Shown here: positions 1 to 64,000 of the stretch, piece by piece
Layout of the letters: each line of letters starts with the position of its first letter
Numbering within the stretch: position 1 is the first letter of the stretch
Origin: Gimesia sp.
GTDB lineage: Bacteria; Planctomycetota; Planctomycetia; Planctomycetales; Planctomycetaceae
DNA length: 64,000 bases
Direction of reading: 5' to 3'
Assembly: GCA_002706765.1 (NCBI GenBank)
Contig: PAJV01000066.1
Span: 1-64,000 of the forward strand
Notes under the pieces: model-generated
The model's database searches: none
What the model was told of the DNA's origin: nothing
The model's input: the letters and a program-made list of their open reading frames with translations, nothing else
Made by a program: the position numbers and the translations under genes

Positions 1-403
1 GCTGCAGTAACAGCCAGCAAATCAACAGGGGCAGCAGACTGACCACGACAAACGCCACCCTGGTGATCGCAGCCGCAATGATCGGATCTCGGTTTCGGCG
101 GTCGGCGATTTCGCGGCGTTCTGCCTCCAGCTGATCCCGCTGGTGACCGATCTCGTTTCGCTCGGTTTGCATCTCGCGCTGCAGAGTGACCATTTCCTGT
201 CTGGCGTTGGCGTCTGCTTCCACCAGCTCGCGTGACCCCGAGGCGACTTCCTGCTGCAGTTCCGACATCCGGCGGTTTTGATCCGCCTGTCGTTCCAGTT
301 GCTGGGTGGCCAGTTCGGCCACACGGCTGTTTTCGTCAGGGCTACAGCTGACTCCGATCAGTAGGATCAGTGTCAGCGTGATTAGCAGAGTCTGTTTTTC
401 CAT
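1..403 (-). CDS. Putative lipoprotein with coiled coil and C-terminal membrane helix (3' end outside window)
   Basis: The reading frame starts at the ATG at 401-403 and stays open to the window edge, so it is truncated at its 3' end. The N-terminus is a short hydrophobic signal ending in GVSC, an imperfect lipobox, followed by acidic residues. The middle (about residues 25-105) is rich in Gln, Glu and Arg with heptad-like spacing and probably forms a coiled coil. The last visible residues, roughly 110-134, are strongly hydrophobic (VAFVVVSLLPLLICWLLL), a probable transmembrane segment. The start overlaps the upstream small membrane protein gene by about 60 bases, so the two are probably co-transcribed. 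I recognise no family and assign no function. A different-frame ORF at 22-324 is a shadow of this gene. Confidence 0.6.
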   Translation of the reverse strand, partial: MEKQTLLITLTLILLIGVSCSPDENSRVAELATQQLERQADQNRRMSELQQEVASGSRELVEADANARQEMVTLQREMQTERNEIGHQRDQLEAERREIADRRNRDPIIAAAITRVAFVVVSLLPLLICWLLLQ

Positions 404-533
404 GTGCCCTCCAGCGTTGAATCAGGTGTCTGAGAATTCCCTGTAGCGCCAGCCGCAACCGCCGTTCCTTGATCAAAGCGACGACGGACAGCAACAGAGC
501 GACAGAGACGAACGTTAAAACCATGTATTCCAA
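342..533 (-). CDS. Small single-pass membrane protein
   Basis: About 63 residues. A hydrophobic segment near the N-terminus (VLTFVSVALLLSVVALI) is followed by a basic, hydrophilic tail, suggesting an inner-membrane anchor with a cytoplasmic tail. The open frame runs further upstream (to 590), but an AAGGAG sequence at about 540-545 sits 6 nt before a TTG codon at 531-533 and about 15 nt before an ATG at 522-524, so I favour the TTG start. The 3' end overlaps the start of the downstream lipoprotein gene by about 60 bases. Function unknown; the pair may act together at the membrane. Confidence 0.5.
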   Translation of the reverse strand: MEYMVLTFVSVALLLSVVALIKERRLRLALQGILRHLIQRWRAHGKTDSANHADTDPTDRSQL

Positions 534-576
534 GCAAGGCTCCTTTCTTTCTAATAAGGGGAACTGTGTGAAAAGC

Positions 577-614
577 AAAACGCCCCGCATTCCAAAGTAA
601 TGCGAGGCGTTTTA
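577..614 (-). terminator. Intrinsic terminator-like inverted repeat
   Basis: AAAACGCC and GGCGTTTT arms extended by CGCATT/AATGCG form a long imperfect stem around a short loop. Read on the minus strand it is followed by TTTTGCTTTT. It lies about 265 nt beyond the end of the minus-strand lipoprotein gene (879-2174) and just before the small membrane protein gene, so it could end that transcript. Because both arms carry A/T runs it could act in either direction. Confidence 0.5.
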
Positions 615-878
615 ACTGATTATGTTTTTGAATTACGGGTGACGGTAAGTGACAATAGCTAAGCTGCGCACCTATTAATCATGACACGTTTCGAGCCAAA
701 ATTTAGATACAGTGTGTGAAGCCACTATGCAGAAGTAACTTTCTCAAAAGATTTCAAGTTCTGTAGCTGGAACTTAACCCACCTAAACCTGAAATGGATC
801 ACGTTTTCGTGGAACTTTATGTTCAAGAGACCATATTAAAGGTTGTCTGAGCGATTGAATGAAATTTTGAAGGGGAAT
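591..878. other. Intergenic stretch without recognised gene
   Basis: AT-rich spacer between two minus-strand genes. Apart from the inverted repeat at 577-614 I see no gene or clear site. Confidence 0.5.
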
Positions 879-2174
879 TCATTTACCAGATTCCGTATCG
901 ACATTGAGCGTCGTTTTATATTTGTAATTAGTGTAGGGAAAAGAGATTTCGAAGTCGATCCTGTCTGGATCGAAATCCAGTCCTCCCTTTGGTGTATTAA
1001 AACTCTTTGTTTCTCCTTTCATCCAGGAATCATGATTCCAGAACCAGACTTTCGATTGGTCACCTTTTCGAAATGCAACATCAACTCGACATTGGGGAAG
1101 CAAGGAAACTCCGTTTAAGGTAAGTTGAACGCCACGCTGAGTGTCCCAGACTATTCCCGCTTGATACGGTTGGTAGGAACCTTGAAAACTCAGGTCTTTA
1201 CAGATTTGAGCAATGTCTTTGTCTTTTTCCGCTCCCTGATAAACATAATGAATCTGCGTGGCAAACTGCGGTGAATAGATTGTAATGTCCAATTCTTGCA
1301 CGTGTGTGACAGTCGTCTTTTCCACTGTTCGTCCCAAGACTTCCTCTCCGCTTTGATATCGCCCCCACATGCTGGTATTAGCTGGCCATGTTTCTAGGAA
1401 ATGTACGTTTTTTCGAACCTTTCCGCTTGCCCCAGTCAATTGCACCACAATGGTACAATCTTTAAGTGTTTCCCCACGGTTCTGAAGTACAAGCCAATCA
1501 TTTGGTCCGGAGTCTCCCCAGGACTCATTAAAATCGACTACGATACGACCAGCCGAATCACTTAAGGTTGCCGAATACTTTTCAGCAACTTTGGGAAGCA
1601 ACAGTAGCGCTGCTTCAAGTTGATCGACTGCGGCAATAGCTGACTGTAATTCTACATTTAAAGCGTTCTGCTTCGCCTCTGCATCAAGGCCACGGTGATA
1701 GCTACCCAAAAAATTACCAAAGAATCCATCAAGCATCGAACCTACAAACAGTGTTCCCTCATCGGCAGGCTTTGGCAGGGCGTTCAAATTGTTAATACAT
1801 TTCAAGAATAAGGTATTCGCATTTTGGACTTGATCAGAAAGATACATAATCTCTTTATCGTTCGATTTGATCTCACGTAAGTCTAATAAGGTGGACTGTA
1901 CATCCGCCATAATTTCCGCTATCTCGCGATTATCCCGAAAATGGCCTGGATCAGATTTCATCTCCATACTGAGGTGTGAAGCAAGCACTCGGTATTCTTC
2001 AGGCAAGGGTTTACTGGAGGGGGTTGAGTTTTTAGGGAGGTTACTTGCTGTTGTGTCGCCGCCACATCCCGAAAGTGTGAGAGCCAACGGTATCACGTAT
2101 ACAAATGCAATTATTTGATTCACCGAAATGATGCTTTCGATGGTGTAGCTGATTCTCCTTGATAGTTGCAACAT
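879..2174 (-). CDS. Hypothetical lipoprotein, 431 aa
   Basis: The protein opens with a positively charged start, a hydrophobic signal and a clear lipobox (LSGC, Cys about residue 37), so it is probably a lipid-anchored exported protein. A helical, charged region (about residues 60-200) is followed by a section rich in beta-type sequence (about 200-431, many aromatic residues and short strands). I recognise no domain. The ATG start is supported by GAGGAG 8 nt upstream. It is divergent from the XRE-type regulator at 2300. Base composition is more AT-rich than the core genes later in the window, in line with an accessory region. Function not assigned. Confidence 0.75.
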   Translation of the reverse strand: MLQLSRRISYTIESIISVNQIIAFVYVIPLALTLSGCGGDTTASNLPKNSTPSSKPLPEEYRVLASHLSMEMKSDPGHFRDNREIAEIMADVQSTLLDLREIKSNDKEIMYLSDQVQNANTLFLKCINNLNALPKPADEGTLFVGSMLDGFFGNFLGSYHRGLDAEAKQNALNVELQSAIAAVDQLEAALLLLPKVAEKYSATLSDSAGRIVVDFNESWGDSGPNDWLVLQNRGETLKDCTIVVQLTGASGKVRKNVHFLETWPANTSMWGRYQSGEEVLGRTVEKTTVTHVQELDITIYSPQFATQIHYVYQGAEKDKDIAQICKDLSFQGSYQPYQAGIVWDTQRGVQLTLNGVSLLPQCRVDVAFRKGDQSKVWFWNHDSWMKGETKSFNTPKGGLDFDPDRIDFEISFPYTNYKYKTTLNVDTESGK

Positions 2175-2233
2175 TGATTTTCTCCTCTTTTAATGGCGAA
2201 TGTTTTTGAATACCTGCACTCTGATTGTCCAAG

Positions 2234-2260
2234 TTTACACTCAATAATGATACTTATAAT
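2234..2260 (+). promoter_or_regulatory. Candidate promoter of the XRE regulator gene
   Basis: A consensus -10 (TATAAT, 2255-2260) lies 40 nt before the ATG at 2300, with TTTACA at 2234-2239 as a possible -35 at short (15 nt) spacing. It is in the divergent gap with the lipoprotein gene. Confidence 0.4.
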
Positions 2261-2299
2261 CCGTGGTGTTATCGTCATTGTCAAGTGTTAAATGCTCGT

Positions 2300-2521
2300 A
2301 TGACTAAACGAGCAGACATATTGATGAGATTTGGAAAGCGAGTCCGCAAACTGCGCAAAGAGCAAGGCTACTCTCAAGAGAATTTTGCTTATGCCTGTGA
2401 GCTGGACCGGACTTACGTCGGCGGGATCGAACGGGGGGAACGAAATCTTTCATTACGGAATATCGAACGGATCGCCGATACACTCGAAATCAGCCTGGCA
2501 GAACTGATGGATGGGGTTTGA
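2300..2521 (+). CDS. XRE-family (HTH_3) transcriptional regulator
   Basis: A 73-residue DNA-binding protein made almost entirely of one Cro/C1-type helix-turn-helix: [21 protein letters not shown], then [16 protein letters not shown], then [16 protein letters not shown]. This is the compact form seen in restriction-modification controllers and in repressors of mobile elements. The open frame extends upstream to a TTG at 2225, but the segment before the ATG at 2300 is not HTH-like; a shorter start at 2324 is also possible. It is divergent from the lipoprotein gene and followed by an intrinsic terminator at 2552-2586. Its target is unknown; it could control the island, but nothing in the sequence proves this. 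Confidence 0.8.
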
Positions 2522-2527
2522 GGGAGT

Positions 2528-2842
2528 TTAGACCTCTGGTTCAGCAACCAGGACGACTCCCAGTTGGTCAGAGTCGTCGTTTTTTTCCAGTATTGCATCT
2601 GCCGGGTTTTCAAACAGACGGGGATTCTTTACCGTTGTCGCATCATGCTGGCATACAGCATACCGTAGTCGCGCTGTCAGAAGCTGAGTCTGCAGCCGTT
2701 GGATATCTTCCTGCTCCCATTTCTGATTTACTGCGGGATCACCGGCATAAATTGTGAGCAGATTTGAATCTTCGAGATCCATTTCTTCACACCAGAACTG
2801 CAGGGCAGCTCTGATCAACATGATTTCTTGTCTCGTTAGCAT
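2528..2842 (-). CDS. Small hypothetical protein, 104 aa
   Basis: The start is supported by AAAGGAG 6-7 nt before the ATG (2840-2842). The first third (MLTRQEIMLIRAALQFW) is amphipathic and helical; the rest is mixed with an acidic C-terminus. No recognisable domain. The start overlaps the stop of the upstream 86-codon frame by 7 nt, suggesting translational coupling. Its 3' codons overlap the hairpin that terminates the convergent XRE gene, so one DNA stretch serves as coding sequence on one strand and terminator on the other. Third gene of a run of small minus-strand genes (3244 to 2528). Confidence 0.65.
   Translation of the reverse strand: MLTRQEIMLIRAALQFWCEEMDLEDSNLLTIYAGDPAVNQKWEQEDIQRLQTQLLTARLRYAVCQHDATTVKNPRLFENPADAILEKNDDSDQLGVVLVAEPEV
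2552..2586 (+). terminator. Intrinsic terminator of the XRE regulator
   Basis: GACGACTC (2552-2559) and GAGTCGTC (2571-2578) form a perfect 8-bp stem around an 11-nt loop, followed by GTTTTTTT. It is 30 nt after the XRE stop codon and lies inside the 3' end of the convergent gene 2528-2842. Confidence 0.8.
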
Positions 2843-3096
2843 TGATCTCCTTTCTTGACTTTATCAATTCGATCAAAGAGGATTTGTGTGTTTTCCCCTG
2901 GAATGAACTGGGAGGCTGGCTGCCACAATGATGAAGTTCGGATTTGCCGATGGCTGGTATCAATGCATTGGATTTTACAGTTGTTTCCACTGACCCTAAG
3001 TTTTGACATGTTTGTTGCATCGTCAATACACCTTAGTTTCGATTTGCTATTTTTAGATCGGCTTATCCGCTGAACCTGTGGCATCCCTGGCATCAA
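2836..3096 (-). CDS. Small hypothetical protein, up to 86 aa
   Basis: Open frame with an uncertain start: no good ribosome-binding site precedes the first start codons, and an internal ATG at 3007-3009 would give 57 residues. The C-terminal half (SSLWQPASQFIPGENTQILF, then DRIDKVKK) looks protein-like and Cys-containing, but I recognise no family. It overlaps the next gene by 7 nt, with that gene's ribosome-binding site inside its last codons. The upstream neighbour (3053-3244) overlaps it only if the long start is used. A competing frame at 2787-3026 is less protein-like. Confidence 0.4.
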   Translation of the reverse strand: MMPGMPQVQRISRSKNSKSKLRCIDDATNMSKLRVSGNNCKIQCIDTSHRQIRTSSLWQPASQFIPGENTQILFDRIDKVKKGDQC

Positions 3097-3244
3097 AATC
3101 TGCTGGATGTTGGTTTTTCAACCAGATACGAGCAATCAGGTGCCCAATCAACTGAGCCAGTTCTTGACGCCTGTCAACAAGATCATTCTTGACTCCCGGC
3201 TCTGCAGATTTGACTTGGGATGTAGAATGTATCTTCTGTTTCAT
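3053..3244 (-). CDS. Small hypothetical protein, 63 aa
   Basis: The start is well supported: AAGGAGAT lies 5-8 nt before the ATG at 3242-3244. The sequence has a polar N-terminus then a helical segment (RRQELAQLIGHLIARIWL). It is a charged soluble protein with no recognised domain. It lies just downstream of the terminator that follows the serine recombinase, and is first in a run of three small genes on the same strand. Small genes of this kind are common beside integrases in mobile elements; that role is inference. Confidence 0.6.
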   Translation of the reverse strand: MKQKIHSTSQVKSAEPGVKNDLVDRRQELAQLIGHLIARIWLKNQHPADFDARDATGSADKPI

Positions 3245-3271
3245 TCACATCTCCTTTTTACATGAATACAT

Positions 3272-3309
3272 AAAAAAAGCCCGATAAGAAATGAAATCCA
3301 ATATCGGGC
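3272..3309 (-). terminator. Intrinsic terminator after the serine recombinase gene
   Basis: On the minus strand GCCCGATA pairs with TATCGGGC (arms 3279-3286 and 3302-3309), followed by a run of seven T. It is 90 nt beyond the recombinase stop and just before the small gene at 3244. Confidence 0.85.
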
Positions 3310-3398
3310 AAGTTCAACACGAAATGTCACAGTGCGACCAGCGGCCGCAAAAACATCTTTCTATAAATTCTCCTTTCTAAGAATCAGCTGGGCACATA

Positions 3399-5801
3399 TC
3401 AGTTTTTAGAATTGCCATTCACCGGCTCACCAGACCGTGCATTACCGCGTCGTGAGCGACCGTCTGGCATGGTTTCTCCCAATTCGGCGTAAAACTTCCT
3501 CAGCGCTAGTGTCAGGCCTCGTGGGCCGTAATCAAAGTCGGGTGCCATATCCTTAATAAGTATACCTTGTTCATAAAGCTCCTTTGCTTTTGATAATGTT
3601 TTTTTACGACGGTCGTCCGCCGTGGGAACGGGAAGGTTTCGTGAAGTATGCCACCATGAAATCGCTTTACCGATGATAGTATCATTCGTCTTCAGTTTTC
3701 TGGCGATCACAAGATAAGGCAGCCCCTGATCTGCCAACTGCACAGCTTCATCGGCCAGTTGCCGGTAAAGCGGCAACTTATCCTGTTTATTAGGCAGTTG
3801 CTTACGACGTCGACGTCCGTCAGGGACAGGCAGTCCGCGAGACCGAAACCAGTGCTTGATAAGAACCGTAATGTAACTACGTGACTTACCCATCTCTTTG
3901 GCTATCTGCTTACAGAGCAGCCCCTCATCAGAGAGGGCCTTTGCTGCTTCAGCCTGTCTATCGATCAGCTTTTCTGCTTTATAGTCGATAATCACTTCTT
4001 TGCCCTGCCGCTGTTCTGCATCGGCAGTCATACCTGTCAGCTGACTGGAGACGGCAGAAACTACATCCACAACGAACCGGCCCTGTAACCACCCTTTATT
4101 CTGTCTGCGCTCCCCCATCTGATATAGGTCTATTTGACCTCCAGTCAGCAGATCGATGATACGGCGGGCGATTCGGAAATCAGATTCATCTTCAGAAAAT
4201 GAAGCGGATGCGATTAAATTGCCAAATTCATCAAGTAAAGCAGTGACATCCTCAGCTGTCGGTACAACGACACCTTGAGTTTGTGCTGTTTCCAGGGAAG
4301 CCAGTTCTACTGAAACAGCCGAGTACTGGCCCCGTAGCTCTTTCAGAAGCAGTTCTGTCTGTTTCTGCTCTGCTGGTGATTCACCTGGAGAACGACGATT
4401 GAACTCAATTTTACTCATCAGCTTTTTCGCTTCAGAGCGTAATTGACTTAAACGTTCTGGATCAGGCTTTTGAACCGATTCAGCCGCCTGCTGACAGGCA
4501 ACGATGATTTCCAGCACCAGCTCAGAATCAGATCGGATCAATTCTACAAGTTTTTCACACGTTAATTGTAACGCAAGCTCCCGGTTGAGATGCGTATATA
4601 GGGGGCGATCCTCAGCTTTAGTAGCACGACATAATGGACAAAGCAGGCTCCGGCCGTATGGGCCCCCTACGACGAGCTTACGACCATGCTCAGGGCAAAC
4701 AAAAAGTTGCCGTAACAAACGCGGCCTTGCCTCTTGAACTTTACCCAAGGGCTTTCGACCGGATTTTTGCTTTTCGTTTGCCAGAAGGTCCTGGACCCGG
4801 TACCACTGCTCGTCTGAAATGATCCGTAGATATTCAAACTGCTGTGACTTGAGGGGCTCATCGCGTTCGACCTGTTTGGCATAATCCTTTTTGCTCAACC
4901 ATTCGGTCTCTTTTGCACCATAACACCAAAATCCCCGGTAGGCTGGACGCATCAAATGCTTTCGTACCAGCTCATGCGTCCAGATGCCTGTTAAGGATTT
5001 ATTGGGAGCAGGTGCATTGGGATCACCATTCAGGTCTTGAGCAATACGGTCCATACTTTTACCTGCCACATACCAATCAAAGATTTTTTTGATCCAGGGG
5101 GCCGTTTCTGGATCTATGACTATCTTCTGTCGCGGTCGCTTTTGTTTGGTAAATTGACCTGGAACATCTTGCCCCGTATAACCCAACGAAAGTGAAGTAC
5201 AGACCATCCCTTGCAGAAACAAAGTCTCATGTGCTGCCTGTATATGAGCGCTATGCATTCCTGCATAGATTTCATCCAGAAAAGAGTACATCTGGAGCAT
5301 CATTCTCCAGTTATCTCCATCTGCTGTGTCCAGTCCCGACTTCACAAAAATGGCACGAAGCCCGCGTTCTACCAGTTCTTCTTCAACAAACTGCATTGAT
5401 TTGTAGTTTTTGCGATACAGCCGGGACGTCGTAAATACCAGGAGAACTTCGAACTCTTTATTTTCAATGGCCTCTTTTAGCTGGTTAAACCCGGAACGGC
5501 GTTCTTTCTTGCCGCTCACAGCCAAATCATAGAAGATTTTTTCGCGTGGTATGAAAATTCCAGCTTTGATCGCTGCCTCAAAGATAACGCGAATCTGATC
5601 AGCAATCGATTCCTGAAAGCGGGAAGAAAATCTCGCATAAGCGGCCCCTATCGATTCTGCTTGTTTGCGAGGAAGTTTGGCGTGGTATTCTGCCACGATC
5701 GCATCAATTTCTCCCGCTGTCTTAAGTACTAAATCCTCGCGTTCTTGAGCAATCTGCTCACGTGTCCGAGTTACCTTAGTTTTGTAGTTTGGCTTTAACA
5801 T
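3399..5801 (-). CDS. Large serine recombinase with triple C-terminal HTH repeats
   Basis: Site-specific recombinase of about 800 residues. After an unusual ~50-residue N-terminal extension comes the resolvase fold: AAYARFSSRFQES (Arg57 and nucleophile Ser59/Ser60), then the FTTSRLYRK motif and an E-helix region to about residue 200. A recombinase domain follows (about 205-330; FDWYVAGKSMDRIAQDLN), then a zinc-ribbon (CPEH ... CPLC) and a coiled coil near 450-520. The last ~160 residues hold three similar blocks of the form 'GLxxxxIAxxxxxxxxxIxxxIxxWxxxRxLPVPdgRxRRK'. The frame is open to 5846, but AAGGAG 9 nt before the ATG at 5799-5801 fixes the start. The family cuts and rejoins DNA through a phosphoserine bond, as in phage and element integrases; the partner att sites are not identified. 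A TGTCGCA-type operator precedes it at 5915. Confidence 0.9.
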   Translation of the reverse strand: MLKPNYKTKVTRTREQIAQEREDLVLKTAGEIDAIVAEYHAKLPRKQAESIGAAYARFSSRFQESIADQIRVIFEAAIKAGIFIPREKIFYDLAVSGKKERRSGFNQLKEAIENKEFEVLLVFTTSRLYRKNYKSMQFVEEELVERGLRAIFVKSGLDTADGDNWRMMLQMYSFLDEIYAGMHSAHIQAAHETLFLQGMVCTSLSLGYTGQDVPGQFTKQKRPRQKIVIDPETAPWIKKIFDWYVAGKSMDRIAQDLNGDPNAPAPNKSLTGIWTHELVRKHLMRPAYRGFWCYGAKETEWLSKKDYAKQVERDEPLKSQQFEYLRIISDEQWYRVQDLLANEKQKSGRKPLGKVQEARPRLLRQLFVCPEHGRKLVVGGPYGRSLLCPLCRATKAEDRPLYTHLNRELALQLTCEKLVELIRSDSELVLEIIVACQQAAESVQKPDPERLSQLRSEAKKLMSKIEFNRRSPGESPAEQKQTELLLKELRGQYSAVSVELASLETAQTQGVVVPTAEDVTALLDEFGNLIASASFSEDESDFRIARRIIDLLTGGQIDLYQMGERRQNKGWLQGRFVVDVVSAVSSQLTGMTADAEQRQGKEVIIDYKAEKLIDRQAEAAKALSDEGLLCKQIAKEMGKSRSYITVLIKHWFRSRGLPVPDGRRRRKQLPNKQDKLPLYRQLADEAVQLADQGLPYLVIARKLKTNDTIIGKAISWWHTSRNLPVPTADDRRKKTLSKAKELYEQGILIKDMAPDFDYGPRGLTLALRKFYAELGETMPDGRSRRGNARSGEPVNGNSKN

Positions 5802-5849
5802 GAAAGCACTCCTTAAAAGAGGTTTTGCCACCCAGCCAACAGACATATT

Positions 5850-5866
5850 TCTTCGAACGTCGAAGA
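5850..5866. promoter_or_regulatory. Short palindrome upstream of the serine recombinase
   Basis: TCTTCGA and TCGAAGA are perfect 7-bp arms around ACG, about 50 nt upstream of the recombinase start on the minus strand. The position fits an operator near the promoter; no binding protein is known. Confidence 0.35.
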
Positions 5867-5914
5867 CTTCAAATACAAGTCGCAGGTGGTACGAGTGCTG
5901 AGCATAAAAATGGA

Positions 5915-5945
5915 ATGTCGCACAATTGTCGCAGCGTGCGACATT
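5915..5945 (-). promoter_or_regulatory. TGTCGCA operator cluster, copy 1
   Basis: Three units of TGTCGCA: two direct (5916-5922 and 5927-5933) and one inverted (5937-5943), 114-130 nt upstream of the serine recombinase start. Read on the minus strand it is TGTCGC, four bases, then TGCGACAATTGTGCGAC. The same arrangement, differing only in the four middle bases, occurs at 10470-10495 upstream of the excisionase-like gene. It may be a shared repressor operator or a recombinase/accessory-protein binding site. Confidence 0.6.
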
Positions 5946-6329
5946 GAAAGAAAAAATGGCGGGACCGTAGAAAATTTTTCGAAAACCAGAAAAAGCCCGT
6001 ACTATCCTTCACCGATGGGAGCGGTTTTCGCTAACGGGCGCCCTGTAATCGAGCAGTCAGGACGATGAAATGGCCATAGAATAGCGTCCTGAATGCTAAA
6101 TATTCCCTATTTATTGAACTAAACCGCTTCGCGGTAGGCCTGGGATCGGCAACTGTGATTGATCCTTCCGCTGAGGGCTCGTCCCCCCGGACCGTAAAGC
6201 ACACGTAGGTACCCAGGTCCGTCTGTACGGCCTGTTCCGAATATTCCGATTTGCGCTTCCGCCATTTGTGAGGCATAGTTTCAGTACCTTCCCGGTCTCT
6301 GAAATCTCTGTTTCACGAAAGGTCCAGTG

Positions 6330-7199
6330 ATGACTCCACTGCGGCAGCGCATGATCGAGGACATGGAACTGCGGAACCTGTCTCCGAAAACGATCAATCT
6401 TTACGTCGACAACATATCCCGCTTTGCCCGGCACTTCGGTAAAAGCCCGGAAGTCCTGGGACCAGAGGCCATCCGGACTTATCTGCTGTATCTGGTCCAG
6501 GAACGGCAAGTCGCCTGGGGAACCTATAAGCAGGTGTTGGCCTCGCTACGGTTCCTGTATCGGAACACGCTCCAACGCGGCGAGATCGTGCACGACATTC
6601 GCTGCCCCCGGCCCGAACGGCATTTACCGGAAGTGCTGAGTCTTGACGAGGTCCGTCGCTTCTTTCAGGCGGTGCACTCCTTCAAGCACCGCACCATCCT
6701 GATGACGGCCTACGCGTCGGGATTGCGGATTTCCGAGGCAGTGCGTCTGCGGGTGTGCGACATTGACAGCCAGCGGATGGTGATTCGCATCGTGCAGGGC
6801 AAGGGAAACAAAGATCGCTACACGCTGCTCTCACCCCTGTTGCTGCAAATGCTGCGGCACTACTGGTGGGCCGCCCGTCCGGACGACTGGCTGTTTCTCA
6901 GTCCTTCACGGGTCAAGCCGATCGCCGTATCAACGGTGCAACAGGTCTGCCGGGATGCACGCAACGAAGCCGGCCTGGACAAAGCCGTCACGCCGCACAT
7001 GCTGCGTCACAGTTTTGCCACCCATCTACTCGAAGCCGGTACGGAACTGCGAGTCATCCAGGAACTCCTGGGACACGCCAGTCAGCGGACTACTGCGATC
7101 TACACGCACGTTTCCACGCACCTGATCGGCCGCACCCGCAGTCCCCTGGAAATGCTCTACGAGCAGGACCAGGCAGACACACCACAGGAGGACGCATGA
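6330..7199 (+). CDS. Tyrosine recombinase (XerD-like) of the IS91-type element
   Basis: About 289 residues with an N-terminal SAM-like core-binding domain (LRQRMIEDMELRNLSPKTINLY) and a catalytic domain holding the family residues: Arg in SGLRISEAVRL, the Lys of VQGKGNKDR, HMLRHSFATHLLEAG, GHAS, and the nucleophile Tyr in TTAIYTHVS. Such genes are known companions of some IS91-family transposases. A GTG at 6327 immediately precedes the ATG at 6330; GAAAGG 7 nt upstream favours the ATG. It overlaps the transposase gene by 4 nt (ATGA), so the two are translationally coupled. Intact by all visible criteria. Confidence 0.88.
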   Translation: MTPLRQRMIEDMELRNLSPKTINLYVDNISRFARHFGKSPEVLGPEAIRTYLLYLVQERQVAWGTYKQVLASLRFLYRNTLQRGEIVHDIRCPRPERHLPEVLSLDEVRRFFQAVHSFKHRTILMTAYASGLRISEAVRLRVCDIDSQRMVIRIVQGKGNKDRYTLLSPLLLQMLRHYWWAARPDDWLFLSPSRVKPIAVSTVQQVCRDARNEAGLDKAVTPHMLRHSFATHLLEAGTELRVIQELLGHASQRTTAIYTHVSTHLIGRTRSPLEMLYEQDQADTPQEDA

Positions 7200-8419
7200 C
7201 CCGGCCCCGGTGGGAACTCGCTGACGTCGTGCGGCAGTACGGCGCCGAATATTTGAAGCGATACACCACGTCCGTCGCCCAGCGCCGCGTCATGCGGGCG
7301 CTACAGAACTGCCGGACTGCGGTCTTGGGAGGGCATGTGGAAACGTGCCGCTCCTGTGAGCATCGACAGATCAGTTACAACTCCTGCCGAAACCGTCACT
7401 GTCCCAAGTGCCAGGGTTCCGCCTGTGCGCAGTGGATGCAGCAGCGGGCAACCGAACTGCTACCCGTGCCCTACTTCCACGTGGTGTTCACGCTGCCGAA
7501 CCTGCTGGTGGATCTGACGCTTGCCAACCCGCGGCTGATGTACGGGATGCTGTTCCGCGCGGCCAGCCAGACGCTGCTGGAAGTCGCCGCCGATCCCCGG
7601 CACCTGGGGGCGGAAATCGGGTTTCTGGCCGTACTGCATACCTGGGGACAAACCCTGATGCCGCATCCCCACCTGCATTGCGTGGTCCCTTCCGGCGGAC
7701 TGGCGCCCGACCGCACACGCTGGGTCGCAGGCCGGGCCGATTTCTTCCTGCCAGTACGCGTACTCAGCCGGCTGTTTCGCGGCAAGTTTCTGGACCTGCT
7801 CAGGCAGGCGTTTGCCGCGGGGAAACTGGAATTCCCCGGGAGGCTGGCTTCCGTCGCCGATCCCCAGAGCTTCAAGCGTCTGCTCAACCGGTCCGTACGG
7901 ACCGAATGGGTCGTGTATGCCCGGCCGCCTTTCGGCGGCCCCGAGTCGGTCCTCAAATACCTGGCACGCTATACGCACCGCGTGGCGATCTCGAACAGCC
8001 GGCTGTTGAACGTCGCAGACGGCCAGGTCACGTTCCGCTATAAAGACTACGCCCAAGGCAGTCGGAAGCGGACGATGACACTCGCCGCCACGGAGTTTCT
8101 CCGCCGGTTCCTGCAACATGTGCTTCCGGACGGGTTGATGAGGATTCGGCATTATGGCTTTCTGGCCAATCGCTTCCGGGCAGAGAAGATCGCGCTGTGC
8201 CGCGGACTGCTGGAAGGAGCGGGGCCTCTGAGCGAAAAACGTCCTCGGGCAGCGTCTCCGGTTCCCGGGGAATCGTCTGCCATCTGTCCCTCCTGTGGTC
8301 AAGCCGCACTCCAGAGGTCGCAGGAATTGCACTCCCGCTGGGAGCGACTTCCTGCTCCATATTTTGTTCGTGCCTCGCTGCCGGCTTCCGAACTCTGGGA
8401 GGTCTGTGATACCTCATGA
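7196..8419 (+). CDS. IS91-family HUH transposase
   Basis: 407 residues. An N-terminal zinc-binding region (CRSCEH ... CRNRHCPKCQ, about residues 43-70) precedes the HUH metal site HPHLHCVV and a conserved stretch YLARYTHRVAISNSRL with the likely catalytic Tyr. These are hallmarks of IS91/Y2-type transposases (Zn_Tnp_IS91 plus Y2_Tnp) that nick single-stranded DNA through a phosphotyrosine bond. The frame is open upstream to 6866, but the ATG at 7196 overlaps the preceding stop and is the expected start. The gene appears complete. Long antisense ORFs here (for example 7460-8332) are GC-rich shadows. Confidence 0.92.
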   Translation: MTRPRWELADVVRQYGAEYLKRYTTSVAQRRVMRALQNCRTAVLGGHVETCRSCEHRQISYNSCRNRHCPKCQGSACAQWMQQRATELLPVPYFHVVFTLPNLLVDLTLANPRLMYGMLFRAASQTLLEVAADPRHLGAEIGFLAVLHTWGQTLMPHPHLHCVVPSGGLAPDRTRWVAGRADFFLPVRVLSRLFRGKFLDLLRQAFAAGKLEFPGRLASVADPQSFKRLLNRSVRTEWVVYARPPFGGPESVLKYLARYTHRVAISNSRLLNVADGQVTFRYKDYAQGSRKRTMTLAATEFLRRFLQHVLPDGLMRIRHYGFLANRFRAEKIALCRGLLEGAGPLSEKRPRAASPVPGESSAICPSCGQAALQRSQELHSRWERLPAPYFVRASLPASELWEVCDTS

Positions 8420-8850
8420 GTCTTCTGCAAGAGAACCGGCCCCTCGTTTTGATCTCCCTTCATAGAGTGTTCCGGTCGGGGTCTGCGCCGGTGACGGATT
8501 CCGTCTCCGGGACGCCCCGCACAACCGTCCTGGCAATTACAACCCGCCACAGCGGCCTGCCTCGACGCTTGAGCGAACGATCCCGTCGGAGAATCATGCC
8601 CGCAATCACAGAGAAAACAGAACGCTGTTTTCACCCTGCGGGCATTCAATCCCCATAGTCGAAAACGCCCCTGCGGTTCAGTCCAATAGATCATATGCCG
8701 CGTGTTGAGTACCCCGAAAAACCGCTCCACCTGAATGCTAACACGCTGCATATAATCCTATTTATTATGACACAAAAAGCGTATTAATTTAGCCTATGAT
8801 GCGGTTAATGCCAGCACATCAAGAGGAGAGACTGCCGACTGAAGCTTACT
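8420..8850. other. Right end of IS91-type element and flank
   Basis: The GC-rich part to about 8680 is the 3' non-coding region of the element, where IS91-type elements carry their replication origin. Beyond it the DNA becomes AT-rich. A possible transposase remnant lies on the minus strand at 8593-8751. Confidence 0.45.
8593..8751 (-). pseudogene. Possible C-terminal remnant of a DDE transposase
   Basis: The first ~53 codons of a minus-strand frame read VERFFGVLNTRH followed by RFRLWGL and AFCFLC. This resembles the end of IS1182/IS5-type transposases (V-E-R-x-F-G-x-L ... R-F-R ... G-L). There is no upstream part of such a gene and the frame then runs into low-quality sequence. Treat as a hint of an older insertion at this spot. 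Confidence 0.25.
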
Positions 8851-10200
8851 TTAAGAATTAATACTTCTAGATTTTCTGGTAGGAACTCTGTTTAAACCTC
8901 CAAGTCCATCAGACTGCAGTAAAATAATGTTGTCACTATCTAATTCCAGACGATATCCTTGGCCGCGAATAGTTTTAATCAGTTGGTTTAATGCTTCGCA
9001 CCCGTTGAGCAATTCTTTGAGACGAGTACGTCGCGAACTAATTTTCTGACCCTGAGGCTTATATAGCATCTCTTTATCAACAGTTCTTCCCGGGTTGCAT
9101 GCCAGAATCCATAACAAATTCCATTGAACAGTTTCAGTGTCCCATTTTTGGACAATAGGTTCTCCATCCCAAAAGACCTGTCGCGGTGAATGATCAACTA
9201 AAACCAGACGGGATTGAGAGCAAGCCCAGTCGATCAAATCCTCAGGGCTATCCGGAACTTCATAAATAGGCTTGATGTCCATCAAAGCTTGAGCAACTTT
9301 TCGGATTACTGCAGGATTACATAATGAAGCAGGCTCTTTCTTTATAAGTTTGAAAGTACCATCTAACTGCTTCTCAACATGTTGGATTTCTCCGGGAGGT
9401 CGTACGACACATCTTCGAAAAGATCGTGATCTCACTTCTACTTCACTTGAATCTTCCACGAGCCAATTCAATTCAGGACGATCCGCGTAAGACAAATAAA
9501 TTAATGATAAAGTTGTGCAAGCATCTCGGAGAGTTTTTTGCTTGGATTTCAGACATACTTTTTGTAATTCCTTGACTGAGGAATCTAATTGCGTCACACA
9601 ATCCATAAGAGAAGAAAAATCTTTCATACTTTGCTCATCATCTATCCGTATATTCGCAAAGAAGAGTCTATATATTTGATCTAAAATTTCTTTCCAATAT
9701 TTTATGCGGGCAAACATGCTGTCACAGACATGATCAGCTGGTGTTTTATTCTGCTTGTAATTTCGAAAATTATTTGTGTGCTGATTATTGAAATCCTCTA
9801 ATAACAATTGCTGTGTCGGCTGATAAAAATCCTCTGCATGGACAAGGTCGAACCAGCGTCTCTGAGCAATGAAACGTATATCATTAATGTGGTGTATGGG
9901 AATCCTAGCCTGATAAACGTAGGGAAAGCAGGCTTCCAATTGAACTGCAAATTTAACCAAGCAATCATCGACATACTCCACAAGTTTGCGTTCTCGCGTC
10001 TCCGTACCTTTACTTAAGTGTGAAGCAGACCAAAGAGTATTTGACTGAAAAGTCGTTAAATCGACCAACTCTTCTACAACAGGACAAACACTCTCTTTTA
10101 ACCACGCTTCAATAAGATCTGATTTCTCCTCCGTCATATTTATTTCTTGAAGCGGACCTAAATCCTCAAACCCCTGTAATGCCAACAATAATTTATTCAT
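8851..10200 (-). CDS. Protein with C-terminal winged-helix domain and unknown N-terminal domain
   Basis: 449 residues. The last ~115 residues resemble an OmpR/PhoB-type winged helix: an LVLVDHSPRQVFWDGEPI hairpin, a helix in TVQWNLLWILACNPGRTV, a recognition-like helix around SSRRTRLKELL and the typical ending IKTIRGQGYRLEL. The long N-terminal part (1-330) is helical, Cys- and aromatic-rich and matches no receiver or sensor domain I know. The gene is notably AT-rich beside the GC-rich IS element. The ATG at 10198-10200 is preceded by a TTG; no strong ribosome-binding site is visible. It stands alone. A transcription factor with an unusual sensory part is the best guess. Confidence 0.75.
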   Translation of the reverse strand: MNKLLLALQGFEDLGPLQEINMTEEKSDLIEAWLKESVCPVVEELVDLTTFQSNTLWSASHLSKGTETRERKLVEYVDDCLVKFAVQLEACFPYVYQARIPIHHINDIRFIAQRRWFDLVHAEDFYQPTQQLLLEDFNNQHTNNFRNYKQNKTPADHVCDSMFARIKYWKEILDQIYRLFFANIRIDDEQSMKDFSSLMDCVTQLDSSVKELQKVCLKSKQKTLRDACTTLSLIYLSYADRPELNWLVEDSSEVEVRSRSFRRCVVRPPGEIQHVEKQLDGTFKLIKKEPASLCNPAVIRKVAQALMDIKPIYEVPDSPEDLIDWACSQSRLVLVDHSPRQVFWDGEPIVQKWDTETVQWNLLWILACNPGRTVDKEMLYKPQGQKISSRRTRLKELLNGCEALNQLIKTIRGQGYRLELDSDNIILLQSDGLGGLNRVPTRKSRSINS

Positions 10201-10203
10201 CAA

Positions 10204-10575
10204 AGTATCAGCTCAAAATTAAGATCGAGATAAAACGGATCACTTACAACAGAATCCGGTTCCATTCCAACGCATATTAGTCCAATCGAGATCATTAGAC
10301 AGCAATATTTTTCTATCGAACCTAGTTCGTTCCTTGATATCTATGCCCACTGTTGAAAGGCAAGGGTTCATATTTACAGTGAGGAAGTTTTTTAATGCCC
10401 GGCTACACGAACGCTTATCAGGCAAATTATTTAACTTTTTTCTCAAAAATCTTCCCCAAGCAGTCAATTGTCGCGTCATGCGACAATTGTGCGACCCTCA
10501 ATTGCGACAATCTGATGATCGAGATGACCACTGGGTCAACAATATCATCACTTTGTATCGACATTCGGGTCGGAC
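10204..10575. other. Regulatory gap between winged-helix gene and excisionase-like gene
   Basis: AT-rich, no convincing gene. It contains the second TGTCGCA cluster (10465-10511). Confidence 0.5.
10465..10511 (+). promoter_or_regulatory. TGTCGCA operator cluster, copy 2
   Basis: CAATTGTCGC (10465-10474) and GCGACAATTG (10480-10489) form a perfect 10-bp inverted repeat around GTCAT. TGCGAC follows at 10490-10495 and ATTGCGACAAT at 10501-10511. Within it TGTCGC-N4-TGCGACAATTGTGCGAC matches the cluster upstream of the serine recombinase (5915-5945) base for base outside the four-base spacer. It ends 64 nt before the excisionase-like gene. Confidence 0.6.
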
Positions 10576-10878
10576 ATGGCAACAGACTGGTTAACAGCAC
10601 AGCAGGCAGCAGAAGAACTCGGGATCTCAGTCCTGACGTTTTACGACTGGCTTGCGCAGTCAGACTGTGGTGAGTTTGTACTACGCGGAACCGCTGTGGA
10701 AATCAAATACTTTCAGGGAGGCCGGAGAGGACAGGGGCGGATTCGTATCGAAAAGAGTGAAATCGGACGCATCAAAGAAGAAATGCGTGTCAAACCTCAG
10801 ACTAGGATACACCGTCACAGGGCGACAAATTCCAAACAGTTTCCAGGCATTACGGTACCATTGGGGCGACCAGATTAG
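10576..10878 (+). CDS. Excisionase-like HTH protein, 100 aa
   Basis: The N-terminus (WLTAQQAAEELGISVLTFYDWL) is a MerR/HTH_17-type winged helix as found in excisionases and recombination directionality factors. The middle (RIRIEKSEIGRIKEEMRV) gives the usual 'reads as helix, then binds' arrangement, followed by a short basic tail. Excisionases bend DNA at att sites and steer recombinases toward excision, and many also repress promoters. It is preceded by an operator it shares with the serine recombinase, so it may serve that enzyme rather than the tyrosine recombinases downstream. ATG 10576 has no strong ribosome-binding site. The partner recombinase is inferred. Confidence 0.75.
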   Translation: MATDWLTAQQAAEELGISVLTFYDWLAQSDCGEFVLRGTAVEIKYFQGGRRGQGRIRIEKSEIGRIKEEMRVKPQTRIHRHRATNSKQFPGITVPLGRPD

Positions 10879-10982
10879 CTCAAAACACTTACGTTGAGTC
10901 CTATTCTTGTCTACAGAGGCGGCAGATACTGAGTATTTTCAGCTGAGTAATATTCAAACTAAAGCTGATTTTGGAGCGTGGT

Positions 10983-12116
10983 TTACATTCCAATTGCCGT
11001 CCACAGAGGCTCCTGATAATGCTGTCCCCACTCACGGCCATAATGATCAAAGGCCACTTTGGGAGTATCCCCCATCAACTCTGCTAAAACTTCAATGGAA
11101 CATCCCTGTCCCTCATTCCAGTAGCCGGCGAGCATCCGATGCGCGAATGTATGACGGCAGGTATAAGTCGAATACTGCTTGCGGACAGGATCATTGAGCC
11201 ATCCTAGGTCCTGTCGTATTTTACGGAAACGTTGCACGCCAGCCACTTTCGTCCAGGCACCTCCTCGCGAATTCCGAAAAAGAGTAGTTGTGGGATCAGC
11301 TCCCACTTCCTCAATCATTTGTCGTGTCAATTCAGCGACCTCAGACCGCACAGGAATGGTACGTGTCTTCCCAGTCTTGCTGGCATAGACCCGCCATTGC
11401 ATACCCCGCTCAGATTCAATGACATCATTGGCAGTAACGCGGGCCAGTTCACAAAAAGGACGTAGTCCTGTATGAATTCCAGCAAACAGGAAATTGCCAA
11501 AATAATCATCGGTAGCAGAATACAGCAATTGCTCATCTTCTTCACTGAAAGAATGGAGTCGTGGGCACTGCGGTGGTTTTTGCATTCCCACCAGGGGATT
11601 GTGAATGGAGCCGACTTCCTCTGTGTAAAAATTAAAGGCTGCCATCACGATACTCATCGCATTCCGCTGTGTCGCCGTCGACTTCCAAGTAGGATGGCTT
11701 TCCACCCAATGTTGTATGTGCCCTTTCTGTAATTCGTCCACGGCCAAAGCACCACAATAGGCGCACAGTTCATTCAGATACCGTGCCACTTCAGCATGGT
11801 AATCCGAGCTGAGGTTTCCATGTTTAAATCGAGCTTCACAATGTTCAAGATACCGCGAGCACACCATGGCAACTTGTATCACCACCTTACTCTTCTGTTC
11901 TGGAGTCGGCAACCAGTCCCCATCAGCTTTCACCCGGGCCAGTGCCAGTTCTGCAAGTTGACTGTTCTCTTTCCCGCGAACAGGACGCCCTGTGGTATCA
12001 ACAAGACGCAAACGTTTTTTCGTTCCCGGTGGCGTGAAATACCAGGAATCCGTCTGTTCCCAATACCAGGCACGTCCGCGGGAACGCCTTTGACGGGATT
12101 TTGATTTTTCTGCCAT
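10983..12116 (-). CDS. Tyrosine recombinase, second of a tandem pair
   Basis: 377 residues of the phage-integrase superfamily. The N-terminus is basic with a WYWEQTDSWYF motif, followed by a core-binding domain (about 90-180). Catalytic region: Arg in HTGLRPFCELARVT, Lys in YASKTGKTRTIPV, TYTCRHTFAHRM (Tyr in place of the usual first His of HxxR), LMGDTPKVAFDHYGR with the Tyr nucleophile. A ribosome-binding site AAGGA lies 12 nt upstream of the ATG. It follows the paralogous gene by 15 nt in one transcription unit. Similar paired or triple integrases occur in planctomycete and RIT-type elements. Likely function: integration of the element that carries it; the att site is unknown. Confidence 0.88.
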   Translation of the reverse strand: MAEKSKSRQRRSRGRAWYWEQTDSWYFTPPGTKKRLRLVDTTGRPVRGKENSQLAELALARVKADGDWLPTPEQKSKVVIQVAMVCSRYLEHCEARFKHGNLSSDYHAEVARYLNELCAYCGALAVDELQKGHIQHWVESHPTWKSTATQRNAMSIVMAAFNFYTEEVGSIHNPLVGMQKPPQCPRLHSFSEEDEQLLYSATDDYFGNFLFAGIHTGLRPFCELARVTANDVIESERGMQWRVYASKTGKTRTIPVRSEVAELTRQMIEEVGADPTTTLFRNSRGGAWTKVAGVQRFRKIRQDLGWLNDPVRKQYSTYTCRHTFAHRMLAGYWNEGQGCSIEVLAELMGDTPKVAFDHYGREWGQHYQEPLWTAIGM

Positions 12117-12131
12117 TGATCAACATGGTCC

Positions 12132-13394
12132 TTATTTTGTCTTCGTTGAAGCAACTTTACGTCTCGAGTTTGTACTACCTGACCTGCTCGTTTTCTTAGT
12201 AGCTTTGGTCTGCTTTCGTTTTGTTTTAGACTGACTGTCTTTGGGTCCAGTAGAACTTTCACCAATGGCATTCCATAAGGGGTCCTGGTAGTTCTGAGCC
12301 CATTCTCGACCATAATGCCGAAAGGTGGTCGCGGGTGTGTCACCGATGAGTTCAGCCACTGTTTCGATTGAGGCACCTCTTCCATCCGTCCAATACCCGG
12401 ACAACATTCGATGTACGAACGTGTGACGGCACGTATAGCAGGAGTACTTGCCTTTGACTGGATCATCATTCCATTTCAGTTTTTTCTTTAATCCGATAAA
12501 CCTCAGCACACCATTCATGCGTTTCCAGGGATTTCCTCTTGTATTTCTGAAGATGGGTTTCCCTGATCCCTTAGGGGCAGTTTTCATCAACTGACGAGTG
12601 AGCTTTGCTATCTCCGGTCGGACAGGGATTTTCCGCGTCTTATCAGTCTTACTGGCGTACACCCTCCACATCATGCCGCGATCGTGTTCCTCAATATCAT
12701 CGGCCGTCAAACGGGCCAGTTCACTAAAAGGACGAAGTCCAGTATGAATCGCAGCAAAGAGGAAATTGCTGAAGCAGGGCTCACAAATATCGTATAGTGC
12801 CTGCTCTTCTTCGGGGGAGAGAGAAGCCAAGCGTGGATTTTCTTTCGGCTTCTTGAGCCCTTTAATCGGATTGACTACTCCGAACATCTCTTCAGCGCGG
12901 TTAAACGCGGCATTCACAATCGAGATAACACTCCGACGTGTGGCCGGGCTCTTCCAAGTCTCGTGACTATCAATCCATTCCTGCACATGTCCTTTTTTGA
13001 GATCAGAAACTGGAAGCGCTCCACAGTAGCCACAAAGGTCATTCAGCCAGGCAACTGAGTTAATACAATGCCCTTTGCTCATTGTGTTTTTTTCCAGACT
13101 GCGTTCACAGTACTGCAGATATTCAGAACAAACCCGTGCTACCAACCAGGGACCATGATTTGCATGAATAGTTGTTTCATCAGACCAGGTTAGTTTTTCT
13201 CTGGCCAGTGCGATTTCGGCTTCGCGTTTCTGTTTTTTACCGCGAAGTCGCTCGCCTTTTTCGTCGAACAGCGCAATCCGTTTTTTGGTACCTGGCTGGG
13301 TATAGTACCAGCAGTCCGTCTGCTTCCAATGCCAGGCGGAACCATGTGTTTGACGTCGTTTTGTGCGTTTTTGTTTCATGCTGTTCCGCTTCAT
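12132..13394 (-). CDS. Tyrosine recombinase with basic C-terminal tail, first of a tandem pair
   Basis: About 420 residues, paralogous to its downstream neighbour along the whole catalytic core: HTGLRPFSELARLT, YASKTDKTRKIPV, CYTCRHTFVHRML, LIGDTPATTFRHYGR. It differs in a Lys/Ser/Thr-rich tail of ~50 residues (GPKDSQSKTKRKQTKATKKT and beyond), probably disordered and DNA-binding. The start is unclear: TTG 13397, ATG 13394 and ATG 13379 are all possible; 13379 gives MKQKRTKRR, close to the neighbour's start. The gene reads away from the sulfatase at 13502. Two related but diverged recombinases in one operon suggest they act as a heteromeric or two-step system; this is inference. Confidence 0.87.
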   Translation of the reverse strand: MKRNSMKQKRTKRRQTHGSAWHWKQTDCWYYTQPGTKKRIALFDEKGERLRGKKQKREAEIALAREKLTWSDETTIHANHGPWLVARVCSEYLQYCERSLEKNTMSKGHCINSVAWLNDLCGYCGALPVSDLKKGHVQEWIDSHETWKSPATRRSVISIVNAAFNRAEEMFGVVNPIKGLKKPKENPRLASLSPEEEQALYDICEPCFSNFLFAAIHTGLRPFSELARLTADDIEEHDRGMMWRVYASKTDKTRKIPVRPEIAKLTRQLMKTAPKGSGKPIFRNTRGNPWKRMNGVLRFIGLKKKLKWNDDPVKGKYSCYTCRHTFVHRMLSGYWTDGRGASIETVAELIGDTPATTFRHYGREWAQNYQDPLWNAIGESSTGPKDSQSKTKRKQTKATKKTSRSGSTNSRRKVASTKTK

Positions 13395-13501
13395 CAAAAA
13401 TGATTCGGGTAATGATTTGCTTGACCCGCTGGTTCCATTGGCTGATACTAAAAGGTAATAACTTGCAATCCCCGAGAAGAATCACTTTGATTGGAGCCAT
13501 T

Positions 13502-15166
13502 ATGCAACCTGCAGCAGTAATTTCCGGGCTTGATGAAAAATCATCAAATAGATATTTACTACATAATATTACTACACTCATCCTTACAACACTGACATTA
13601 TACATTGTGTTTGGTTCGCTTAATATAGCATATTCCTCTGAAAAGAAGAGTGTACCTAATATTGTATTTATACTTGCGGACGATATGGGTTACGGCGATA
13701 TTAGGGCGCTCAATCCGGAGTGTAAAATTGCGACGCCTCATCTGGATCAGCTCGCGCAGGGCGGCATGATTTTTACCGACGCGCATTCCAGTTCGTCCGT
13801 CTGCACACCGACCCGCTATGGGATTCTCACCGGTCGCTACAACTGGCGCTCGCGGCTCAAAAGTGGCGTGCTCTGGGGACTGTCACAACGACTGATTGAA
13901 CCGGGTCGCGAAACGGTCCCCTCAATGCTCAAAGAACATGGTTACTATACTGCCTGTGTCGGTAAATGGCATCTGGGGATGGACTGGTCACTTAAAAAAG
14001 GGGGCTTCGCGACCGAAGCCGGGTACGACAAAAAAACCAATCCGGGCTGGGACGTCGATTATTCCCAGCCGATCCAGAATGGGCCGAACAGCGTCGGTTT
14101 CGACTACTTCTTTGGCATCAGCGCCTCACTCGACATGCCCCCGTATGTCTATATTGAAAACGATCGCAGCCAGGGCATTCCCACTCTCACCAAAGCTTTC
14201 TTTCGCGATGGTCCCGCGCATAAAGATTTTGAAGCCATCGACGTACTGCCCCGCATCACCGATAAGACTGTTGAGATCATCGATCAACGGGCGGCTGCCG
14301 CAAAGACTGGCAAGCCGTTCTTCATTTACTTTCCCCTCAATGCGCCACACACGCCGATTCTGCCGACACCCGCATGGCAGGGAAAAAGCGGCATCAACGC
14401 CTACTGCGATTTCGTGATGCAGGTCGACGACACCGTCGGCCAGGTCATGCAGGCGCTCAAGAAACAGGGTATCGCAGACAACACACTGATCATTTTCACC
14501 GCCGACAATGGCTGCTCACCCGCGGCCAACTTCAAAGAGATGGCCGACAAAGATCATCAACCCAGTTACCAGTTTCGCGGTCACAAGGCCGACATCTATG
14601 AAGGCGGACATCGGGTTCCCTTCATCGCCAACTGGCCCGCGCGGATTAAAGCGGGCACGCATTCGGACCAGCTCACCTGCCTGACCGATCTGTTCGCGAC
14701 CGCCGCCGACATCGTGGGTGCAAAAGTTCCCGATGACGCGGGTGAAGACAGCGTCAGCATTCTGCCCGCCATGGAAGGCCAAGCCGATACACGGCTCCGG
14801 GAAGCCGCCGTCCATCATTCAATCCGCGGTGCATTTTCAATTCGCAAGGATCATTGGAAGCTCGAACTCTGTCCCGGTTCGGGAGGCTGGAGTTTCCCCA
14901 AGCCGGGCAAAGATGATCTGAGTGACCTGCCCGCCATCCAACTGTATGACCTCAAAGCAGACATTGGCGAACAGAAAAATGTGCAGGCGGACCATCCGGA
15001 AGTCGTCAGGGAATTGACTGCATTACTGCAGAGTTATGCCGACCGCGGACGTTCCACTCCGGGCAAACCGCAGCCGAATACGGGCGAAGTCGACATCTTT
15101 AAAGCGGGAAAATCAGCACAAAGCCTGAAAAAACCGGCCAGGAAGAACCCGAAGAAGAAATCCTAA
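13502..15166 (+). CDS. Arylsulfatase-type sulfatase
   Basis: About 554 residues, exported. The sulfatase signature SSVCTPTRYGILTGRY places the formylglycine-forming Cys at about residue 101; metal-binding Asp60-Asp61 are in ILADDMGYGD, and NAPHTPI and TADNGCSP supply further site residues. The family hydrolyses sulfate esters, usually of polysaccharides, in the periplasm. A formylglycine-generating enzyme is needed and not in this window. The frame is open to 13172 but GGAG 5 nt before the ATG at 13502 and the following hydrophobic segment (residues 19-43) set the start. Codons 1-57 are much more AT-rich than the rest of the gene. The next genes are the cytochrome/DUF1501 pair. Confidence 0.92.
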   Translation: MQPAAVISGLDEKSSNRYLLHNITTLILTTLTLYIVFGSLNIAYSSEKKSVPNIVFILADDMGYGDIRALNPECKIATPHLDQLAQGGMIFTDAHSSSSVCTPTRYGILTGRYNWRSRLKSGVLWGLSQRLIEPGRETVPSMLKEHGYYTACVGKWHLGMDWSLKKGGFATEAGYDKKTNPGWDVDYSQPIQNGPNSVGFDYFFGISASLDMPPYVYIENDRSQGIPTLTKAFFRDGPAHKDFEAIDVLPRITDKTVEIIDQRAAAAKTGKPFFIYFPLNAPHTPILPTPAWQGKSGINAYCDFVMQVDDTVGQVMQALKKQGIADNTLIIFTADNGCSPAANFKEMADKDHQPSYQFRGHKADIYEGGHRVPFIANWPARIKAGTHSDQLTCLTDLFATAADIVGAKVPDDAGEDSVSILPAMEGQADTRLREAAVHHSIRGAFSIRKDHWKLELCPGSGGWSFPKPGKDDLSDLPAIQLYDLKADIGEQKNVQADHPEVVRELTALLQSYADRGRSTPGKPQPNTGEVDIFKAGKSAQSLKKPARKNPKKKS

Positions 15167-15480
15167 GTCAGCCTTCACTCGGACTTTAGCTAACCGATAA
15201 TCTCAGAAATGCCGATTATCCGCCCGCTCGGCTTTCAAATGAAAAAACTTGAAATTTCCGTACTCCTGCGTTATCCTGAAGCATGGATTTATTCCGACAG
15301 GAAAAGAAGAACGTCTATCGACTCTCCCCAAAATGAATTCAGCCCGTCAGGCAGTGGTGTCTGACTACCGTCCCCCGAATTCGGCGGTTCTGACGGACCG
15401 GCATTACTTTCAATTATCTCACAGGTTCCCTTTTGAGATTGTTAAAGTCTTACGGGTGGCCTGACAGGGATTGAACGCGT
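15167..15480. other. Gap after sulfatase
   Basis: Contains a small inverted repeat GATAATC/GATTATC (15195-15216 region) without T-run, possibly part of a terminator. The 71-codon frame at 15249 has no ribosome-binding site or family and is not called. Confidence 0.4.
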
Positions 15481-18090
15481 ATGTATGGTTCTCAAGTTCC
15501 CCGCACTCTCTGCGGCTGCCTTACGGTTCTCACCTTACTTCTGTTGAGCACACCAGCCACTTCTCATGGTGCCCCTGCGTCAGCCGAAAAACCGGCGGCT
15601 CATAAAATCGACTTTGAGAAATCGGTCCGCCCGCTGTTTGTGAAACACTGCCAGGACTGCCATGGTCCGGATGCCCGTGAAGGGGGACTGCGCTTAACCA
15701 GTCGCAAAAATATTCTGCTCCGTAACGATTCGGGTGAACCGGCGATTATCCCCGGGAACAGTAAAGAGAGCCTGCTCCTGCATCGCGTCTCCAGCAAAGA
15801 CGAGAGCGAACAAATGCCTCCCGCCGAGGTCGGCACACGACTGACACAGCAGGAAATTCAGACTCTCAAACAATGGATTGACGCCGGCGCAGACTGGCCG
15901 ACCGAATCGGAAGAACCGAAGCACTGGGCCTACATCCCCCCGGCGAAAAGTCCTCTGCCTCAGGTAGACCCTGCGTTTCGCATTCACAATGCCATTGATG
16001 CGTTTGTCGCAGAAAAATTATCACAGCAAACGCCGCCACTCACTCAGTCTCCGCAGGCCAGCCCGGCGCGACTGCTGCGACGTGTATCCCTCGACCTGAT
16101 CGGCCTGCCCCCCTCACCCGAAGATGTGATCGCGTTTGAGAAGGATCCGACCCCCGCCGCGTATGAGAAATATGTCGACAAACTGCTCAAGTCACCCCGC
16201 TATGGAGAAAAGTGGGCCCGGCAGTGGCTGGATCTCGCCCGCTATGCCGACTCGAACGGATTCCAGGCGGATCAGCTGCGCGAGATGTGGCTCTATCGTG
16301 ACTGGGTCATCAATGCATTGAATGAGGATTTGCCCTTTGATCAGTTTACCATTCAACAGATTGCCGGCGACCTGATCCCCCAGGCAACCCTGGATCAGAA
16401 AATCGCCACCGGCTTTCATCGCTGTACGACCTGTAACGTCGAAGCGGGCGTCGATCCCGAAGAGAATCGCGTCAACCAGATCTTCGACCGCGTCAATACC
16501 ACCGGCCTGGTCTGGCTCGGTTCGACTTTCGAATGTGCGCAGTGCCACAATCACAAATACGATCCTTTCTCGCAGCAGGACTACTACCAGATTTTCGCTT
16601 TCTTCAATAACACGCCGCTGGAGGTCAAACAGGTGGGTAAGAGCGTGACGTTCGAAGTCACCGGCCCCAAACTGGCGGTTCCCCTGGCAAAAGAAGAACT
16701 GAAAACCAAAGAGCAACTCACGGCCGAACGCCTGGCATTGCAGAAGCAGTTGAACCAGCGTCAAAAAGATCTCAAAACTGCCTGGTCGGAATGGGAAGAA
16801 AGCACACTGGCGCTGCTGGAAAACAGCGAAGAAGCCGGCAAAATTCCCGCCGACATTCGCAAAGCATTGCAAACCGAAACAGAAAAACGGACGAAGAAAC
16901 AGACCAACGCTTTAACACAGTTTCAACGTCAACAGGATACGGAGTACGCTGATCTCGACAAGCAACTGAATCAGGTTCGCGAACAGTTAACCGCACTGGA
17001 GCCCGATTCCACACTGGTGATGGTAGAGATGCCCGAACCCCGCATGAACAATATTTTCAAACGCGGCGATTTCCTCAGCAAGGGGGCCGAAGTCACTCCC
17101 CGCACACCCGACGCTCTGCATCCCCTCGAAACAAAAGACCAGCCCAGCCGACTTGAGTTTGCCCGCTGGCTCGTCGCCCGCGAGAATCCACTGGTCGCGC
17201 GGGTCACCGTGAATCGCTGGTGGGCACAGTTCTTCGGTCATGGCATTGTCGCCACCCAGGAAGATTTCGGCAGCCAGGGAGATGCCCCCACGCATCCCGA
17301 ATTACTCGACTGGCTGGCGGTCGAGTTCATGGACCACAACTGGTCGATGAAACAGGTTCACAAACTGATCGTGATGTCAGCCACTTATCAGCAGTCGGCG
17401 CGTATCACACCCGCACTGCTGGAAGCGGACCCTTACAACAAACTGTATACGCGCGGCCCGCGGCTGCGACTTTCGGCGGAAACGATTCGCGATAACGCGC
17501 TGACCATCAGCGGTCTGCTCTCAACAAAAATGGGAGGCCCGCCCGTCTACCCGCCTCAACCGGAGGGGCTCTGGAGGCATGTGGGCCGCAACGCGCCCAA
17601 GTACCTGACTTCTACTGCCGAAGATCGTTACCGTCGTGGTGTGTATGTCATCTGGCGACGCAGTGCCCCCTATCCCAGCTTTACGAATTTCGATGCCCCC
17701 GACCGAGGCGCCTGCGTGATCAATCGTTCGCGCACCAACACACCACTGCAGGCACTGACGCTGCTCAACGATCCCGCGTACGTGGAGATCGGCGTTGGTC
17801 TTGCAAAACGCCTGGCAACAAAAGGCCTGAATTCCGACATGACCGATCGCGAACGCATCGCGTATGCGTTTCGCCTGTGTGTCGCCCGCGCAGCGAAGCC
17901 GGTCGAAGTGGATCATTTAACCAAAGTCTTTGAGCAGGAACTGAAATATTTCCAGGATCACCCGCAGGCAGCCCAGAAGCTGATTGCGGCAGACGACCGG
18001 CCGGAAGGCGTGGGTGCCTCGCGCATGGCGGCGTGGCTGTATGTCGCCAACATCCTGTTGAATTTAGATGAAACCATCACAAAGGGATAA
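15481..18090 (+). CDS. PSCyt1/DUF1549/DUF1553 cytochrome c-like protein
   Basis: 869 residues with a signal peptide. Domain order: planctomycete cytochrome C (haem site CQDCH at residues 57-61), DUF1549/PSCyt2 (about 160-370, with a second CAQCH followed by NHKYDP), a helical coiled-coil insert (about 400-510), and DUF1553/PSD1 (about 540-860, with [16 protein letters not shown] and the ending around [15 protein letters not shown]). This is a hallmark planctomycete protein, thought to be periplasmic or membrane-associated with a redox role in an unknown reaction. The DUF1501 gene follows after 2 nt, a nearly constant pairing in the phylum. The upstream sulfatase suggests a link to sulfated-glycan use, but that is context only. 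Confidence 0.93.
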
Positions 18091-18092
18091 TC

Positions 18093-19517
18093 ATGAACGC
18101 GCATCTGCAACAACTGCTGAATTATACCCGACGTGAATTCTTCCAGCGGGCCGGCATGGGGGTTGGAGGCGCGGCGCTCACTGCGCTGCTGGCCAATGAT
18201 TTGCAGGCGGCACTCCCCACAGCCGCCAACCCGATGGCGGCCCGCGAATCACATTTCACCCCTAAAGCCAAAAATGTGATCTTCCTGCATATGGTCGGCG
18301 CACCGTCGCACCTCGACTTATATGATGCCAAACCCAAACTGCAGGAACTGGACGGCGAACTCGTCCCCGACAAACTCTGGGAAGGGTTGCGACTGGCGTT
18401 CATTCGCGAACAGCCCAAGCTGATGGGCAGCCCGTTCGCCTTCCAGCAACAGGGAGAAGCCGGGCTTCCCATCTCGGAACTGATGCCTCACCTGGGTTCG
18501 GTCTCCGATGAACTTTGCATGATCCATTCCCTGAAAACTGATCACTTCAATCACGCGCCCGCCCAGCTCTTTTTCCAGACCGGCTTCTCACGCTTCGGAC
18601 GTCCCTCCCTGGGTTCGTGGGTCAACTATGGCCTGGGTTCCGCAAACAGTAACCTGCCCGGCTTTGTCGTTTTGATTACCGGCAACGTCGCGGGAGCCGG
18701 AAACAGCCTGTGGGGCAGCGGCTTTCTGCCCAGCATTTACCAGGGCGTCGAATTTCGTTCCTCGGGAGACCCCGTCCTGTTTCTTTCGAATCCGAAAGGG
18801 ATGACGGGTGAAGACCGCAAGCGGATCATCGACAGCGTCAATCATCTCAACAAAGTACAACTGGCGGATGTAGGAGATCCGGAAATCGCGACACGCATCA
18901 ATCAGTACGAGATGGCTTATCGCATGCAGTCCGCCGTGCCCGAGTTGATGGATATTTCCAACGAACCCAAACACATTCACGAGCAGTATGGTACGCAGCC
19001 AGGCAAAGCCAGCTTTGCGAATAACTGCCTGTTGGCACGACGTCTGGTGGAACGGGGCGTGCGGTTCGTGCAACTCTTCGACCAGGGCTGGGACCATCAT
19101 GGTAATCTCGTGAACAGTCTGAAGAACAAATGCCGACAGGTCGATCAACCCATCGCCGCCCTCATCAGAGACCTCAGACAGAGGGGACTGCTGGACGATA
19201 CGCTGGTCGTCTGGGGCGCGGAGTTCGGGCGGACACCCATGGTGCAGGGAGATCGCAAGACCCCCGGTCGCGATCACCATAAAGACGCTTATACCGTCTG
19301 GATGGCGGGGGGCGGCGTGAAACGCGGCTTTGCGTATGGCAAAACGGATGACATCGGTTTCAATGTGGCCGAAAATCCGATGCACGTCAACGATTTTCAC
19401 GCTACGCTGCTGCACCTGTTAGGCATGGATCACGAACGGCTCACGTTCAAATTCCAGGGGCTCGACATGCGGGTTACGGGAGTCGCCGGCAATGTGGTGC
19501 CGGACATCATTGCCTGA
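18093..19517 (+). CDS. DUF1501 Tat-exported protein
   Basis: 474 residues with a twin-arginine signal ([11 protein letters not shown], then a hydrophobic stretch). The body is a DUF1501 domain, distantly related to the alkaline phosphatase/sulfatase fold: [20 protein letters not shown]-like contexts in [43 protein letters not shown]. The gene begins 2 nt after the cytochrome stop, so both are in one transcript. Export through Tat implies folding, probably with metal, before transport. Substrate unknown. Confidence 0.93.
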
Positions 19518-19532
19518 AGGAATGCTGGTCCT

Positions 19533-19988
19533 TCAGTCGTCGGTACGCAGCATCGGTTGAATTTCGGTCACGAAGTCATTCGCATCGGTAAAGTTACGAT
19601 AGACTGACGCGAAGCGGACGAAGGCCACCTGATCGACGTCTTTCAAAACCGTGGAAACCCGTTCGCCGATAAATCGCGAAGGGACTTCACGATCGAAGTT
19701 CTCATAAATTTCTGCTTCAATCTGCGCGACGATGGCTTCAATCTGATCGGGGCTGACCGGGCGTTTGTAGCAGGCGGTCTCAATCCCGGTGACCATTTTC
19801 ATACGATCAAAGGGAACCCGCGCGCCATCTTTCTTGATGACTTTGAGAGGCGACTCTTCGATTTTTTCGTAAGTCGTATAGCGTTTTCCGCAGGCCAGGC
19901 ATTCCCGTCGTCGGCGCACACTGAAAGGTTGACTCAAACGTGAATCAATTACTTTCGTCTCACCATCACGACAAAAAGGGCACATCAT
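19533..19988 (-). CDS. nrdR: NrdR, ribonucleotide reductase repressor
   Basis: About 151 residues. An N-terminal zinc ribbon (CPFC ... [12 protein letters not shown]) precedes an ATP-cone domain ([20 protein letters not shown] ... [16 protein letters not shown]). NrdR senses dATP/ATP and represses ribonucleotide reductase genes by binding NrdR boxes. The frame opens earlier (20033), but family members begin at the zinc ribbon; ATG-ATG at 19983-19988 preceded by GGAG is the expected start. The gene is convergent with the DUF1501 gene, 15 nt away. No reductase gene is nearby. Confidence 0.95.
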
Positions 19989-20170
19989 GAACGACGCGAC
20001 TCCTGTGCTGAACCAGCAGAAGCACCTCTTCACATTCAGAGATTCCCTGCAGACTGATGTTTAAAAATAGCATGATCGAAACTGTGGCACCAGTCTATTG
20101 TTCCGAAATCCGCAAGTTTTATCGGTTTACGACGCGTGGACAGCTGACGTGAACATCAGCGTGCCAGCAG

Positions 20171-20353
20171 TCATTCCATGGGGCGATCCAGAATTTCTTC
20201 GTGTGCCTGTGATTCGTTCACGTCGGCTTTCAGGTCATTGAGTGTGTCCCGCAATTCGGCTTTGACTCCGAAGGAAACAAAAGCGAGCACGACCAGAAAT
20301 GCCACGCCACTGATCAGCAGCAGCAGCGTCCAGATTGTCATCCATATATACAT
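20171..20353 (-). CDS. Small membrane protein downstream of SSS transporter
   Basis: 60 residues: an N-terminal hydrophobic helix (LLLLISGVAFLVVLAFVSF) and an acidic cytoplasmic-type tail. It begins 9 nt after the end of the sodium:solute symporter gene, so it belongs to the same transcript. Small membrane partners are known for several SSS transporters; whether this is a subunit is inference. Confidence 0.65.
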   Translation of the reverse strand: MYIWMTIWTLLLLISGVAFLVVLAFVSFGVKAELRDTLNDLKADVNESQAHEEILDRPME

Positions 20354-20362
20354 ATTAAACCC

Positions 20363-21898
20363 TCACACTTCTGCAACAGGATTGACAGGGAACGTATTCG
20401 ACTCGCGCGGCTGATCCGGAAAAATCAGCGAACCCAGCACGTACACAGCCGCGGAAAAAGCAAACGTCATCAGCGTGAGATGGGTTGCATTGAGGTTTGA
20501 CGAGAACCAGCCATTGATCATTTCCACACAAGGCCCCATGGCGGACAGACCCAATAGACCTCCCAGAATCGCCGCCAGCGCCCCGGCCCGACTCCCCCGT
20601 TTCCAGTACAAACCGCCGACCACCGTGGGAATGGCACCGGAAAGATAGACGGCACCGGTCACCGCCAAGTAGCCCCATAAATCACTGCTGACTTCATACC
20701 ACAGGCCCCAGATCAACAGCATCGCCCCGATCACAAAGATGGCAATCCGGGTCACTAAGATGCGGGCACGCTGGCTCATCGGGCCGGCGAGGGGAGCGAC
20801 GATATCCTGGGTAATCACGCCACTCCAGCAGAGCAGGTAGCTGTCATGTGTCGACATGAACGCGGCAATCATGCCTGCGGTCACCAGTCCCAGTAATCCG
20901 GTCGGCACGACTTTCGCCAGGAACAGTGGCATCGCCGACAGAGAGGTAACGGAGCTGTTGGTTTTCACCGCCTCATTGAATTCCGCGAACAATTCCGGTT
21001 GAGCTGCGAAAAAAGCAAAAGTACCAATTCCCCAGAACACCGGCAGTGCCCGCCGCGCCAGAAACGAGATGGAACTCAGTGTATACAGTCTTTGCGCGAC
21101 TGCGGCACTCTGGCAGGAAAGCGTGCGTGCCGCACTGGTGGGCCACAACATGGCCGCTGATCCGATCACCACGGTCATTTGAATGATCTGCAACCAGCCG
21201 ATCCCGCCTCCTTTTCCGGACGGGTTCTCCGGGTTGGTGGGATCAAAATACCCGTTCTGCTCGGTCACAATCGCAGCAAACCCGTCCCAGCCAATTGACC
21301 AGAAGACGACGCCCGTCACAATCACCATGCCGGTTCCCAGGATCAGGAACTGAATCAGGTCAGTAATCACCACGGAGACCATGCCGCCCAGCACGGTATA
21401 AAACAGTACCAGCAATAACAGACCGGTCATAATCAGTTTGAGGTACATTTCATCCTGCAGGCCGGAAATGGCGGTCAGGAACTGAGAACCCGCTTTCAGG
21501 AACAGACCCATATTCAGGACACCTGAGACGACCATCACACTCGCCCCCACCACGCGGACGGTGGAGGAATAGCGTTTCTCGTAGTATTCAGGGATCGTCA
21601 TGATCGAGGAATCCCTTAATCGATAGACGACAAAACCGGTCAGCCCGATGATGAGGACGGCCCCTGCTTCCAGAAAAGCCAGGTACAGCGAGGCGTACTG
21701 CTGGATAAAACCGAGCTCGGCCATATACATGACGGTCACCAGCCCGAGTTCGGTCCCTGTCATGGTTGCCAGGGCCAGCCGGATCCGAAGTTTGCGTCCC
21801 GCCACCAGGTAATCAGACAGGTTTCCGACGTAACGATTGGCCCACAAACCAATTACGATCGAAGTTAACAGGTAGCAGACGACGATCGACCAGTCCAA
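20363..21898 (-). CDS. Sodium:solute symporter (SSS family)
   Basis: 511 residues with about 13 hydrophobic segments. Family features are SDYLVAGRKLRIRLALATMTGTELG near the N-terminus, IPEYYEKRY in the third loop, VLGGMVSVVITDLIQFLILG and GLVTAGMIAAFMSTHDSYLLCWSGVITQDIV. SSS carriers take up sugars, amino acids, nucleosides or other solutes with Na+; the substrate cannot be told from sequence alone. It heads an operon with the small membrane protein that follows. The gap to the small basic protein gene on the other strand is 300 bp. Confidence 0.93.
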   Translation of the reverse strand: MDWSIVVCYLLTSIVIGLWANRYVGNLSDYLVAGRKLRIRLALATMTGTELGLVTVMYMAELGFIQQYASLYLAFLEAGAVLIIGLTGFVVYRLRDSSIMTIPEYYEKRYSSTVRVVGASVMVVSGVLNMGLFLKAGSQFLTAISGLQDEMYLKLIMTGLLLLVLFYTVLGGMVSVVITDLIQFLILGTGMVIVTGVVFWSIGWDGFAAIVTEQNGYFDPTNPENPSGKGGGIGWLQIIQMTVVIGSAAMLWPTSAARTLSCQSAAVAQRLYTLSSISFLARRALPVFWGIGTFAFFAAQPELFAEFNEAVKTNSSVTSLSAMPLFLAKVVPTGLLGLVTAGMIAAFMSTHDSYLLCWSGVITQDIVAPLAGPMSQRARILVTRIAIFVIGAMLLIWGLWYEVSSDLWGYLAVTGAVYLSGAIPTVVGGLYWKRGSRAGALAAILGGLLGLSAMGPCVEMINGWFSSNLNATHLTLMTFAFSAAVYVLGSLIFPDQPRESNTFPVNPVAEV

Positions 21899-22198
21899 CA
21901 GGGTGAAATTTGTATCGTAAAGTGAAATAATGGGGCCCCCTCGACTCTCGTTTGAGCAACGAAAATCGGATTTTCACGAAAAACAGCGGACAGGAATTAT
22001 TTACCAGCGGTTGCAATCAATGAGCATTCCATTTACCATATGTCGCTTCGCAAATCGTCACGGGTCTCGGAATCCGTTTGACCAGCCCGCTGACTACAGC
22101 GCTTCTTGCGAACGATACACCACTATGCCAGTTTTGACAGTCAATTTCCATAGTAAATGGCTGTCTTCGAAATAACATCTAACAAAGGGGATGACACC

Positions 22199-22402
22199 GT
22201 GTCACTCGACAAAAGTTTAAAGAGCAAAAGTACGCTGGTCCGTGCACGTAACGTGTTAAAGCGGGCAGAGCGTATTGAAAAGTTGAAATTCGAAGACCGC
22301 TGGGTCGATGGCCAGGGTGCCCTCGGTTTACCCAAGGTACGCGTCGAAAAGATTTCGATTGGTAAGAAGAAGAAAAAGAAGAAAGACGACGACGAAGATT
22401 AA
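22199..22402 (+). CDS. PVC-type small basic protein
   Basis: About 67 residues with a GTG start: AAAGGGG lies 9-10 nt before the GTG at 22199, and the product then begins MSLDKSLKSKSTLVRARNVL, which fits the short basic proteins conserved in Planctomycetes, Verrucomicrobia and Chlamydiae (as I recall, TIGR04137). An upstream ATG at 22157 would add 14 residues not typical of the family. The middle (RAERIEKLKFEDRW, then GLPKVRVEKISIGKKKK) is conserved in type. The tail is poly-Lys followed by Asp/Glu. Function unknown; size and charge suggest RNA or ribosome binding, which is inference. Confidence 0.82.
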   Translation: MSLDKSLKSKSTLVRARNVLKRAERIEKLKFEDRWVDGQGALGLPKVRVEKISIGKKKKKKKDDDED

Positions 22403-22505
22403 ACGTCTGTCTCCGTAGGGAGGAGGAGAGCTCATGGATTTTTCAGACTCTCCTCCACAGTTCCCTTATTCTTAAGCGCAGCAATCATCGACCGGGGAGC
22501 AAGGA

Positions 22506-24194
22506 ATGCGTGCCCTGAATCTGCTACGGGCTGCTGGCGGCACTTTCACACGACGACGTTATCGTCGCGCCGCCCATTCGTTTCTTGCTCATACCTCACG
22601 CTGCCGCGAAGTCCAGCAACAGACTCTGCAGCGCATCCTGCAGTTGAATGCCGACAGTGATTTCAGCCGCGAATGGCAGCTGGACGGCTCCTGCTCGATC
22701 TCTGATTTCCAGACCCGCTTTCCCGTCTCCGATTATGAACGTTTTCGCCCCTGGATCGATCGCGTCAAAAATGGTGAGACGACCGCGCTGCTCGGAGCCG
22801 CCAATCGACTGCTGATGTTTACCCTCAGCAGTGGTACGACCGCGGATTCCAAATTCATTCCCATCACCGAACCGTTTCTGAAAGACTACCGCCAGGGCTG
22901 GCAGAACTGGGGCATTCTCACCTACGACGATTTTCCCCGTTTGAAATATCAGAACATCGTCCAGCTCTCGAGTAACTTCGATAAGTTCCGCACACCAGGC
23001 GGGACTCCCTGCGGCAATATCAGTGGACTCGTCGCCGCCATGCAGAGCCCGGTTGTCAAGCTGCTGTATACGGTTCCCGGCGAAGTCTCGCAGATTGAAG
23101 ACCCGCACCTCAAATACTACACCGCCCTGCGGCTGGCAATCGCCGATCAGGACGTCGGCATGATCACCACCGCCAACCCGAGCACCCTGCTGCATCTGGC
23201 ACAGTTCGCAGATCAACAGCGCGAATCACTGATCCGCGATATCGCAGACGGCCGCTTGACAGGTGCCGCACAACTGGAACCGGCCATTCTGAAAACGCTG
23301 CAACCGAAACTCAAACGAAAAAACCGCGCACGGGCCCGCGAACTGGAACGCATTGTGGCACGTACGGGGCACCTCTATCCCCGCGACTTCTGGCCGGGAC
23401 TGTCTCTGCTGGCGGTCTGGATGGGGGGATCGGCGGGAGCGTACCTGTCACAGCTGGCACCCTATTATGGCACGCCGCCGGTCCGCGATCACGGACTTTC
23501 CGCCAGTGAAGGACGGATGACGATTCCCCTCGAATCGGGCACGTCTACCGGCGTACTGGATATCACCTCTCATTTCTTTGAGTTTGTTCCCGAAGATGAA
23601 GACCCGCTGACCACCTCGAATATCCTTACCGCCGATCAACTGGAAGTGGGACAGAATTATTTCATTCTGCTGACCACTCCCTCGGGACTGTACCGTTACC
23701 ATATCTGTGATGTCGTCCGCTGCACCGGGTTTTACAGCCAGACTCCTTTGCTGGAGTTTCTGCACAAGGGCGCGCATATCTCCAATCTGACCGGGGAAAA
23801 GATCACGGAATCCCAGGTGGTGACTGCAGTCCGGAATGCCGTCGCACAGACCGCGCTGGAAATCGGTCAATATTCCCTGATTCCCCAATGGGGAGAGCCA
23901 CCACATTACCAGTTGCTGTTTGAAGGGTCGGCCCTGTCATCGAGCGATCAACTCCCGACTCTGCTCGCAGCGCTGGACCAGCAATTACAGGAAACCAACT
24001 GTGAGTATGCAGAGAAACGGCAGTCGGGTCGCCTGGCGCTGCCCGTCGCCTGCGAATTGACTGCGGGTACCTGGGCTCGCTTTGCCGCGGAACGCCAGCA
24101 GAAACTGGGCGGCAGTATCGAACAGTACAAGCATCCTTGCCTGATCCCCGAACTCGATTACGCACAACAGATCCTGCAACGCTTTTCCTGCTAA
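22506..24194 (+). CDS. GH3-like acyl-adenylating enzyme
   Basis: 562 residues resembling the GH3 auxin-responsive superfamily, which adenylates an acid and conjugates it to an amine or amino acid. The ATP-binding motif is in MFTLSSGTTADSKFIPI (about residues 108-124). A second signature is in LYRYHICDVVRCTGF, and the C-terminal domain begins near LEFLHKGAHISNLTGEKI. Plant GH3 members act on hormones; bacterial members are largely uncharacterised. No signal peptide, so likely cytoplasmic. Neighbours give no clue to the substrate. Confidence 0.88.
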   Translation: MRALNLLRAAGGTFTRRRYRRAAHSFLAHTSRCREVQQQTLQRILQLNADSDFSREWQLDGSCSISDFQTRFPVSDYERFRPWIDRVKNGETTALLGAANRLLMFTLSSGTTADSKFIPITEPFLKDYRQGWQNWGILTYDDFPRLKYQNIVQLSSNFDKFRTPGGTPCGNISGLVAAMQSPVVKLLYTVPGEVSQIEDPHLKYYTALRLAIADQDVGMITTANPSTLLHLAQFADQQRESLIRDIADGRLTGAAQLEPAILKTLQPKLKRKNRARARELERIVARTGHLYPRDFWPGLSLLAVWMGGSAGAYLSQLAPYYGTPPVRDHGLSASEGRMTIPLESGTSTGVLDITSHFFEFVPEDEDPLTTSNILTADQLEVGQNYFILLTTPSGLYRYHICDVVRCTGFYSQTPLLEFLHKGAHISNLTGEKITESQVVTAVRNAVAQTALEIGQYSLIPQWGEPPHYQLLFEGSALSSSDQLPTLLAALDQQLQETNCEYAEKRQSGRLALPVACELTAGTWARFAAERQQKLGGSIEQYKHPCLIPELDYAQQILQRFSC

Positions 24195-24223
24195 GCATCC
24201 TGGCAGACAGACGAATGTTCCCG

Positions 24224-27200
24224 TTATTTGAATACGGGCTGGCTGCTCCGCAGGAACCCGAACAGATCACGCAGGTCCTGTTCGCTGAGTTGATCAAGCA
24301 GTCCTTCGGGCATGAGCGACTTGGGCTGTTTGATCATTTCATCAATGTTTTCCCGTTTGATCGTCACGTTCTGTCCGTCCGCCCCCCGGATGACCACAAT
24401 CTGCTGATCCTGGTCAAACAGGAAACCGGAAACCACCAGTCCGTCCACGGTGATCACCAGGTACGTTTCATAGCCTTCCCGGATTTCTGCACTGGGATTG
24501 ACGACGTGCATCAGCATTCGCAGCGAATCATCACGTTTATATTGCGTCAGTTCCGGCCCGACCCGTTTCCCCTCTCCAAACAGAATGTGACATTTCGCAC
24601 AATGCTGCTGATAGAGTTCCTTTCCATGATACACATCGCTGGACCCCGTTCCCAGCAGTTTCGAGACGCGAGCAATCTGATCCTGCATCTGCTGATTTGA
24701 TGCCCCTTTGATCTCTTTCCAGTGTTTACTGACCAGGTCGGCGATCTGCTGATCCGGATGGATGGTCATTTTTCGAACCAGGTCAGCGGGAATCGAAGCG
24801 GCTTCAATCTGGCCGACATCAATCGCGGTCAGCAACTGGCGTGTCCACTCTTTGCGACTGACCAAAGTCGACAGGGCCACTTCGCGCACCGGTTCGCTGA
24901 AATCAGAATACCGCTTCAGAATTGTCTCGGCGACTTGAGGTTCGTTGTATTTCTGTAATGCCACCAGCAAGCCGGTCTGCACTTCGGGTACTTTGGTGGT
25001 GCTCAACAGATTCTGCAACGCGGGTAAAGCCTGCGGTTCCTGCAACTCACCCAGTACCTGGATAAATTCCACCAGCTGCGCCTGGTTCTTGCCCGGCGTC
25101 TTGAGCGCATCCAGCGCGCTCTGAATCGCCCGTGGATTGCCCAGCCGCATCTGTAACGTGGTGGATCCACCCCCCGCATCCGCGAGTGCTTTCACCAGCA
25201 CTTCCGGCAGCCCGGCCAGCGAGCGTCCTTTGAACGAATTCTCGAATCCCGCCATCAATGTTTTTCTGGAATTCTCATCCGGCGCCAGTTCGAAGAGCTT
25301 CGCACAGGAAATCAGATCGGTACGACTGCCGGCCGTCGCATAGCGGCGCATCAGTCGTTCCAGTATCGCCGTTTTGATCAACGGCCGGTTCCACAATTCC
25401 TGATCTTTGAACAGCGCGAGTACCTGTTCGCGATCGGAGTCCACTTTCGATTCCAGCGCCCACCAGACCATCAAGGGCTGATGGCGGTCGTCGACATCTT
25501 CTGCATAATTCGAAAGCGCCGCCACGATCGGCAGACAGACTTCCGCAGGTAGACGCCGTGCAGTCGCCGCCAGTTGGCCACGGACTTCTGCGTTTGGTTC
25601 GTCCTGTGCCAGCGCGATCAGGGCCTGCCCCAGATGGGTGGAGACCACTTTGTCGTCCCCCAGCAGACGCACCGTCCAGAAACGAACCATGGGGTGGGGA
25701 TGTTTCAGCGTTTGTTCTGCCACCGTCTCATCGAAACCCTGACAGAGATTCAACGCCCAGAAAGCTTCCAGCGCCAGGTGACCGTCGTTCTCTTTGATCC
25801 ACTGTTTCAGCGTGGGGATCGCGGAAGCATCTTTTCGATCGCCGAGCAGCCTCAACGCGGTCCGTCGCTGCCATTCATTGGGATGTTTGAGCAGCTCCAG
25901 CAATTCGGGCGTCGTTTTCTGACTGAGATCGTCGATCTTGCGCGGCTTGGCGTCTTTTGCCTGGAACCGATAGATGCGACCTGAGTTGGGATCAACCTGT
26001 CCCTGGTAATGTTGCCCGTGGGCGATGAACTCTTCATAGAAGTCGGCTACATACACGCCTCCATCCGGACCGACTTTGATTTCAATCGGACGAAAACCCA
26101 GGTCGGTGCTCTTAAGTGGGAAGCTGATATCTTCCGTCTCAAACGTGGAGCCCAGCGGTTTGATTTCAGAAAAGACCAGGTACTGATGCAGGGGATCCAC
26201 CGACAGCAGATTGCCACGATATTTTTCCGGCAGTGTGTCTCCTTCGTACTTCACCAGTGCATGACTGAAGCGAGGCGTCGCCGCATGTTTCATGAAAGGC
26301 AGTAAACCAAACGCGTAAGGATTGCTCACATCGCCGTACTTGCGTTCGGTTCCTTTTTCGTAATAGCCGCCCTGCACATAATAAAAACCGCGTGTCCCTC
26401 CGCCGTTATGACCGGAATAGATACGGCCGTCCGCATCTACCTCCAGACCAAAGGCGTTTCCGCCTCCTTCAGCAAACAGTTCGTAACGTTTTGATTCCGG
26501 ATGATACCGCCAGACTGCAGGGCCTTCACAGTAGATCGCCGGGGCATCGGCTTTGTCGCTGTTTTTCAGATGCGAAACGACGTTGCTCCCCTGCACCATA
26601 TACAACCAGCCATCGGGTCCCCACTGCAGACTGTTGGGAGCAGAATGGGTATCGGATATTCCAAAGCCTCGCAGATGCACTTCGGGATCGGCGTCGGGAA
26701 TGTCGTCGTTATTTTTGTCCGGATAAAACATCAGGTAAGGCGGATTGAGTACCCAGACCCCGCCCCGCCCTTTGACAACCGAAGTCGCGACATTCAAATC
26801 GCCGGCAAACACTTTGTGGTCGTCATATTTTCCATCGCCGTTCGTATCTTCGTGGATGGTAATCCGGTCATTGCCGGGAAAATGATTTGGAGGTGGCGGC
26901 GGCATCTGGTCGAATTCCATGCGATAATATTTGTTGCGGCTCAAGACTTTCAAACCCGCCGGATAAGGATACTGACGGTACTGCACGACCCACATGCGAC
27001 CCCGTTCATCAAAACTCAAAAACAAAGGTTGTCCGATCAGCGGTTCTGTCAGCAACTGCTCGACACGCATGTCGGCGTCCAGTTCAAACAGTTCCATGGA
27101 TTTTTCCGGAGGCAGTCTGCGACCCGGCGAAAGCTGGCTGGAGCGTTTCAATGTCGAGGTCGCCGGGGCGAACTGATCATAGGCTGCCTGCTTTGGTTTG

Positions 27201-27751
27201 TCGGCGACGGCAGCCAGAGCCCATTTTGGGTTATCTCCGACCAGGAATTCCCATTCCCCTTTTAAGACGCATTCCAGAAAGTAACCTGCCAGAATGGGAG
27301 GGACACCCCGAAAGCCTCCCGGACCTTCTGCATTATAAACGCGCACGGCAATCGTATTGTATTTCCCAAGCTTCAAGGTTCCCGGCGGGACTTTGTAACG
27401 CTGGTACTTGTCGAACCCGCTTTCGAATTGGGGCGGGAAGCCGCCGATCTGCCCGATGCGGGTTCCATTAATATACAGTTCATGCGCGTCCGCCAGCTTT
27501 TCAATCGACAGTGTTACCGAATCGCGCCAGAGAGGACGTGCGGACATGTCAGCCCAGTTATCCGGGACCTTGACGTAACAGCGATACCAGGCGAAGCCAT
27601 CGTAATCTGCATATTTGCCATCCCGTTGCTGCTCCCAGCTGCCGGGAACCTGAATCAGATCCGGGGGAGAACCGGGGTCAGCAGCAGGCAGATTGCCAGC
27701 GGAATGTAAACAAAAAATGAAAAACAGGACTGCAAACTGACAGACTTTCAT
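24224..27751 (-). CDS. PVC-type haem-binding protein: beta-sandwich, dehydrogenase-like propeller, HEAT repeats, CxxCH
   Basis: 1175 residues with a signal peptide ending near residue 23. Order: an N-terminal beta-sandwich like the galactose-binding jelly roll of glycosidases and esterases (about 30-170), a membrane-bound dehydrogenase/PQQ-type beta-propeller (about 220-600; WGPDGWLYMVQGS, GRIYSGHNGGGTRG, VGPDGGVYVADFY), HEAT-like helical repeats (about 610-1020), and a C-terminal cytochrome domain with HCAKCH and DGQNVTIKRENIDEM. This corresponds to the large Pirellula/Verrucomicrobium families TIGR02604 and TIGR02603. Probably periplasmic and redox-active; substrate unknown. It is convergent with the GH3 gene (29 nt gap). 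Confidence 0.92.
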   Translation of the reverse strand: MKVCQFAVLFFIFCLHSAGNLPAADPGSPPDLIQVPGSWEQQRDGKYADYDGFAWYRCYVKVPDNWADMSARPLWRDSVTLSIEKLADAHELYINGTRIGQIGGFPPQFESGFDKYQRYKVPPGTLKLGKYNTIAVRVYNAEGPGGFRGVPPILAGYFLECVLKGEWEFLVGDNPKWALAAVADKPKQAAYDQFAPATSTLKRSSQLSPGRRLPPEKSMELFELDADMRVEQLLTEPLIGQPLFLSFDERGRMWVVQYRQYPYPAGLKVLSRNKYYRMEFDQMPPPPPNHFPGNDRITIHEDTNGDGKYDDHKVFAGDLNVATSVVKGRGGVWVLNPPYLMFYPDKNNDDIPDADPEVHLRGFGISDTHSAPNSLQWGPDGWLYMVQGSNVVSHLKNSDKADAPAIYCEGPAVWRYHPESKRYELFAEGGGNAFGLEVDADGRIYSGHNGGGTRGFYYVQGGYYEKGTERKYGDVSNPYAFGLLPFMKHAATPRFSHALVKYEGDTLPEKYRGNLLSVDPLHQYLVFSEIKPLGSTFETEDISFPLKSTDLGFRPIEIKVGPDGGVYVADFYEEFIAHGQHYQGQVDPNSGRIYRFQAKDAKPRKIDDLSQKTTPELLELLKHPNEWQRRTALRLLGDRKDASAIPTLKQWIKENDGHLALEAFWALNLCQGFDETVAEQTLKHPHPMVRFWTVRLLGDDKVVSTHLGQALIALAQDEPNAEVRGQLAATARRLPAEVCLPIVAALSNYAEDVDDRHQPLMVWWALESKVDSDREQVLALFKDQELWNRPLIKTAILERLMRRYATAGSRTDLISCAKLFELAPDENSRKTLMAGFENSFKGRSLAGLPEVLVKALADAGGGSTTLQMRLGNPRAIQSALDALKTPGKNQAQLVEFIQVLGELQEPQALPALQNLLSTTKVPEVQTGLLVALQKYNEPQVAETILKRYSDFSEPVREVALSTLVSRKEWTRQLLTAIDVGQIEAASIPADLVRKMTIHPDQQIADLVSKHWKEIKGASNQQMQDQIARVSKLLGTGSSDVYHGKELYQQHCAKCHILFGEGKRVGPELTQYKRDDSLRMLMHVVNPSAEIREGYETYLVITVDGLVVSGFLFDQDQQIVVIRGADGQNVTIKRENIDEMIKQPKSLMPEGLLDQLSEQDLRDLFGFLRSSQPVFK

Positions 27752-28064
27752 CTAGAAACTCCCGGAGAACGCACTGTTTTGCTGTGACTCTATCAAGACT
27801 TAAGAAAATTAGGATTCTTAATATATTGAACCATCGCAGAGAGCAGAATTCAACGTGGTTTTACAGGATTACCGTGAATTTCGCCTGACATCTGCGGTTC
27901 TTTATATAGTGACCGTCCAGAATCGGAAGTGCGGATTATGCGGTGTAGAAGCAGTGTCCCACCCGTTGAGTTGGGAATTGATTAATTTTCCTTGAAATAT
28001 TCTCAGCAATTTTACGTTAGGTTCGTAGTGAAACCCAACAATAAAAACACAGAGAACAATAGCA
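27752..28064. other. Divergent promoter gap
   Basis: Separates the giant CxxCH gene from the acetyltransferase gene. Holds an inverted repeat TTAAGAA/TTCTTAA (27800-27821). No gene seen. Confidence 0.4.
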
Positions 28065-28637
28065 ATGCGAAACACCCTGGAGAAACAGACCTTGGAAACT
28101 TCCCGATTAATTCTGCGACCGTGGCGCGAGACAGATGTCGCCCCCTTCGCGGAGATGAATGCCGACCGGAAAGTCATGCAATACTTTCCAGCGCCGCTCT
28201 CTTATGAGGAAAGTGCGTCTCTGGTCGAACGGTGTCAAAAACATTTCGACGAGTATGGTTTTGGACTCTGGGCGGTTGAGCTCAAAGAGACAACAGAGTT
28301 TGCCGGTTTTATCGGCCTGGCAGTCCCACAGTTTACCGCTTATTTCACACCCTGTGTTGAGATCGGCTGGCGACTGGCGGCTCCGTACTGGAACCAGGGT
28401 TATGCAACAGAGGGTGCCCAGGCGGCACTCGACTTCGGGTTCGATCAGTGTAATCTGAAAGAAGTCCTGTCATTTACTGTTCCCGCGAACGTGGCATCAC
28501 GACGCGTGATGGAAAAAATCGGGATGAGTTATATCGATAACTTTGATCACCCCGCCATTCCCGGCGATGATCCGCTCTGCCGTCACGTTCTGTATCGGAT
28601 TACCAAACAGGAACGGGACGCGCTGCAGGCCGTTTGA
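28065..28637 (+). CDS. GNAT acetyltransferase, RimJ/RimL-like
   Basis: 190 residues. TLETSRLILRPWRETD is the start typical of the RimJ/RimL/ acetyltransf_3 group. Further family features are VEIGWRLAAPYWNQGYATEGAQA, which covers the acetyl-CoA pyrophosphate loop (R/Q-x-x-G-x-A/G), and ASRRVMEKIGMSYIDNFDHP. The enzyme moves acetyl from acetyl-CoA to an amino group of a protein or small molecule; the acceptor is not determinable. It ends 3 nt before the convergent gene at 28641. Confidence 0.92.
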   Translation: MRNTLEKQTLETSRLILRPWRETDVAPFAEMNADRKVMQYFPAPLSYEESASLVERCQKHFDEYGFGLWAVELKETTEFAGFIGLAVPQFTAYFTPCVEIGWRLAAPYWNQGYATEGAQAALDFGFDQCNLKEVLSFTVPANVASRRVMEKIGMSYIDNFDHPAIPGDDPLCRHVLYRITKQERDALQAV

Positions 28638-28640
28638 GAC

Positions 28641-30083
28641 TTACTTCGACAGACGATTGAGAATGTTTTTCGTTACCTGCTGTACAACCGGATCTTTCCC
28701 GCGCAGTCCATGAGCCCAGTCAGTACTGCCAACCGTGAAGACAGTCCCCCCGTTGGTATACATGCCCAGTATCGCAGCCCCGATGCGATCTTCATCAAAG
28801 CGATCATACCACAGGCTGTCGCCGGGCGCCCATTTCGCCGGACAGGAAGCCAGTATTTCAAAAGTACGCGGCGTTCCATCTTTGAATGTGGGCACAGGCA
28901 GACCGTCCTTCATCTCAAACTGGCAGCCATCGCATTCATAACCGACAATACTGTCTTTGCCGCCGAATTCGTCTCCCTGTTTGATGCCGGTCTTTTCAAA
29001 TACCCAGTGTGCGGGACGATGCACCTGGTAAGCACCGGAGCCCTCCATGAACTGACCATGGCTTTTATGATAACCGCCATACAGGAAGCCCACTCCGGTT
29101 AACTGATTTTCAGGACGGTTCACCAGGTGATGGCTCCAGAGTGTCGACAGCAGACGGTGATCCCCGTCCGGAAACAGCGGGTCCTGGTTATACCATTGTT
29201 TCCAGCAGGTCAGCGCCCGCCCGTCGTCCTCACTGCGGACCTGCCAGCAGACCGAGTTGCCACTGAAGAACGCCACGTTCCCTCCCTGGCTGATGAACCG
29301 TTCCAGGTGATCACGCATCGGAGCCGACCAGTATTCATCATGGCCGACACTCAACACCAGCCGATAATGCTGCAGCAGTTCCGGGTGAAATTCCAGATCG
29401 CTGTTGGCGGCGTAATCGAGCTGATACCCGTTGCTCTCTGCCCAGATAATAAACGGCAATTCCCAGTTGGCAAACTGCCCGGCCAGGGGACGATTGAACG
29501 AAACACGATGCCCCTGCAGATTCGCCCGGCCATGATAGCTGTACAGGCTGGAGCCGCCCCAGTTGTTGTAGGCGTTGTAAGTATTCGTGCTCAGTTGAAT
29601 CAGAATCTTCGTCTGGCTGCCCGGCTGCTTTGCCCTGACGATAAAAAACAGATTCGATTCCGCCGATCGCGTGTTCCTTTGAATGAACTTCCCGCCCCGA
29701 TCAGAAACTGACAGCCGGACATTGTAATAACCGCTCTGCCAGGAATCGGGGACAGTCAACTCAAATGCGGCCGGCCACTGACAACCGTGTGACGAAGCAT
29801 TTTCCGGGACAGGATAAGCAGCGCCGTTTTTACGGGTCTCTTTGAAAACCGTTTTGTTCTCCGCTCCCAGCCGGGTGATTTCGACCGAATACTGTGGCTC
29901 AGAACTGGAGAGATGAAAGGCGATCTTCTCACCAGGCTGATAGCTCAACTGACTGGTGTAACCTTCGATAAAGATCGAGCCGGGATCATCGTCGGCAGCG
30001 GTGAGAGGAACCGTCAACACGCTGGCCCACAAACACATCAGCAATATTCTCGAACAGCATGAAATCATCGTCGTCTTCCTCAA
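28641..30083 (-). CDS. Secreted N,N-dimethylformamidase beta-subunit-like protein
   Basis: 480 residues with a signal peptide (cut near residue 28). An N-terminal beta domain (about 30-150; VTVPDSWQSGYYNVRLSV-like strands) is followed by a DMFase large-subunit-like domain: NTYNAYNNWGGSSLY, VLSVGHDEYWSAPMRDHLE, ISQGGNVAFFSGNSVCWQVR, NRPENQLTGVGF, and a C-terminal GGTVFTVGSTDWAHGL. Proteins with this domain are common in environmental bacteria and most are probably not dimethylformamidases; the fold resembles a class I glutamine amidotransferase. It may cleave an amide in the periplasm. There is no small alpha subunit gene nearby, unlike true DMFase. Confidence 0.8.
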   Translation of the reverse strand: MRKTTMISCCSRILLMCLWASVLTVPLTAADDDPGSIFIEGYTSQLSYQPGEKIAFHLSSSEPQYSVEITRLGAENKTVFKETRKNGAAYPVPENASSHGCQWPAAFELTVPDSWQSGYYNVRLSVSDRGGKFIQRNTRSAESNLFFIVRAKQPGSQTKILIQLSTNTYNAYNNWGGSSLYSYHGRANLQGHRVSFNRPLAGQFANWELPFIIWAESNGYQLDYAANSDLEFHPELLQHYRLVLSVGHDEYWSAPMRDHLERFISQGGNVAFFSGNSVCWQVRSEDDGRALTCWKQWYNQDPLFPDGDHRLLSTLWSHHLVNRPENQLTGVGFLYGGYHKSHGQFMEGSGAYQVHRPAHWVFEKTGIKQGDEFGGKDSIVGYECDGCQFEMKDGLPVPTFKDGTPRTFEILASCPAKWAPGDSLWYDRFDEDRIGAAILGMYTNGGTVFTVGSTDWAHGLRGKDPVVQQVTKNILNRLSK

Positions 30084-30201
30084 TCAGTTGAGCCGGTTGT
30101 CAATCAGTGGATTCTGAATTATCGATCCTAACAGGACCCATAGACGCATGCTATTCCGTAACTGAAAAATCCCGGTCACACAGGAGAGCGGACGTTCAGA
30201 G

Positions 30202-31383
30202 TCAGTGACGACTGTGATTCTGCTGGCGATATTCGCGGGGGGACATGCCCGTCAGGCGGCCGAACATGCGGATCATGGCTTCCTGATGTTGAAAGCCGCA
30301 ACGGGCTGCAATCTGCGAAATGGTCAGGTTCGTCTCCTGCAGCAGTTTGATGATCCGCTTCAGTTTTTCCTGGCGAATTTCTGCAGCGGGGGAACGATGC
30401 AGGGCTTTCTGAAAGCGATGCTCCAGGATCCGCCGCGATACATTCAGATGATCAGTCAGATCCGAGACCTGCAACGCTTCCTGCGCATGTTGACGAATGA
30501 AATCAATGGCTTCGCGAACGAGGTCATCATCGGCAAACAGCGTATCGGTGGAAGCACGTTCTTCAATCGACAGCGGGGGAATCAGAATCGGTTCCGCGGG
30601 CGGCGACTCTCCCTGAATCAACAGGTCCAGCAGTTGTGCCGCCTCGTAACCCACGACATGCGGTGCCTGATTAATACAGGAGAGAGGCACGGGAGACAGC
30701 GCCGACATCAGGGGATCATGTTCGATACTGAGGATCGCCACCTGGTCGGGAATTTCCAGATGATGATTTACACAGACCGTCGCCACTTCGCGACCAACCT
30801 TGCTCGACCAGACCAGCAGCGCCACCGGCTTGGGCAGTTCCCGCAGCCACTCCTTTAAACGTTTCTGCTGTTTCTCGTAGTCGTCTTCCTTCGTCAGTTC
30901 GTAATACGGAAATTGAAAACAGACCCCTTCAGACTGCTCAATCAGCTCCTGAAATTCGTTCTCGATCGTCGGCAGATATTTCAACGTGGGATCGGGGCCA
31001 ATATAGCCACAGGAGCGGAATCCTTTTTGCAGAAAGAAGTCTGCCGCCAGCCGGGCACACGCCCGTTCGTCTGAAATCACTTTGGGAATTTTTGTGGAAT
31101 GCTTGCCCAGCCACGAGACATTCACCGCGGGCAGCTTCCGCTGCAGGATCGACTGCTGAATGCGGGCATCGGCCAGACGACAGATTGTGCCATGCCCGTT
31201 CCAGGAAGCGGGTAACCTCAATTGTTCCTGCAGACCGCGGAACTCAATCCAGAAATCCCAGCCCCCCTGCTCCAGCGCATAGTCGGCGATCCCCTGAATG
31301 ATCTGGCGACTCCAGTCACTGGAAGTCTGTATGAGTAAAGCCACTTTGCGTCGTTCGGGAAATCTCACGTGTGCTCGTTTCAT
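30202..31383 (-). CDS. XylR-type regulator (LacI-like sensor plus AraC HTH)
   Basis: About 393 residues from the ATG at 31381-31383, close to the length of E. coli XylR (392). The frame is open to 31437. The N-terminal two-thirds (RRKVALLIQTSSDWSRQIIQGIADY ... EIPDQVAILSIEHDPLMSALSPVPLSCI) is a periplasmic-binding-protein-like ligand domain as in LacI regulators. The C-terminal ~100 residues hold two AraC HTH motifs: ALQVSDLTDHLNVSRRILEHRFQ and TISQIAARCGFQHQEAMIRMF, ending GMSPREYRQ. Such proteins usually sense sugars. Here it is divergent from the phosphonate genes with a 298-bp gap, so it may control them; the ligand could then be an organophosphonate, a notable departure from the family. 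Confidence 0.9.
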   Translation of the reverse strand: MKRAHVRFPERRKVALLIQTSSDWSRQIIQGIADYALEQGGWDFWIEFRGLQEQLRLPASWNGHGTICRLADARIQQSILQRKLPAVNVSWLGKHSTKIPKVISDERACARLAADFFLQKGFRSCGYIGPDPTLKYLPTIENEFQELIEQSEGVCFQFPYYELTKEDDYEKQQKRLKEWLRELPKPVALLVWSSKVGREVATVCVNHHLEIPDQVAILSIEHDPLMSALSPVPLSCINQAPHVVGYEAAQLLDLLIQGESPPAEPILIPPLSIEERASTDTLFADDDLVREAIDFIRQHAQEALQVSDLTDHLNVSRRILEHRFQKALHRSPAAEIRQEKLKRIIKLLQETNLTISQIAARCGFQHQEAMIRMFGRLTGMSPREYRQQNHSRH

Positions 31384-31681
31384 GACAGGGTATCGATGGA
31401 AAGCCGCTCTTTTCAGACCTGTATGATAGCTTCCCACTACTTAAGGATGGTAAAGATGAGATGAAGACGATGTAAATATTATCAATTATACTGCGTATTT
31501 TGTCATTGTATTTTGAAAAATTTCCTCGATACTTTTCCCTGTACAATGAAGCTTGCGACAGGTCTGGCGGGAAGTTTCTCCTGTGTTCCCGCCAGACCGT
31601 CTGCAGGCTTCCTGTCTCATTCCAGGCAACCGCGGGTCAGTCCTGCCCTGTTTTCCCGATACTCATTCTGTTTCTGAAACC
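31384..31681. promoter_or_regulatory. Divergent control region of the phosphonate locus
   Basis: AT-rich gap between the regulator and the FAD oxidoreductase, containing the strong inverted repeat at 31561-31598. Possible -10 elements (TACAAT at 31542) lie just before the repeat, but I see no well-spaced -35. Confidence 0.5.
31561..31598 (+). promoter_or_regulatory. Perfect 13-bp inverted repeat in phosphonate operon leader
   Basis: GGTCTGGCGGGAA (31561-31573) and TTCCCGCCAGACC (31586-31598) are exact complements around a 12-nt loop. It ends 84 nt before the first gene. No T-run follows, so it is not a simple terminator; it could be an operator of the divergent regulator or an RNA leader structure. 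Confidence 0.65.
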
Positions 31682-32854
31682 ATGTCGACTCCAACTTATC
31701 AGAGTGAATACGATGTCATCGTGATTGGTGGCGGCGTGCTCGGTGCCTTTCATGCCTACTTCGCCATGCGCCAGGGGCTGAAGACGTTATTAATTGAACG
31801 CAATGTCTTTCCCCAGCAGGCGTCTGTCCGTAACTTCGGGTTGATTATTCCCAGCGCCATGCCCGCAGGCCGCTGGCGCGACCGGGCAATCGCTTCCTGC
31901 GAGATCTATTCAGAACTCTGCGAGTTTCTCGACGTTCCCCTGCGTCGGACAGGGACCCAGTACCTGGCGCACACAGCAGCAGAAGCGGACTTCCTGAAAC
32001 AGATGGCGGTTGCCTGTGAAGACTCCTTATGTCCGGCGGAATACTATTCCGCAGAAGAAACCATCCGTTCCAGCTGCTGCCTGAATCCGGAGTTCTGTCA
32101 AGGCAGCCTGTTTTTCCCCCATGATCTGCAACTGGATCCCGACCAGTTTTTTCGCGCCTTGATCAACTGGATCGCGTGTACATCAGACTGCGATTATCTG
32201 CCGAACACGACCGCGATCACCGTGGAATCACAGGAAAGCCTCGCGTGCATCAGAACCTCTTCGGGCAGAACATTTCAGGCACGCCATACCTTTGTCTGTT
32301 CCGGAGCCGATCTGCAGACGCTGTTCCCCGAGATCTATGCGTCGCGAAATCTGCAATACTGCAAACTGCAGATGCTGAAACTCTCCAATCCTGAAAATCG
32401 TACACTGGGCACCAGTATCGCCTCTCCCATTGCGCTCACACGCTATCCCGCCTTTCTGAAGGCACAATCCCTGCAAGGCGTTTCCCTGCCGGCCCCCGAT
32501 CCGGTTCTGCAGGAACGTGGCATCCAGATCTGGATGACCCAAAATCAGAATAACGAATTCATTCTCGGCGATTCGCACGCTTACTCAACCGACGCGCCCA
32601 CTGAATTTCTGTCAGCCGAGGTGGAATCACACATTATTAATTATGCGCGAAAGATGTTCGTCAAACTGGAATTTGAAGTGATTGATCGCTGGTGTGGCAT
32701 TTATACTGAAGCACAGTCCGCCGGTTTATTCCAGCAGACCCTTGACGACCGGATCCATTTAATCACTGGGATTGGCGGCAAGGGAATGACCACCGGCCCG
32801 GGACTCGCCAGAGAAAATATCCGCCAACTCTCCCTTATCCAAAGCAGGCCATGA
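31682..32854 (+). CDS. FAD-dependent oxidoreductase of phosphonate loci (TIGR03364-like)
   Basis: 390 residues from the ATG at 31682, where the product begins MSTPTYQSEYDVIVIGGGVLGAFHAYFA, placing the FAD-binding GxGxxG-type loop near residue 16; the upstream open frame to 31553 covers the leader repeat and is not coding. A DAO-fold core follows, and GIGGKGMTTGPGLA near the C-terminus closes the flavin site. The clade is known to sit beside phosphonatase-like genes and has been proposed, and for relatives reported, to oxidise aminophosphonates at the amino-bearing carbon. First gene of the phosphonate run; its stop overlaps the transporter start (ATGA). Expected product is an aldehyde phosphonate feeding PhnX. 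Confidence 0.88.
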   Translation: MSTPTYQSEYDVIVIGGGVLGAFHAYFAMRQGLKTLLIERNVFPQQASVRNFGLIIPSAMPAGRWRDRAIASCEIYSELCEFLDVPLRRTGTQYLAHTAAEADFLKQMAVACEDSLCPAEYYSAEETIRSSCCLNPEFCQGSLFFPHDLQLDPDQFFRALINWIACTSDCDYLPNTTAITVESQESLACIRTSSGRTFQARHTFVCSGADLQTLFPEIYASRNLQYCKLQMLKLSNPENRTLGTSIASPIALTRYPAFLKAQSLQGVSLPAPDPVLQERGIQIWMTQNQNNEFILGDSHAYSTDAPTEFLSAEVESHIINYARKMFVKLEFEVIDRWCGIYTEAQSAGLFQQTLDDRIHLITGIGGKGMTTGPGLARENIRQLSLIQSRP

Positions 32855-34209
32855 TGTCGAAGTCTCCGAATCGCAACTGGCAATTCATGACCCTGCTGAG
32901 CCTGTTTCTGGGCTACGTCGGTTATTACATTTGCCGTTCCAACCTGGCGGTCGCAACGCCGCTGCTGCTGAAAGAGTACGAGGGAGTCGGCATCACCAAA
33001 GTCGACATCGGGACCATCGCCTCTGTGGGAGTGATGCTGTATGCCCTGGGGAAAATCATTAACGGTTACCTGGCCGATTTTCTCGGCGGTCGGCTGATGT
33101 TCCTGACCGGGATGATCGCGTCCGTCCTGTGTTCGATCTGGTTTGGACTGGCAGGTGGCTTAACCCTGTTCGTCATCATCTGGGCCGTCAATCGATTTTT
33201 TCAGTCGATGGGCTGGGTGGCGCTGGTAAAAACCGCTTCGCGCTGGTTTCCCGTGCAATGGCATGCGACCGTGATGGCGATCCTTTCGCTCTCGTTTCTG
33301 TTCGGCGATGCGTTTGCCCGCGTATATCTGGGCAGCCTGATCATGCTGGGAGAACGTGATACTTCACTCAGCTTTCTAGCGGACTGGCGGACTGTCTTTT
33401 TCATCGCCGCAGGCACACTGGGACTGATCACGGTCTTTGTCTATTTCAGTTTGAAGTCCAGTCCCATTGATGTCGGCCTGGAAGAACCGGAGGCGAATCC
33501 GCTGAATGTTTACGGCGCGGAAGGGAATCATGCAGAGCGGATCTCCATTAAAGAGGTACTCAAGCCGCTGTTTGCCAGTCCCCTGTTCTGGCTGATCTGC
33601 ATCATGAATTTCAGCCTGACCCTCGTCCGCGAAACCTTTAATTTCTGGACCCCCACCTTCCTCAACGAAGTCGCAAAGTTCGATATCGGCCAGGCCGCGG
33701 TGGGCAGCATGCTGTTTCCACTGGTGGGAGGCTGTTCTGCTCTGCTCGCGGGGGTCACCTCGGATCGTCTCAAGGGCAGACATGGTCGCGTCGTACTGCC
33801 CAGCCTGATCCTGCTGGTGCTGTCGCTGATCTTACTGACCACGATCGATGTTTCGGGGAAACCCTATCTGGCGCTCACACTGCTGTCGCTGGTCGCCTTT
33901 TTTCTGATGGCGCCGTATTCGTTTCTCTCTGGCGTCATGGCCATTGACCTTGGTGGAAAGCGGGGCTGCTCCACTGTCGCCGGGCTCGTTGATTCCGCCG
34001 GCTACCTGGGAGCTATTCTTTCCGGTCACACTGTCGGAATGATTGCAGAATACTATGGCTGGAAGATGGCGTTCGGCGGACTGGCGGGAATCTGCTGCAC
34101 TGCCGTCATTGCCGGAGTGATTTACTGGCGGATTCAGGAACGGCAGATGAACCTGGCGCAACTCTTACCCACGGAACCTGAACCGGAGGAATCTCATGCC
34201 CCTCAATGA
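32851..34209 (+). CDS. MFS transporter, organophosphate:phosphate antiporter (GlpT/UhpT) type
   Basis: 452 residues with 12 predicted membrane helices. LFLGYVGYYICRSNLAVATPLL is the first-helix signature of the OPA family, and GKIINGYLADFLGGR, SMGWVALVKTASRWF and FMAPYSFLSGVMAIDLGGKRGC follow the GlpT/UhpC pattern. OPA carriers exchange phosphorylated solutes for phosphate across the inner membrane. Placed between phosphonate-degradation genes it probably imports an organophosphonate such as 2-aminoethylphosphonate, in place of the more common ABC importer. The start overlaps the previous stop by 4 nt and the end overlaps the HD gene by 14 nt. Confidence 0.9.
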   Translation: MMSKSPNRNWQFMTLLSLFLGYVGYYICRSNLAVATPLLLKEYEGVGITKVDIGTIASVGVMLYALGKIINGYLADFLGGRLMFLTGMIASVLCSIWFGLAGGLTLFVIIWAVNRFFQSMGWVALVKTASRWFPVQWHATVMAILSLSFLFGDAFARVYLGSLIMLGERDTSLSFLADWRTVFFIAAGTLGLITVFVYFSLKSSPIDVGLEEPEANPLNVYGAEGNHAERISIKEVLKPLFASPLFWLICIMNFSLTLVRETFNFWTPTFLNEVAKFDIGQAAVGSMLFPLVGGCSALLAGVTSDRLKGRHGRVVLPSLILLVLSLILLTTIDVSGKPYLALTLLSLVAFFLMAPYSFLSGVMAIDLGGKRGCSTVAGLVDSAGYLGAILSGHTVGMIAEYYGWKMAFGGLAGICCTAVIAGVIYWRIQERQMNLAQLLPTEPEPEESHAPQ

Positions 34210-34780
34210 TCCGGCTGCGATCGTCGCTGAAATACGACAACGTTTCCAGGAAAAAGGGAACGAGATGTACGCTGGCGAAGCGATCTCGCAGACAGAGCAT
34301 GCCTTGCAGGCCGCGTTCGCAGCCGAACAGGCGGGTGAGTCGGCAGAACTGATCGTCGCCGCGCTACTGCATGATATCGGTCACCTGCTGCACAAGCATG
34401 CTGAAGATTGCGCCAGCCAGGGGATCGATGACCTGCATGAACGCATCGGCGCACAATGGCTGGTTCGCTACTTCCCGAAAGATGTCACCGAACCGATTCG
34501 GCTGCATGTTGCTGCCAAACGCTACCGCTGTGCCACCGATGCCGCATATGCGTCCCGGCTTTCCCCCGCTTCGGTGCTCAGCCTGCAGTTGCAGGGCGGC
34601 CCCTTTGACTCGGTAGAACAAGAAGAGTTCGAACACAACCCCTGGTCGCAGGCAGCACTGCGTCTGCGCAACTGGGATGAAGCCGCAAAGGTACCAGACT
34701 TCGCAACCCCCGAACTCGAATATTTTTTAACGTATGTCCGGAGCGTCCTGCAGCAGCAGACTCCGGATCCTGGTGAATGA
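34196..34780 (+). CDS. phnZ: PhnZ-like HD-domain phosphonate oxygenase
   Basis: 194 residues, HD superfamily. Residues match the di-iron ligands reported for PhnZ almost position for position: His35, His59-Asp60 (LLHDIGH), His81, His104 and Asp161, with Tyr25 and Glu28 in MYAGEAISQ corresponding to the Tyr24/Glu27 pair of the substrate-gated site, and Lys108. PhnZ splits (R)-2-amino-1-hydroxyethylphosphonate with O2 into glycine and phosphate. GGAGG lies 5 nt before the ATG. It overlaps both neighbours, so all are translated together. PhnY, which makes the hydroxylated substrate, is not in the window, so the substrate may be imported directly or made elsewhere. The symbol is given by similarity. 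Confidence 0.88.
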   Translation: MPLNDPAAIVAEIRQRFQEKGNEMYAGEAISQTEHALQAAFAAEQAGESAELIVAALLHDIGHLLHKHAEDCASQGIDDLHERIGAQWLVRYFPKDVTEPIRLHVAAKRYRCATDAAYASRLSPASVLSLQLQGGPFDSVEQEEFEHNPWSQAALRLRNWDEAAKVPDFATPELEYFLTYVRSVLQQQTPDPGE

Positions 34781-35583
34781 AAGAAATCATGAAAACGGAA
34801 AACATCAAACTTGTCATCTTTGACTGGGCCGGCACCACAATTGATTATGGCTGCTTCGCACCGATCTCTGCGTTTATCAAAGCCTTCAAAGCCTGCGGCG
34901 TAGACCTGACGCCACAACAGGCACGCGGTCCAATGGGTCTGCATAAACAGGATCATATTCGCAGCCTGTTTCAACTGGAGGAAATCGCCGCACAGTGGGA
35001 GTCGCTGCATCAGCGTGCCTGGACCGAACAGGATGTGAAACACATCTACGAAACCTTCATGCCGCTGCAGATCGAAGAAGCGAAACTGTTTACCGATCTG
35101 GTTCCCGGCCTGTGTGAGACGATTTCGATTTTACGCGAGCAGGGTATTAAAATCGGCTCCACCACCGGTTACCCGCGGATTGTGGCGGAACCGGTTCTGG
35201 AAGCCGCCCGCGCACAGGGATATGCACCCGACTTCAGCATGTGTGCGGACGAGGTGCCTGCCGGACGGCCTGCTCCCTGGATGATTTATCGCAACATGGA
35301 AGCACTGAGCGTCTTTCCCCCTTCAGCAGTCGTCAAAGTGGGCGATACCGTACCCGATATCGAAGCCGGCTTGAATGCGGGTACCTGGACCGTGGGTCTG
35401 ACCCAGACAGGCAGCGAAGTCGGGCTGACAGTCGCAGAGTTCGAAGCCTTAAGCGATGAACAGAAAGCGGATCTGCTGGCAACAGCGGAAACCAAACTCA
35501 AAAACGCCGGCGCCCACTTTGTGATTCCCACACTCGAGGGACTGCCTGGCATCATTGATGAGCTGAATGAGAGAGAGAACTGA
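34777..35583 (+). CDS. phnX: Phosphonoacetaldehyde hydrolase (phosphonatase)
   Basis: 268 residues of the HAD superfamily. The nucleophile motif is FDWAGTT (Asp16), the Schiff-base lysine lies in [10 protein letters not shown] (Lys57), and [10 protein letters not shown] plus [17 protein letters not shown] complete the HAD motifs. PhnX hydrolyses the C-P bond of phosphonoacetaldehyde to acetaldehyde and phosphate. The start overlaps the PhnZ-like stop by 4 nt (ATGA); an ATG at 34789 is an alternative. PhnW follows 1 nt after the stop. Together PhnW and PhnX form the classic 2-aminoethylphosphonate route. Confidence 0.96.
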
Positions 35584-35584
35584 A

Positions 35585-36715
35585 ATGGACGCGGACATTC
35601 CCTACCTGTTATTGACTCCCGGCCCTCTAACCACCACCCGCAGTGTGCGCGAAGCCATGCTGGCCGACTACTCGACCTGGGACGTGGATTACAACCAGCG
35701 CGTCATGGAAATCCGTGAGCGACTCGTTCGCCTGGCGACGGACTCTGACAATTATACGGCTGTCCTGATGCAGGGTAGCGGCACATTTTCTGTCGAAGCG
35801 ACGATCGGATCGGTCATCCCGCCGGACGGTAAATTGTTCGTCATTTCCAATGGCGCGTATGGCAGCCGGATTGCCCAGATCGCACGTTGTCTGAAAATTC
35901 CTCTGCAGGAGCTGGCGTTTTCTGAAACGGAACCTCCCGATCTGAATCAGATCCGCGCAACGCTCGCCGCTGATTCAGAGATCACGCATGTGGCCATGGT
36001 ACACTGCGAAACGACGACCGGCATGATCAATCCCGCCCGGGAAGTCGGCCAACTGGCGCACGCAGCCGGCAAGGACTACATCCTGGATGCCATGTCTTCG
36101 TTTGGAGGCATCCCGCTTTCGATGGAAGACGATCACGTGGATTATCTGATCTCGTCTGCTAATAAGTGTATTCAGGGTGTGCCCGGCTTCGGTTTCGTGA
36201 TAGCGCAGCAGCAGAAACTGGAACAGACCAGGGGCCTGGCGCGTTCTCTGAGCCTGGATCTGTATGATCAATGGTATGAAATGGAACACAAGGGAGGCAA
36301 ATGGCGTTACACGTCTCCCACGCATGTCGTCAATGCCTTCCTGCAGGCGCTGAATGAACTGGACGCTGAAGGGGGTGTTTCCGCAAGGCATGCACGCTAT
36401 CAGGAAAACCAGACCACGCTGGTTTCAGAAATGCAGAAACGGGGTCTGCAGACTTTACTGCCTCGCGAACTGCAGTCGCCGATCATAACGTCGTTTTATT
36501 ATCCCGAGTGTCCCGCATTCCAGTTCAACCAGTTTTATGAGGAATTGAAACTGCGACGCTACGTGATTTACCCGGGCAAAATCAGTCAGGCAGATACGTT
36601 TCGTATCGGTAATATTGGTCATGTCTTTCCGGCAGATATTATGAATCTGGTAGAACAAATTGAACAGACGCTCAATAAACTGGATATCCGTGTGCCCCCT
36701 CAGCGGGTTCAGTAA
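35585..36715 (+). CDS. phnW: 2-aminoethylphosphonate--pyruvate transaminase
   Basis: 376 residues of class V aminotransferase fold. [19 protein letters not shown] is the family start, and [34 protein letters not shown] and [13 protein letters not shown] (PLP-binding Lys194) follow. It moves the amino group of 2-aminoethylphosphonate to pyruvate, giving phosphonoacetaldehyde and alanine. The frame is open from 35567, but the ATG at 35585 preceded by GAGAGAG fits the usual start. Last gene of the tightly packed run; the dehydrogenase follows after 165 nt. Confidence 0.96.
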
Positions 36716-36880
36716 GTCCGAAAATAATCGAACCGTACACTTTCCGTTTACCGCATTGCTGCTTATAAAAAATAGTACAAATCTGACCCGACGCACGCAT
36801 CAATGTGATCGATTCGAAATTCTGCTATCTGAACAGCACTTCATTCAGATAGTATTCACTGCCAGCAGTATTAGTGTTTT

Positions 36881-37984
36881 ATGATGAGCAATCCCTGCAC
36901 TTCTGTCATCCTGCACGACGATGATCGAAAGTTAGAATATTCCCGCGTTGAACGACCTCTGCTGAAACCGGGTGAAGTACTGGTCGAAATTCTGTGTTGC
37001 ACCATCTGCGGAAGTGATCTGCATACGTTCGAGGGAACACGCTCCACCCCCTGCCCGACCATTCTGGGGCACGAGATGGTGGGACGCGTGGTCGATCTGC
37101 ATCCCGAAGCCACGGTCAAAGATTTTCTGGATCGCCCGGTGAAAGCCGGTGACCGGATCACCTGGTCGGTCGCGGTCTCCTGCAAAAAATGCGAGTTCTG
37201 TCGACGCGGGCTGACACAGAAATGTACGCGACTCTTTAAATATGGCCACCAGAAACTGGACGCACAGAATTACCTGAGTGGCGGGCTGGCCAGTCACTGC
37301 CATCTGGTCAAAGGCACAACCATTTTTAAAGTCCCCGCATCGCTGCCCGATCTGATTGCCAGCCCGGCGAACTGTGCTACCGCGACGGTCATGGCGGCCT
37401 TTCGGCTCGCAGGTGACATCCAGGACAAATCGGTTTTAATTCTGGGTGCGGGAATGCTGGGCGTGACTGCCTCTGCGGTCGCCCATGCAAAACAGGCGGG
37501 CACTGTCTTTGTGACCGATATCGATCCGGAACGTGTCCGACGCAGCCTGGAGTTTGGTGCCCGACATGCATTGCTGGTGAAAAAAGAACAGCCCCTGCAT
37601 CAGGAAATTCTGCATCTGACAGAAGGGCGTGGCGTGGACTTTGTGTTCGATATGACGGGGGTCCCCGAAGTCATCGAGAGCGGCCTGGAAACTCTGGCGA
37701 TTGGCGGATCCCTGATCCTCGTGGGATCCGTTTATCCGGCACGCCCGGTTCAACTTTCTGCAGAGACGATTGTCCGCAGACTACTGCGTATCGAAGGCAT
37801 TCATAATTACGTGGATCTGGATCTGGCGAATGCCCTGAATTTTCTCGAACGTTTTCAGAACCGCTATCCGTTTTCCAGGCTCTGCGAGCAAACGTTTGCA
37901 TTGAGTGACATCAAGGCTGCCTTTGAAGAATCGGCTCACCGTCGTTCGTATCGTGTGGCCGTCCTGCCTGATCCGACGGCCTGA
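36881..37984 (+). CDS. Zinc alcohol dehydrogenase of phosphonate loci (TIGR03366-like)
   Basis: 367 residues, MDR family. Catalytic zinc ligands in CTICGSDLHTFEG and GHEMVGRV; structural zinc cysteines in CKKCEFCRRGLTQKC; NAD(P)-binding Rossmann loop in VLILGAGMLGVTASAVA. A clade of such dehydrogenases is recurrently found in phosphonate clusters and is thought to reduce or oxidise an aldehyde or alcohol phosphonate, or the acetaldehyde released by PhnX. Separated from phnW by 165 nt with AT-rich sequence, so it may also have its own promoter. Ends 42 nt before the convergent HExxH gene. Confidence 0.88.
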   Translation: MMSNPCTSVILHDDDRKLEYSRVERPLLKPGEVLVEILCCTICGSDLHTFEGTRSTPCPTILGHEMVGRVVDLHPEATVKDFLDRPVKAGDRITWSVAVSCKKCEFCRRGLTQKCTRLFKYGHQKLDAQNYLSGGLASHCHLVKGTTIFKVPASLPDLIASPANCATATVMAAFRLAGDIQDKSVLILGAGMLGVTASAVAHAKQAGTVFVTDIDPERVRRSLEFGARHALLVKKEQPLHQEILHLTEGRGVDFVFDMTGVPEVIESGLETLAIGGSLILVGSVYPARPVQLSAETIVRRLLRIEGIHNYVDLDLANALNFLERFQNRYPFSRLCEQTFALSDIKAAFEESAHRRSYRVAVLPDPTA

Positions 37985-38026
37985 ATTTCAACAGGTCGAA
38001 TGACCTGCGTTCTGTTTGATCCGCTT

Positions 38027-39235
38027 TCAGAAGTCGATCTCGGCTGACTGACCCAGCTCGATTCCGCCTCGGGCAGGACTCCCGCCGCGATTGTAACGGT
38101 TTGCCGGTCGCTGTTGAGATCGCACAGGCTGTGCAGGTCGAGCCACTGGTTGTTGAGGTCGGGTCGGTGCGTCGGGTGCTGAATCCTGATGCAGTGATGT
38201 GCGAGGCAGACGTTTCGCTTCGGGGACAAAGGCCACCGATTCCTGCACGTGTCTTTTTTCTGTCGCTCTGCCACTGAAGGGAATGCGTGACTCGATGGGC
38301 AGAGGCCGTGATTCACGCGACAGCTCTGCGGCTGGTTCGGCACTGGCCAGTTCGGTCTGCTCAGGCATCTCAGCAGCAAAGTCGGATTCTCCCTGATCGG
38401 GACTCTGTGAGCGAATCACAAAATCCTTGTTATCAACTGCTGAGGGCTGCTGCTGAGGCTCTGTGGCAGCCAGTTGCTGACCGGCCGGCAGATTCAAAGC
38501 CGGGCTGCCTGCCATAATCCAGCTGCCCCAGCGTTGTTCCAATGCTTCGACGTTTTTGATTTTGTACATTTTGGCAATCGCTTCATCCCAGCCATTCTTG
38601 TGAGCATCTTCCAGGAACATCAGGTAACGTTTTTTGCCACCGGTCTGCAACAGGTAATCTGCCAGGGAATAACCTTCCGCGTACAACGTCAGAACCTGTT
38701 GCATTTCCGAAGGGTATTCGGTCATTGAGAGCAGGTTTCTCAGGGGGATCCGCTGATTAGTTCCCATTACCTGACGATTCAGCAGACGTTGACGACGTTT
38801 TTCTGATTCGTGCTCGACAATTGTGGCAGCCCCTTCATCGGCCCAGCGAGGCAGCGGTCGGCGAAAGTGGCAGGCAAAGATGGTATGATTGACTTCGTGA
38901 GGCAGAACGGAATCCAGGATGCGTTCCAGCGATCCCTGAATCTCCATGTGCCACCCGAACACTTCGCCGCCATCAAAGGAAAAGGTGGTCGCGCCGCCGG
39001 CACCGTAGTTACCGACTTTGACTTTGATGGGACAGGGGGAAAACCACTTAGGGAGTTCGTGGCCCAGCCAGGTGATGGCCAGTTCCTTGCGATAGATCTC
39101 GGCAGCATCCCCCACCTGTTTCGCGACTTCCGCGGACGGGGCGTGCGTGACAAAGTTGGGAGTTTTGTAAGAAGCACCAAGTGAGATGAATGATGCGAGG
39201 AATAAAACGAGACAGCGACTGATTTGAGCTTCCAT
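38027..39235 (-). CDS. Exported HExxH metalloprotease-like protein with disordered tail
   Basis: 402 residues. A signal peptide (about 1-22) precedes a domain with HEVNHTIFACHF and RWADEGAATIVEHE, the HExxH plus downstream Glu layout of gluzincin/peptidase-MA-like proteins. Residues 245-402 are rich in Pro, Gln, Ser, Ala and Arg and probably disordered, ending ARGGIELGQSAEIDF. It probably acts in the periplasm on proteins or peptides; the substrate is unknown. A second protein with this kind of site is at 45828-47465. Both are lone genes. Confidence 0.75.
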   Translation of the reverse strand: MEAQISRCLVLFLASFISLGASYKTPNFVTHAPSAEVAKQVGDAAEIYRKELAITWLGHELPKWFSPCPIKVKVGNYGAGGATTFSFDGGEVFGWHMEIQGSLERILDSVLPHEVNHTIFACHFRRPLPRWADEGAATIVEHESEKRRQRLLNRQVMGTNQRIPLRNLLSMTEYPSEMQQVLTLYAEGYSLADYLLQTGGKKRYLMFLEDAHKNGWDEAIAKMYKIKNVEALEQRWGSWIMAGSPALNLPAGQQLAATEPQQQPSAVDNKDFVIRSQSPDQGESDFAAEMPEQTELASAEPAAELSRESRPLPIESRIPFSGRATEKRHVQESVAFVPEAKRLPRTSLHQDSAPDAPTRPQQPVARPAQPVRSQQRPANRYNRGGSPARGGIELGQSAEIDF

Positions 39236-39649
39236 GCCCTCGGGATCCTTTTGGTTGCAGACACAGATGCGGGTCTGTGCCTGACAATCTCAGCAATTGT
39301 AGTTACGGGATAGTTTTGGGTCGATCACTCGAATTGGGGTTTTGAGGTATGATCTTAATTGAACCTGAAACGATCTCTGGTGAATTCCATTCAAACTCAG
39401 AAGTCATTTCAAGCGAGGAAAGTTTATTGCAAACAGAGGACCAATGAGAAGAGAATTTCTCGGTTCCAACAAGTGAACATTGGCCGAACCAGCCCCTAAG
39501 CCGTTCTAAGAAAGAGACTTAGAATCTCACTTTCTTGATATTTTTTTATGAGATCTCTAGTGAGACAGGTTGTAGATATTGCAAATTCGGCTCGAAAAAG
39601 TGGCGAGATGCAATAATTACAATTCTGATTCTCACAAGCCGCATCGGCA
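39236..39649. other. Intergenic region with two hairpins
   Basis: Holds TTCTAAG/CTTAGAA (39504-39524) and TCTCACT/AGTGAGA (39525-39565, with a T-run in the loop). No gene seen; a 63-codon minus frame (39496-39687) has no supporting signal. Confidence 0.4.
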
Positions 39650-39919
39650 TCAGAAGCGAATGCGCGCAAAGACCCAGCCGAGCGCAAAGCCGATTGCCAT
39701 CAGGATTCCCAGTTCGCTAATCCGCTGGGTCTGATTGGGAGTCAGATTAAAAACTGCCTGGATCAGGAAGCAGATCACCATCATTACCCCTGCCCCGTAC
39801 AGACCAAACCGCACGCGGACTTCCCCCGGCGTACTTTCCCGCTCGCCAGGCAACCGTGGAGCAGGAGCGGAGGGTTGTTGTCGGTTTTTTTCTGTTTCTG
39901 CAGGGGGATCCGACTCCAC
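39650..39919 (-). CDS. Small membrane protein downstream of obgE
   Basis: 89 residues. A Pro/Glu-rich, probably cytoplasmic N-terminus (1-35) is followed by two hydrophobic helices (about 38-58, YGAGVMMVICFLIQAVFNL; and 68-88, LGILMAIGFALGWVFARI). It begins 2 nt after the end of obgE, so it shares the transcript. No family recognised. Confidence 0.65.
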   Translation of the reverse strand: MESDPPAETEKNRQQPSAPAPRLPGERESTPGEVRVRFGLYGAGVMMVICFLIQAVFNLTPNQTQRISELGILMAIGFALGWVFARIRF

Positions 39920-39921
39920 GT

Positions 39922-40923
39922 TTACGCCTCAACTTCCAGTTCTTCAAGTTCGTCAATAATCATCCGCACCAGCTTATCGAGATTAGAACCGGTGGCTGAT
40001 GAGATCTGCATGATGGGTCTGCCCAGTTCTTCCGCCAGCAGTTCGGCGATGGGCTCTGCATCGGGGAGTTCGCTTTTTGTGATCACAATGATTTCCGGAC
40101 GATCCATCAGGCTGGCATCGTACAGACGCATCTCTTCCCGGATCTGGCGGTAGTTCTGAATCGGATCGGTCTGGTCCATAGGCGAAGGTTCCACCAGGTG
40201 CACGAGGACCCGCGTTCGTTCCACGTGCCTGAGAAATTCATGTCCCAGACCAACGCCCGCATGCGCGCCTTCAATCAGGCCGGGGATATCGGCCATGACA
40301 AACTGATGATCGAATCCCACGCGCACCAGACCCAGGTTGGGATACTTGGTGGTAAACGGGTAATCGGCAATTTCCGGATGGGCTTTGGAAAGCCGACTGA
40401 GCAACGTCGATTTGCCCGCATTGGGCTTTCCGACCAGCCCGACATCGGCGATCAGTTTGAGCTCCAGCGAAATGTCGCGCAGTTCGCCCAGTGCCCCTTT
40501 TTCGAATTCGCGGGGTGTCTGATGGGTGGCCGTCGCGAAATGACGATTCCCGCGGCCCCCTTTTCCTCCCCTGGCAACCACAACCTTGTCGCCACTCTGT
40601 TTCATATCACGCAACAGATTCCCGCGTTTGGTGTCAATTACCAGTGTGCCCGGCGGGACCATGATGATCGCATCTTCGCCGCACTTTCCGGTCTTCAGGC
40701 TGCTCGACCCGTGTCCGCCGCGTTCGGCATTCCAGTGTTTGTGGCCGATGATATTTCCCAGGCTGCTGACGTTTTCATCGGCGATGACGATCACATCACC
40801 CCCTTTGCCGCCATCACCGCCATTCGGACCACCCCGGGGGACGTGCGCTTCCCGGCGAAAACTGGCACAACCATCTCCGCCGTCACCGGCTTTACAATAT
40901 ATATCGACGCGATCTACAAACAT
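39922..40923 (-). CDS. obgE: Obg-family GTPase
   Basis: 333 residues. The Gly-rich Obg domain (about 1-158; GDGGDGCASFRREA, GGPNGGDGGKGGDV) is followed by the G domain: G1 GLVGKPNAGKSTL, G2 around YPFTTKYPNLG, G3 ADIPGLIEGA, G4 TKSE, G5 SSATG. It lacks the long C-terminal OCT extension of some homologues. Obg proteins bind the 50S subunit and link ribosome assembly to nutrient state and division. The antisense ORF 40198-41211 is a shadow. Confidence 0.96.
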   Translation of the reverse strand: MFVDRVDIYCKAGDGGDGCASFRREAHVPRGGPNGGDGGKGGDVIVIADENVSSLGNIIGHKHWNAERGGHGSSSLKTGKCGEDAIIMVPPGTLVIDTKRGNLLRDMKQSGDKVVVARGGKGGRGNRHFATATHQTPREFEKGALGELRDISLELKLIADVGLVGKPNAGKSTLLSRLSKAHPEIADYPFTTKYPNLGLVRVGFDHQFVMADIPGLIEGAHAGVGLGHEFLRHVERTRVLVHLVEPSPMDQTDPIQNYRQIREEMRLYDASLMDRPEIIVITKSELPDAEPIAELLAEELGRPIMQISSATGSNLDKLVRMIIDELEELEVEA

Positions 40924-41459
40924 GATATTCCGACTACTGTTTCTACTCTGCTAAGTTTGACGACTCGGTTCCTGCTATGTTGCGAAGCACCATCCCGGCC
41001 CCTTGATTCCACTCCGGTGCTGCCAGGCAACATCGAACGCAACCCGTTTAAAAGCGGGATGTTAGAATTCACGGGCATTGATTTCTGCGTTGATTCAACG
41101 GCACGTATTTTACGGCGGGAGAAATTATTTTCCTGCTGTGGCAACGGAAAAATCGCAGTGAGCCCCGATCAGACGACCAGCCGCTCAGTGCCGCCGGTCC
41201 TCTCATTGTAGATTCTTATGATGAAAATACGAGTGCCCTTTGATCCATTCTTGGACAATCCCCTGCTTCCTCACTCCGCTCACCGAATCTCGTTTGGCAT
41301 TTACAAGTGAGCCCGCATTCATCCTGCAACATAAGAACTTATCACACAACACCTTATGACGTCAACCTACTGCCAGATTCGCATTGACCTGTCCCGGGGA
41401 TCTCTTTATACTCCCGCACCCTGAACATGCCCGCATGGATGCGATAAAGGAGTGGCGTG
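40924..41459. other. Divergent gap between obgE and kdsD
   Basis: No gene supported. Contains the kdsD promoter at 41384-41412. Confidence 0.5.
41384..41412 (+). promoter_or_regulatory. Sigma-70-type promoter of kdsD
   Basis: TTGACC (41384-41389) and TATACT (41407-41412) with the ideal 17-nt spacer, 48 nt before the start codon. Confidence 0.65.
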
Positions 41460-42497
41460 ATGAGTTCCCTGCCTGCCAGGTCGGTAATAGAGTTTTCTCA
41501 ATTTGATCAATTACGAGATGCGCGAGAGATTATCTTCAGCGAAGCAGACGCCTTGCGCCAGATGGGGCGTGCGCTGGGAACGGAGCTTTGCGACGCGGTG
41601 GACTTGATCATGTCGCGAAACGGCGCGGTCATTTTAACGGGCATGGGCAAAGCGGGGCTGATCGGCCAGAAGATCTGTGCCACGCTCTCCTCGACAGGAA
41701 CCCGTTCCCATTTTCTGCATCCCGCAGAAGCCATTCACGGCGACCTGGGTTGCCTGCATACCGAGGATACCATACTCGCTTTATCCAACAGCGGAGAGAC
41801 AGAAGAGCTACGACGCCTGCTGCCACTGATACAGAAAATGAATCTGCCGATCATCGGCATCACAGCGCGAACGACGAGCACCCTGGGTGCTGCCTGTCAG
41901 GTGGTCCTGTGTCTGGGTGATCTCAAGGAAGCGGGCCCGCATCAGCTGGCACCTTCCACCACCACAACAGCGATGCTGGCGATGGGTGATGCCTTGTCGC
42001 TGGTGATCAGCAAAGCACGGGGCTTTTCGCCGCTCCAGTTTGCCACATTTCATCCGGGAGGAAGCCTGGGACGGCGTCTGACCAAAATCAATGAAGTCAT
42101 GCGGCCTCGCTCTGAAGTGCGCGTCACGGGTGAAACGACTTCGATCCGTGAAGCTTTTGTACGACTGAGTCTGCCGGGACGACGCAGCGGCGCCGTCATC
42201 ATCACGGACGAAACCAACCGGGTCACAGGCATTTTCACAGACAGCGATCTGGCCAGGCTGCTGGAAGAACGCCGGGACGAACAACTGGACCAGCCTATAT
42301 CCCAGGTCATGATCAGAAAGCCCACCACCATTCAGGATGATGCTTCCCTGGAAGAAGCCATCGAATTATTGAAAGCCCGTAAGTTAAGCGAGTTGCCCGT
42401 CGTCGATCGAGGACAGCACCTGGTCGGGTTGATAGATATTACAGACGTGATCGGCTGGCAGCCCGGACCGGACAACGCCAGCCAGCAAACAGGTTAA
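41460..42497 (+). CDS. kdsD: Arabinose-5-phosphate isomerase (KpsF/GutQ/KdsD family)
   Basis: 345 residues: a SIS sugar-isomerase domain (about 35-190; LTGMGKAGLIGQKICATLSSTGT, HPAEAIHGDLG, LALSNSGETEEL) and two CBS domains (about 205-340; INEVMRPRSEV, TGIFTDSDLARLL, ISQVMIRKPTTI, LVGLIDITDVI). It interconverts ribulose-5-phosphate and arabinose-5-phosphate, first step to Kdo of lipopolysaccharide. A GTG at 41457 and ATG at 41460 compete; AAAGGAG 7 nt upstream favours the ATG. Followed after 65 nt by the LptC/LptA-like gene, as in proteobacterial kdsD-lptC-lptA loci. Confidence 0.93.
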   Translation: MSSLPARSVIEFSQFDQLRDAREIIFSEADALRQMGRALGTELCDAVDLIMSRNGAVILTGMGKAGLIGQKICATLSSTGTRSHFLHPAEAIHGDLGCLHTEDTILALSNSGETEELRRLLPLIQKMNLPIIGITARTTSTLGAACQVVLCLGDLKEAGPHQLAPSTTTTAMLAMGDALSLVISKARGFSPLQFATFHPGGSLGRRLTKINEVMRPRSEVRVTGETTSIREAFVRLSLPGRRSGAVIITDETNRVTGIFTDSDLARLLEERRDEQLDQPISQVMIRKPTTIQDDASLEEAIELLKARKLSELPVVDRGQHLVGLIDITDVIGWQPGPDNASQQTG

Positions 42498-42562
42498 CCT
42501 GGTGACCCTGTTCCTTTCTTACCGATATTTCACTTCCACTTTTAGAAACGTTTTCCATTCGC

Positions 42563-45500
42563 ATGGCCGGAACCATTCACTATAACCGGAATGGGTTTTT
42601 CGATCGCCTGATAGCCAACCGACTGTTGCTGACCTGGTTCACAACAGCAGTGCTGTCCGGTGCCTACCTGCTCTACGCGCAGGCCATGCGTGCTGTGATC
42701 ATCGAACAGGTCATCCGTCAGGACTTCCCCGAGGAAATCTTCCAGTCTCCGGAATATGCCTCGGGAAATAACGAGAAGGCGAAAACCTTTCTCCCCGAAC
42801 ATGACTGGGCCGCCAATGCCCGCTATCAGTTCAAAGATGAAAACGTGTATGTTTACACGGAACAGTGGGAACAGGAAGAAAAAAACAGAGCGGTGCGTCT
42901 CAAGCCTTTTGCCATGTTGATGTTCGACAGGAAAAAAGGGGAAGCAGAGGCGCCGATTGCCATGGTGAGCGAAAAAGCCCTGGTCCGTTTTGAGTATCCC
43001 TTCGGCATCAAGCATACCGATCCGGGGCGGATGGTGGCAGGTTCCCTGGATGGTCGTGTAAAAATTACAGGACCGAATGGACTGATCATCTGGGGACGCA
43101 ATTTCTTCTACGACGAAACTTCGATGAATATCTGGAGTGCTCACGAAGTCCAGTTTGCCTATGAAGATCATCGCGGCCAGGCGCGTGGCATCGAAATGAA
43201 ACTGATCCCCGCCAAAACCCAGCTCCAGGAACTCAAACCCGCTGTAGAAGGTATTCGCGAAATCGTGTTACGCCACAACGTGCATATGAAACTGGCCATC
43301 AAGAAAAGTGCCAAACCTTCCGAGTATCCGGCTTCACGTTTTGCGGAAGTCAAAAGCAAAGGCAGTTTCACATTTAATCTGGAAACAAATCAAGGTACGT
43401 TTAACGACGATGTTCGAGTCTTCCATCCGACCAGCCCCCAACATGCAGATACACTGGAATGTGATACCCTCCAACTGCAGTTCGTGCGGAAAGATGAAGA
43501 GGGGAACACTGTCAAAGACGTGGCACCTCAAACTGCCCACTCCAGTGGGAAACTGGATTTCGAAGAACTGGTAGCGACGGGTAAAAATGTGACTCTGACT
43601 TCGTCAGAAAACCAGTTTACCGGCACAATGACGCGGCTGGTCTATAACGAAGCGAAAAAGACCATCGTCCTGCAGGACCAGCAGGACGTGCGAATTTTTC
43701 AGCAATCATCAGAACTGAGATGCCCCGACATTACGATTCACCAGGATGAGGAAGGGCGACTGGAAACCGTACTCTGTAAAGGCATCGGCTTCATCAAGCA
43801 GCGTGATCCGGGCAGCGGCCAACTCATGATGGCAGCGCAGTGGGCTGAGTATATGAAAAAATCGATTGATCCGGAAACCAGCCTGGAAATGGTGGAACTG
43901 CAGAAAGACTGCATCGTCCGAAAACCGGATGCGGAATTTGCTTTGGCCGCGGATAAAATCCGCCTGTGGCTGAAAGGAGAACTGCCTTCAGTCAGACAGG
44001 CACAGAGCAGCAGGACGGCAGGCACTCAGAACGAGACCGATAATTCACAAAAAATGCAGAACAAGGTCAACCCGCACAAGATGATCGCAGAGCGGGATGT
44101 CGCCATTTACAGCCCCAAACTTCGCGGAAAAACAAAACGGCTTGAAGTCTGGTTTGATGAAGAAACAAAACCTCAGTCGGCACCCAACGCACCGATCGGT
44201 GTCCAGACGCCGCAAACTCCCGCATCCATTAAACACGCTGCTTTTTCTGTAGAAGATGCCCTGACTTTGCAGAGACAGAACACTGAGGCCCCGGCAGGTC
44301 GTGCAACCATTTCGAAAAACAGAAACTCGCGTCTGCCGGAAAAAAAACCGGAAGAGACACCCGAGCCGATCATGGTGGTCTCCGAGTTCATGAAAATTCG
44401 CATACAGAAAAATGAACTGGGTAAAGACGAAGTCTCAGAGATCTGGACCGAAGGAAACATCACCGTCAACCAGTTCAATGAAGAACAGGACCAGCCGCGG
44501 CACATCACGGGTAATCAGTTGCATATCCAGAACAACGGCAGCAATGATCAGATCCTGCATGTGATTGGCAACCCTGCCAAAATCAATGCACAGGGCTCCC
44601 AGATCGAAGGCGAACACATCTACCTGTATCGCCTGGCCAACCGGGCGGAAGTTCAGGGCAAAGGTTTGCTGCTGCTCCCGGTCCGCGGAGGGCAAAAGGC
44701 TGCTGGTGGATTACTCTCAGGGGCCGAAGGCATCTCGAACGAAAACAGTCTCGCGTCTCCCCTGGCTACCGACTCTGATTCCCAAGACAATCTGCTGGAG
44801 ATTCACTGGGATCAGGAAATGATCTTTGATGGTCTGACCGCGAACTTTTTTGGAAAAGTCAGAACCAACCTGGGCGACAATCGACTGCGCTGCCAGGAGA
44901 TGGAAGTCGTCCTGTCTGACCGGGTCTCCTTTACGGAAAAAAATCCCAGCGAACAGAAACCGGACGTGCACTTCATTACCTGTCGTGATGGAGTCGAAGT
45001 CGAAAGTAATGAATACCTCGACAACCGGCTGATCGGGATCCGCCGCGCCAGCTTCTGGCAGATGAACGTGGATCAGCAAACCGGGAACGCCGAGGCCCGG
45101 GGTCCCGGCTGGCTGGTTTTATGGCGGCGGGAAAATCCGGAAAAAAACGATTCTCAAACCAAGGTGTCCCAGGCCAATCTGCCTCAAAAAACCGAAAGCG
45201 ACAGCTGGAATTATACACGCATCGACTTCAATGGAAAAATGGCCGGCAATGTTTCCCAGCGCAGCACGACCTTCGATGATCGCGTGCAGATTACCTACGG
45301 CGGCGTGAAACGGCCCCTGGATACCATCGACCGCGACAAGCTGCCCCCCGGTGCCGGTTCCATGCGCAGCAACAGTCTCAAACTGATTCAACATGATATC
45401 GAAGGACAGAAGAAGAAATCCATTTCCATGCTGGCGAAAGGCAACGCCGAAGTCGAAGGCAACACGCTGATCAAAAGCAAACAGACTCCCACCAGCCAGG

Positions 45501-45709
45501 AGTTCAGTGCCAGCGCGGACACCATCAGCTTTGATGAGTCGAAAGACCAGTACATGCTGCGTTCCTTTGGAAACCGCAAAGCCACCCTTCGCCGATTTTC
45601 CCATTCCGGGCAGAACCCGCAGCGGGTCGTTTCGCAACAGATTGATTTCTCGCCATCCCATGACCGGGTCACATTACACGGAGTAACCGAACTACAGGGA
45701 CTGCCTTAG
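42563..45709 (+). CDS. Giant LptC/LptA (OstA)-like protein, 1048 aa
   Basis: One N-terminal membrane helix (about 20-42) anchors a very long beta-rich region. LptC-like opening (about 80-230) leads into OstA-type units: a stretch around DFEELVATGKNVTLTSSENQ, FTGTMTRLVYNEAKKTIVLQ and ADKIRLWLKG; a middle part with long polar linkers (about 480-600); a further unit near residue 640-720; and a last one (about 980-1048; SASADTISFDESKDQYMLR, VVSQQIDFSPSHDRVTLHG). LptC and LptA form a beta-jellyroll bridge carrying lipopolysaccharide to the outer membrane. Position after kdsD supports this role. E. coli LptC and LptA are each under 200 residues, so this would be a fused or expanded bridge. Confidence 0.65.
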   Translation: MAGTIHYNRNGFFDRLIANRLLLTWFTTAVLSGAYLLYAQAMRAVIIEQVIRQDFPEEIFQSPEYASGNNEKAKTFLPEHDWAANARYQFKDENVYVYTEQWEQEEKNRAVRLKPFAMLMFDRKKGEAEAPIAMVSEKALVRFEYPFGIKHTDPGRMVAGSLDGRVKITGPNGLIIWGRNFFYDETSMNIWSAHEVQFAYEDHRGQARGIEMKLIPAKTQLQELKPAVEGIREIVLRHNVHMKLAIKKSAKPSEYPASRFAEVKSKGSFTFNLETNQGTFNDDVRVFHPTSPQHADTLECDTLQLQFVRKDEEGNTVKDVAPQTAHSSGKLDFEELVATGKNVTLTSSENQFTGTMTRLVYNEAKKTIVLQDQQDVRIFQQSSELRCPDITIHQDEEGRLETVLCKGIGFIKQRDPGSGQLMMAAQWAEYMKKSIDPETSLEMVELQKDCIVRKPDAEFALAADKIRLWLKGELPSVRQAQSSRTAGTQNETDNSQKMQNKVNPHKMIAERDVAIYSPKLRGKTKRLEVWFDEETKPQSAPNAPIGVQTPQTPASIKHAAFSVEDALTLQRQNTEAPAGRATISKNRNSRLPEKKPEETPEPIMVVSEFMKIRIQKNELGKDEVSEIWTEGNITVNQFNEEQDQPRHITGNQLHIQNNGSNDQILHVIGNPAKINAQGSQIEGEHIYLYRLANRAEVQGKGLLLLPVRGGQKAAGGLLSGAEGISNENSLASPLATDSDSQDNLLEIHWDQEMIFDGLTANFFGKVRTNLGDNRLRCQEMEVVLSDRVSFTEKNPSEQKPDVHFITCRDGVEVESNEYLDNRLIGIRRASFWQMNVDQQTGNAEARGPGWLVLWRRENPEKNDSQTKVSQANLPQKTESDSWNYTRIDFNGKMAGNVSQRSTTFDDRVQITYGGVKRPLDTIDRDKLPPGAGSMRSNSLKLIQHDIEGQKKKSISMLAKGNAEVEGNTLIKSKQTPTSQEFSASADTISFDESKDQYMLRSFGNRKATLRRFSHSGQNPQRVVSQQIDFSPSHDRVTLHGVTELQGLP

Positions 45710-45827
45710 TCAATTCTATGCGAAATCAGAGATTATTTCTTTTTTCCTCCCACAAACTCATCTACAATCGAATAAGACTCTTTGCTTGCGAAAATCGTCC
45801 CTGGTGGACTTCAAACAAGGAACAACA

Positions 45828-47465
45828 GTGAACATGCCCGTCCTGCAGCAGCAACCACACCGGTACTCCTCCCTTTCCGGCTCCCCGAATCAGGGACAGG
45901 TTGAGGTGTCCGACTGGCATAGCCGTGTGTTCCGAGTGTTCTGTCTGCTGATGCTGACTGTGCTATCGTTATCGCTGTCGAATCGGGTGCAGGCACAAAA
46001 TCCGCGCGCCCTGGATACGTATCAGAAACAATACCAGACCTTGCATACCGACTTTCGGGACAAGCTGATTCAACTGGCACAAAGCTGTCAGCGGGATCAG
46101 CAGCAGGCCGGCGTGCAGACGATCTCCGAGATCATTAAAGAAGTGCAGGAATTTGATCCGCAGGCCCATCCTCTGCCGCGCGAAGTCCAGCCCGACCTGC
46201 CTCCGAGTTTACCAGCAGCCGAACGTAACTGGCGGTTGAAGCTGCGGAATCTGCAGGAAGAACAGGCCAACGATCTGTTTGTCTTCTCCCGCAAAGTGCT
46301 GCATGCCGGCTTTCCCAGCTATGCCTACGATCTGATTCTGGAAACCGCCTACCACAACCCCGATCATCGCTCTGTGCGGCAGATTCTGGGTTACGTACGG
46401 AACGGTGATGAATGGGCGACCCCTTTCGAAAAAGAGATGCACGACAGAAAACAACAGTGGCATCCCCGGTTCGGCTGGTTACCCGCGTCGCATATCGCCC
46501 GCTATGAACAGGGCGAACGCTACGTCAACGGCCGCTGGAAATCCGCGGCACAGGAAGCCGAAATCAGGCGAGACTTCCGCAATGCGTGGGAAATCAAAAC
46601 CGAACATTTCCTGATCAAAACCAACCACAGCCTGGAAATGGGAGTGAAACTGGCGACGGAAATGGAAGACTTTCATCGCTATTTCCACCAGACCTTCGCT
46701 GGCTTTTTCAACACACCCGAACAGTTTAAACAACTGTTTGAAGGTGCCCGCAATCCGTTTCAGCGTCGCAATAAAAACGATCAGCATGTGATGCATTACT
46801 ACAGCACACGCGAGGAATATTTGCAGCGGCTTCAGAAAGACATTCCCCAGATTGCACTCACACACGGCATTTACCTGTTCGGCGATCGGATCTCTCACTT
46901 CTACCATCGCCCGGACGCAGAAGGTGACCTGGGAACACTGTACCATGAAGCCACTCACCAGCTGTTTTATGAAAGCAGCTTTCAAGGCAAGAACCACCAG
47001 GTCGGCGAGAAGAATCATTTCTGGGCCATCGAGGGAATCGCCTGCTACATGGAATCGTTTGAAAAGAACGGCAAAAAATCCCGGGCCGGGAACCCCCATC
47101 ACATCCGCTTCAACGCCGCCCGTTATCGACTGCTGGAAGACGATTATTATGTCCCCCTCAATACATTTGCAGCGATGGGCCGCAATGCCTTTCAGACCAG
47201 TCCGAACATCAGTCCCAATTACAGCCAGGCGTCCGGGCTGTCTCATTTCTTCATGCATGCCTCACGCGGAGAATACCGGGATGCGTTTATCAACCAGTTG
47301 ACTCAGCTTTACAGCGTCAATTCCCGGGTACGCAATAACCCACAGTCTCTCGAAGAATTGACCGGTTTCTCCTATACCGACCTGGATCGCCAGTACCGGG
47401 AATACTCGGCGAGCCTGCAGAAAGCCCTCAACGAACGCGCCTTGAGCCTGCAATCCCGCCCGTAA
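45828..47465 (+). CDS. Exported HExxH protein (DUF1570/peptidase-MA-like)
   Basis: About 545 residues. The start is GTG 45828 (AAGGA 6 nt upstream) or ATG 45834. A membrane/signal segment (RVFCLLMLTVLSLSLSNRVQA) is followed by a helical region and then the metal site YHEATHQLFYES with WAIEGIACYMES downstream, the HExxH plus Glu layout. The C-terminal part (SGLSHFFMHASRGEYRDAF) fits the DUF1570 type found in many planctomycetes. Probably a periplasmic metallopeptidase; no substrate known. Stands alone between the LptC/A-like gene and the DUF1559 gene. Confidence 0.78.
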   Translation: MNMPVLQQQPHRYSSLSGSPNQGQVEVSDWHSRVFRVFCLLMLTVLSLSLSNRVQAQNPRALDTYQKQYQTLHTDFRDKLIQLAQSCQRDQQQAGVQTISEIIKEVQEFDPQAHPLPREVQPDLPPSLPAAERNWRLKLRNLQEEQANDLFVFSRKVLHAGFPSYAYDLILETAYHNPDHRSVRQILGYVRNGDEWATPFEKEMHDRKQQWHPRFGWLPASHIARYEQGERYVNGRWKSAAQEAEIRRDFRNAWEIKTEHFLIKTNHSLEMGVKLATEMEDFHRYFHQTFAGFFNTPEQFKQLFEGARNPFQRRNKNDQHVMHYYSTREEYLQRLQKDIPQIALTHGIYLFGDRISHFYHRPDAEGDLGTLYHEATHQLFYESSFQGKNHQVGEKNHFWAIEGIACYMESFEKNGKKSRAGNPHHIRFNAARYRLLEDDYYVPLNTFAAMGRNAFQTSPNISPNYSQASGLSHFFMHASRGEYRDAFINQLTQLYSVNSRVRNNPQSLEELTGFSYTDLDRQYREYSASLQKALNERALSLQSRP

Positions 47466-47731
47466 TCAGGACTTGCATTAAACCAGGTTCACTGCGAACG
47501 GGTGGCGCCAACCCATATTCCGTACGCCCCTGGCATCAGTTCCTCCCGCCTGCTCCCAAAACCGCACACACGCTAATGTAAATACATTCTGTTATGTTAG
47601 TAATATTTACGGTTATATTTTCTTGCCTCAGTCTTCTTTAAACCACTACAATAAAGGGCTCACATTTAATTAATGAACAATAATTTAGTTTTACTTACAT
47701 TCTCATCCTCATTTATTAAGGAAATGAACTA

Positions 47732-48670
47732 ATGGCACTTACGTTCAAAAGCCGACCCAAGCGAGGTTTTACCCTCATCGAGTTGCTGGTGGTCATCGCG
47801 ATCATCGCTATTCTGATTGCCCTATTATTGCCGGCCGTCCAGCAGGCCCGCGAAGCTGCTCGCAGATCAACATGCAAAAACAACATGAAACAACTGGGAC
47901 TGGCAATGCACAACTACCACGATACCCACAGAGTCCTCCCTCCGGGAGATGTCAACGCAGGTGGATATGATTGTGCCTGGCTTGGTACTCAAGAAACCCG
48001 CAACCACACTGGTATGCTTTTTATACTCCCCTTTATCGATCAGGCCAATCTTTATAATCAGATTAATTTTTCAATGGCCACTGGCTCGGCTGATGGAAAC
48101 GGACTCTGTACGGCTCCTGCCGCAGGAATTCAAACATCGGTTACCTCACGGCCGATCGTAGTCTTCGAATGTCCCAGTGATTCCTACTCGTCTGGGCCTC
48201 AATCGTATAGTTCAAATACGGCTTACACGCTGACCAGGGATTATCGCACAAGTTACGCTTTTGTTTACATCCGATATAATTCAGGTGGCCCTTATGAGAC
48301 AGCATCAACAGTCAAAACCGCCTTCGGTCACAACGGCGCAGCCCGGATGCGTGACTTCAGCGATGGGACCAGCAATTCGGTATTAATGATGGAAACTCCC
48401 ATGGAAAAACAGTCCTATATCCGCGGTCCCTTCTGGGCGACCTATGTGGCTACCGGACCTGTACTCGCCGCCCCCACTCGTAAAATCAATCAACCTTATT
48501 CTGCGACGGATTCCCGGGCTGAATACGGTTCTCCGGGCAGCGAGCACGTAGGGGGTTGTCATACCGTGCTGGGAGACGGCGCTGTGCGGTTCATCAGCGA
48601 GAATATTGATATCAATACGCTCCGGGCAATTCAAACCATCAATGGCGGTGAATTAGTCGGCGATTTCTAG
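47732..48670 (+). CDS. DUF1559 pseudopilin-like protein
   Basis: 312 residues. The N-terminus has a type II secretion/pilin-type methylation motif, [20 protein letters not shown], cleaved after Gly, then [15 protein letters not shown], and a C-terminal DUF1559/SBP-type domain ending with the H-x-G-G ... LGDGAVRFI signature ([17 protein letters not shown]). Planctomycetes encode dozens of these; they are thought to form surface or secretion fibres. AAGGAA before the ATG supports the start. Reading through the TAG stop gives 29 more in-frame codons; see findings. A small lipoprotein gene follows. Confidence 0.93.
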   Translation: MALTFKSRPKRGFTLIELLVVIAIIAILIALLLPAVQQAREAARRSTCKNNMKQLGLAMHNYHDTHRVLPPGDVNAGGYDCAWLGTQETRNHTGMLFILPFIDQANLYNQINFSMATGSADGNGLCTAPAAGIQTSVTSRPIVVFECPSDSYSSGPQSYSSNTAYTLTRDYRTSYAFVYIRYNSGGPYETASTVKTAFGHNGAARMRDFSDGTSNSVLMMETPMEKQSYIRGPFWATYVATGPVLAAPTRKINQPYSATDSRAEYGSPGSEHVGGCHTVLGDGAVRFISENIDINTLRAIQTINGGELVGDF

Positions 48671-48723
48671 AGCGACACATTTAACCAGTGCGTCGCTCAA
48701 TCTGAGTTACCCGGACCAAATGG

Positions 48724-48746
48724 CCTGGGAGACGCTACAGTAAAAC
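48724..48746. repeat. 23-bp intergenic repeat, copy 1
   Basis: Begins CCTGGGAGACGCTACAG and ends TAAAAC; identical at 63602-63624. Read in phase it encodes LGDATVK in both places. Confidence 0.75.
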
Positions 48747-48777
48747 TGGGCACAGTCTAATATTAACAGAATGGTAA

Positions 48778-49203
48778 ATGAGACCCATGTTGATGAATCA
48801 TCTCAAGTTTTTTCAGGCACTTTCACTGTTTGCTGTCAGCCTGCTTGTCGGCTGCTCAGGGGGAGCCACGGATACTCCCGAATTAAGTCAGGTGACCGGT
48901 AAGATTACAATGGACGGCGCACCTCTCACAAAAGCCTCTATTACATTTCAACCTGTGTCGGGTTCCTCATCCGTGGGAATGACTGATGAAACCGGTGAAT
49001 ATGTGCTGGCTTATAACAGAAACACAAACGGTGCCGTTCCTGGCAAACATACAGTACGCATCAGTAAGCGGGGTGAAGCTGGTTCGCCGAACGATACTGA
49101 AGACCAGGTCCCGGTCCAGTTCAATCGAGACTCAAAACTTACTGCCGAAGTGAAACCGGGAGAAAATACGATCAATTTCGATTTGGATTCGAAAGCGAAA
49201 TAA
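48778..49203 (+). CDS. Small exported lipoprotein, carboxypeptidase-regulatory-like fold
   Basis: 141 residues. The lipobox LLVGC (Cys about residue 26) marks a lipoprotein. The mature part (VTGKITMDGAPLTKASITFQP, then GMTDETGEYVLAYN, GKHTVRISK) is a CarboxypepD_reg/transthyretin-like beta-sandwich, as is usual for planctomycete small lipoproteins next to DUF1559 genes. Several in-frame ATGs (48778, 48787, 48793) compete; none has a clear ribosome-binding site. Followed by a strong terminator. Confidence 0.82.
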   Translation: MRPMLMNHLKFFQALSLFAVSLLVGCSGGATDTPELSQVTGKITMDGAPLTKASITFQPVSGSSSVGMTDETGEYVLAYNRNTNGAVPGKHTVRISKRGEAGSPNDTEDQVPVQFNRDSKLTAEVKPGENTINFDLDSKAK

Positions 49204-49253
49204 CCGACCACAGTCTGATTTCGCTTTGACGGAATTCACAGAAAACAAGCACG

Positions 49254-49289
49254 ACAGGTTCTGCTCTCAGGAGTAGAACCTGTTTTTTT
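49254..49289 (+). terminator. Intrinsic terminator of the first DUF1559/lipoprotein module
   Basis: ACAGGTTCT (49254-49262) and AGAACCTGT (49275-49283) form a perfect 9-bp stem followed by a T-run to 49289. Confidence 0.9.
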
Positions 49290-49351
49290 ACGCTCCCTGG
49301 ATCTGTCCCGGCAGACTTTCATTCTGGACCGGAGCCACGCCCCCCGGTAGG

Positions 49352-50917
49352 ATGAATGTGTCTCGTTGTTCTGTCCTGCATTCCTTTAACACTGAGATCT
49401 TCGTGATGCAGCCTGCTCGCCATCCGAAATCCGATTCACAAACCGGCACACCGCACGTCCGTCATCCCTGGCTGTTTCGCGGAGCGGCAATCCTGCTGGG
49501 ACTGTCGTTGCTCGTATGCCTGGAATTCGCACTGCGGCTGGGGGGCGTACATCCTCTGCCCGACAGCCGGGACCCCTATATTTCTTTCCGTTCCAATGCC
49601 ACACTCTTTATCAGGGATTCCTCCGGGACGAATTATCAGACCGCCCCGGAACGAATTGATTTCTTTCGCCCGCAATCATTCCCGGTCAGCAAGCCCTCTG
49701 ATACGTTTCGCGTCTTTGTGCTGGGTGGCTCAACCGTACAGGGACGACCTTACGCCGTCGAAACTTCGTTTACGACCTGGTTGAAATTCAATCTGCAGGC
49801 AGCAGAAACAGAGCGACACATCGAAGTCATCAACTGTGGTGGCGTCTCCTATGCCAGCTACCGCCTGGTTCCCATTCTGCGCGAAACACTGCAGTACCAG
49901 CCGGATCTGTTCATCGTCTATACCGGCCATAATGAATTTCTGGAAGAACGTACTTACGGTGATCTCAAACAGAGTTCCTCAATTTCTTTAGCCGCACAAA
50001 AATCCCTGCGGGATCTGCGCATCGCAGCGTTCATGCAGCGTTTCCTGCCGGGCATCCGCGAGGAACACGGGAGCTCTCCCAAAACAGTCCTGTCAGCCGA
50101 CGTGAATGCCCGACTCGATTTTCGCAAAGGCCTGGAAAGTTATCAGCGCGACCTCGACCAGCGTCGCGATATAGCAAGTCATTTTGAATACAACATTCGA
50201 CAGATGATTTTACTCGCCAGGCAGGCAGATGTGCCGCTGGTGCTCGTTAATCCGGTCTCGAATCTCAAAAACTGTCCCCCGTTTAAATGTGAATTTGAAG
50301 ACGGACTGTCACCGGAACAGCAGGACCAGCTCATCTCGCTATGGAAAGCAGCCAATAACTGCGACTGGAATCAGGCTGAACGGAAAATGCAGTTGTGGGA
50401 AGCAGCCTTGCAGATTGATCAACAACACGCGGGCCTGCTCTACAGCGTGGGAAAGACCTGCGAACATCAGCAGCGTTATTCGGAAGCGAAAACCTGGCTG
50501 ATTAAAGCCAAAGAAGAAGACATCTGCCCGCTGCGGATCCTGGAGCCGATGCATGACTCGTTGTTTGATCTCGCGCAGGAATACCAGGTGCCCCTGGTGG
50601 ATATCCGCAATCTGGTTGAGCAGCAGACACCGGATGGAATTCCGGGAAGTGAATGGCTCGTGGATCATGTTCATCCCAGCATCGAGGGACATCAATTGAT
50701 TGCCAATGCGCTCTATGAAAAACTGGTCGCGTTACGACTCTTCCCGCAACCGGCAGACTGGCAATCGAAGCGGGATCAACTGTGGCGGGAACATTTAAGT
50801 TCGCTATCGGAAGAATATTTCCTCCGCGGCGCGCTGCGCAGCAAAAGACTGGAAGGCTGGAGCCGAGGACGCAGTCAGAAAATCCCTCCCGACTCGAAAC
50901 AAGACGCAATCCAATAA
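49352..50917 (+). CDS. Membrane-anchored SGNH/GDSL-hydrolase-like protein
   Basis: 521 residues from ATG 49352; an ATG at 49406 gives a shorter form beginning just before the basic stretch and membrane helix (WLFRGAAILLGLSLLVCLEFAL). The external part has SGNH-type blocks: VLGGSTVQG (GDS-like with Ser), INCGGVSYASYR, IVYTGHNEFLEERTYG and the late DHVHPSIEGHQLI (Asp-x-x-His). A helical segment between (about 310-400) resembles TPR-type sequence. SGNH enzymes are esterases or acyltransferases, often acting on glycans. It sits between two DUF1559 modules, but nothing else links them. Confidence 0.82.
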   Translation: MNVSRCSVLHSFNTEIFVMQPARHPKSDSQTGTPHVRHPWLFRGAAILLGLSLLVCLEFALRLGGVHPLPDSRDPYISFRSNATLFIRDSSGTNYQTAPERIDFFRPQSFPVSKPSDTFRVFVLGGSTVQGRPYAVETSFTTWLKFNLQAAETERHIEVINCGGVSYASYRLVPILRETLQYQPDLFIVYTGHNEFLEERTYGDLKQSSSISLAAQKSLRDLRIAAFMQRFLPGIREEHGSSPKTVLSADVNARLDFRKGLESYQRDLDQRRDIASHFEYNIRQMILLARQADVPLVLVNPVSNLKNCPPFKCEFEDGLSPEQQDQLISLWKAANNCDWNQAERKMQLWEAALQIDQQHAGLLYSVGKTCEHQQRYSEAKTWLIKAKEEDICPLRILEPMHDSLFDLAQEYQVPLVDIRNLVEQQTPDGIPGSEWLVDHVHPSIEGHQLIANALYEKLVALRLFPQPADWQSKRDQLWREHLSSLSEEYFLRGALRSKRLEGWSRGRSQKIPPDSKQDAIQ

Positions 50918-51268
50918 CAGTCCAGTCTTCTTCTGTTTCATTAGACTTATTAATTAAATTGCGGTTTGTACAAACTCTCAAGTAAACCGCTCTCTCTTCG
51001 AAAACAACAAACCGTATACAAGTCAGAGTTTACGGGAACAGACAGTCTGCAGCTTCTTTGCAGGCCGGTTTAGGACCATGTTTTGATTATGGTTCTGCAA
51101 ACCGGCAGACTTGATCTACTTTTCCCCGATGTATAGGATTTGACGAAACCTCATAGTATGTCCCCGCCAGATCAGGTTATGTAATCATTATTGAAAAATA
51201 ACCTCTTTCGTCCGTGTTCACTTTCTGAACATGCTCTTTATGCTTCCATACATTTTACTGGAAAAGCC
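50918..51268. other. Leader region of the second DUF1559 gene
   Basis: No gene seen apart from an upstream in-frame extension of the DUF1559 ORF, which I do not call. Contains the long imperfect hairpin 51064-51106. Confidence 0.5.
51064..51106 (+). promoter_or_regulatory. Long imperfect hairpin upstream of DUF1559 gene
   Basis: GCCGGTTT (51064-51071) pairs with AAACCGGC (51099-51106), and inside it ACCAT pairs with ATGGT. An alternative outer pairing of AGTCTGC (51044-51050) with GCAGACT (51105-51111) would compete with the first. No T-run follows. Could be an RNA leader or processing site. Confidence 0.5.
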
Positions 51269-52231
51269 ATGACAAGCGCACCATCATCATCCACCAGACG
51301 AGGCTTTACACTCATTGAATTGCTGGTCGTGATTGCGATTATCGCGATCCTGATTGCATTACTGTTACCTGCCGTTCAACAGGCCCGGGAAGCTGCCCGC
51401 CGCAGCACCTGCAAAAACAATCTGAAACAGGTTGGTCTGGCATTACACAACTATCATGAGACACATAGCGTTTTTCCTCCTGGAGGACTCGGCAGCCATG
51501 GTCCGACAGCCTGGATCCATATTCTGCCTTTTGCTGATCAGGCAAACGTCTATAACCAACTGGTCTTTGAAGGAACCTACTTCTGGTTTGGAGGCGCATT
51601 AAGTGTGCCCAACTCTCCCGCCATCAATGACACCAAACCTCCTTACATGGCCTGCCCTTCGAGCGCACTGCCACAAAGCGTCAACGCATCCACAAGTGGT
51701 ACCGAGACCAGCGTATTCATCTCATCCTATATTCTGATTTCCGGTGCAACCGGCATTAATGAGATTCAGGATGACTCCTATTCCAAAGCTGGTTTCAGTA
51801 ATAAAGGCATCCGTTCTAACGGTGGTTCCTTTACCTTCAGAAAATCATTCCGTATTCGTGATTTCCTGGATGGAACATCCAATGTAGCGATGGTCGGAGA
51901 ACAGTCGGGCTGGGGAACGAACGCCAGTGGCGCGCAGACCGATATTCGCTCTGCTTTTGCCAGTGGTGCCTGGATGAGCCCCAACACACCCATTGATCAC
52001 GATCCCCGCTGTTACAATACAACCACGCTCCGCTATCCCATCGGTTACCAGAACACGGGAACGGGAATCGGTAACGACGCCTGTAACAACCCGATCCAGT
52101 CACAACACGTGGGCGGGGCGCACATGCTGCTCGGAGATGGCGCCGTCCGGTTTGTCTCTGCCAACGCGGACTTCAATACCATTCGCTATCTCTGCAGTCG
52201 TGCAGACGGAAATGTACTCGGCGAATTTTAA
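51269..52231 (+). CDS. DUF1559 pseudopilin-like protein, second copy
   Basis: 320 residues from ATG 51269. The frame opens at 51191, but the stretch before [19 protein letters not shown] is not typical, and family members start just before the prepilin motif. Signature regions: [54 protein letters not shown], and the end [18 protein letters not shown]. Similar in amino acids to 47732-48670 over the first 70 residues but with many silent base differences, so an old duplication under selection. A lipoprotein gene follows after a terminator. Confidence 0.93.
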
Positions 52232-52268
52232 TTTTTGATTGTCCCTTGAACTGAAATCGTGAAATTGC

Positions 52269-52309
52269 ATGTGGTGTTCTCTCTACACGGGGATCACCAC
52301 ATCTTTTTT
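52269..52309 (+). terminator. Intrinsic terminator after second DUF1559 gene
   Basis: ATGTGGTG (52269-52276) and CACCACAT (52295-52302) form an 8-bp stem followed by CTTTTTT. It lies between the DUF1559 gene and its lipoprotein partner, so the partner may be made at lower level or from its own promoter. Confidence 0.85.
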
Positions 52310-52340
52310 GAGCTAGACATATCCTCCTGGAATCGAATCA

Positions 52341-52778
52341 ATGAAATCGCTTGCCCCCATTTTTTTCACTCCCCTGGTTATGTTATGCATCCCTCTACTC
52401 TTTAGCGGCTGCCAGGGTTCCACGACCGATTTTGGTCCGACCGGAGCGTTATCAGGAAAAGTGACTTACCAGGGTGAACCGGTCAAAGAAGGTCTCGTGC
52501 AGTTCAATAATGCGGAGAAAGGGTTTGGCGGTCAGGCGGTAATCAATGAAGATGGAACCTATACCGTCACCAATGATTCCGGAGGGCTGGTCCTGGGAAC
52601 CTATCAGGTCAGTGTGGTGCCTCCCACAATTGAAAAATCGTTTGGCCCCGACACACCTGCTTCCGAAGTTCTGAAGGAGATGCCCAATATTCCGCAAAAG
52701 TACCACTACCCCAAAACCAGTGGGTTGAGCGTCGAAATCAAACAGGGTGACAACACCTACGACATCGACATGCAATAG
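52341..52778 (+). CDS. Small exported lipoprotein, second copy
   Basis: 145 residues. Lipobox LLFSGC (Cys about residue 24). The mature domain (LSGKVTYQGEPVKEGLVQF, then INEDGTYTVTND, GTYQVSVVPP) has the same CarboxypepD_reg-like pattern as 48778-49203, ending KQGDNTYDIDMQ. Second unit of the DUF1559-plus-lipoprotein arrangement. Role unknown; probably on the periplasmic face of a membrane. Confidence 0.85.
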   Translation: MKSLAPIFFTPLVMLCIPLLFSGCQGSTTDFGPTGALSGKVTYQGEPVKEGLVQFNNAEKGFGGQAVINEDGTYTVTNDSGGLVLGTYQVSVVPPTIEKSFGPDTPASEVLKEMPNIPQKYHYPKTSGLSVEIKQGDNTYDIDMQ

Positions 52779-53012
52779 TGCATTCTTGTCACTGGTCCCG
52801 GTTCAAGAAATCGAACCGATTCACACGCTCATCGCATCTGCTGATCTGGCCTGCTGTTTATTGCAGAAAAAGGATACAAATCTGACGCATACTCTGATTG
52901 ATTCGAGTCGGCTGCTACTCTATGATCGAAGATCAACGTCTGTTTCAATGACGTTGATCTTGTCTGCCATGAATCTGATCTGTGACGCCGCTCAACATGA
53001 AAGAGACTCCTG

Positions 53013-55430
53013 ATGAGACAACGCTGGATTTTCACATTCCTGGGGCTGATCTTCCTGATCGCCGGGCAGCAGGCACAAAGTGAAACAGGGACGGCTCCGT
53101 TTGTCGCCGGCTTTGATCGCTTCGCCCGCCATGACGAGCTGGAGTCACAAACGGGAGGTCAGCTGCTGATCAGCGAACTGAGTTGCGTCGCCTGTCATCC
53201 CTCCGAACGCTCTGAACTGCAACCCAAACGCGGCTCCCGCTTGACGGGAGCCGGCAATCATTTGCAGCAGCAATGGATGCGCGAATTCCTCACTTCGCCG
53301 CAAACCACCAAAGCAGGCACCACGATGCCGGATGTGCTGCATGGTTTGTCTGCGGAAAATAAACAGCAGGCGATTACCGCATTGACTGCGTTTCTCACAG
53401 CGCAAGAGTCTGATTATCCTGTGATCAAAGCGACCGGCGCCAATCCGGTGCCGCATCAATTCTGGAAGAAAGGCAACGTCACACAGGGTCAGGAACTGTA
53501 TCACAAACTCGGTTGTGTGGCCTGCCATGCGCCCGATGAATCGTATGAGCCGGGGGAGACTAAAATTTCCCCCACCGATAAGATGCTCGCGCAGCTCGAT
53601 CCCGAAGACATTAAAGAACTGGGACTGGCCGCCGCCATGCGACCGGTGAATTCCGTTCCCCACGGCAACCTGCCAGCGAAATACACGGCAAAAGCGTTAA
53701 CGTTTTTTCTGCTCAATCCCGAACAGACACGCCCCGCCGGTCGCATGCCGCAGCTCAAGCTCAAGGCAGTCGAAGCAGCCGACATCGCCGCCTACCTGCT
53801 GCGAGATCAGACACATTCACAGCCTGTTGAAGAAAGCGCTCGCACTGCAGATTTAGTCGCCCGGGGACAGCAACTGTTTGTCGAATTGAAGTGTGTGAAC
53901 TGCCATGATGTCAACCATCTGAAGCCCAAACAGTTTGCTCAACCGCTGGTAAAATTAAACGCAGCCGCTGCGACCAGTTGCCTGCATGCTGCCCAGAAAA
54001 ACATGCCCGCGTATCCTCTGGACAGTCAGCAACAGACGGCGATCGAGCAGGCTCTCAACGGTCTACGCGATCAGAAACCATCAACGCCTCAACAGCAGCT
54101 CGATTTTCAGCTACTGCAGCTCAACTGTTATGCCTGTCATGAACGGGATAAACGCGGCGGCGTAGGCATTAACCGCAAACCTTACTTTGAAACCGCCGCA
54201 CAAGTCGACCTGGGTGATGAAGGCCGCATTCCTCCCACGCTGACGGGGATCGGCTTTAAACTGCAGAAGAAATGGCTGTCGAAAGTCCTGAATGGATCGG
54301 GCGACATCCGCTTTCATATGCAGGCCCGCATGCCCGTCTTTCCCAAACAACAGGTCTCTGCGTTGCCCACCGCTTTTGAAAAAGTCGATGGCAAAACGCA
54401 GCTGCCTGATACCAGAGTCTTCCCCGAGCATCACAAACTGGCGTCATCTGGTCGCATCATGCTGGAGACCGGCTGCATCCAGTGTCATCCGATCCGTGGT
54501 GAAAGCATGCCGGGCGTGGTTGGCACCGATCTGGGAGATGTCACCAACCGCGTGCATCCCGCCTGGTTCCATGCCTTTCTGCTGGACCCCGCTTCTTTAA
54601 AACCACGTACCCGCATGCCCACATTTTTTCCGGATGGCAAGAGCCAGAACAAGGGGCTGCTTGCAGGCAACGTGGATCAGCAGATCGCCGCACTCTGGGG
54701 TTACCTGAAAGCGGGATCCAGACAGCCACTGCCTGAGAAAATCCTGGAAGCAAAATCCAAAAACTACGAACTGGTTCCCGACAAACGTCCGATTGTCCTG
54801 CGCACGTTCATGCAGGAGGCGGGCACGCATGCCATCGCCGTGGGTCTGCCGCAGAAGGTCCATTTCGCCTTTGATGCCGAACAGGTCCGACCGGCGCTCG
54901 CCTGGAAAGGACGCTTCCTCGATGCCCAGGGAACCTGGTTCATCCGCTTCGCGCCCCCTGCCGACCCGCTGGGCAGTAAAGCGGTGCTGTTTCCCCCGGG
55001 CGCATCAGTAGCGAATTTGAAAAATGATCAGCAACCGTGGCCCGTCTATTCCCCGGAAGCGCATGAACCACAGTTTCGTGGTTATCGCGTCGATGCGAAT
55101 GGGATTCCCACTTTCCTGTATCGCTGCGGAAACGTTGACATTGAAGACCGGTTCGAAGCCACCGACAAACAGACTCTCAAGCGCCGGCTGACCATCACAG
55201 GCAACCAGAAATCCAGCGATTCAGAGATACTCTGGTTGCGCGGCCTGGCAGGCAAAACTCTGAAGCAACTGAATCCGACGACCATGCAAAATCAGGCAGG
55301 GCTCCAGGTTTCGGTCTCGCCTGAACTGGCCAAAGCCGGCCTGCTTCGCAAACACGACAATCAGTCTGACTGGATCTTCCCGGTTCCAAAAGCAGAACAG
55401 ACCACGATCGAGGTGACCTACCAATGGTAA
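53013..55430 (+). CDS. Five-CxxCH exported cytochrome c protein
   Basis: 805 residues with a signal peptide (to about residue 23). Five haem c sites: CVACHP, CVACHA, CVNCHD, CYACHE, CIQCHP, spread through the first ~500 residues, several followed by Met-containing stretches that could be axial ligands (GTTMPDVL, GRMPQL, TRMPTFF). The C-terminal ~230 residues are beta-rich without haem sites (about 580-805). Periplasmic electron transfer is expected. The next gene overlaps it by 7 nt and encodes a beta-propeller, so the pair may form a haem-propeller oxidoreductase. Confidence 0.9.
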   Translation: MRQRWIFTFLGLIFLIAGQQAQSETGTAPFVAGFDRFARHDELESQTGGQLLISELSCVACHPSERSELQPKRGSRLTGAGNHLQQQWMREFLTSPQTTKAGTTMPDVLHGLSAENKQQAITALTAFLTAQESDYPVIKATGANPVPHQFWKKGNVTQGQELYHKLGCVACHAPDESYEPGETKISPTDKMLAQLDPEDIKELGLAAAMRPVNSVPHGNLPAKYTAKALTFFLLNPEQTRPAGRMPQLKLKAVEAADIAAYLLRDQTHSQPVEESARTADLVARGQQLFVELKCVNCHDVNHLKPKQFAQPLVKLNAAAATSCLHAAQKNMPAYPLDSQQQTAIEQALNGLRDQKPSTPQQQLDFQLLQLNCYACHERDKRGGVGINRKPYFETAAQVDLGDEGRIPPTLTGIGFKLQKKWLSKVLNGSGDIRFHMQARMPVFPKQQVSALPTAFEKVDGKTQLPDTRVFPEHHKLASSGRIMLETGCIQCHPIRGESMPGVVGTDLGDVTNRVHPAWFHAFLLDPASLKPRTRMPTFFPDGKSQNKGLLAGNVDQQIAALWGYLKAGSRQPLPEKILEAKSKNYELVPDKRPIVLRTFMQEAGTHAIAVGLPQKVHFAFDAEQVRPALAWKGRFLDAQGTWFIRFAPPADPLGSKAVLFPPGASVANLKNDQQPWPVYSPEAHEPQFRGYRVDANGIPTFLYRCGNVDIEDRFEATDKQTLKRRLTITGNQKSSDSEILWLRGLAGKTLKQLNPTTMQNQAGLQVSVSPELAKAGLLRKHDNQSDWIFPVPKAEQTTIEVTYQW

Positions 55431-56998
55431 AACACGCACTCCTGTTTTCATTGACGCTACTCTTCATCACGTTTGTCGGCAGCGCTGGTGACAGCCAGTC
55501 CGTTTTCGCAGAGAGCGAAGAGGACTATTACCGACTCGTGTCGATCATGACGCCCAAAGCGCAAACCGAATCACGGGCCGCCAACTGGAAGCCCGCGCCC
55601 GGTGACCTGGTGCTGGAAGTCAGCGGCATCGCAGTCCTCGATGATCATCGCATCGCGGTTGCCATTCGCAAGGGCGAGATCTGGATCATGGATGGCGTGT
55701 ATGAAGAGCCTCCCAGAAATGTGACTTACAAACGCTTCGCGACGGCCCTGCATGAACCGCTGGGTCTGATCTGGAAAGACGGCGCATTCTACACCGTCCA
55801 ACGCAGCGAACTGACCCGCATCCGCGATACCAACGGTGACGACATCGCCGATGAATACCTGACCGTTGCCAAAGGCTGGGGCGTGACCGGCCATTACCAT
55901 GAATATGCCTACGGCCCCGTATTGGATCACGAGGGAAACCTGTGGCTCACGTTGAATATTGGACTGGGCCTGAAGAAAGAACACAAATCGCGGGCCGTCA
56001 CCGACCCGACGCTGGGCTTTTCCCAGGGACGCTGGCGCGGCTGGGGCATGAAGTGCACACCTGAGGGCGAACTGATTCCTGTCTGTGCGGGCATGCGGTC
56101 CCCTGCCGGACTGGGTGTGAACCGCGCCGGCGATGTATTCTACACCGATCAGCAGGGAAACTGGGTCGCCACCAATTCACTGCATCATATGCGCGAAGGC
56201 GCATTCTTCCATCACGTCGAAGCACTCGCGTCAATGAATCTTCCCGGTTCTCCCGTCAAGGGAATCAAAGAAATCCCCAATGGGCTGCCTTTCCCGGAAG
56301 CCCTGAAACGCATGCCGCAACTCAAGCCACCTGCCGTCTGGTTCCCCTATAAAAAAGCCGGTCAGTCGGCAACCGATATTATGCTCGATGACAGCGGCGG
56401 AAAGTTTGGTCCCTTTGACGGCCAGTTTTTTGTCGGTGAATTTACACAGGCTTCTATTCAGCGCGTCTTCCTCGAAAAAGTGGACGGCGAATACCAGGGA
56501 GCCTGCTTCCCCTTTCGGAGTGGCTTCGCGTCCGCGGTACTCCGCATGAATCAGGGAACCGATGGCAGTATGTTTGTCGGACTGACCAATCGGGGCTGGA
56601 GCAGTCTGGGCACTGCCTCCTATGGTCTGCAGCGGCTGGTCTGGACGAAAAAAATGCCGTTCGAAATCAAAGAGATGCGGGCGCAACCCGAAGGATTTGA
56701 ACTGGTCTTTACCAAACCGGTCGACCGCAAGTCAGCCGCCGATCCCGATTCTTACAAGCTGCAGAGCTATACCTACACCTATCACTCTTCCTACGGCAGT
56801 GACGAAATTCTGCCTCGCAACCTGGAGATTGAAGAGATCACGGTTTCAGAAGATGGTTTGAAAGCGCAGCTCAAAGTGAAAGGCCTGCGCGAACTCTATG
56901 TTCACGAACTGAATGCGACAGGAGTGAAAAGCCGGGACGGTCAGTCGCTGCTGCATCCCGAGGCTTATTACACACTGAATCGTATTCCGAAGAAGTAA
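55424..56998 (+). CDS. Exported beta-propeller protein (PQQ/glucose-sorbosone-dehydrogenase-like)
   Basis: 524 residues with a signal peptide. Repeated blades such as GIAVLDDHRIAVAIRKGEIWIMDG, LTRIRDTNGDDIADEYLTV, GPVLDHEGNLWLTLNIGLG and RSPAGLGVNRAGDVFYTDQQGNW resemble soluble glucose/sorbosone dehydrogenase or NHL propellers. The final ~110 residues (FELVFTKPVDRKSAADPDSYKL) look like a beta-sandwich. No CxxCH of its own; it overlaps the cytochrome gene by 7 nt, so both products are coupled. Planctomycete PVC-type proteins often fuse these two functions; here they are on two chains. Substrate unknown. Confidence 0.85.
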   Translation: MVKHALLFSLTLLFITFVGSAGDSQSVFAESEEDYYRLVSIMTPKAQTESRAANWKPAPGDLVLEVSGIAVLDDHRIAVAIRKGEIWIMDGVYEEPPRNVTYKRFATALHEPLGLIWKDGAFYTVQRSELTRIRDTNGDDIADEYLTVAKGWGVTGHYHEYAYGPVLDHEGNLWLTLNIGLGLKKEHKSRAVTDPTLGFSQGRWRGWGMKCTPEGELIPVCAGMRSPAGLGVNRAGDVFYTDQQGNWVATNSLHHMREGAFFHHVEALASMNLPGSPVKGIKEIPNGLPFPEALKRMPQLKPPAVWFPYKKAGQSATDIMLDDSGGKFGPFDGQFFVGEFTQASIQRVFLEKVDGEYQGACFPFRSGFASAVLRMNQGTDGSMFVGLTNRGWSSLGTASYGLQRLVWTKKMPFEIKEMRAQPEGFELVFTKPVDRKSAADPDSYKLQSYTYTYHSSYGSDEILPRNLEIEEITVSEDGLKAQLKVKGLRELYVHELNATGVKSRDGQSLLHPEAYYTLNRIPKK

Positions 56999-57028
56999 TC
57001 TGTAGCCAGGTATGCTGTAGCGCCTCCA

Positions 57029-57042
57029 GGTCCATTTGGACC
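57029..57042. repeat. Short perfect palindrome between convergent genes
   Basis: GGTCCATTTGGACC. No T-run; may add to transcript ends. Confidence 0.3.
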
Positions 57043-57101
57043 GAATATCATAGTACGAGAGGCCCTATGGTGATGCGTATTGCGCTCTCGGTTCGGCAGC
57101 T

Positions 57102-57698
57102 TCAATTCAGAAAGCCGCGTTCGCGCAGTTCCTGGATATTGCCCGGCGCACTCTCCCAGACCCGCTCGGCGGCATAACGCATCACGGCGATGCCTCCCAT
57201 GCCGGGAGGCGCACTGAGTATCGCCACGTGCTCTTCCTCTTCATCATCCAGCTGGCGATTCAGTTTGGCAACCGCTTCTTCAATGCTGTCACTCACAATC
57301 CGCTCGGGGCCACTGGTATTGGCAAATTTCAGATTCGAAAAGCCGGCAGTCCGCGATAGCAGAAACGCGGCCAGGTCGGCCTCTGCCTGCTCTTCAAAGA
57401 AATTACGAAATTCCGGCTCCATGCGATCGGGGGTAATGATCATCGGGCGGGTGATACTGACTTCGCCTTTACGGATCGTGACCGTCGACCCGCTCTCTGC
57501 GGCACCACAGACCAGAAAATAGGGCAGTTTCTGGTCGCCGAAGGTAAATAAAGAGAAAGGGACCGGGCGTTCAATCCGCACGGAAGTCCAGATTTCGAAG
57601 AAACGCTGTTCATCGAACTCGTGTGAAAAATTCATCAGGTTCCAGCCGGGTTGAATAGGAAAGCGGCGATTAAAACGCTTCTGATCAGCGCGGATCAT
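57102..57698 (-). CDS. Hypothetical protein, 198 aa
   Basis: A soluble, acidic protein with no signal peptide and no domain I recognise. The C-terminal end carries EEHVAILSAPPGMGGIAVMRY, Gly-rich but not a P-loop. The start codon overlaps the stop of the Tat-NHL gene upstream by 1 nt (TAATG), so they are co-translated. It may assist that protein, but nothing shows how. Confidence 0.7.
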   Translation of the reverse strand: MIRADQKRFNRRFPIQPGWNLMNFSHEFDEQRFFEIWTSVRIERPVPFSLFTFGDQKLPYFLVCGAAESGSTVTIRKGEVSITRPMIITPDRMEPEFRNFFEEQAEADLAAFLLSRTAGFSNLKFANTSGPERIVSDSIEEAVAKLNRQLDDEEEEHVAILSAPPGMGGIAVMRYAAERVWESAPGNIQELRERGFLN

Positions 57699-58777
57699 TA
57701 ACTCAGTTTTTTCAGTTTACTGACACGTCCGATAGAAACCCATTCGGTCACAAACAGGTTGCCTGTCTGGTCGAAACAGGCATCGTGCGGGTGAACGAAC
57801 CGACCGGCCTGCCAGGTTTCAGGCTGGGTACGCACTTTAAAGCCATCCAGAACTTTGTTCGTCCAGTCCTGATCGTATCCCAGATGCGTGATGACTTTAT
57901 TCTGCTTGTCAAACAAGGTCACCCGTGCGTGCAGGTCAGAGACGACCATGATATCACCCTGAATATCTATATCGGCCGGAAAGCTGACCGCATTGACAAA
58001 ACCAAGATGGTTTCCCTCGAGCGAGAAGTACTGCAGACGATGATTGGCCCGGTCGCAGACGGCAATTTTCGGCGTACCATCGCGTTCATCCAGCCACATC
58101 CCGTGTGGCGTTTTCAGCTTGCCAGGCTCGGTTCCACTTCCGCCCCAAAAGAATTCGGGTTTCCCCTCTTTTGTGTATTTGTGAATATAGTGAGAACCAT
58201 AGCCATCGCCGACATAAAACCCGCCGTCGGGAGCAAAGGCAATGTTCGTGGGACTGTAACGCTGCTTCGTATCTTTGTAAGGCTCAGGATTTTCTGGTCG
58301 ACCGATCGTCCACACGACTTCACCAGTCAGACTGGTTTTTGACACAACGCCATGCTTTGTATCGGAGAGATACAAAAACTCGTCGCTGCCTTCTTTGCGA
58401 ACGTCAATGCCGTGCCCGCCGCCATGATATTCTTTTCCGAATGAACGGACAAATTTACCGGCGGGGTCGAAGACTACAATCGCATCCATCGGGGTTTTGG
58501 ATTTCGAACGATGCTTGATATATACCAGGCCCGCCGAATCAACACACACGCCATGCGTTTCGCCCCACTGGATATGTTTGGGAACATCGCCCCAGTTATG
58601 GATCGCTTCATACTGAAATGCCCCTTCGCCCAGGATGGGAGGCTTGGTGCCTGCTTTGTCTTCCGCGCCCAGGATGGCAGGTGCAAAAAAACTGCCTGCG
58701 ACAGCCGCGCCGGCGACTTTGAGGAAGGAACGACGGGAATCGGTCTGAGGTGAGTTCAAGGCTGAGCGCTGATCCAT
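57698..58777 (-). CDS. Tat-exported NHL-repeat protein
   Basis: About 359 residues from ATG 58777. The open frame goes to 58873, but MDQRSALNSPQTDSRRSFLKVAGAA is the natural twin-arginine start, with AGGT upstream. The mature protein is a six-blade NHL propeller: HGVCVDSAGLVYIKHRS, GHGIDVRKEGSDEFLYLSD, NIAFAPDGGFYVGDGYGSHYIH, TPHGMWLDERDGTPKIAVCDRANHRLQYF, HDACFDQTGNLFVTEW. Tat export implies folding in the cytoplasm. NHL proteins of this type are common in planctomycetes; ligand or reaction unknown. Confidence 0.88.
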   Translation of the reverse strand: MDQRSALNSPQTDSRRSFLKVAGAAVAGSFFAPAILGAEDKAGTKPPILGEGAFQYEAIHNWGDVPKHIQWGETHGVCVDSAGLVYIKHRSKSKTPMDAIVVFDPAGKFVRSFGKEYHGGGHGIDVRKEGSDEFLYLSDTKHGVVSKTSLTGEVVWTIGRPENPEPYKDTKQRYSPTNIAFAPDGGFYVGDGYGSHYIHKYTKEGKPEFFWGGSGTEPGKLKTPHGMWLDERDGTPKIAVCDRANHRLQYFSLEGNHLGFVNAVSFPADIDIQGDIMVVSDLHARVTLFDKQNKVITHLGYDQDWTNKVLDGFKVRTQPETWQAGRFVHPHDACFDQTGNLFVTEWVSIGRVSKLKKLS

Positions 58778-59098
58778 AAAAACTGATACCTGGCAACAAA
58801 AGTTCGTGTCAATCTGTGGCTTTCTCCATGCGAGAAAAACATACTCCTGTTCGATCTTAACGCGCACATTCACCGCTTCTCAATTGAGGATGCCAAAAAA
58901 TAGGGTATTCTGACAATGTTCTCCGTAGATCCCTGACTCGTTTCACGTACAACAGGCAGAGTCTCTTCAATTAAGATGGTTATCTTCCGGCAGATGTGGT
59001 ATGAGAGGCTCACAGCGATAAATAACGTTTATCCTGACTGTTACAGACTTTAACTTCATCCATTCCTGCTGATTTCCTCTGAGAAGGAAGGGAATACA
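58778..59098. other. Divergent promoter gap
   Basis: Upstream of the NHL gene and of the adaptor gene. GAAGGAAGGG just before 59099 is the adaptor's ribosome-binding site. Nothing else seen. Confidence 0.4.
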
Positions 59099-59995
59099 AT
59101 GCATGTCACCAGCACGATTCCCCTTTTGTTCACCATCGTGTCACTGTTTTTGCAGCAGCCACTGCGCGCCGCCGATGACAATTCGACAGACAGATCCGAA
59201 TTGCAGATTGATTCCGTACTGGTCAGCCTGATTGAAGAAGTCGAAGTCCCTGCCCGGGAAGTCGGCCAGCTGAATATGATCAAAGTCAAAGAGGGTATGA
59301 CGGTCGAGAAAGGGGCCGTGCTGGCACAGATCGAAGATTCCGAGGCGATGCTCCTGTTACAGCAGGCCAAACTGGAATACGAAATGGCACACCTTAAAGC
59401 CGCCAATGACGTCGATCTCCGGTTTGCCCGCAAAGCTCATGAAGTCGCCAACGCAGAACTGCAGCGAGCCGAAGATTCGATCAAAAAATATCCCAAAAGT
59501 ATTTCCAAAACCGAACTGGATCGGCTGAAGCTCACCTCGGAAAAATCGGAACTGGAAATCGAACAGGCTGCCGAAGAACGCAAGACGACTCAACTGGAAG
59601 CCAGCCTGAAACGAAACGCCGAACAGATTGCCTCGCTGGCGGTGCAGCGGCGAAAAGTGGTCTCGCCGATCAACGGCATGGTGGTGCAGATATTGATCCG
59701 CAACGGTGAATGGGTGCGCCCCGGTGATACCGTCCTGCGTATTTTAAGGCTGGATCGACTGCGGGCTGAAGGACTGATCAATGCGTCGCGTCTGCAGGAA
59801 CAGGATCTGAAGGATCGCCCGGTCACACTGGTGGTCAATCCGGGTACGAAACAGTCGATGGAATTCCAGGGAAAAATCTCGTTTGTCAGCCCTGAGATTA
59901 ATCCGGTCAATAACCAGACCCGCGTCTGGGCGGAGATTGAAAACCCGGACCTCAAACTGAAACCGGGCATGCGGGCTTCCTTGATCATTAAATAA
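59099..59995 (+). CDS. HlyD/RND-type periplasmic adaptor (membrane fusion protein)
   Basis: 298 residues with a signal peptide. Barrel-sandwich half ([29 protein letters not shown]), long coiled coil (about 80-180; VANAELQRAEDSIKKYPKS and following), second half (VVSPINGMVVQILIRNGEWVRPGDTVLRI) and a beta-barrel (VTLVVNPGTKQSMEFQGKISFV ... KPGMRASLII). Adaptors link an inner-membrane pump to an outer-membrane channel. No pump lies here; the next gene, 33 nt on, is a protease fused to a second adaptor. Confidence 0.9.
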   Translation: MHVTSTIPLLFTIVSLFLQQPLRAADDNSTDRSELQIDSVLVSLIEEVEVPAREVGQLNMIKVKEGMTVEKGAVLAQIEDSEAMLLLQQAKLEYEMAHLKAANDVDLRFARKAHEVANAELQRAEDSIKKYPKSISKTELDRLKLTSEKSELEIEQAAEERKTTQLEASLKRNAEQIASLAVQRRKVVSPINGMVVQILIRNGEWVRPGDTVLRILRLDRLRAEGLINASRLQEQDLKDRPVTLVVNPGTKQSMEFQGKISFVSPEINPVNNQTRVWAEIENPDLKLKPGMRASLIIK

Positions 59996-60028
59996 ACCCG
60001 TGCGATTCAGAAAGCGACTCCAGCCACC

Positions 60029-62242
60029 ATGTCGTTCGGTCCTCAAGACTTTTCGAACCAGCCCCTGCGACTGAGAATGCGGGCCGACCTGCATGTGCAA
60101 CCGCTGCAGTTTGGGGGAAAAAAATACTGGGGCATCAAAGACCCGATTTCCCTGCAGTATTACCAGTTGCGCGACGAAGAATATTTCATACTGCAGCAGT
60201 TGGATGGACGGGCTTCCTTTGATGTCATCCGGAAAAACTACGAACAACGCTTCCTGCCCCAGAAACTGCAGGCTGCGCACCTGCAGGGATTTCTCTCGCG
60301 ACTGCATCAGTCCGGCCTGGTCATTGCGGACGCCTTTGGTCAGGGGGAAATTCTGCTGGACCGTCAACTGCAGAAACAGCAGCAGTCACGGCGGGCACGC
60401 TGGATGAATCCGCTGGCGATCCGCTTTCGCGGTATCGATCCACATCGCCTGTTGAACTGGCTGCAACCCTGGACGGCGTTCTGCTTTACCCCGCTGTTTC
60501 TGCTGGCGGCATTGCTGTTGATGGGGTCGGCGGTCACGTTGATCCTGACTCACCTGGACGCGGTCATCGCTCAGCTTCCCGACTTTGCTGCCTTCTTCGA
60601 AGCCCGCAATCTGATACTGCTGGGCTGCAGTCTGGCGCTGGTCAAAATCGTGCACGAACTGGGGCATGCGCTCGCCTGTAAACAGCTGGGAGGCGAGTGC
60701 CGGGAAATGGGTGTGATGCTGCTGGCGTTCATCCCCTGCCTGTATGTGAATGTCAGCGATGCCTGGACCATGCGCGACAAGTGGCACCGGATCATCGTGA
60801 GTTCTGCCGGCATCTTCGTGGAACTGGTGATCTCTGCGGTCTGTGTTTTTCTCTGGTGGTTTACTTATCCCGGGCTGCTGCATGCGCTCTGTCTGAATAT
60901 TGTGGTGGTCTGTTCGGTGAATACGCTGCTGCTGAACGGAAACCCGCTGCTTCGCTATGATGGCTATTATATTCTGCTCGATCTGCTGGAAGTTCCCAAC
61001 CTGCGACAGCGGGCACAGACCATCGTTTCCAACCGGCTGCATCACTGGTTTTTCGGGCACAAAGCCGAAACCCTGCTCAAGGAGCCTCGCAGGCTGAGAC
61101 GTTTTCTGTTCTGGTATGGCATCGCCTCGGTGATTTATCGCTGGTTTATTGTATTCGCGATTCTGACCGTCTGTTATTATGTCCTGGAACCTTATGGCCT
61201 GGAAATTATCGCACAGGTCATGGGGGCCTTTGTCCTGCTGGGAATGTTAATCGTGCCTGTGAAAGCTGCTGCCGTTGAAATCCAGACCTTTTCCAAAGCA
61301 GGCCAGATCCAATGGCGACGGTTTATCATTCGCGCCGCCTGTGTGCTGCTGTTCCTCGCGGGACTGCTGTTGATTCCTCTGCCTCACCGGGTTACGGCTC
61401 CCGCGCTGATCGAACTCCAAAATGCCAAACATGTTTACGTCACTGCCCCCGGTTTTCTCCAGTCGATCACAGTCCCGCAGACCTTGATTGAGCAGGGTGC
61501 AGTGATCGCTGAACTGTCCAATGAAAAAATCAAACAGGACATCCTCAAACTGACCGGGCAGATCAGCGAACAGGAGATTCGCATTTCCACACTCGAACGC
61601 CGCCAGTTGGATGATCCTGAAGCAGCGCAGGAACTCCCCACTGCGCAGGAACAACTGCTTGATCTCAAAGACCAGTTGCAGCAGCGACAGACCGACCAGC
61701 GTCGGCTCATACTCAAAGCGCCTCTCACGGGAACCCTGATTCCGGCGCCACGCAAGACTGCCACCCCCGAGGCAGGGGAACTGCCCCTCTGGACCGGCTC
61801 CCCCTTTGATGCGGAGAACCGGAACTGCTTTCTGGATCGGGGTACCTGGCTGTGCTCGCTCGGCAATCCCGATCAGTTACAGGCGCGATTGATCGTCGAC
61901 CAGGAACACGTCGAATTTGTTCAGACTGGTCAGAGTGTGCGCATCCTGCTGGATGAATACCCGGGCGAGGTCTTAGCGGGCACGATCCAGGAAATCGCCG
62001 AAATTGATCTGGATGATCTGCATCCGAATCTGATGCACCGGGACGAACTCACCACCGAAGTCGATGCCTCCGGGAAACAGCAGCTCAGCAGTACCTCTTA
62101 TCTGGCACTGGTCACGCTGGAAACACCGGTTGAACAGCCCCTGATTCACTCGACCGGGCAGGCCAAAATTGCAGTCCCCCCGGAATCGCTGGGAAAAAAA
62201 CTGTATCGCCAGCTGCGAAAGACCATACGCCTCTTCCAATAA
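60029..62242 (+). CDS. Fused M50-type membrane protease and HlyD-like adaptor
   Basis: 737 residues. N-terminal PqqD-like winged-helix region (about 1-110; YYQLRDEEYFILQQLDGRAS), then 6-8 membrane helices carrying the site-2-protease motifs: HELGHALACKQLGGE (zinc site, about 210) and NPLLRYDGYYILLDLLEVPNL. After a further helix cluster (about 340-450) comes an HlyD-type adaptor: LIELQNAKHVYVTAPGFLQS, coiled coil (about 510-570), RLILKAPLTGTLIPAP, and a barrel near the end. This layout is known from proteins near bacteriocin or RND-type loci and is thought to couple processing with export. It is likely an operon with the upstream adaptor. Confidence 0.87.
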   Translation: MSFGPQDFSNQPLRLRMRADLHVQPLQFGGKKYWGIKDPISLQYYQLRDEEYFILQQLDGRASFDVIRKNYEQRFLPQKLQAAHLQGFLSRLHQSGLVIADAFGQGEILLDRQLQKQQQSRRARWMNPLAIRFRGIDPHRLLNWLQPWTAFCFTPLFLLAALLLMGSAVTLILTHLDAVIAQLPDFAAFFEARNLILLGCSLALVKIVHELGHALACKQLGGECREMGVMLLAFIPCLYVNVSDAWTMRDKWHRIIVSSAGIFVELVISAVCVFLWWFTYPGLLHALCLNIVVVCSVNTLLLNGNPLLRYDGYYILLDLLEVPNLRQRAQTIVSNRLHHWFFGHKAETLLKEPRRLRRFLFWYGIASVIYRWFIVFAILTVCYYVLEPYGLEIIAQVMGAFVLLGMLIVPVKAAAVEIQTFSKAGQIQWRRFIIRAACVLLFLAGLLLIPLPHRVTAPALIELQNAKHVYVTAPGFLQSITVPQTLIEQGAVIAELSNEKIKQDILKLTGQISEQEIRISTLERRQLDDPEAAQELPTAQEQLLDLKDQLQQRQTDQRRLILKAPLTGTLIPAPRKTATPEAGELPLWTGSPFDAENRNCFLDRGTWLCSLGNPDQLQARLIVDQEHVEFVQTGQSVRILLDEYPGEVLAGTIQEIAEIDLDDLHPNLMHRDELTTEVDASGKQQLSSTSYLALVTLETPVEQPLIHSTGQAKIAVPPESLGKKLYRQLRKTIRLFQ

Positions 62243-62414
62243 ATATTATCGCACATGCCGCAAACATCCCAGTTTCACATTCTGGTGAGATAGAGAATCA
62301 ACGTTGGCAGATTGCCTCAGTATTGCTAAACTTCCGCGATTCAAATACTGCAGCTAATCGATTAATAAAACGGTATCCCATTTTTTCAGCAGACGGTGGC
62401 AAGGAGGCTTCCCG

Positions 62415-63377
62415 ATGACCGATTCCAATATGAATCCCTCTTCGACTTTGAACATTGTGGTTCTCTCAGGTGGAGAATCGGCTGAGAGTCAGATCAGCCT
62501 CAAAAGTGGTGAGACGGTCGCGCGGTCTCTGTCAGCGCGGGGGCATCAGGTAAAAATCGTCGACCCTTCCCTGGTAGACCTCGACAGTTTTGACTGGACC
62601 GGCTGCGACGTTGTGTTCATCGCCTTACATGGAACATACGGGGAAGATGGCACAATTCAATCCACGCTGGATCGACTGGGCATCCCCTATTCCGGCTGTG
62701 ACGCCGCAACTTCGAAACTGGCGTTCAGCAAATCGGCTTCGAAAGAACGCTTTATTCAACACAATGTAAACACACCCTCTTACGTGCTGATTCATGAATC
62801 AGACGACGCCGGTCGCATTGAACAGCATGCCCGCAGCATGGGTTATCCCCTGGTCGTAAAACCCGATGCCCAGGGTTCCAGCCTGGGTGTGACGATCGTG
62901 AAAACTCCCGAAGAGTTGCCACAGGCCCTGACCCGGTGTTTCCATTACGATTCGTTCGGCATTCTGGAATCAGCGATCAAAGGAACCGAATGGACCGTCA
63001 CGGTGGTCGATGATCAGGTTCTGCCTCTGATACAGATTCGGACCCCTCACGAGTTTTTTGACTATGAAGCCAAGTACACTGAAGATTCAACAGAATACCT
63101 GTTTGACTTCGATCTGCCGACCAATGTGATACAGTCCATTATCAAGACAGGTGCGAATGCCTGTACCGCGCTGGGCACAACCGGAATTGTACGCGTCGAT
63201 CTGCTGGTGGACCGTTTCCAGCAACCCTGGGTTCTGGAAATAAACACCATTCCGGGCTTTACCGATCACAGCCTGGTACCGAAAGCAGCCGCACGTGCGG
63301 GGATCGATTTTGGTGAACTGTGCGAGCAGGCGCTGGTCAACTGCCTGAAAAAAGCCACTGCCCGCCCGCAAAATTGA
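62415..63377 (+). CDS. ddl: D-alanine--D-alanine ligase
   Basis: 320 residues of ATP-grasp fold. VVLSGGESAESQISLKSGETV (N-terminal Gly-rich loop), HGTYGEDGTIQSTLDRLGIPYSG, KPDAQGSSLGVTIVK and the metal/ATP end RVDLLVDRFQQPWVLEINTIPGFTDHSL. It joins two D-alanines for peptidoglycan. AAGGAGG 7 nt upstream gives a strong ribosome-binding site. Planctomycetes have peptidoglycan genes though lacking FtsZ, and the ligase fits that. A membrane protein gene follows. Confidence 0.95.
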   Translation: MTDSNMNPSSTLNIVVLSGGESAESQISLKSGETVARSLSARGHQVKIVDPSLVDLDSFDWTGCDVVFIALHGTYGEDGTIQSTLDRLGIPYSGCDAATSKLAFSKSASKERFIQHNVNTPSYVLIHESDDAGRIEQHARSMGYPLVVKPDAQGSSLGVTIVKTPEELPQALTRCFHYDSFGILESAIKGTEWTVTVVDDQVLPLIQIRTPHEFFDYEAKYTEDSTEYLFDFDLPTNVIQSIIKTGANACTALGTTGIVRVDLLVDRFQQPWVLEINTIPGFTDHSLVPKAAARAGIDFGELCEQALVNCLKKATARPQN

Positions 63378-63699
63378 TAAAGTTTCACCAGTCGGCCTGA
63401 TTCACTGAGGAATCCCCTGTTTTTCAGTGAGCGTCGCAACACAAAGTACTTCAAGTTGCGATAATCATAATACAGAGACCGTGCGCAGATGCCCTCAAGC
63501 TGAGCCCCACCAGCCTGCCGCATCGACGGGCGTCTGTTCTTCTGGAACGCATCACAATTAATCATAGGCATCTCCCAACCTGTCATACTCGGCCCAGACA
63601 ACCTGGGAGACGCTACAGTAAAACGGAATTCCGTCTACCCCGATCCACTGCGATTCGCAGCCCGATGATTTGTCAAAGGTCAACGATAAACCAGAGCAC
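63378..63699. other. Gap after ddl with the second repeat copy
   Basis: Holds the 23-bp repeat (63602-63624) in a frame that reads LGPDNLGDATVK and ends at a TGA at 63666-63668. No complete gene. Confidence 0.45.
63602..63624. repeat. 23-bp intergenic repeat, copy 2
   Basis: Identical to 48724-48746. The 20 bases before it are also partly conserved (TAC.CGG.CCA pattern). Confidence 0.75.
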
Positions 63700-64000
63700 A
63701 TGAGTCGAAAAACCAGCAAAAAACGACCTGCCAAAAAGAAGGTCGAAGTGGTCGAAGAAGAGGACACAGGGGAAGAATCACCTTCCCTGTTCAGCCCTTC
63801 GTCATTGATCCGCCTGCTCTTTCGCCCCAAAGTTCTTTTGATACTGGCGGTGGCGGTAACCGGTCTGTTCTTCTTTCAGAAAGTGAAGCAGCAGATTCCC
63901 GATCTGTCCCAGCGCGAAGAGTACCAGATCGAAACCAAAGAGCTCTCGCTGCAGCCGTCACCCCCGCATTATGTGCCGATCGACATTGTCGACCAGGTCA
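63700..64000 (+). CDS. Membrane protein downstream of ddl, possibly FtsQ-like (3' part outside window)
   Basis: 100 codons are visible. A basic, then acidic cytoplasmic segment (SRKTSKKRPAKKKVEVVEEE) is followed by one membrane helix (about 45-62; FRPKVLLILAVAVTGLFFFQ) and the start of an external domain (IPDLSQREEYQIETKELSLQ). The single-pass type II layout with basic tail, located right after ddl, is what FtsQ/DivIB shows in ddl-ftsQ clusters. No POTRA signature is visible in the fragment, so the identity is only suggested by position and shape. Confidence 0.5.
   Translation, partial: MSRKTSKKRPAKKKVEVVEEEDTGEESPSLFSPSSLIRLLFRPKVLLILAVAVTGLFFFQKVKQQIPDLSQREEYQIETKELSLQPSPPHYVPIDIVDQV

Follow-up and report, generated by a model that had tools for sequence, protein, structure and literature searches.

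Which phosphonates can a planctomycete convert to phosphate with a single run of genes, and what does the zinc dehydrogenase at the end of that run contribute? We analyzed a window of 64,000 nucleotides from Gimesia sp. (contig PAJV01000066.1, positions 1 to 64,000). All seven genes that a preliminary description had placed at 30202..37984 are there, and five of the seven proteins exceed a curated NCBIfam cut-off. The order is regulator, pbfD, OPA-type carrier, HD oxygenase, phnX, phnW, and zinc dehydrogenase. From pbfD on, successive genes share 4, 14, 4, and 17 bases at the first four junctions; a gap of 165 bases then separates phnW from the dehydrogenase gene, where two relatives instead have a 4-base overlap with phnW. 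Family membership and gene order are observed, and the reactions are predicted from them. On these predictions, the operon probably turns four related C-P compounds into phosphate. We consider this whole reading, a four-substrate phosphonate-catabolic operon with its dehydrogenase assigned from gene context, reasonably likely to be correct.

The hydrolytic core is clear from family models. PhnX (34777..35583, plus strand) scores 350.6 bits against TIGR01422 (cut-off 220), and PhnW (35567..36715, plus strand), a 2-aminoethylphosphonate (AEP):pyruvate transaminase, scores 566.3 bits against TIGR02326 (cut-off 400.8). The two genes adjoin, and their family membership predicts a PhnWX pathway for phosphate release from AEP: PhnW would form phosphonoacetaldehyde (PAA), which PhnX would hydrolyze to acetaldehyde and phosphate. 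The FAD oxidoreductase (31682..32854, plus strand) lies within this phnWX cluster and belongs to the PbfD family (TIGR03364, 304.5 bits; cut-off 285.1). In the part of the literature available to us, members of that family oxidize the N-methyl form of AEP to PAA, and Planctomycetota are named among the carriers (PMC10590968); the Gimesia enzyme would act likewise. The phnWX clusters with pbfD described there share PhnW, PhnX, and a PbfD-family FAD enzyme with the window, which has an HD oxygenase and a TIGR03366 dehydrogenase in addition. Neither TIGR03366 nor HpnZ occurs in the available portion of that paper. The preliminary description overlooked both the PbfD membership of the FAD enzyme and the dehydrogenase as a probable third entry into PAA.

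A second mode of C-P cleavage is encoded alongside. The HD-domain diiron oxygenase (34196..34780, plus strand) is PhnZ-like, with 229.8 bits against TIGR03276 (cut-off 214.6). Hydrolytic and oxidative cleavage genes thus stand together, as first described; we would rather count the two routes of that description as one oxidative route and one hydrolytic route, the latter with three entries. Aligned to TmpB (6npa) and PhnZ (4mlm), the oxygenase keeps the positions of what we take to be the metal-ligand residues, in line with membership among PhnZ proteins. It falls below the equivalog cut-offs of both TmpB (NF049941, 190.6 versus 300) and PhnZ1 (NF052439, 156.2 versus 300), and in a tree of HD proteins PhnZ and TmpB both sit on long branches, neither placed relative to the window protein. 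Its predicted substrate is (R)-1-hydroxy-2-aminoethylphosphonate, imported ready-made, which it would convert to glycine and phosphate apart from the PAA route; PhnW and PhnX would handle this compound badly. It is possible, but doubtful, that the enzyme acts mainly on N-methylated 1-hydroxy-AEP or another alpha-hydroxyphosphonate, a matter independent of the dehydrogenase question. Its score is nearer TmpB than PhnZ (144.6 versus 108 bits), and the PhnZ of G. maris cleaves two substrates, according to the part of PMC10574752 at hand. Set against this are the two missed cut-offs and a separate PhnZ1 already encoded in the same genome. The pairing of PhnZ with PhnWX is itself less distinctive than the preliminary description held: the accessible part of one survey (PMC8154272, Table 1) already gives 15 of 1,186 phnWX clusters with phnZ and without phnY*. 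They combine hydrolytic and oxidative enzymes as the window does; unlike in the window's set, PbfD and the dehydrogenase are not among the enzymes discussed in that part.

The gene run encodes no partner hydroxylase PhnY*. Ten PhyH matches occur in the genome, none within the run: one is a methylphosphonate hydroxylase on contig C24, one an ectoine hydroxylase, and one a 124-amino acid piece; the scan covered the first two and the other seven. These seven carry no NCBIfam name above cut-off (among the NCBIfam models that came to our notice, none describes an AEP-type PhnY*), and PDB comparison of six of them listed no phosphonate enzyme. An AEP-type PhnY* among these seven is unlikely, and we dropped the idea that one had been overlooked. 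The reported absence of PhnY holds for the run and for a recognizable AEP type; it does not hold for methylphosphonate, for which the genome has a phnY with its own phnZ (PhnZ1) on contig C24. In the available part of PMC10574752, PhnY/PhnZ of Gimesia maris form a methylphosphonate pathway, and the genome of the window carries that pair too. Unlike the window operon, that pair has a locus of its own that includes a DUF5690 gene, and its HD enzyme groups in a separate clade. C-P lyase and PepM were not found in this genome.

Uptake of a ready-made hydroxylated substrate, as proposed in the preliminary description, would fit a genome in which no AEP-type PhnY is recognized, and the MFS protein (32851..34209, plus strand) is the predicted importer. 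Its best model is TIGR00881, at 202.5 bits, below the subfamily cut-off of 407.75, and it aligns to GlpT (1pw4) with an E value of 3.8e-31. R29, K68, and R260 align with R45, K80, and R269 of GlpT, presumably its phosphate-site residues, and a phenylalanine stands opposite GlpT H165. These OPA-type models and the GlpT match make an OPA-type carrier likely, and it would import small phosphonates. By its description in the part of PMC8316502 at hand, AepP, an OPA-type AEP permease of Pseudomonas putida, is comparable: a major facilitator resembling GlpT whose gene accompanies those for PhnWX or PhnWAY. Matches to PF12974 and PF13343 were searched for an ABC importer, AepX-type importers by PF13343 only. 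Both PF12974 matches in the genome are other proteins (ModA and a TAXI-TRAP protein), which leaves no PhnD-type importer, as first described; there was a single weak PF13343 match (25.7 versus 24.6 bits; no NCBIfam match at E 1e-50). We dropped an ABC phosphonate importer elsewhere in the genome on the identity of the PF12974 matches. The preliminary description had also named, as what would overturn it, a phnY together with such an importer elsewhere; the phnY half is borne out by the methylphosphonate gene only. The carrier-like DUF5690 showed only a weak profile relationship to OPA-type carriers (probability 21), though its predicted fold matches MFS structures.

Of 16 genomes from the genus, 15 carry the cluster, and a contig end cuts it in the remaining one. 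This rules out an operon special to a single genome. The arrangement, once called distinct, is not peculiar to this organism: it is fixed in the genus, with gene-set variants across the order. Across the order, the flank read around the HD-oxygenase gene lacks a PhyH (phnY-type) gene at 80 of 93 loci. The 81 genomes with an HD gene not of the methylphosphonate type (G051, G085, G099, and G100, with the methylphosphonate type only, were excluded) include 75 with phnX, 70 with pbfD, and 71 with TIGR03366.

Regulation of the operon is predicted to lie with a divergent XylR-type gene (30202..31437, minus strand), in which a periplasmic-binding-protein-like sensor is fused to an AraC-type HTH (Peripla_BP_3, PBP1_XylR, and AraC-type HTH domains; PF13377, 94.5 bits; PF12833, 77.4 bits; PF22177, 32.5 bits). 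This sensor would regulate the operon. Among the 16 genus loci, window counted, 14 have this gene; L090 and L094 lack it. Alignment of the 14 regulator-bearing loci reveals a conserved block at 31448..31510, a candidate promoter/operator region. A leader hairpin with a 13-pair stem follows (31561..31598, plus strand), upstream of the likely pbfD start; it occurs in all 14 loci with the regulator and in neither of the two without. Its stem shows both-sided changes at 6 of 13 pairs, with 93.4% paired cells in the alignment versus 30.8 to 52.2% in slid controls. An exact-pattern search placed it at a single site in the genome, and Rfam returned only sub-threshold microRNA matches there. Shuffled sequence contained promoter- and terminator-like sites at least as often as the real one. 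Because the hairpin falls between TTG 31553 and ATG 31682, the ATG is the more likely start of the FAD gene.

The dehydrogenase (36881..37984, plus strand) belongs to TIGR03366 (390.0 bits; cut-off 328.1), as do all seven context dehydrogenases scanned. Within the order it co-occurs equally with the HD gene and with phnX (71 of 83 genomes each; the carrier count omits G059, G069, and second TIGR03366-like copies that score 214-250 bits). One genome (G050) has the dehydrogenase with pbfD and phnX and without HD, and five have it with HD and without phnX. Only a wider set therefore separates the two ties. This set comprises the best 80 of 348 relatives, from several phyla, and leans toward proteins like the planctomycete query. 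Counted strictly, a PAA consumer (TIGR01422-type phnX or phnA) lies near the dehydrogenase in 39 of these 80 loci, 18 of them without phnW, pbfD, or HD gene nearby. A loose count that includes PhnX-like genes gives 48 of the best 80 (phnX or PhnX-like in 37, phnA in 12), with 25 of the 48 lacking those three; 10 of the 37 are nearer a PhnX-like protein, TIGR03351, that has only a proposed substrate. The other 32 of the best 80, some on short contigs, have no phnX, PhnX-like gene, or phnA in the stretch read, and 13 of these have no recognized partner whatever.

Several operons consist of the dehydrogenase, a carrier, and a PAA consumer. Five have the order carrier, phnA, phnY, dehydrogenase (L205, L208, L213, L219, and L246), and two the order phnA, phnY, dehydrogenase, carrier (L188 and L189). 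PhnA of L188 was confirmed; the best-scoring model for phnY of the same locus is betaine-aldehyde dehydrogenase, and L192 and L202 have phnY genes just below the PAA-dehydrogenase cut-off. For 25 key loci, PhnW alone was sought genome-wide, with absence of pbfD and HD read in the neighborhood. PhnW exceeds its cut-off in 4 of the 25 genomes (L188, L195, L230, and L263), is split in a fifth (L217), and reaches the cut-off in none of the five genomes with the carrier-first order. Among 71 unlabelled neighbors in these loci, the 20 scanned (about 340 to 520 amino acids) included no DAO oxidase or class-III aminotransferase; one was a class-I/II aminotransferase, one was SelA-like, and four had no match. 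Related control dehydrogenases were near phnX, phnA, HD, pbfD, phnW, or DUF5690 in 0 of 23 cases, and one control locus (L274) had an OPA-type carrier nearby. PAA consumers thus recur beside the dehydrogenase in loci without phnW, pbfD, or HD, and the control does not share this pattern; together, the gene neighbors in several phyla suggest that the dehydrogenase starts breakdown of 2-hydroxyethylphosphonate by making PAA.

Other roles are harder to reconcile with this pattern. The enzyme could instead reduce PhnX-released acetaldehyde to ethanol, leaving the operon with its amine entries into PAA plus PhnZ. Its predicted fold most resembles 1vj0 and threonine dehydrogenases, which are ordinary zinc alcohol dehydrogenases (the model gave no substrate hint), and phnX or a PhnX-like gene is present in 37 of the best 80 loci. 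We nevertheless judge this unlikely because phnY-phnA operons yield acetate, and phnA is found in 12 of the best 80 loci, 10 of them with phnY; moreover, several operons hold the carrier, PAA consumer, and dehydrogenase with no other PAA source. A very improbable role, by analogy with PbfF, which serves PbfA in this way in Alphaproteobacteria, is oxidizing or racemizing 1-hydroxy-AEP for the HD oxygenase. The 71 of 83 co-occurrence with HD in the order would suit it, and PbfF, in the available part of PMC12366243, likewise has a dehydrogenase fold and an ancillary role in supplying the PAA hub. However, PbfF is of another family (pfam02826). It also differs in its tie to pbfA and in having tested inactive on 2-hydroxyethylphosphonate (PMC12366243, same part). 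The tie to HD fails in the wider set, and its absence from 36 of 48 PAA-consumer loci (stretch read, best 80 of 348) disfavors this role. We give equally little credence to a reverse reaction from PAA to 2-hydroxyethylphosphonate. The chemistry is reversible, and in some AEP-catabolic operons phpC has been proposed to work in this direction (PMC9381506, available part), but PepM is absent from this genome and some operons have no PAA-forming enzyme besides the dehydrogenase.

The preferred reading remains that the TIGR03366 dehydrogenase would convert 2-hydroxyethylphosphonate to PAA. The parts of the sources at hand already describe PhnZ beside phnWX without PhnY*, oxidation of N-methyl-AEP by PbfD, and AEP uptake by an OPA-type carrier; the role proposed for TIGR03366 from gene context is new here. 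We lean slightly toward the broader view that TIGR03366 dehydrogenases act widely on 2-hydroxyethylphosphonate, working with either phnX or phnY-phnA and with a carrier of the OPA or DUF5690 type. The resulting route would exist in planctomycetes, acidobacteria, and verrucomicrobia, and perhaps also in bacteroidetes, where a PhnX-like hydrolase would complete it. The route described in the accessible part of PMC5649143 takes 2-hydroxyethylphosphonate to ethylene via C-P lyase. If our assignment is true, then the phosphate and carbon of natural 2-hydroxyethylphosphonate would be freed with neither ethylene nor C-P lyase, and a family so far bearing only a "proposed" name would gain a function.

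We confirmed the run of phosphonate genes that the preliminary description placed at 30202-37984 of the window, and found all seven genes there. A divergent XylR-type regulator gene lies beside six co-directional genes, which encode an FAD oxidoreductase (TIGR03364, PbfD-type), an OPA-type carrier, a PhnZ-like HD oxygenase (TIGR03276), PhnX, PhnW and a zinc dehydrogenase (TIGR03366). Genes overlap at the first four junctions, and a 165-base gap precedes the dehydrogenase, unlike in two related loci (L090 and L094), where the dehydrogenase overlaps phnW by 4 bases. All five operon enzymes pass curated NCBIfam cut-offs, while the carrier and regulator take their names from domain models and from relatives of solved structure. 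When the HD protein is aligned with PhnZ and TmpB, the metal-ligand positions prove to be conserved in it.

The operon is conserved within the genus. We surveyed 170 genomes of the order, reading flanks of up to 8 kb, and found 93 strong HD matches in 85 genomes. All six genes occur in 14 of the 16 same-genus genomes; in a fifteenth (L091) the contig breaks off after the first three, and the sixteenth, which is 74% complete, gave no strong HD match. Two of the 15 same-genus loci (L090 and L094) lack the regulator. Because these belong to sister genomes in the HD tree, we count them as one event. Between regulator and operon, a non-coding block (31448-31510) is conserved across the genus, and a hairpin with a covarying stem (31561-31598) lies upstream of pbfD. 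Six of its 13 pairs are changed on both sides, with 93.4% of cells paired. The hairpin occurs in all 14 genus loci that have the regulator, counting the window's own, and at one place in the window's genome; the same pattern gave nothing in the two regulator-less loci. It may act at the RNA level, as a leader element, or it may be a palindromic operator. Two other genera also have XylR-type regulators, 42 to 45% identical to that of the window, in the neighbourhood of HD and DUF5690 genes (L095 3688-5013; L088 13780-14973).

Elsewhere in the order, a frequent form comprises DUF5690, the dehydrogenase, HD, a divergent pbfD (26-34% identity) and phnX, with no phnW. A few loci (L082, L103 and L106) combine the carrier, HD, phnX, phnW and dehydrogenase. 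Non-methylphosphonate HD genes occur in 81 genomes, phnX in 87, pbfD in 78 and TIGR03366 in 83, and HD co-occurs with phnX in 75, pbfD in 70 and TIGR03366 in 71, all counts being non-independent through shared ancestry. The dehydrogenase accompanies DUF5690 apart from the other operon genes in four loci (L169, L171, L172 and L174), and once (L175) it lies with DUF5690, pbfD and phnX where HD is lacking. Of the 93 HD loci, 13 include a PhyH gene, the PhnY-type family; in 12 it belongs to a methylphosphonate pair, and in the remaining one it is of a different type.

The window's genome, 7.9 Mb in 78 contigs with a listed completeness of 100%, qualifies the earlier view that PhnY is missing. For the 2-aminoethylphosphonate (AEP) type, this holds as far as the search extended; the genome does, however, carry a methylphosphonate phnY/phnZ pair, separate from the operon on another contig (DUF5690, PhnY1 and PhnZ1; L005 737-3476, G000:C24). 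The PhyH protein there is a methylphosphonate hydroxylase (539.7 versus a cut-off of 500), adjoined by PhnZ1 (400.7 versus 300) and a DUF5690 gene. Nine of the ten PhyH matches were scanned, the tenth being a 124-amino acid piece (L010). Among the other eight, seven had no name over any cut-off, and PDB comparison gave no phosphonate enzyme for six of these seven; the eighth is an ectoine hydroxylase (L004 1372-2310; 382.4 versus 336.5). Genome searches found neither PhnJ nor PepM, and the two PF12974 matches are a ModA and a TAXI-TRAP protein.

The TIGR03366 dehydrogenase keeps company with phosphonoacetaldehyde (PAA) consumers well beyond this order. Relatives were collected by a contig scan with a 20-sequence alignment, and neighbours were labelled by BLAST at set thresholds. 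Among the best 80 of 348 loci, 48 have phnX, a PhnX-like gene or phnA nearby, 54 have DUF5690 or an OPA-type carrier, 28 have phnW or pbfD, and 19 have HD; 25 of the 48 with a PAA consumer lack phnW, pbfD and HD altogether. Ten of the 37 'phnX' proteins in these best 80 of 348 are closest to that of L236, which passes the PhnX-like model TIGR03351 (221.2 versus 218.9) and not TIGR01422; without these ten, the strict count is 39 loci, 18 of them lacking phnW, pbfD and HD. All seven context dehydrogenases scanned pass the TIGR03366 cut-off. The cleanest arrangements are carrier-phnA-phnY-dehydrogenase (L205, L208, L213, L219 and L246), phnA-phnY-dehydrogenase-carrier (L188 and L189) and DUF5690-phnX-dehydrogenase (L204 and L217). 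PhnA exceeds its cut-off in L188, L192 and L236. The phnY products of L192 and L202 fall below that of the PAA dehydrogenase model (629.5 and 605.7 versus 635.65), that of L188 best matches betaine-aldehyde dehydrogenase, and those of the five acidobacterial-type operons share 61-63% identity with the L192 protein. In L188, the phnA-phnY-dehydrogenase-carrier run is followed at 11839-14384 by genes for a glutamine synthetase-like protein and an iron alcohol dehydrogenase. L241 and L250 read dehydrogenase-phnY-phnW-HD, with no phnX or phnA within the stretch read.

None of phnX, phnA, HD, pbfD, phnW or DUF5690 occurs in 23 control loci, which encode the dehydrogenases ranking next in similarity (20 and 3 from two sources; 292 kb read versus 1,127 kb for the 80 loci), and one (L274) has an OPA-type carrier. 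PhnW was sought in the genomes of the 25 loci that have a PAA consumer but lack phnW, pbfD and HD. It exceeds its cut-off in four of them (those of L188, L195, L230 and L263), and a fifth (that of L217) carries it as two pieces; 12 gave no match and eight only 109-133 bits. Below-cut-off matches also occur in nine of 14 named control genomes. No other known PAA-forming family appeared among the 20 unlabelled neighbours of plausible size scanned at the 25 loci.

DUF5690 (PF18943), found in 30 of the best 80 of 348 loci (for example, L238 6645-7967) and also beside PhnY1/PhnZ1, has a predicted fold resembling MFS structures, G6PT/SLC37A4 first, making it a candidate phosphonate carrier family.

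From the families, gene order, conservation and neighbours observed directly, we infer the reactions, uptake and control of the operon. The OPA-type carrier would take up phosphonates; PhnW, PbfD and the dehydrogenase would each yield PAA, from which PhnX would free phosphate. The HD oxygenase would deal with 1-hydroxy-AEP, which a passage in PMC8154272 describes as not properly processed by PhnW and PhnX. The predicted structure of the dehydrogenase (pLDDT 91.4) is that of a typical zinc dehydrogenase, 1vj0 being the closest solved one. The literature searched, where most subscription journals were absent, reports neither a function for TIGR03366 nor a catabolic 2-hydroxyethylphosphonate dehydrogenase. 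An alcohol-oxidizing, PAA-forming role fits the neighbours of this dehydrogenase, and if an alcohol is oxidized to PAA, its substrate would be 2-hydroxyethylphosphonate.
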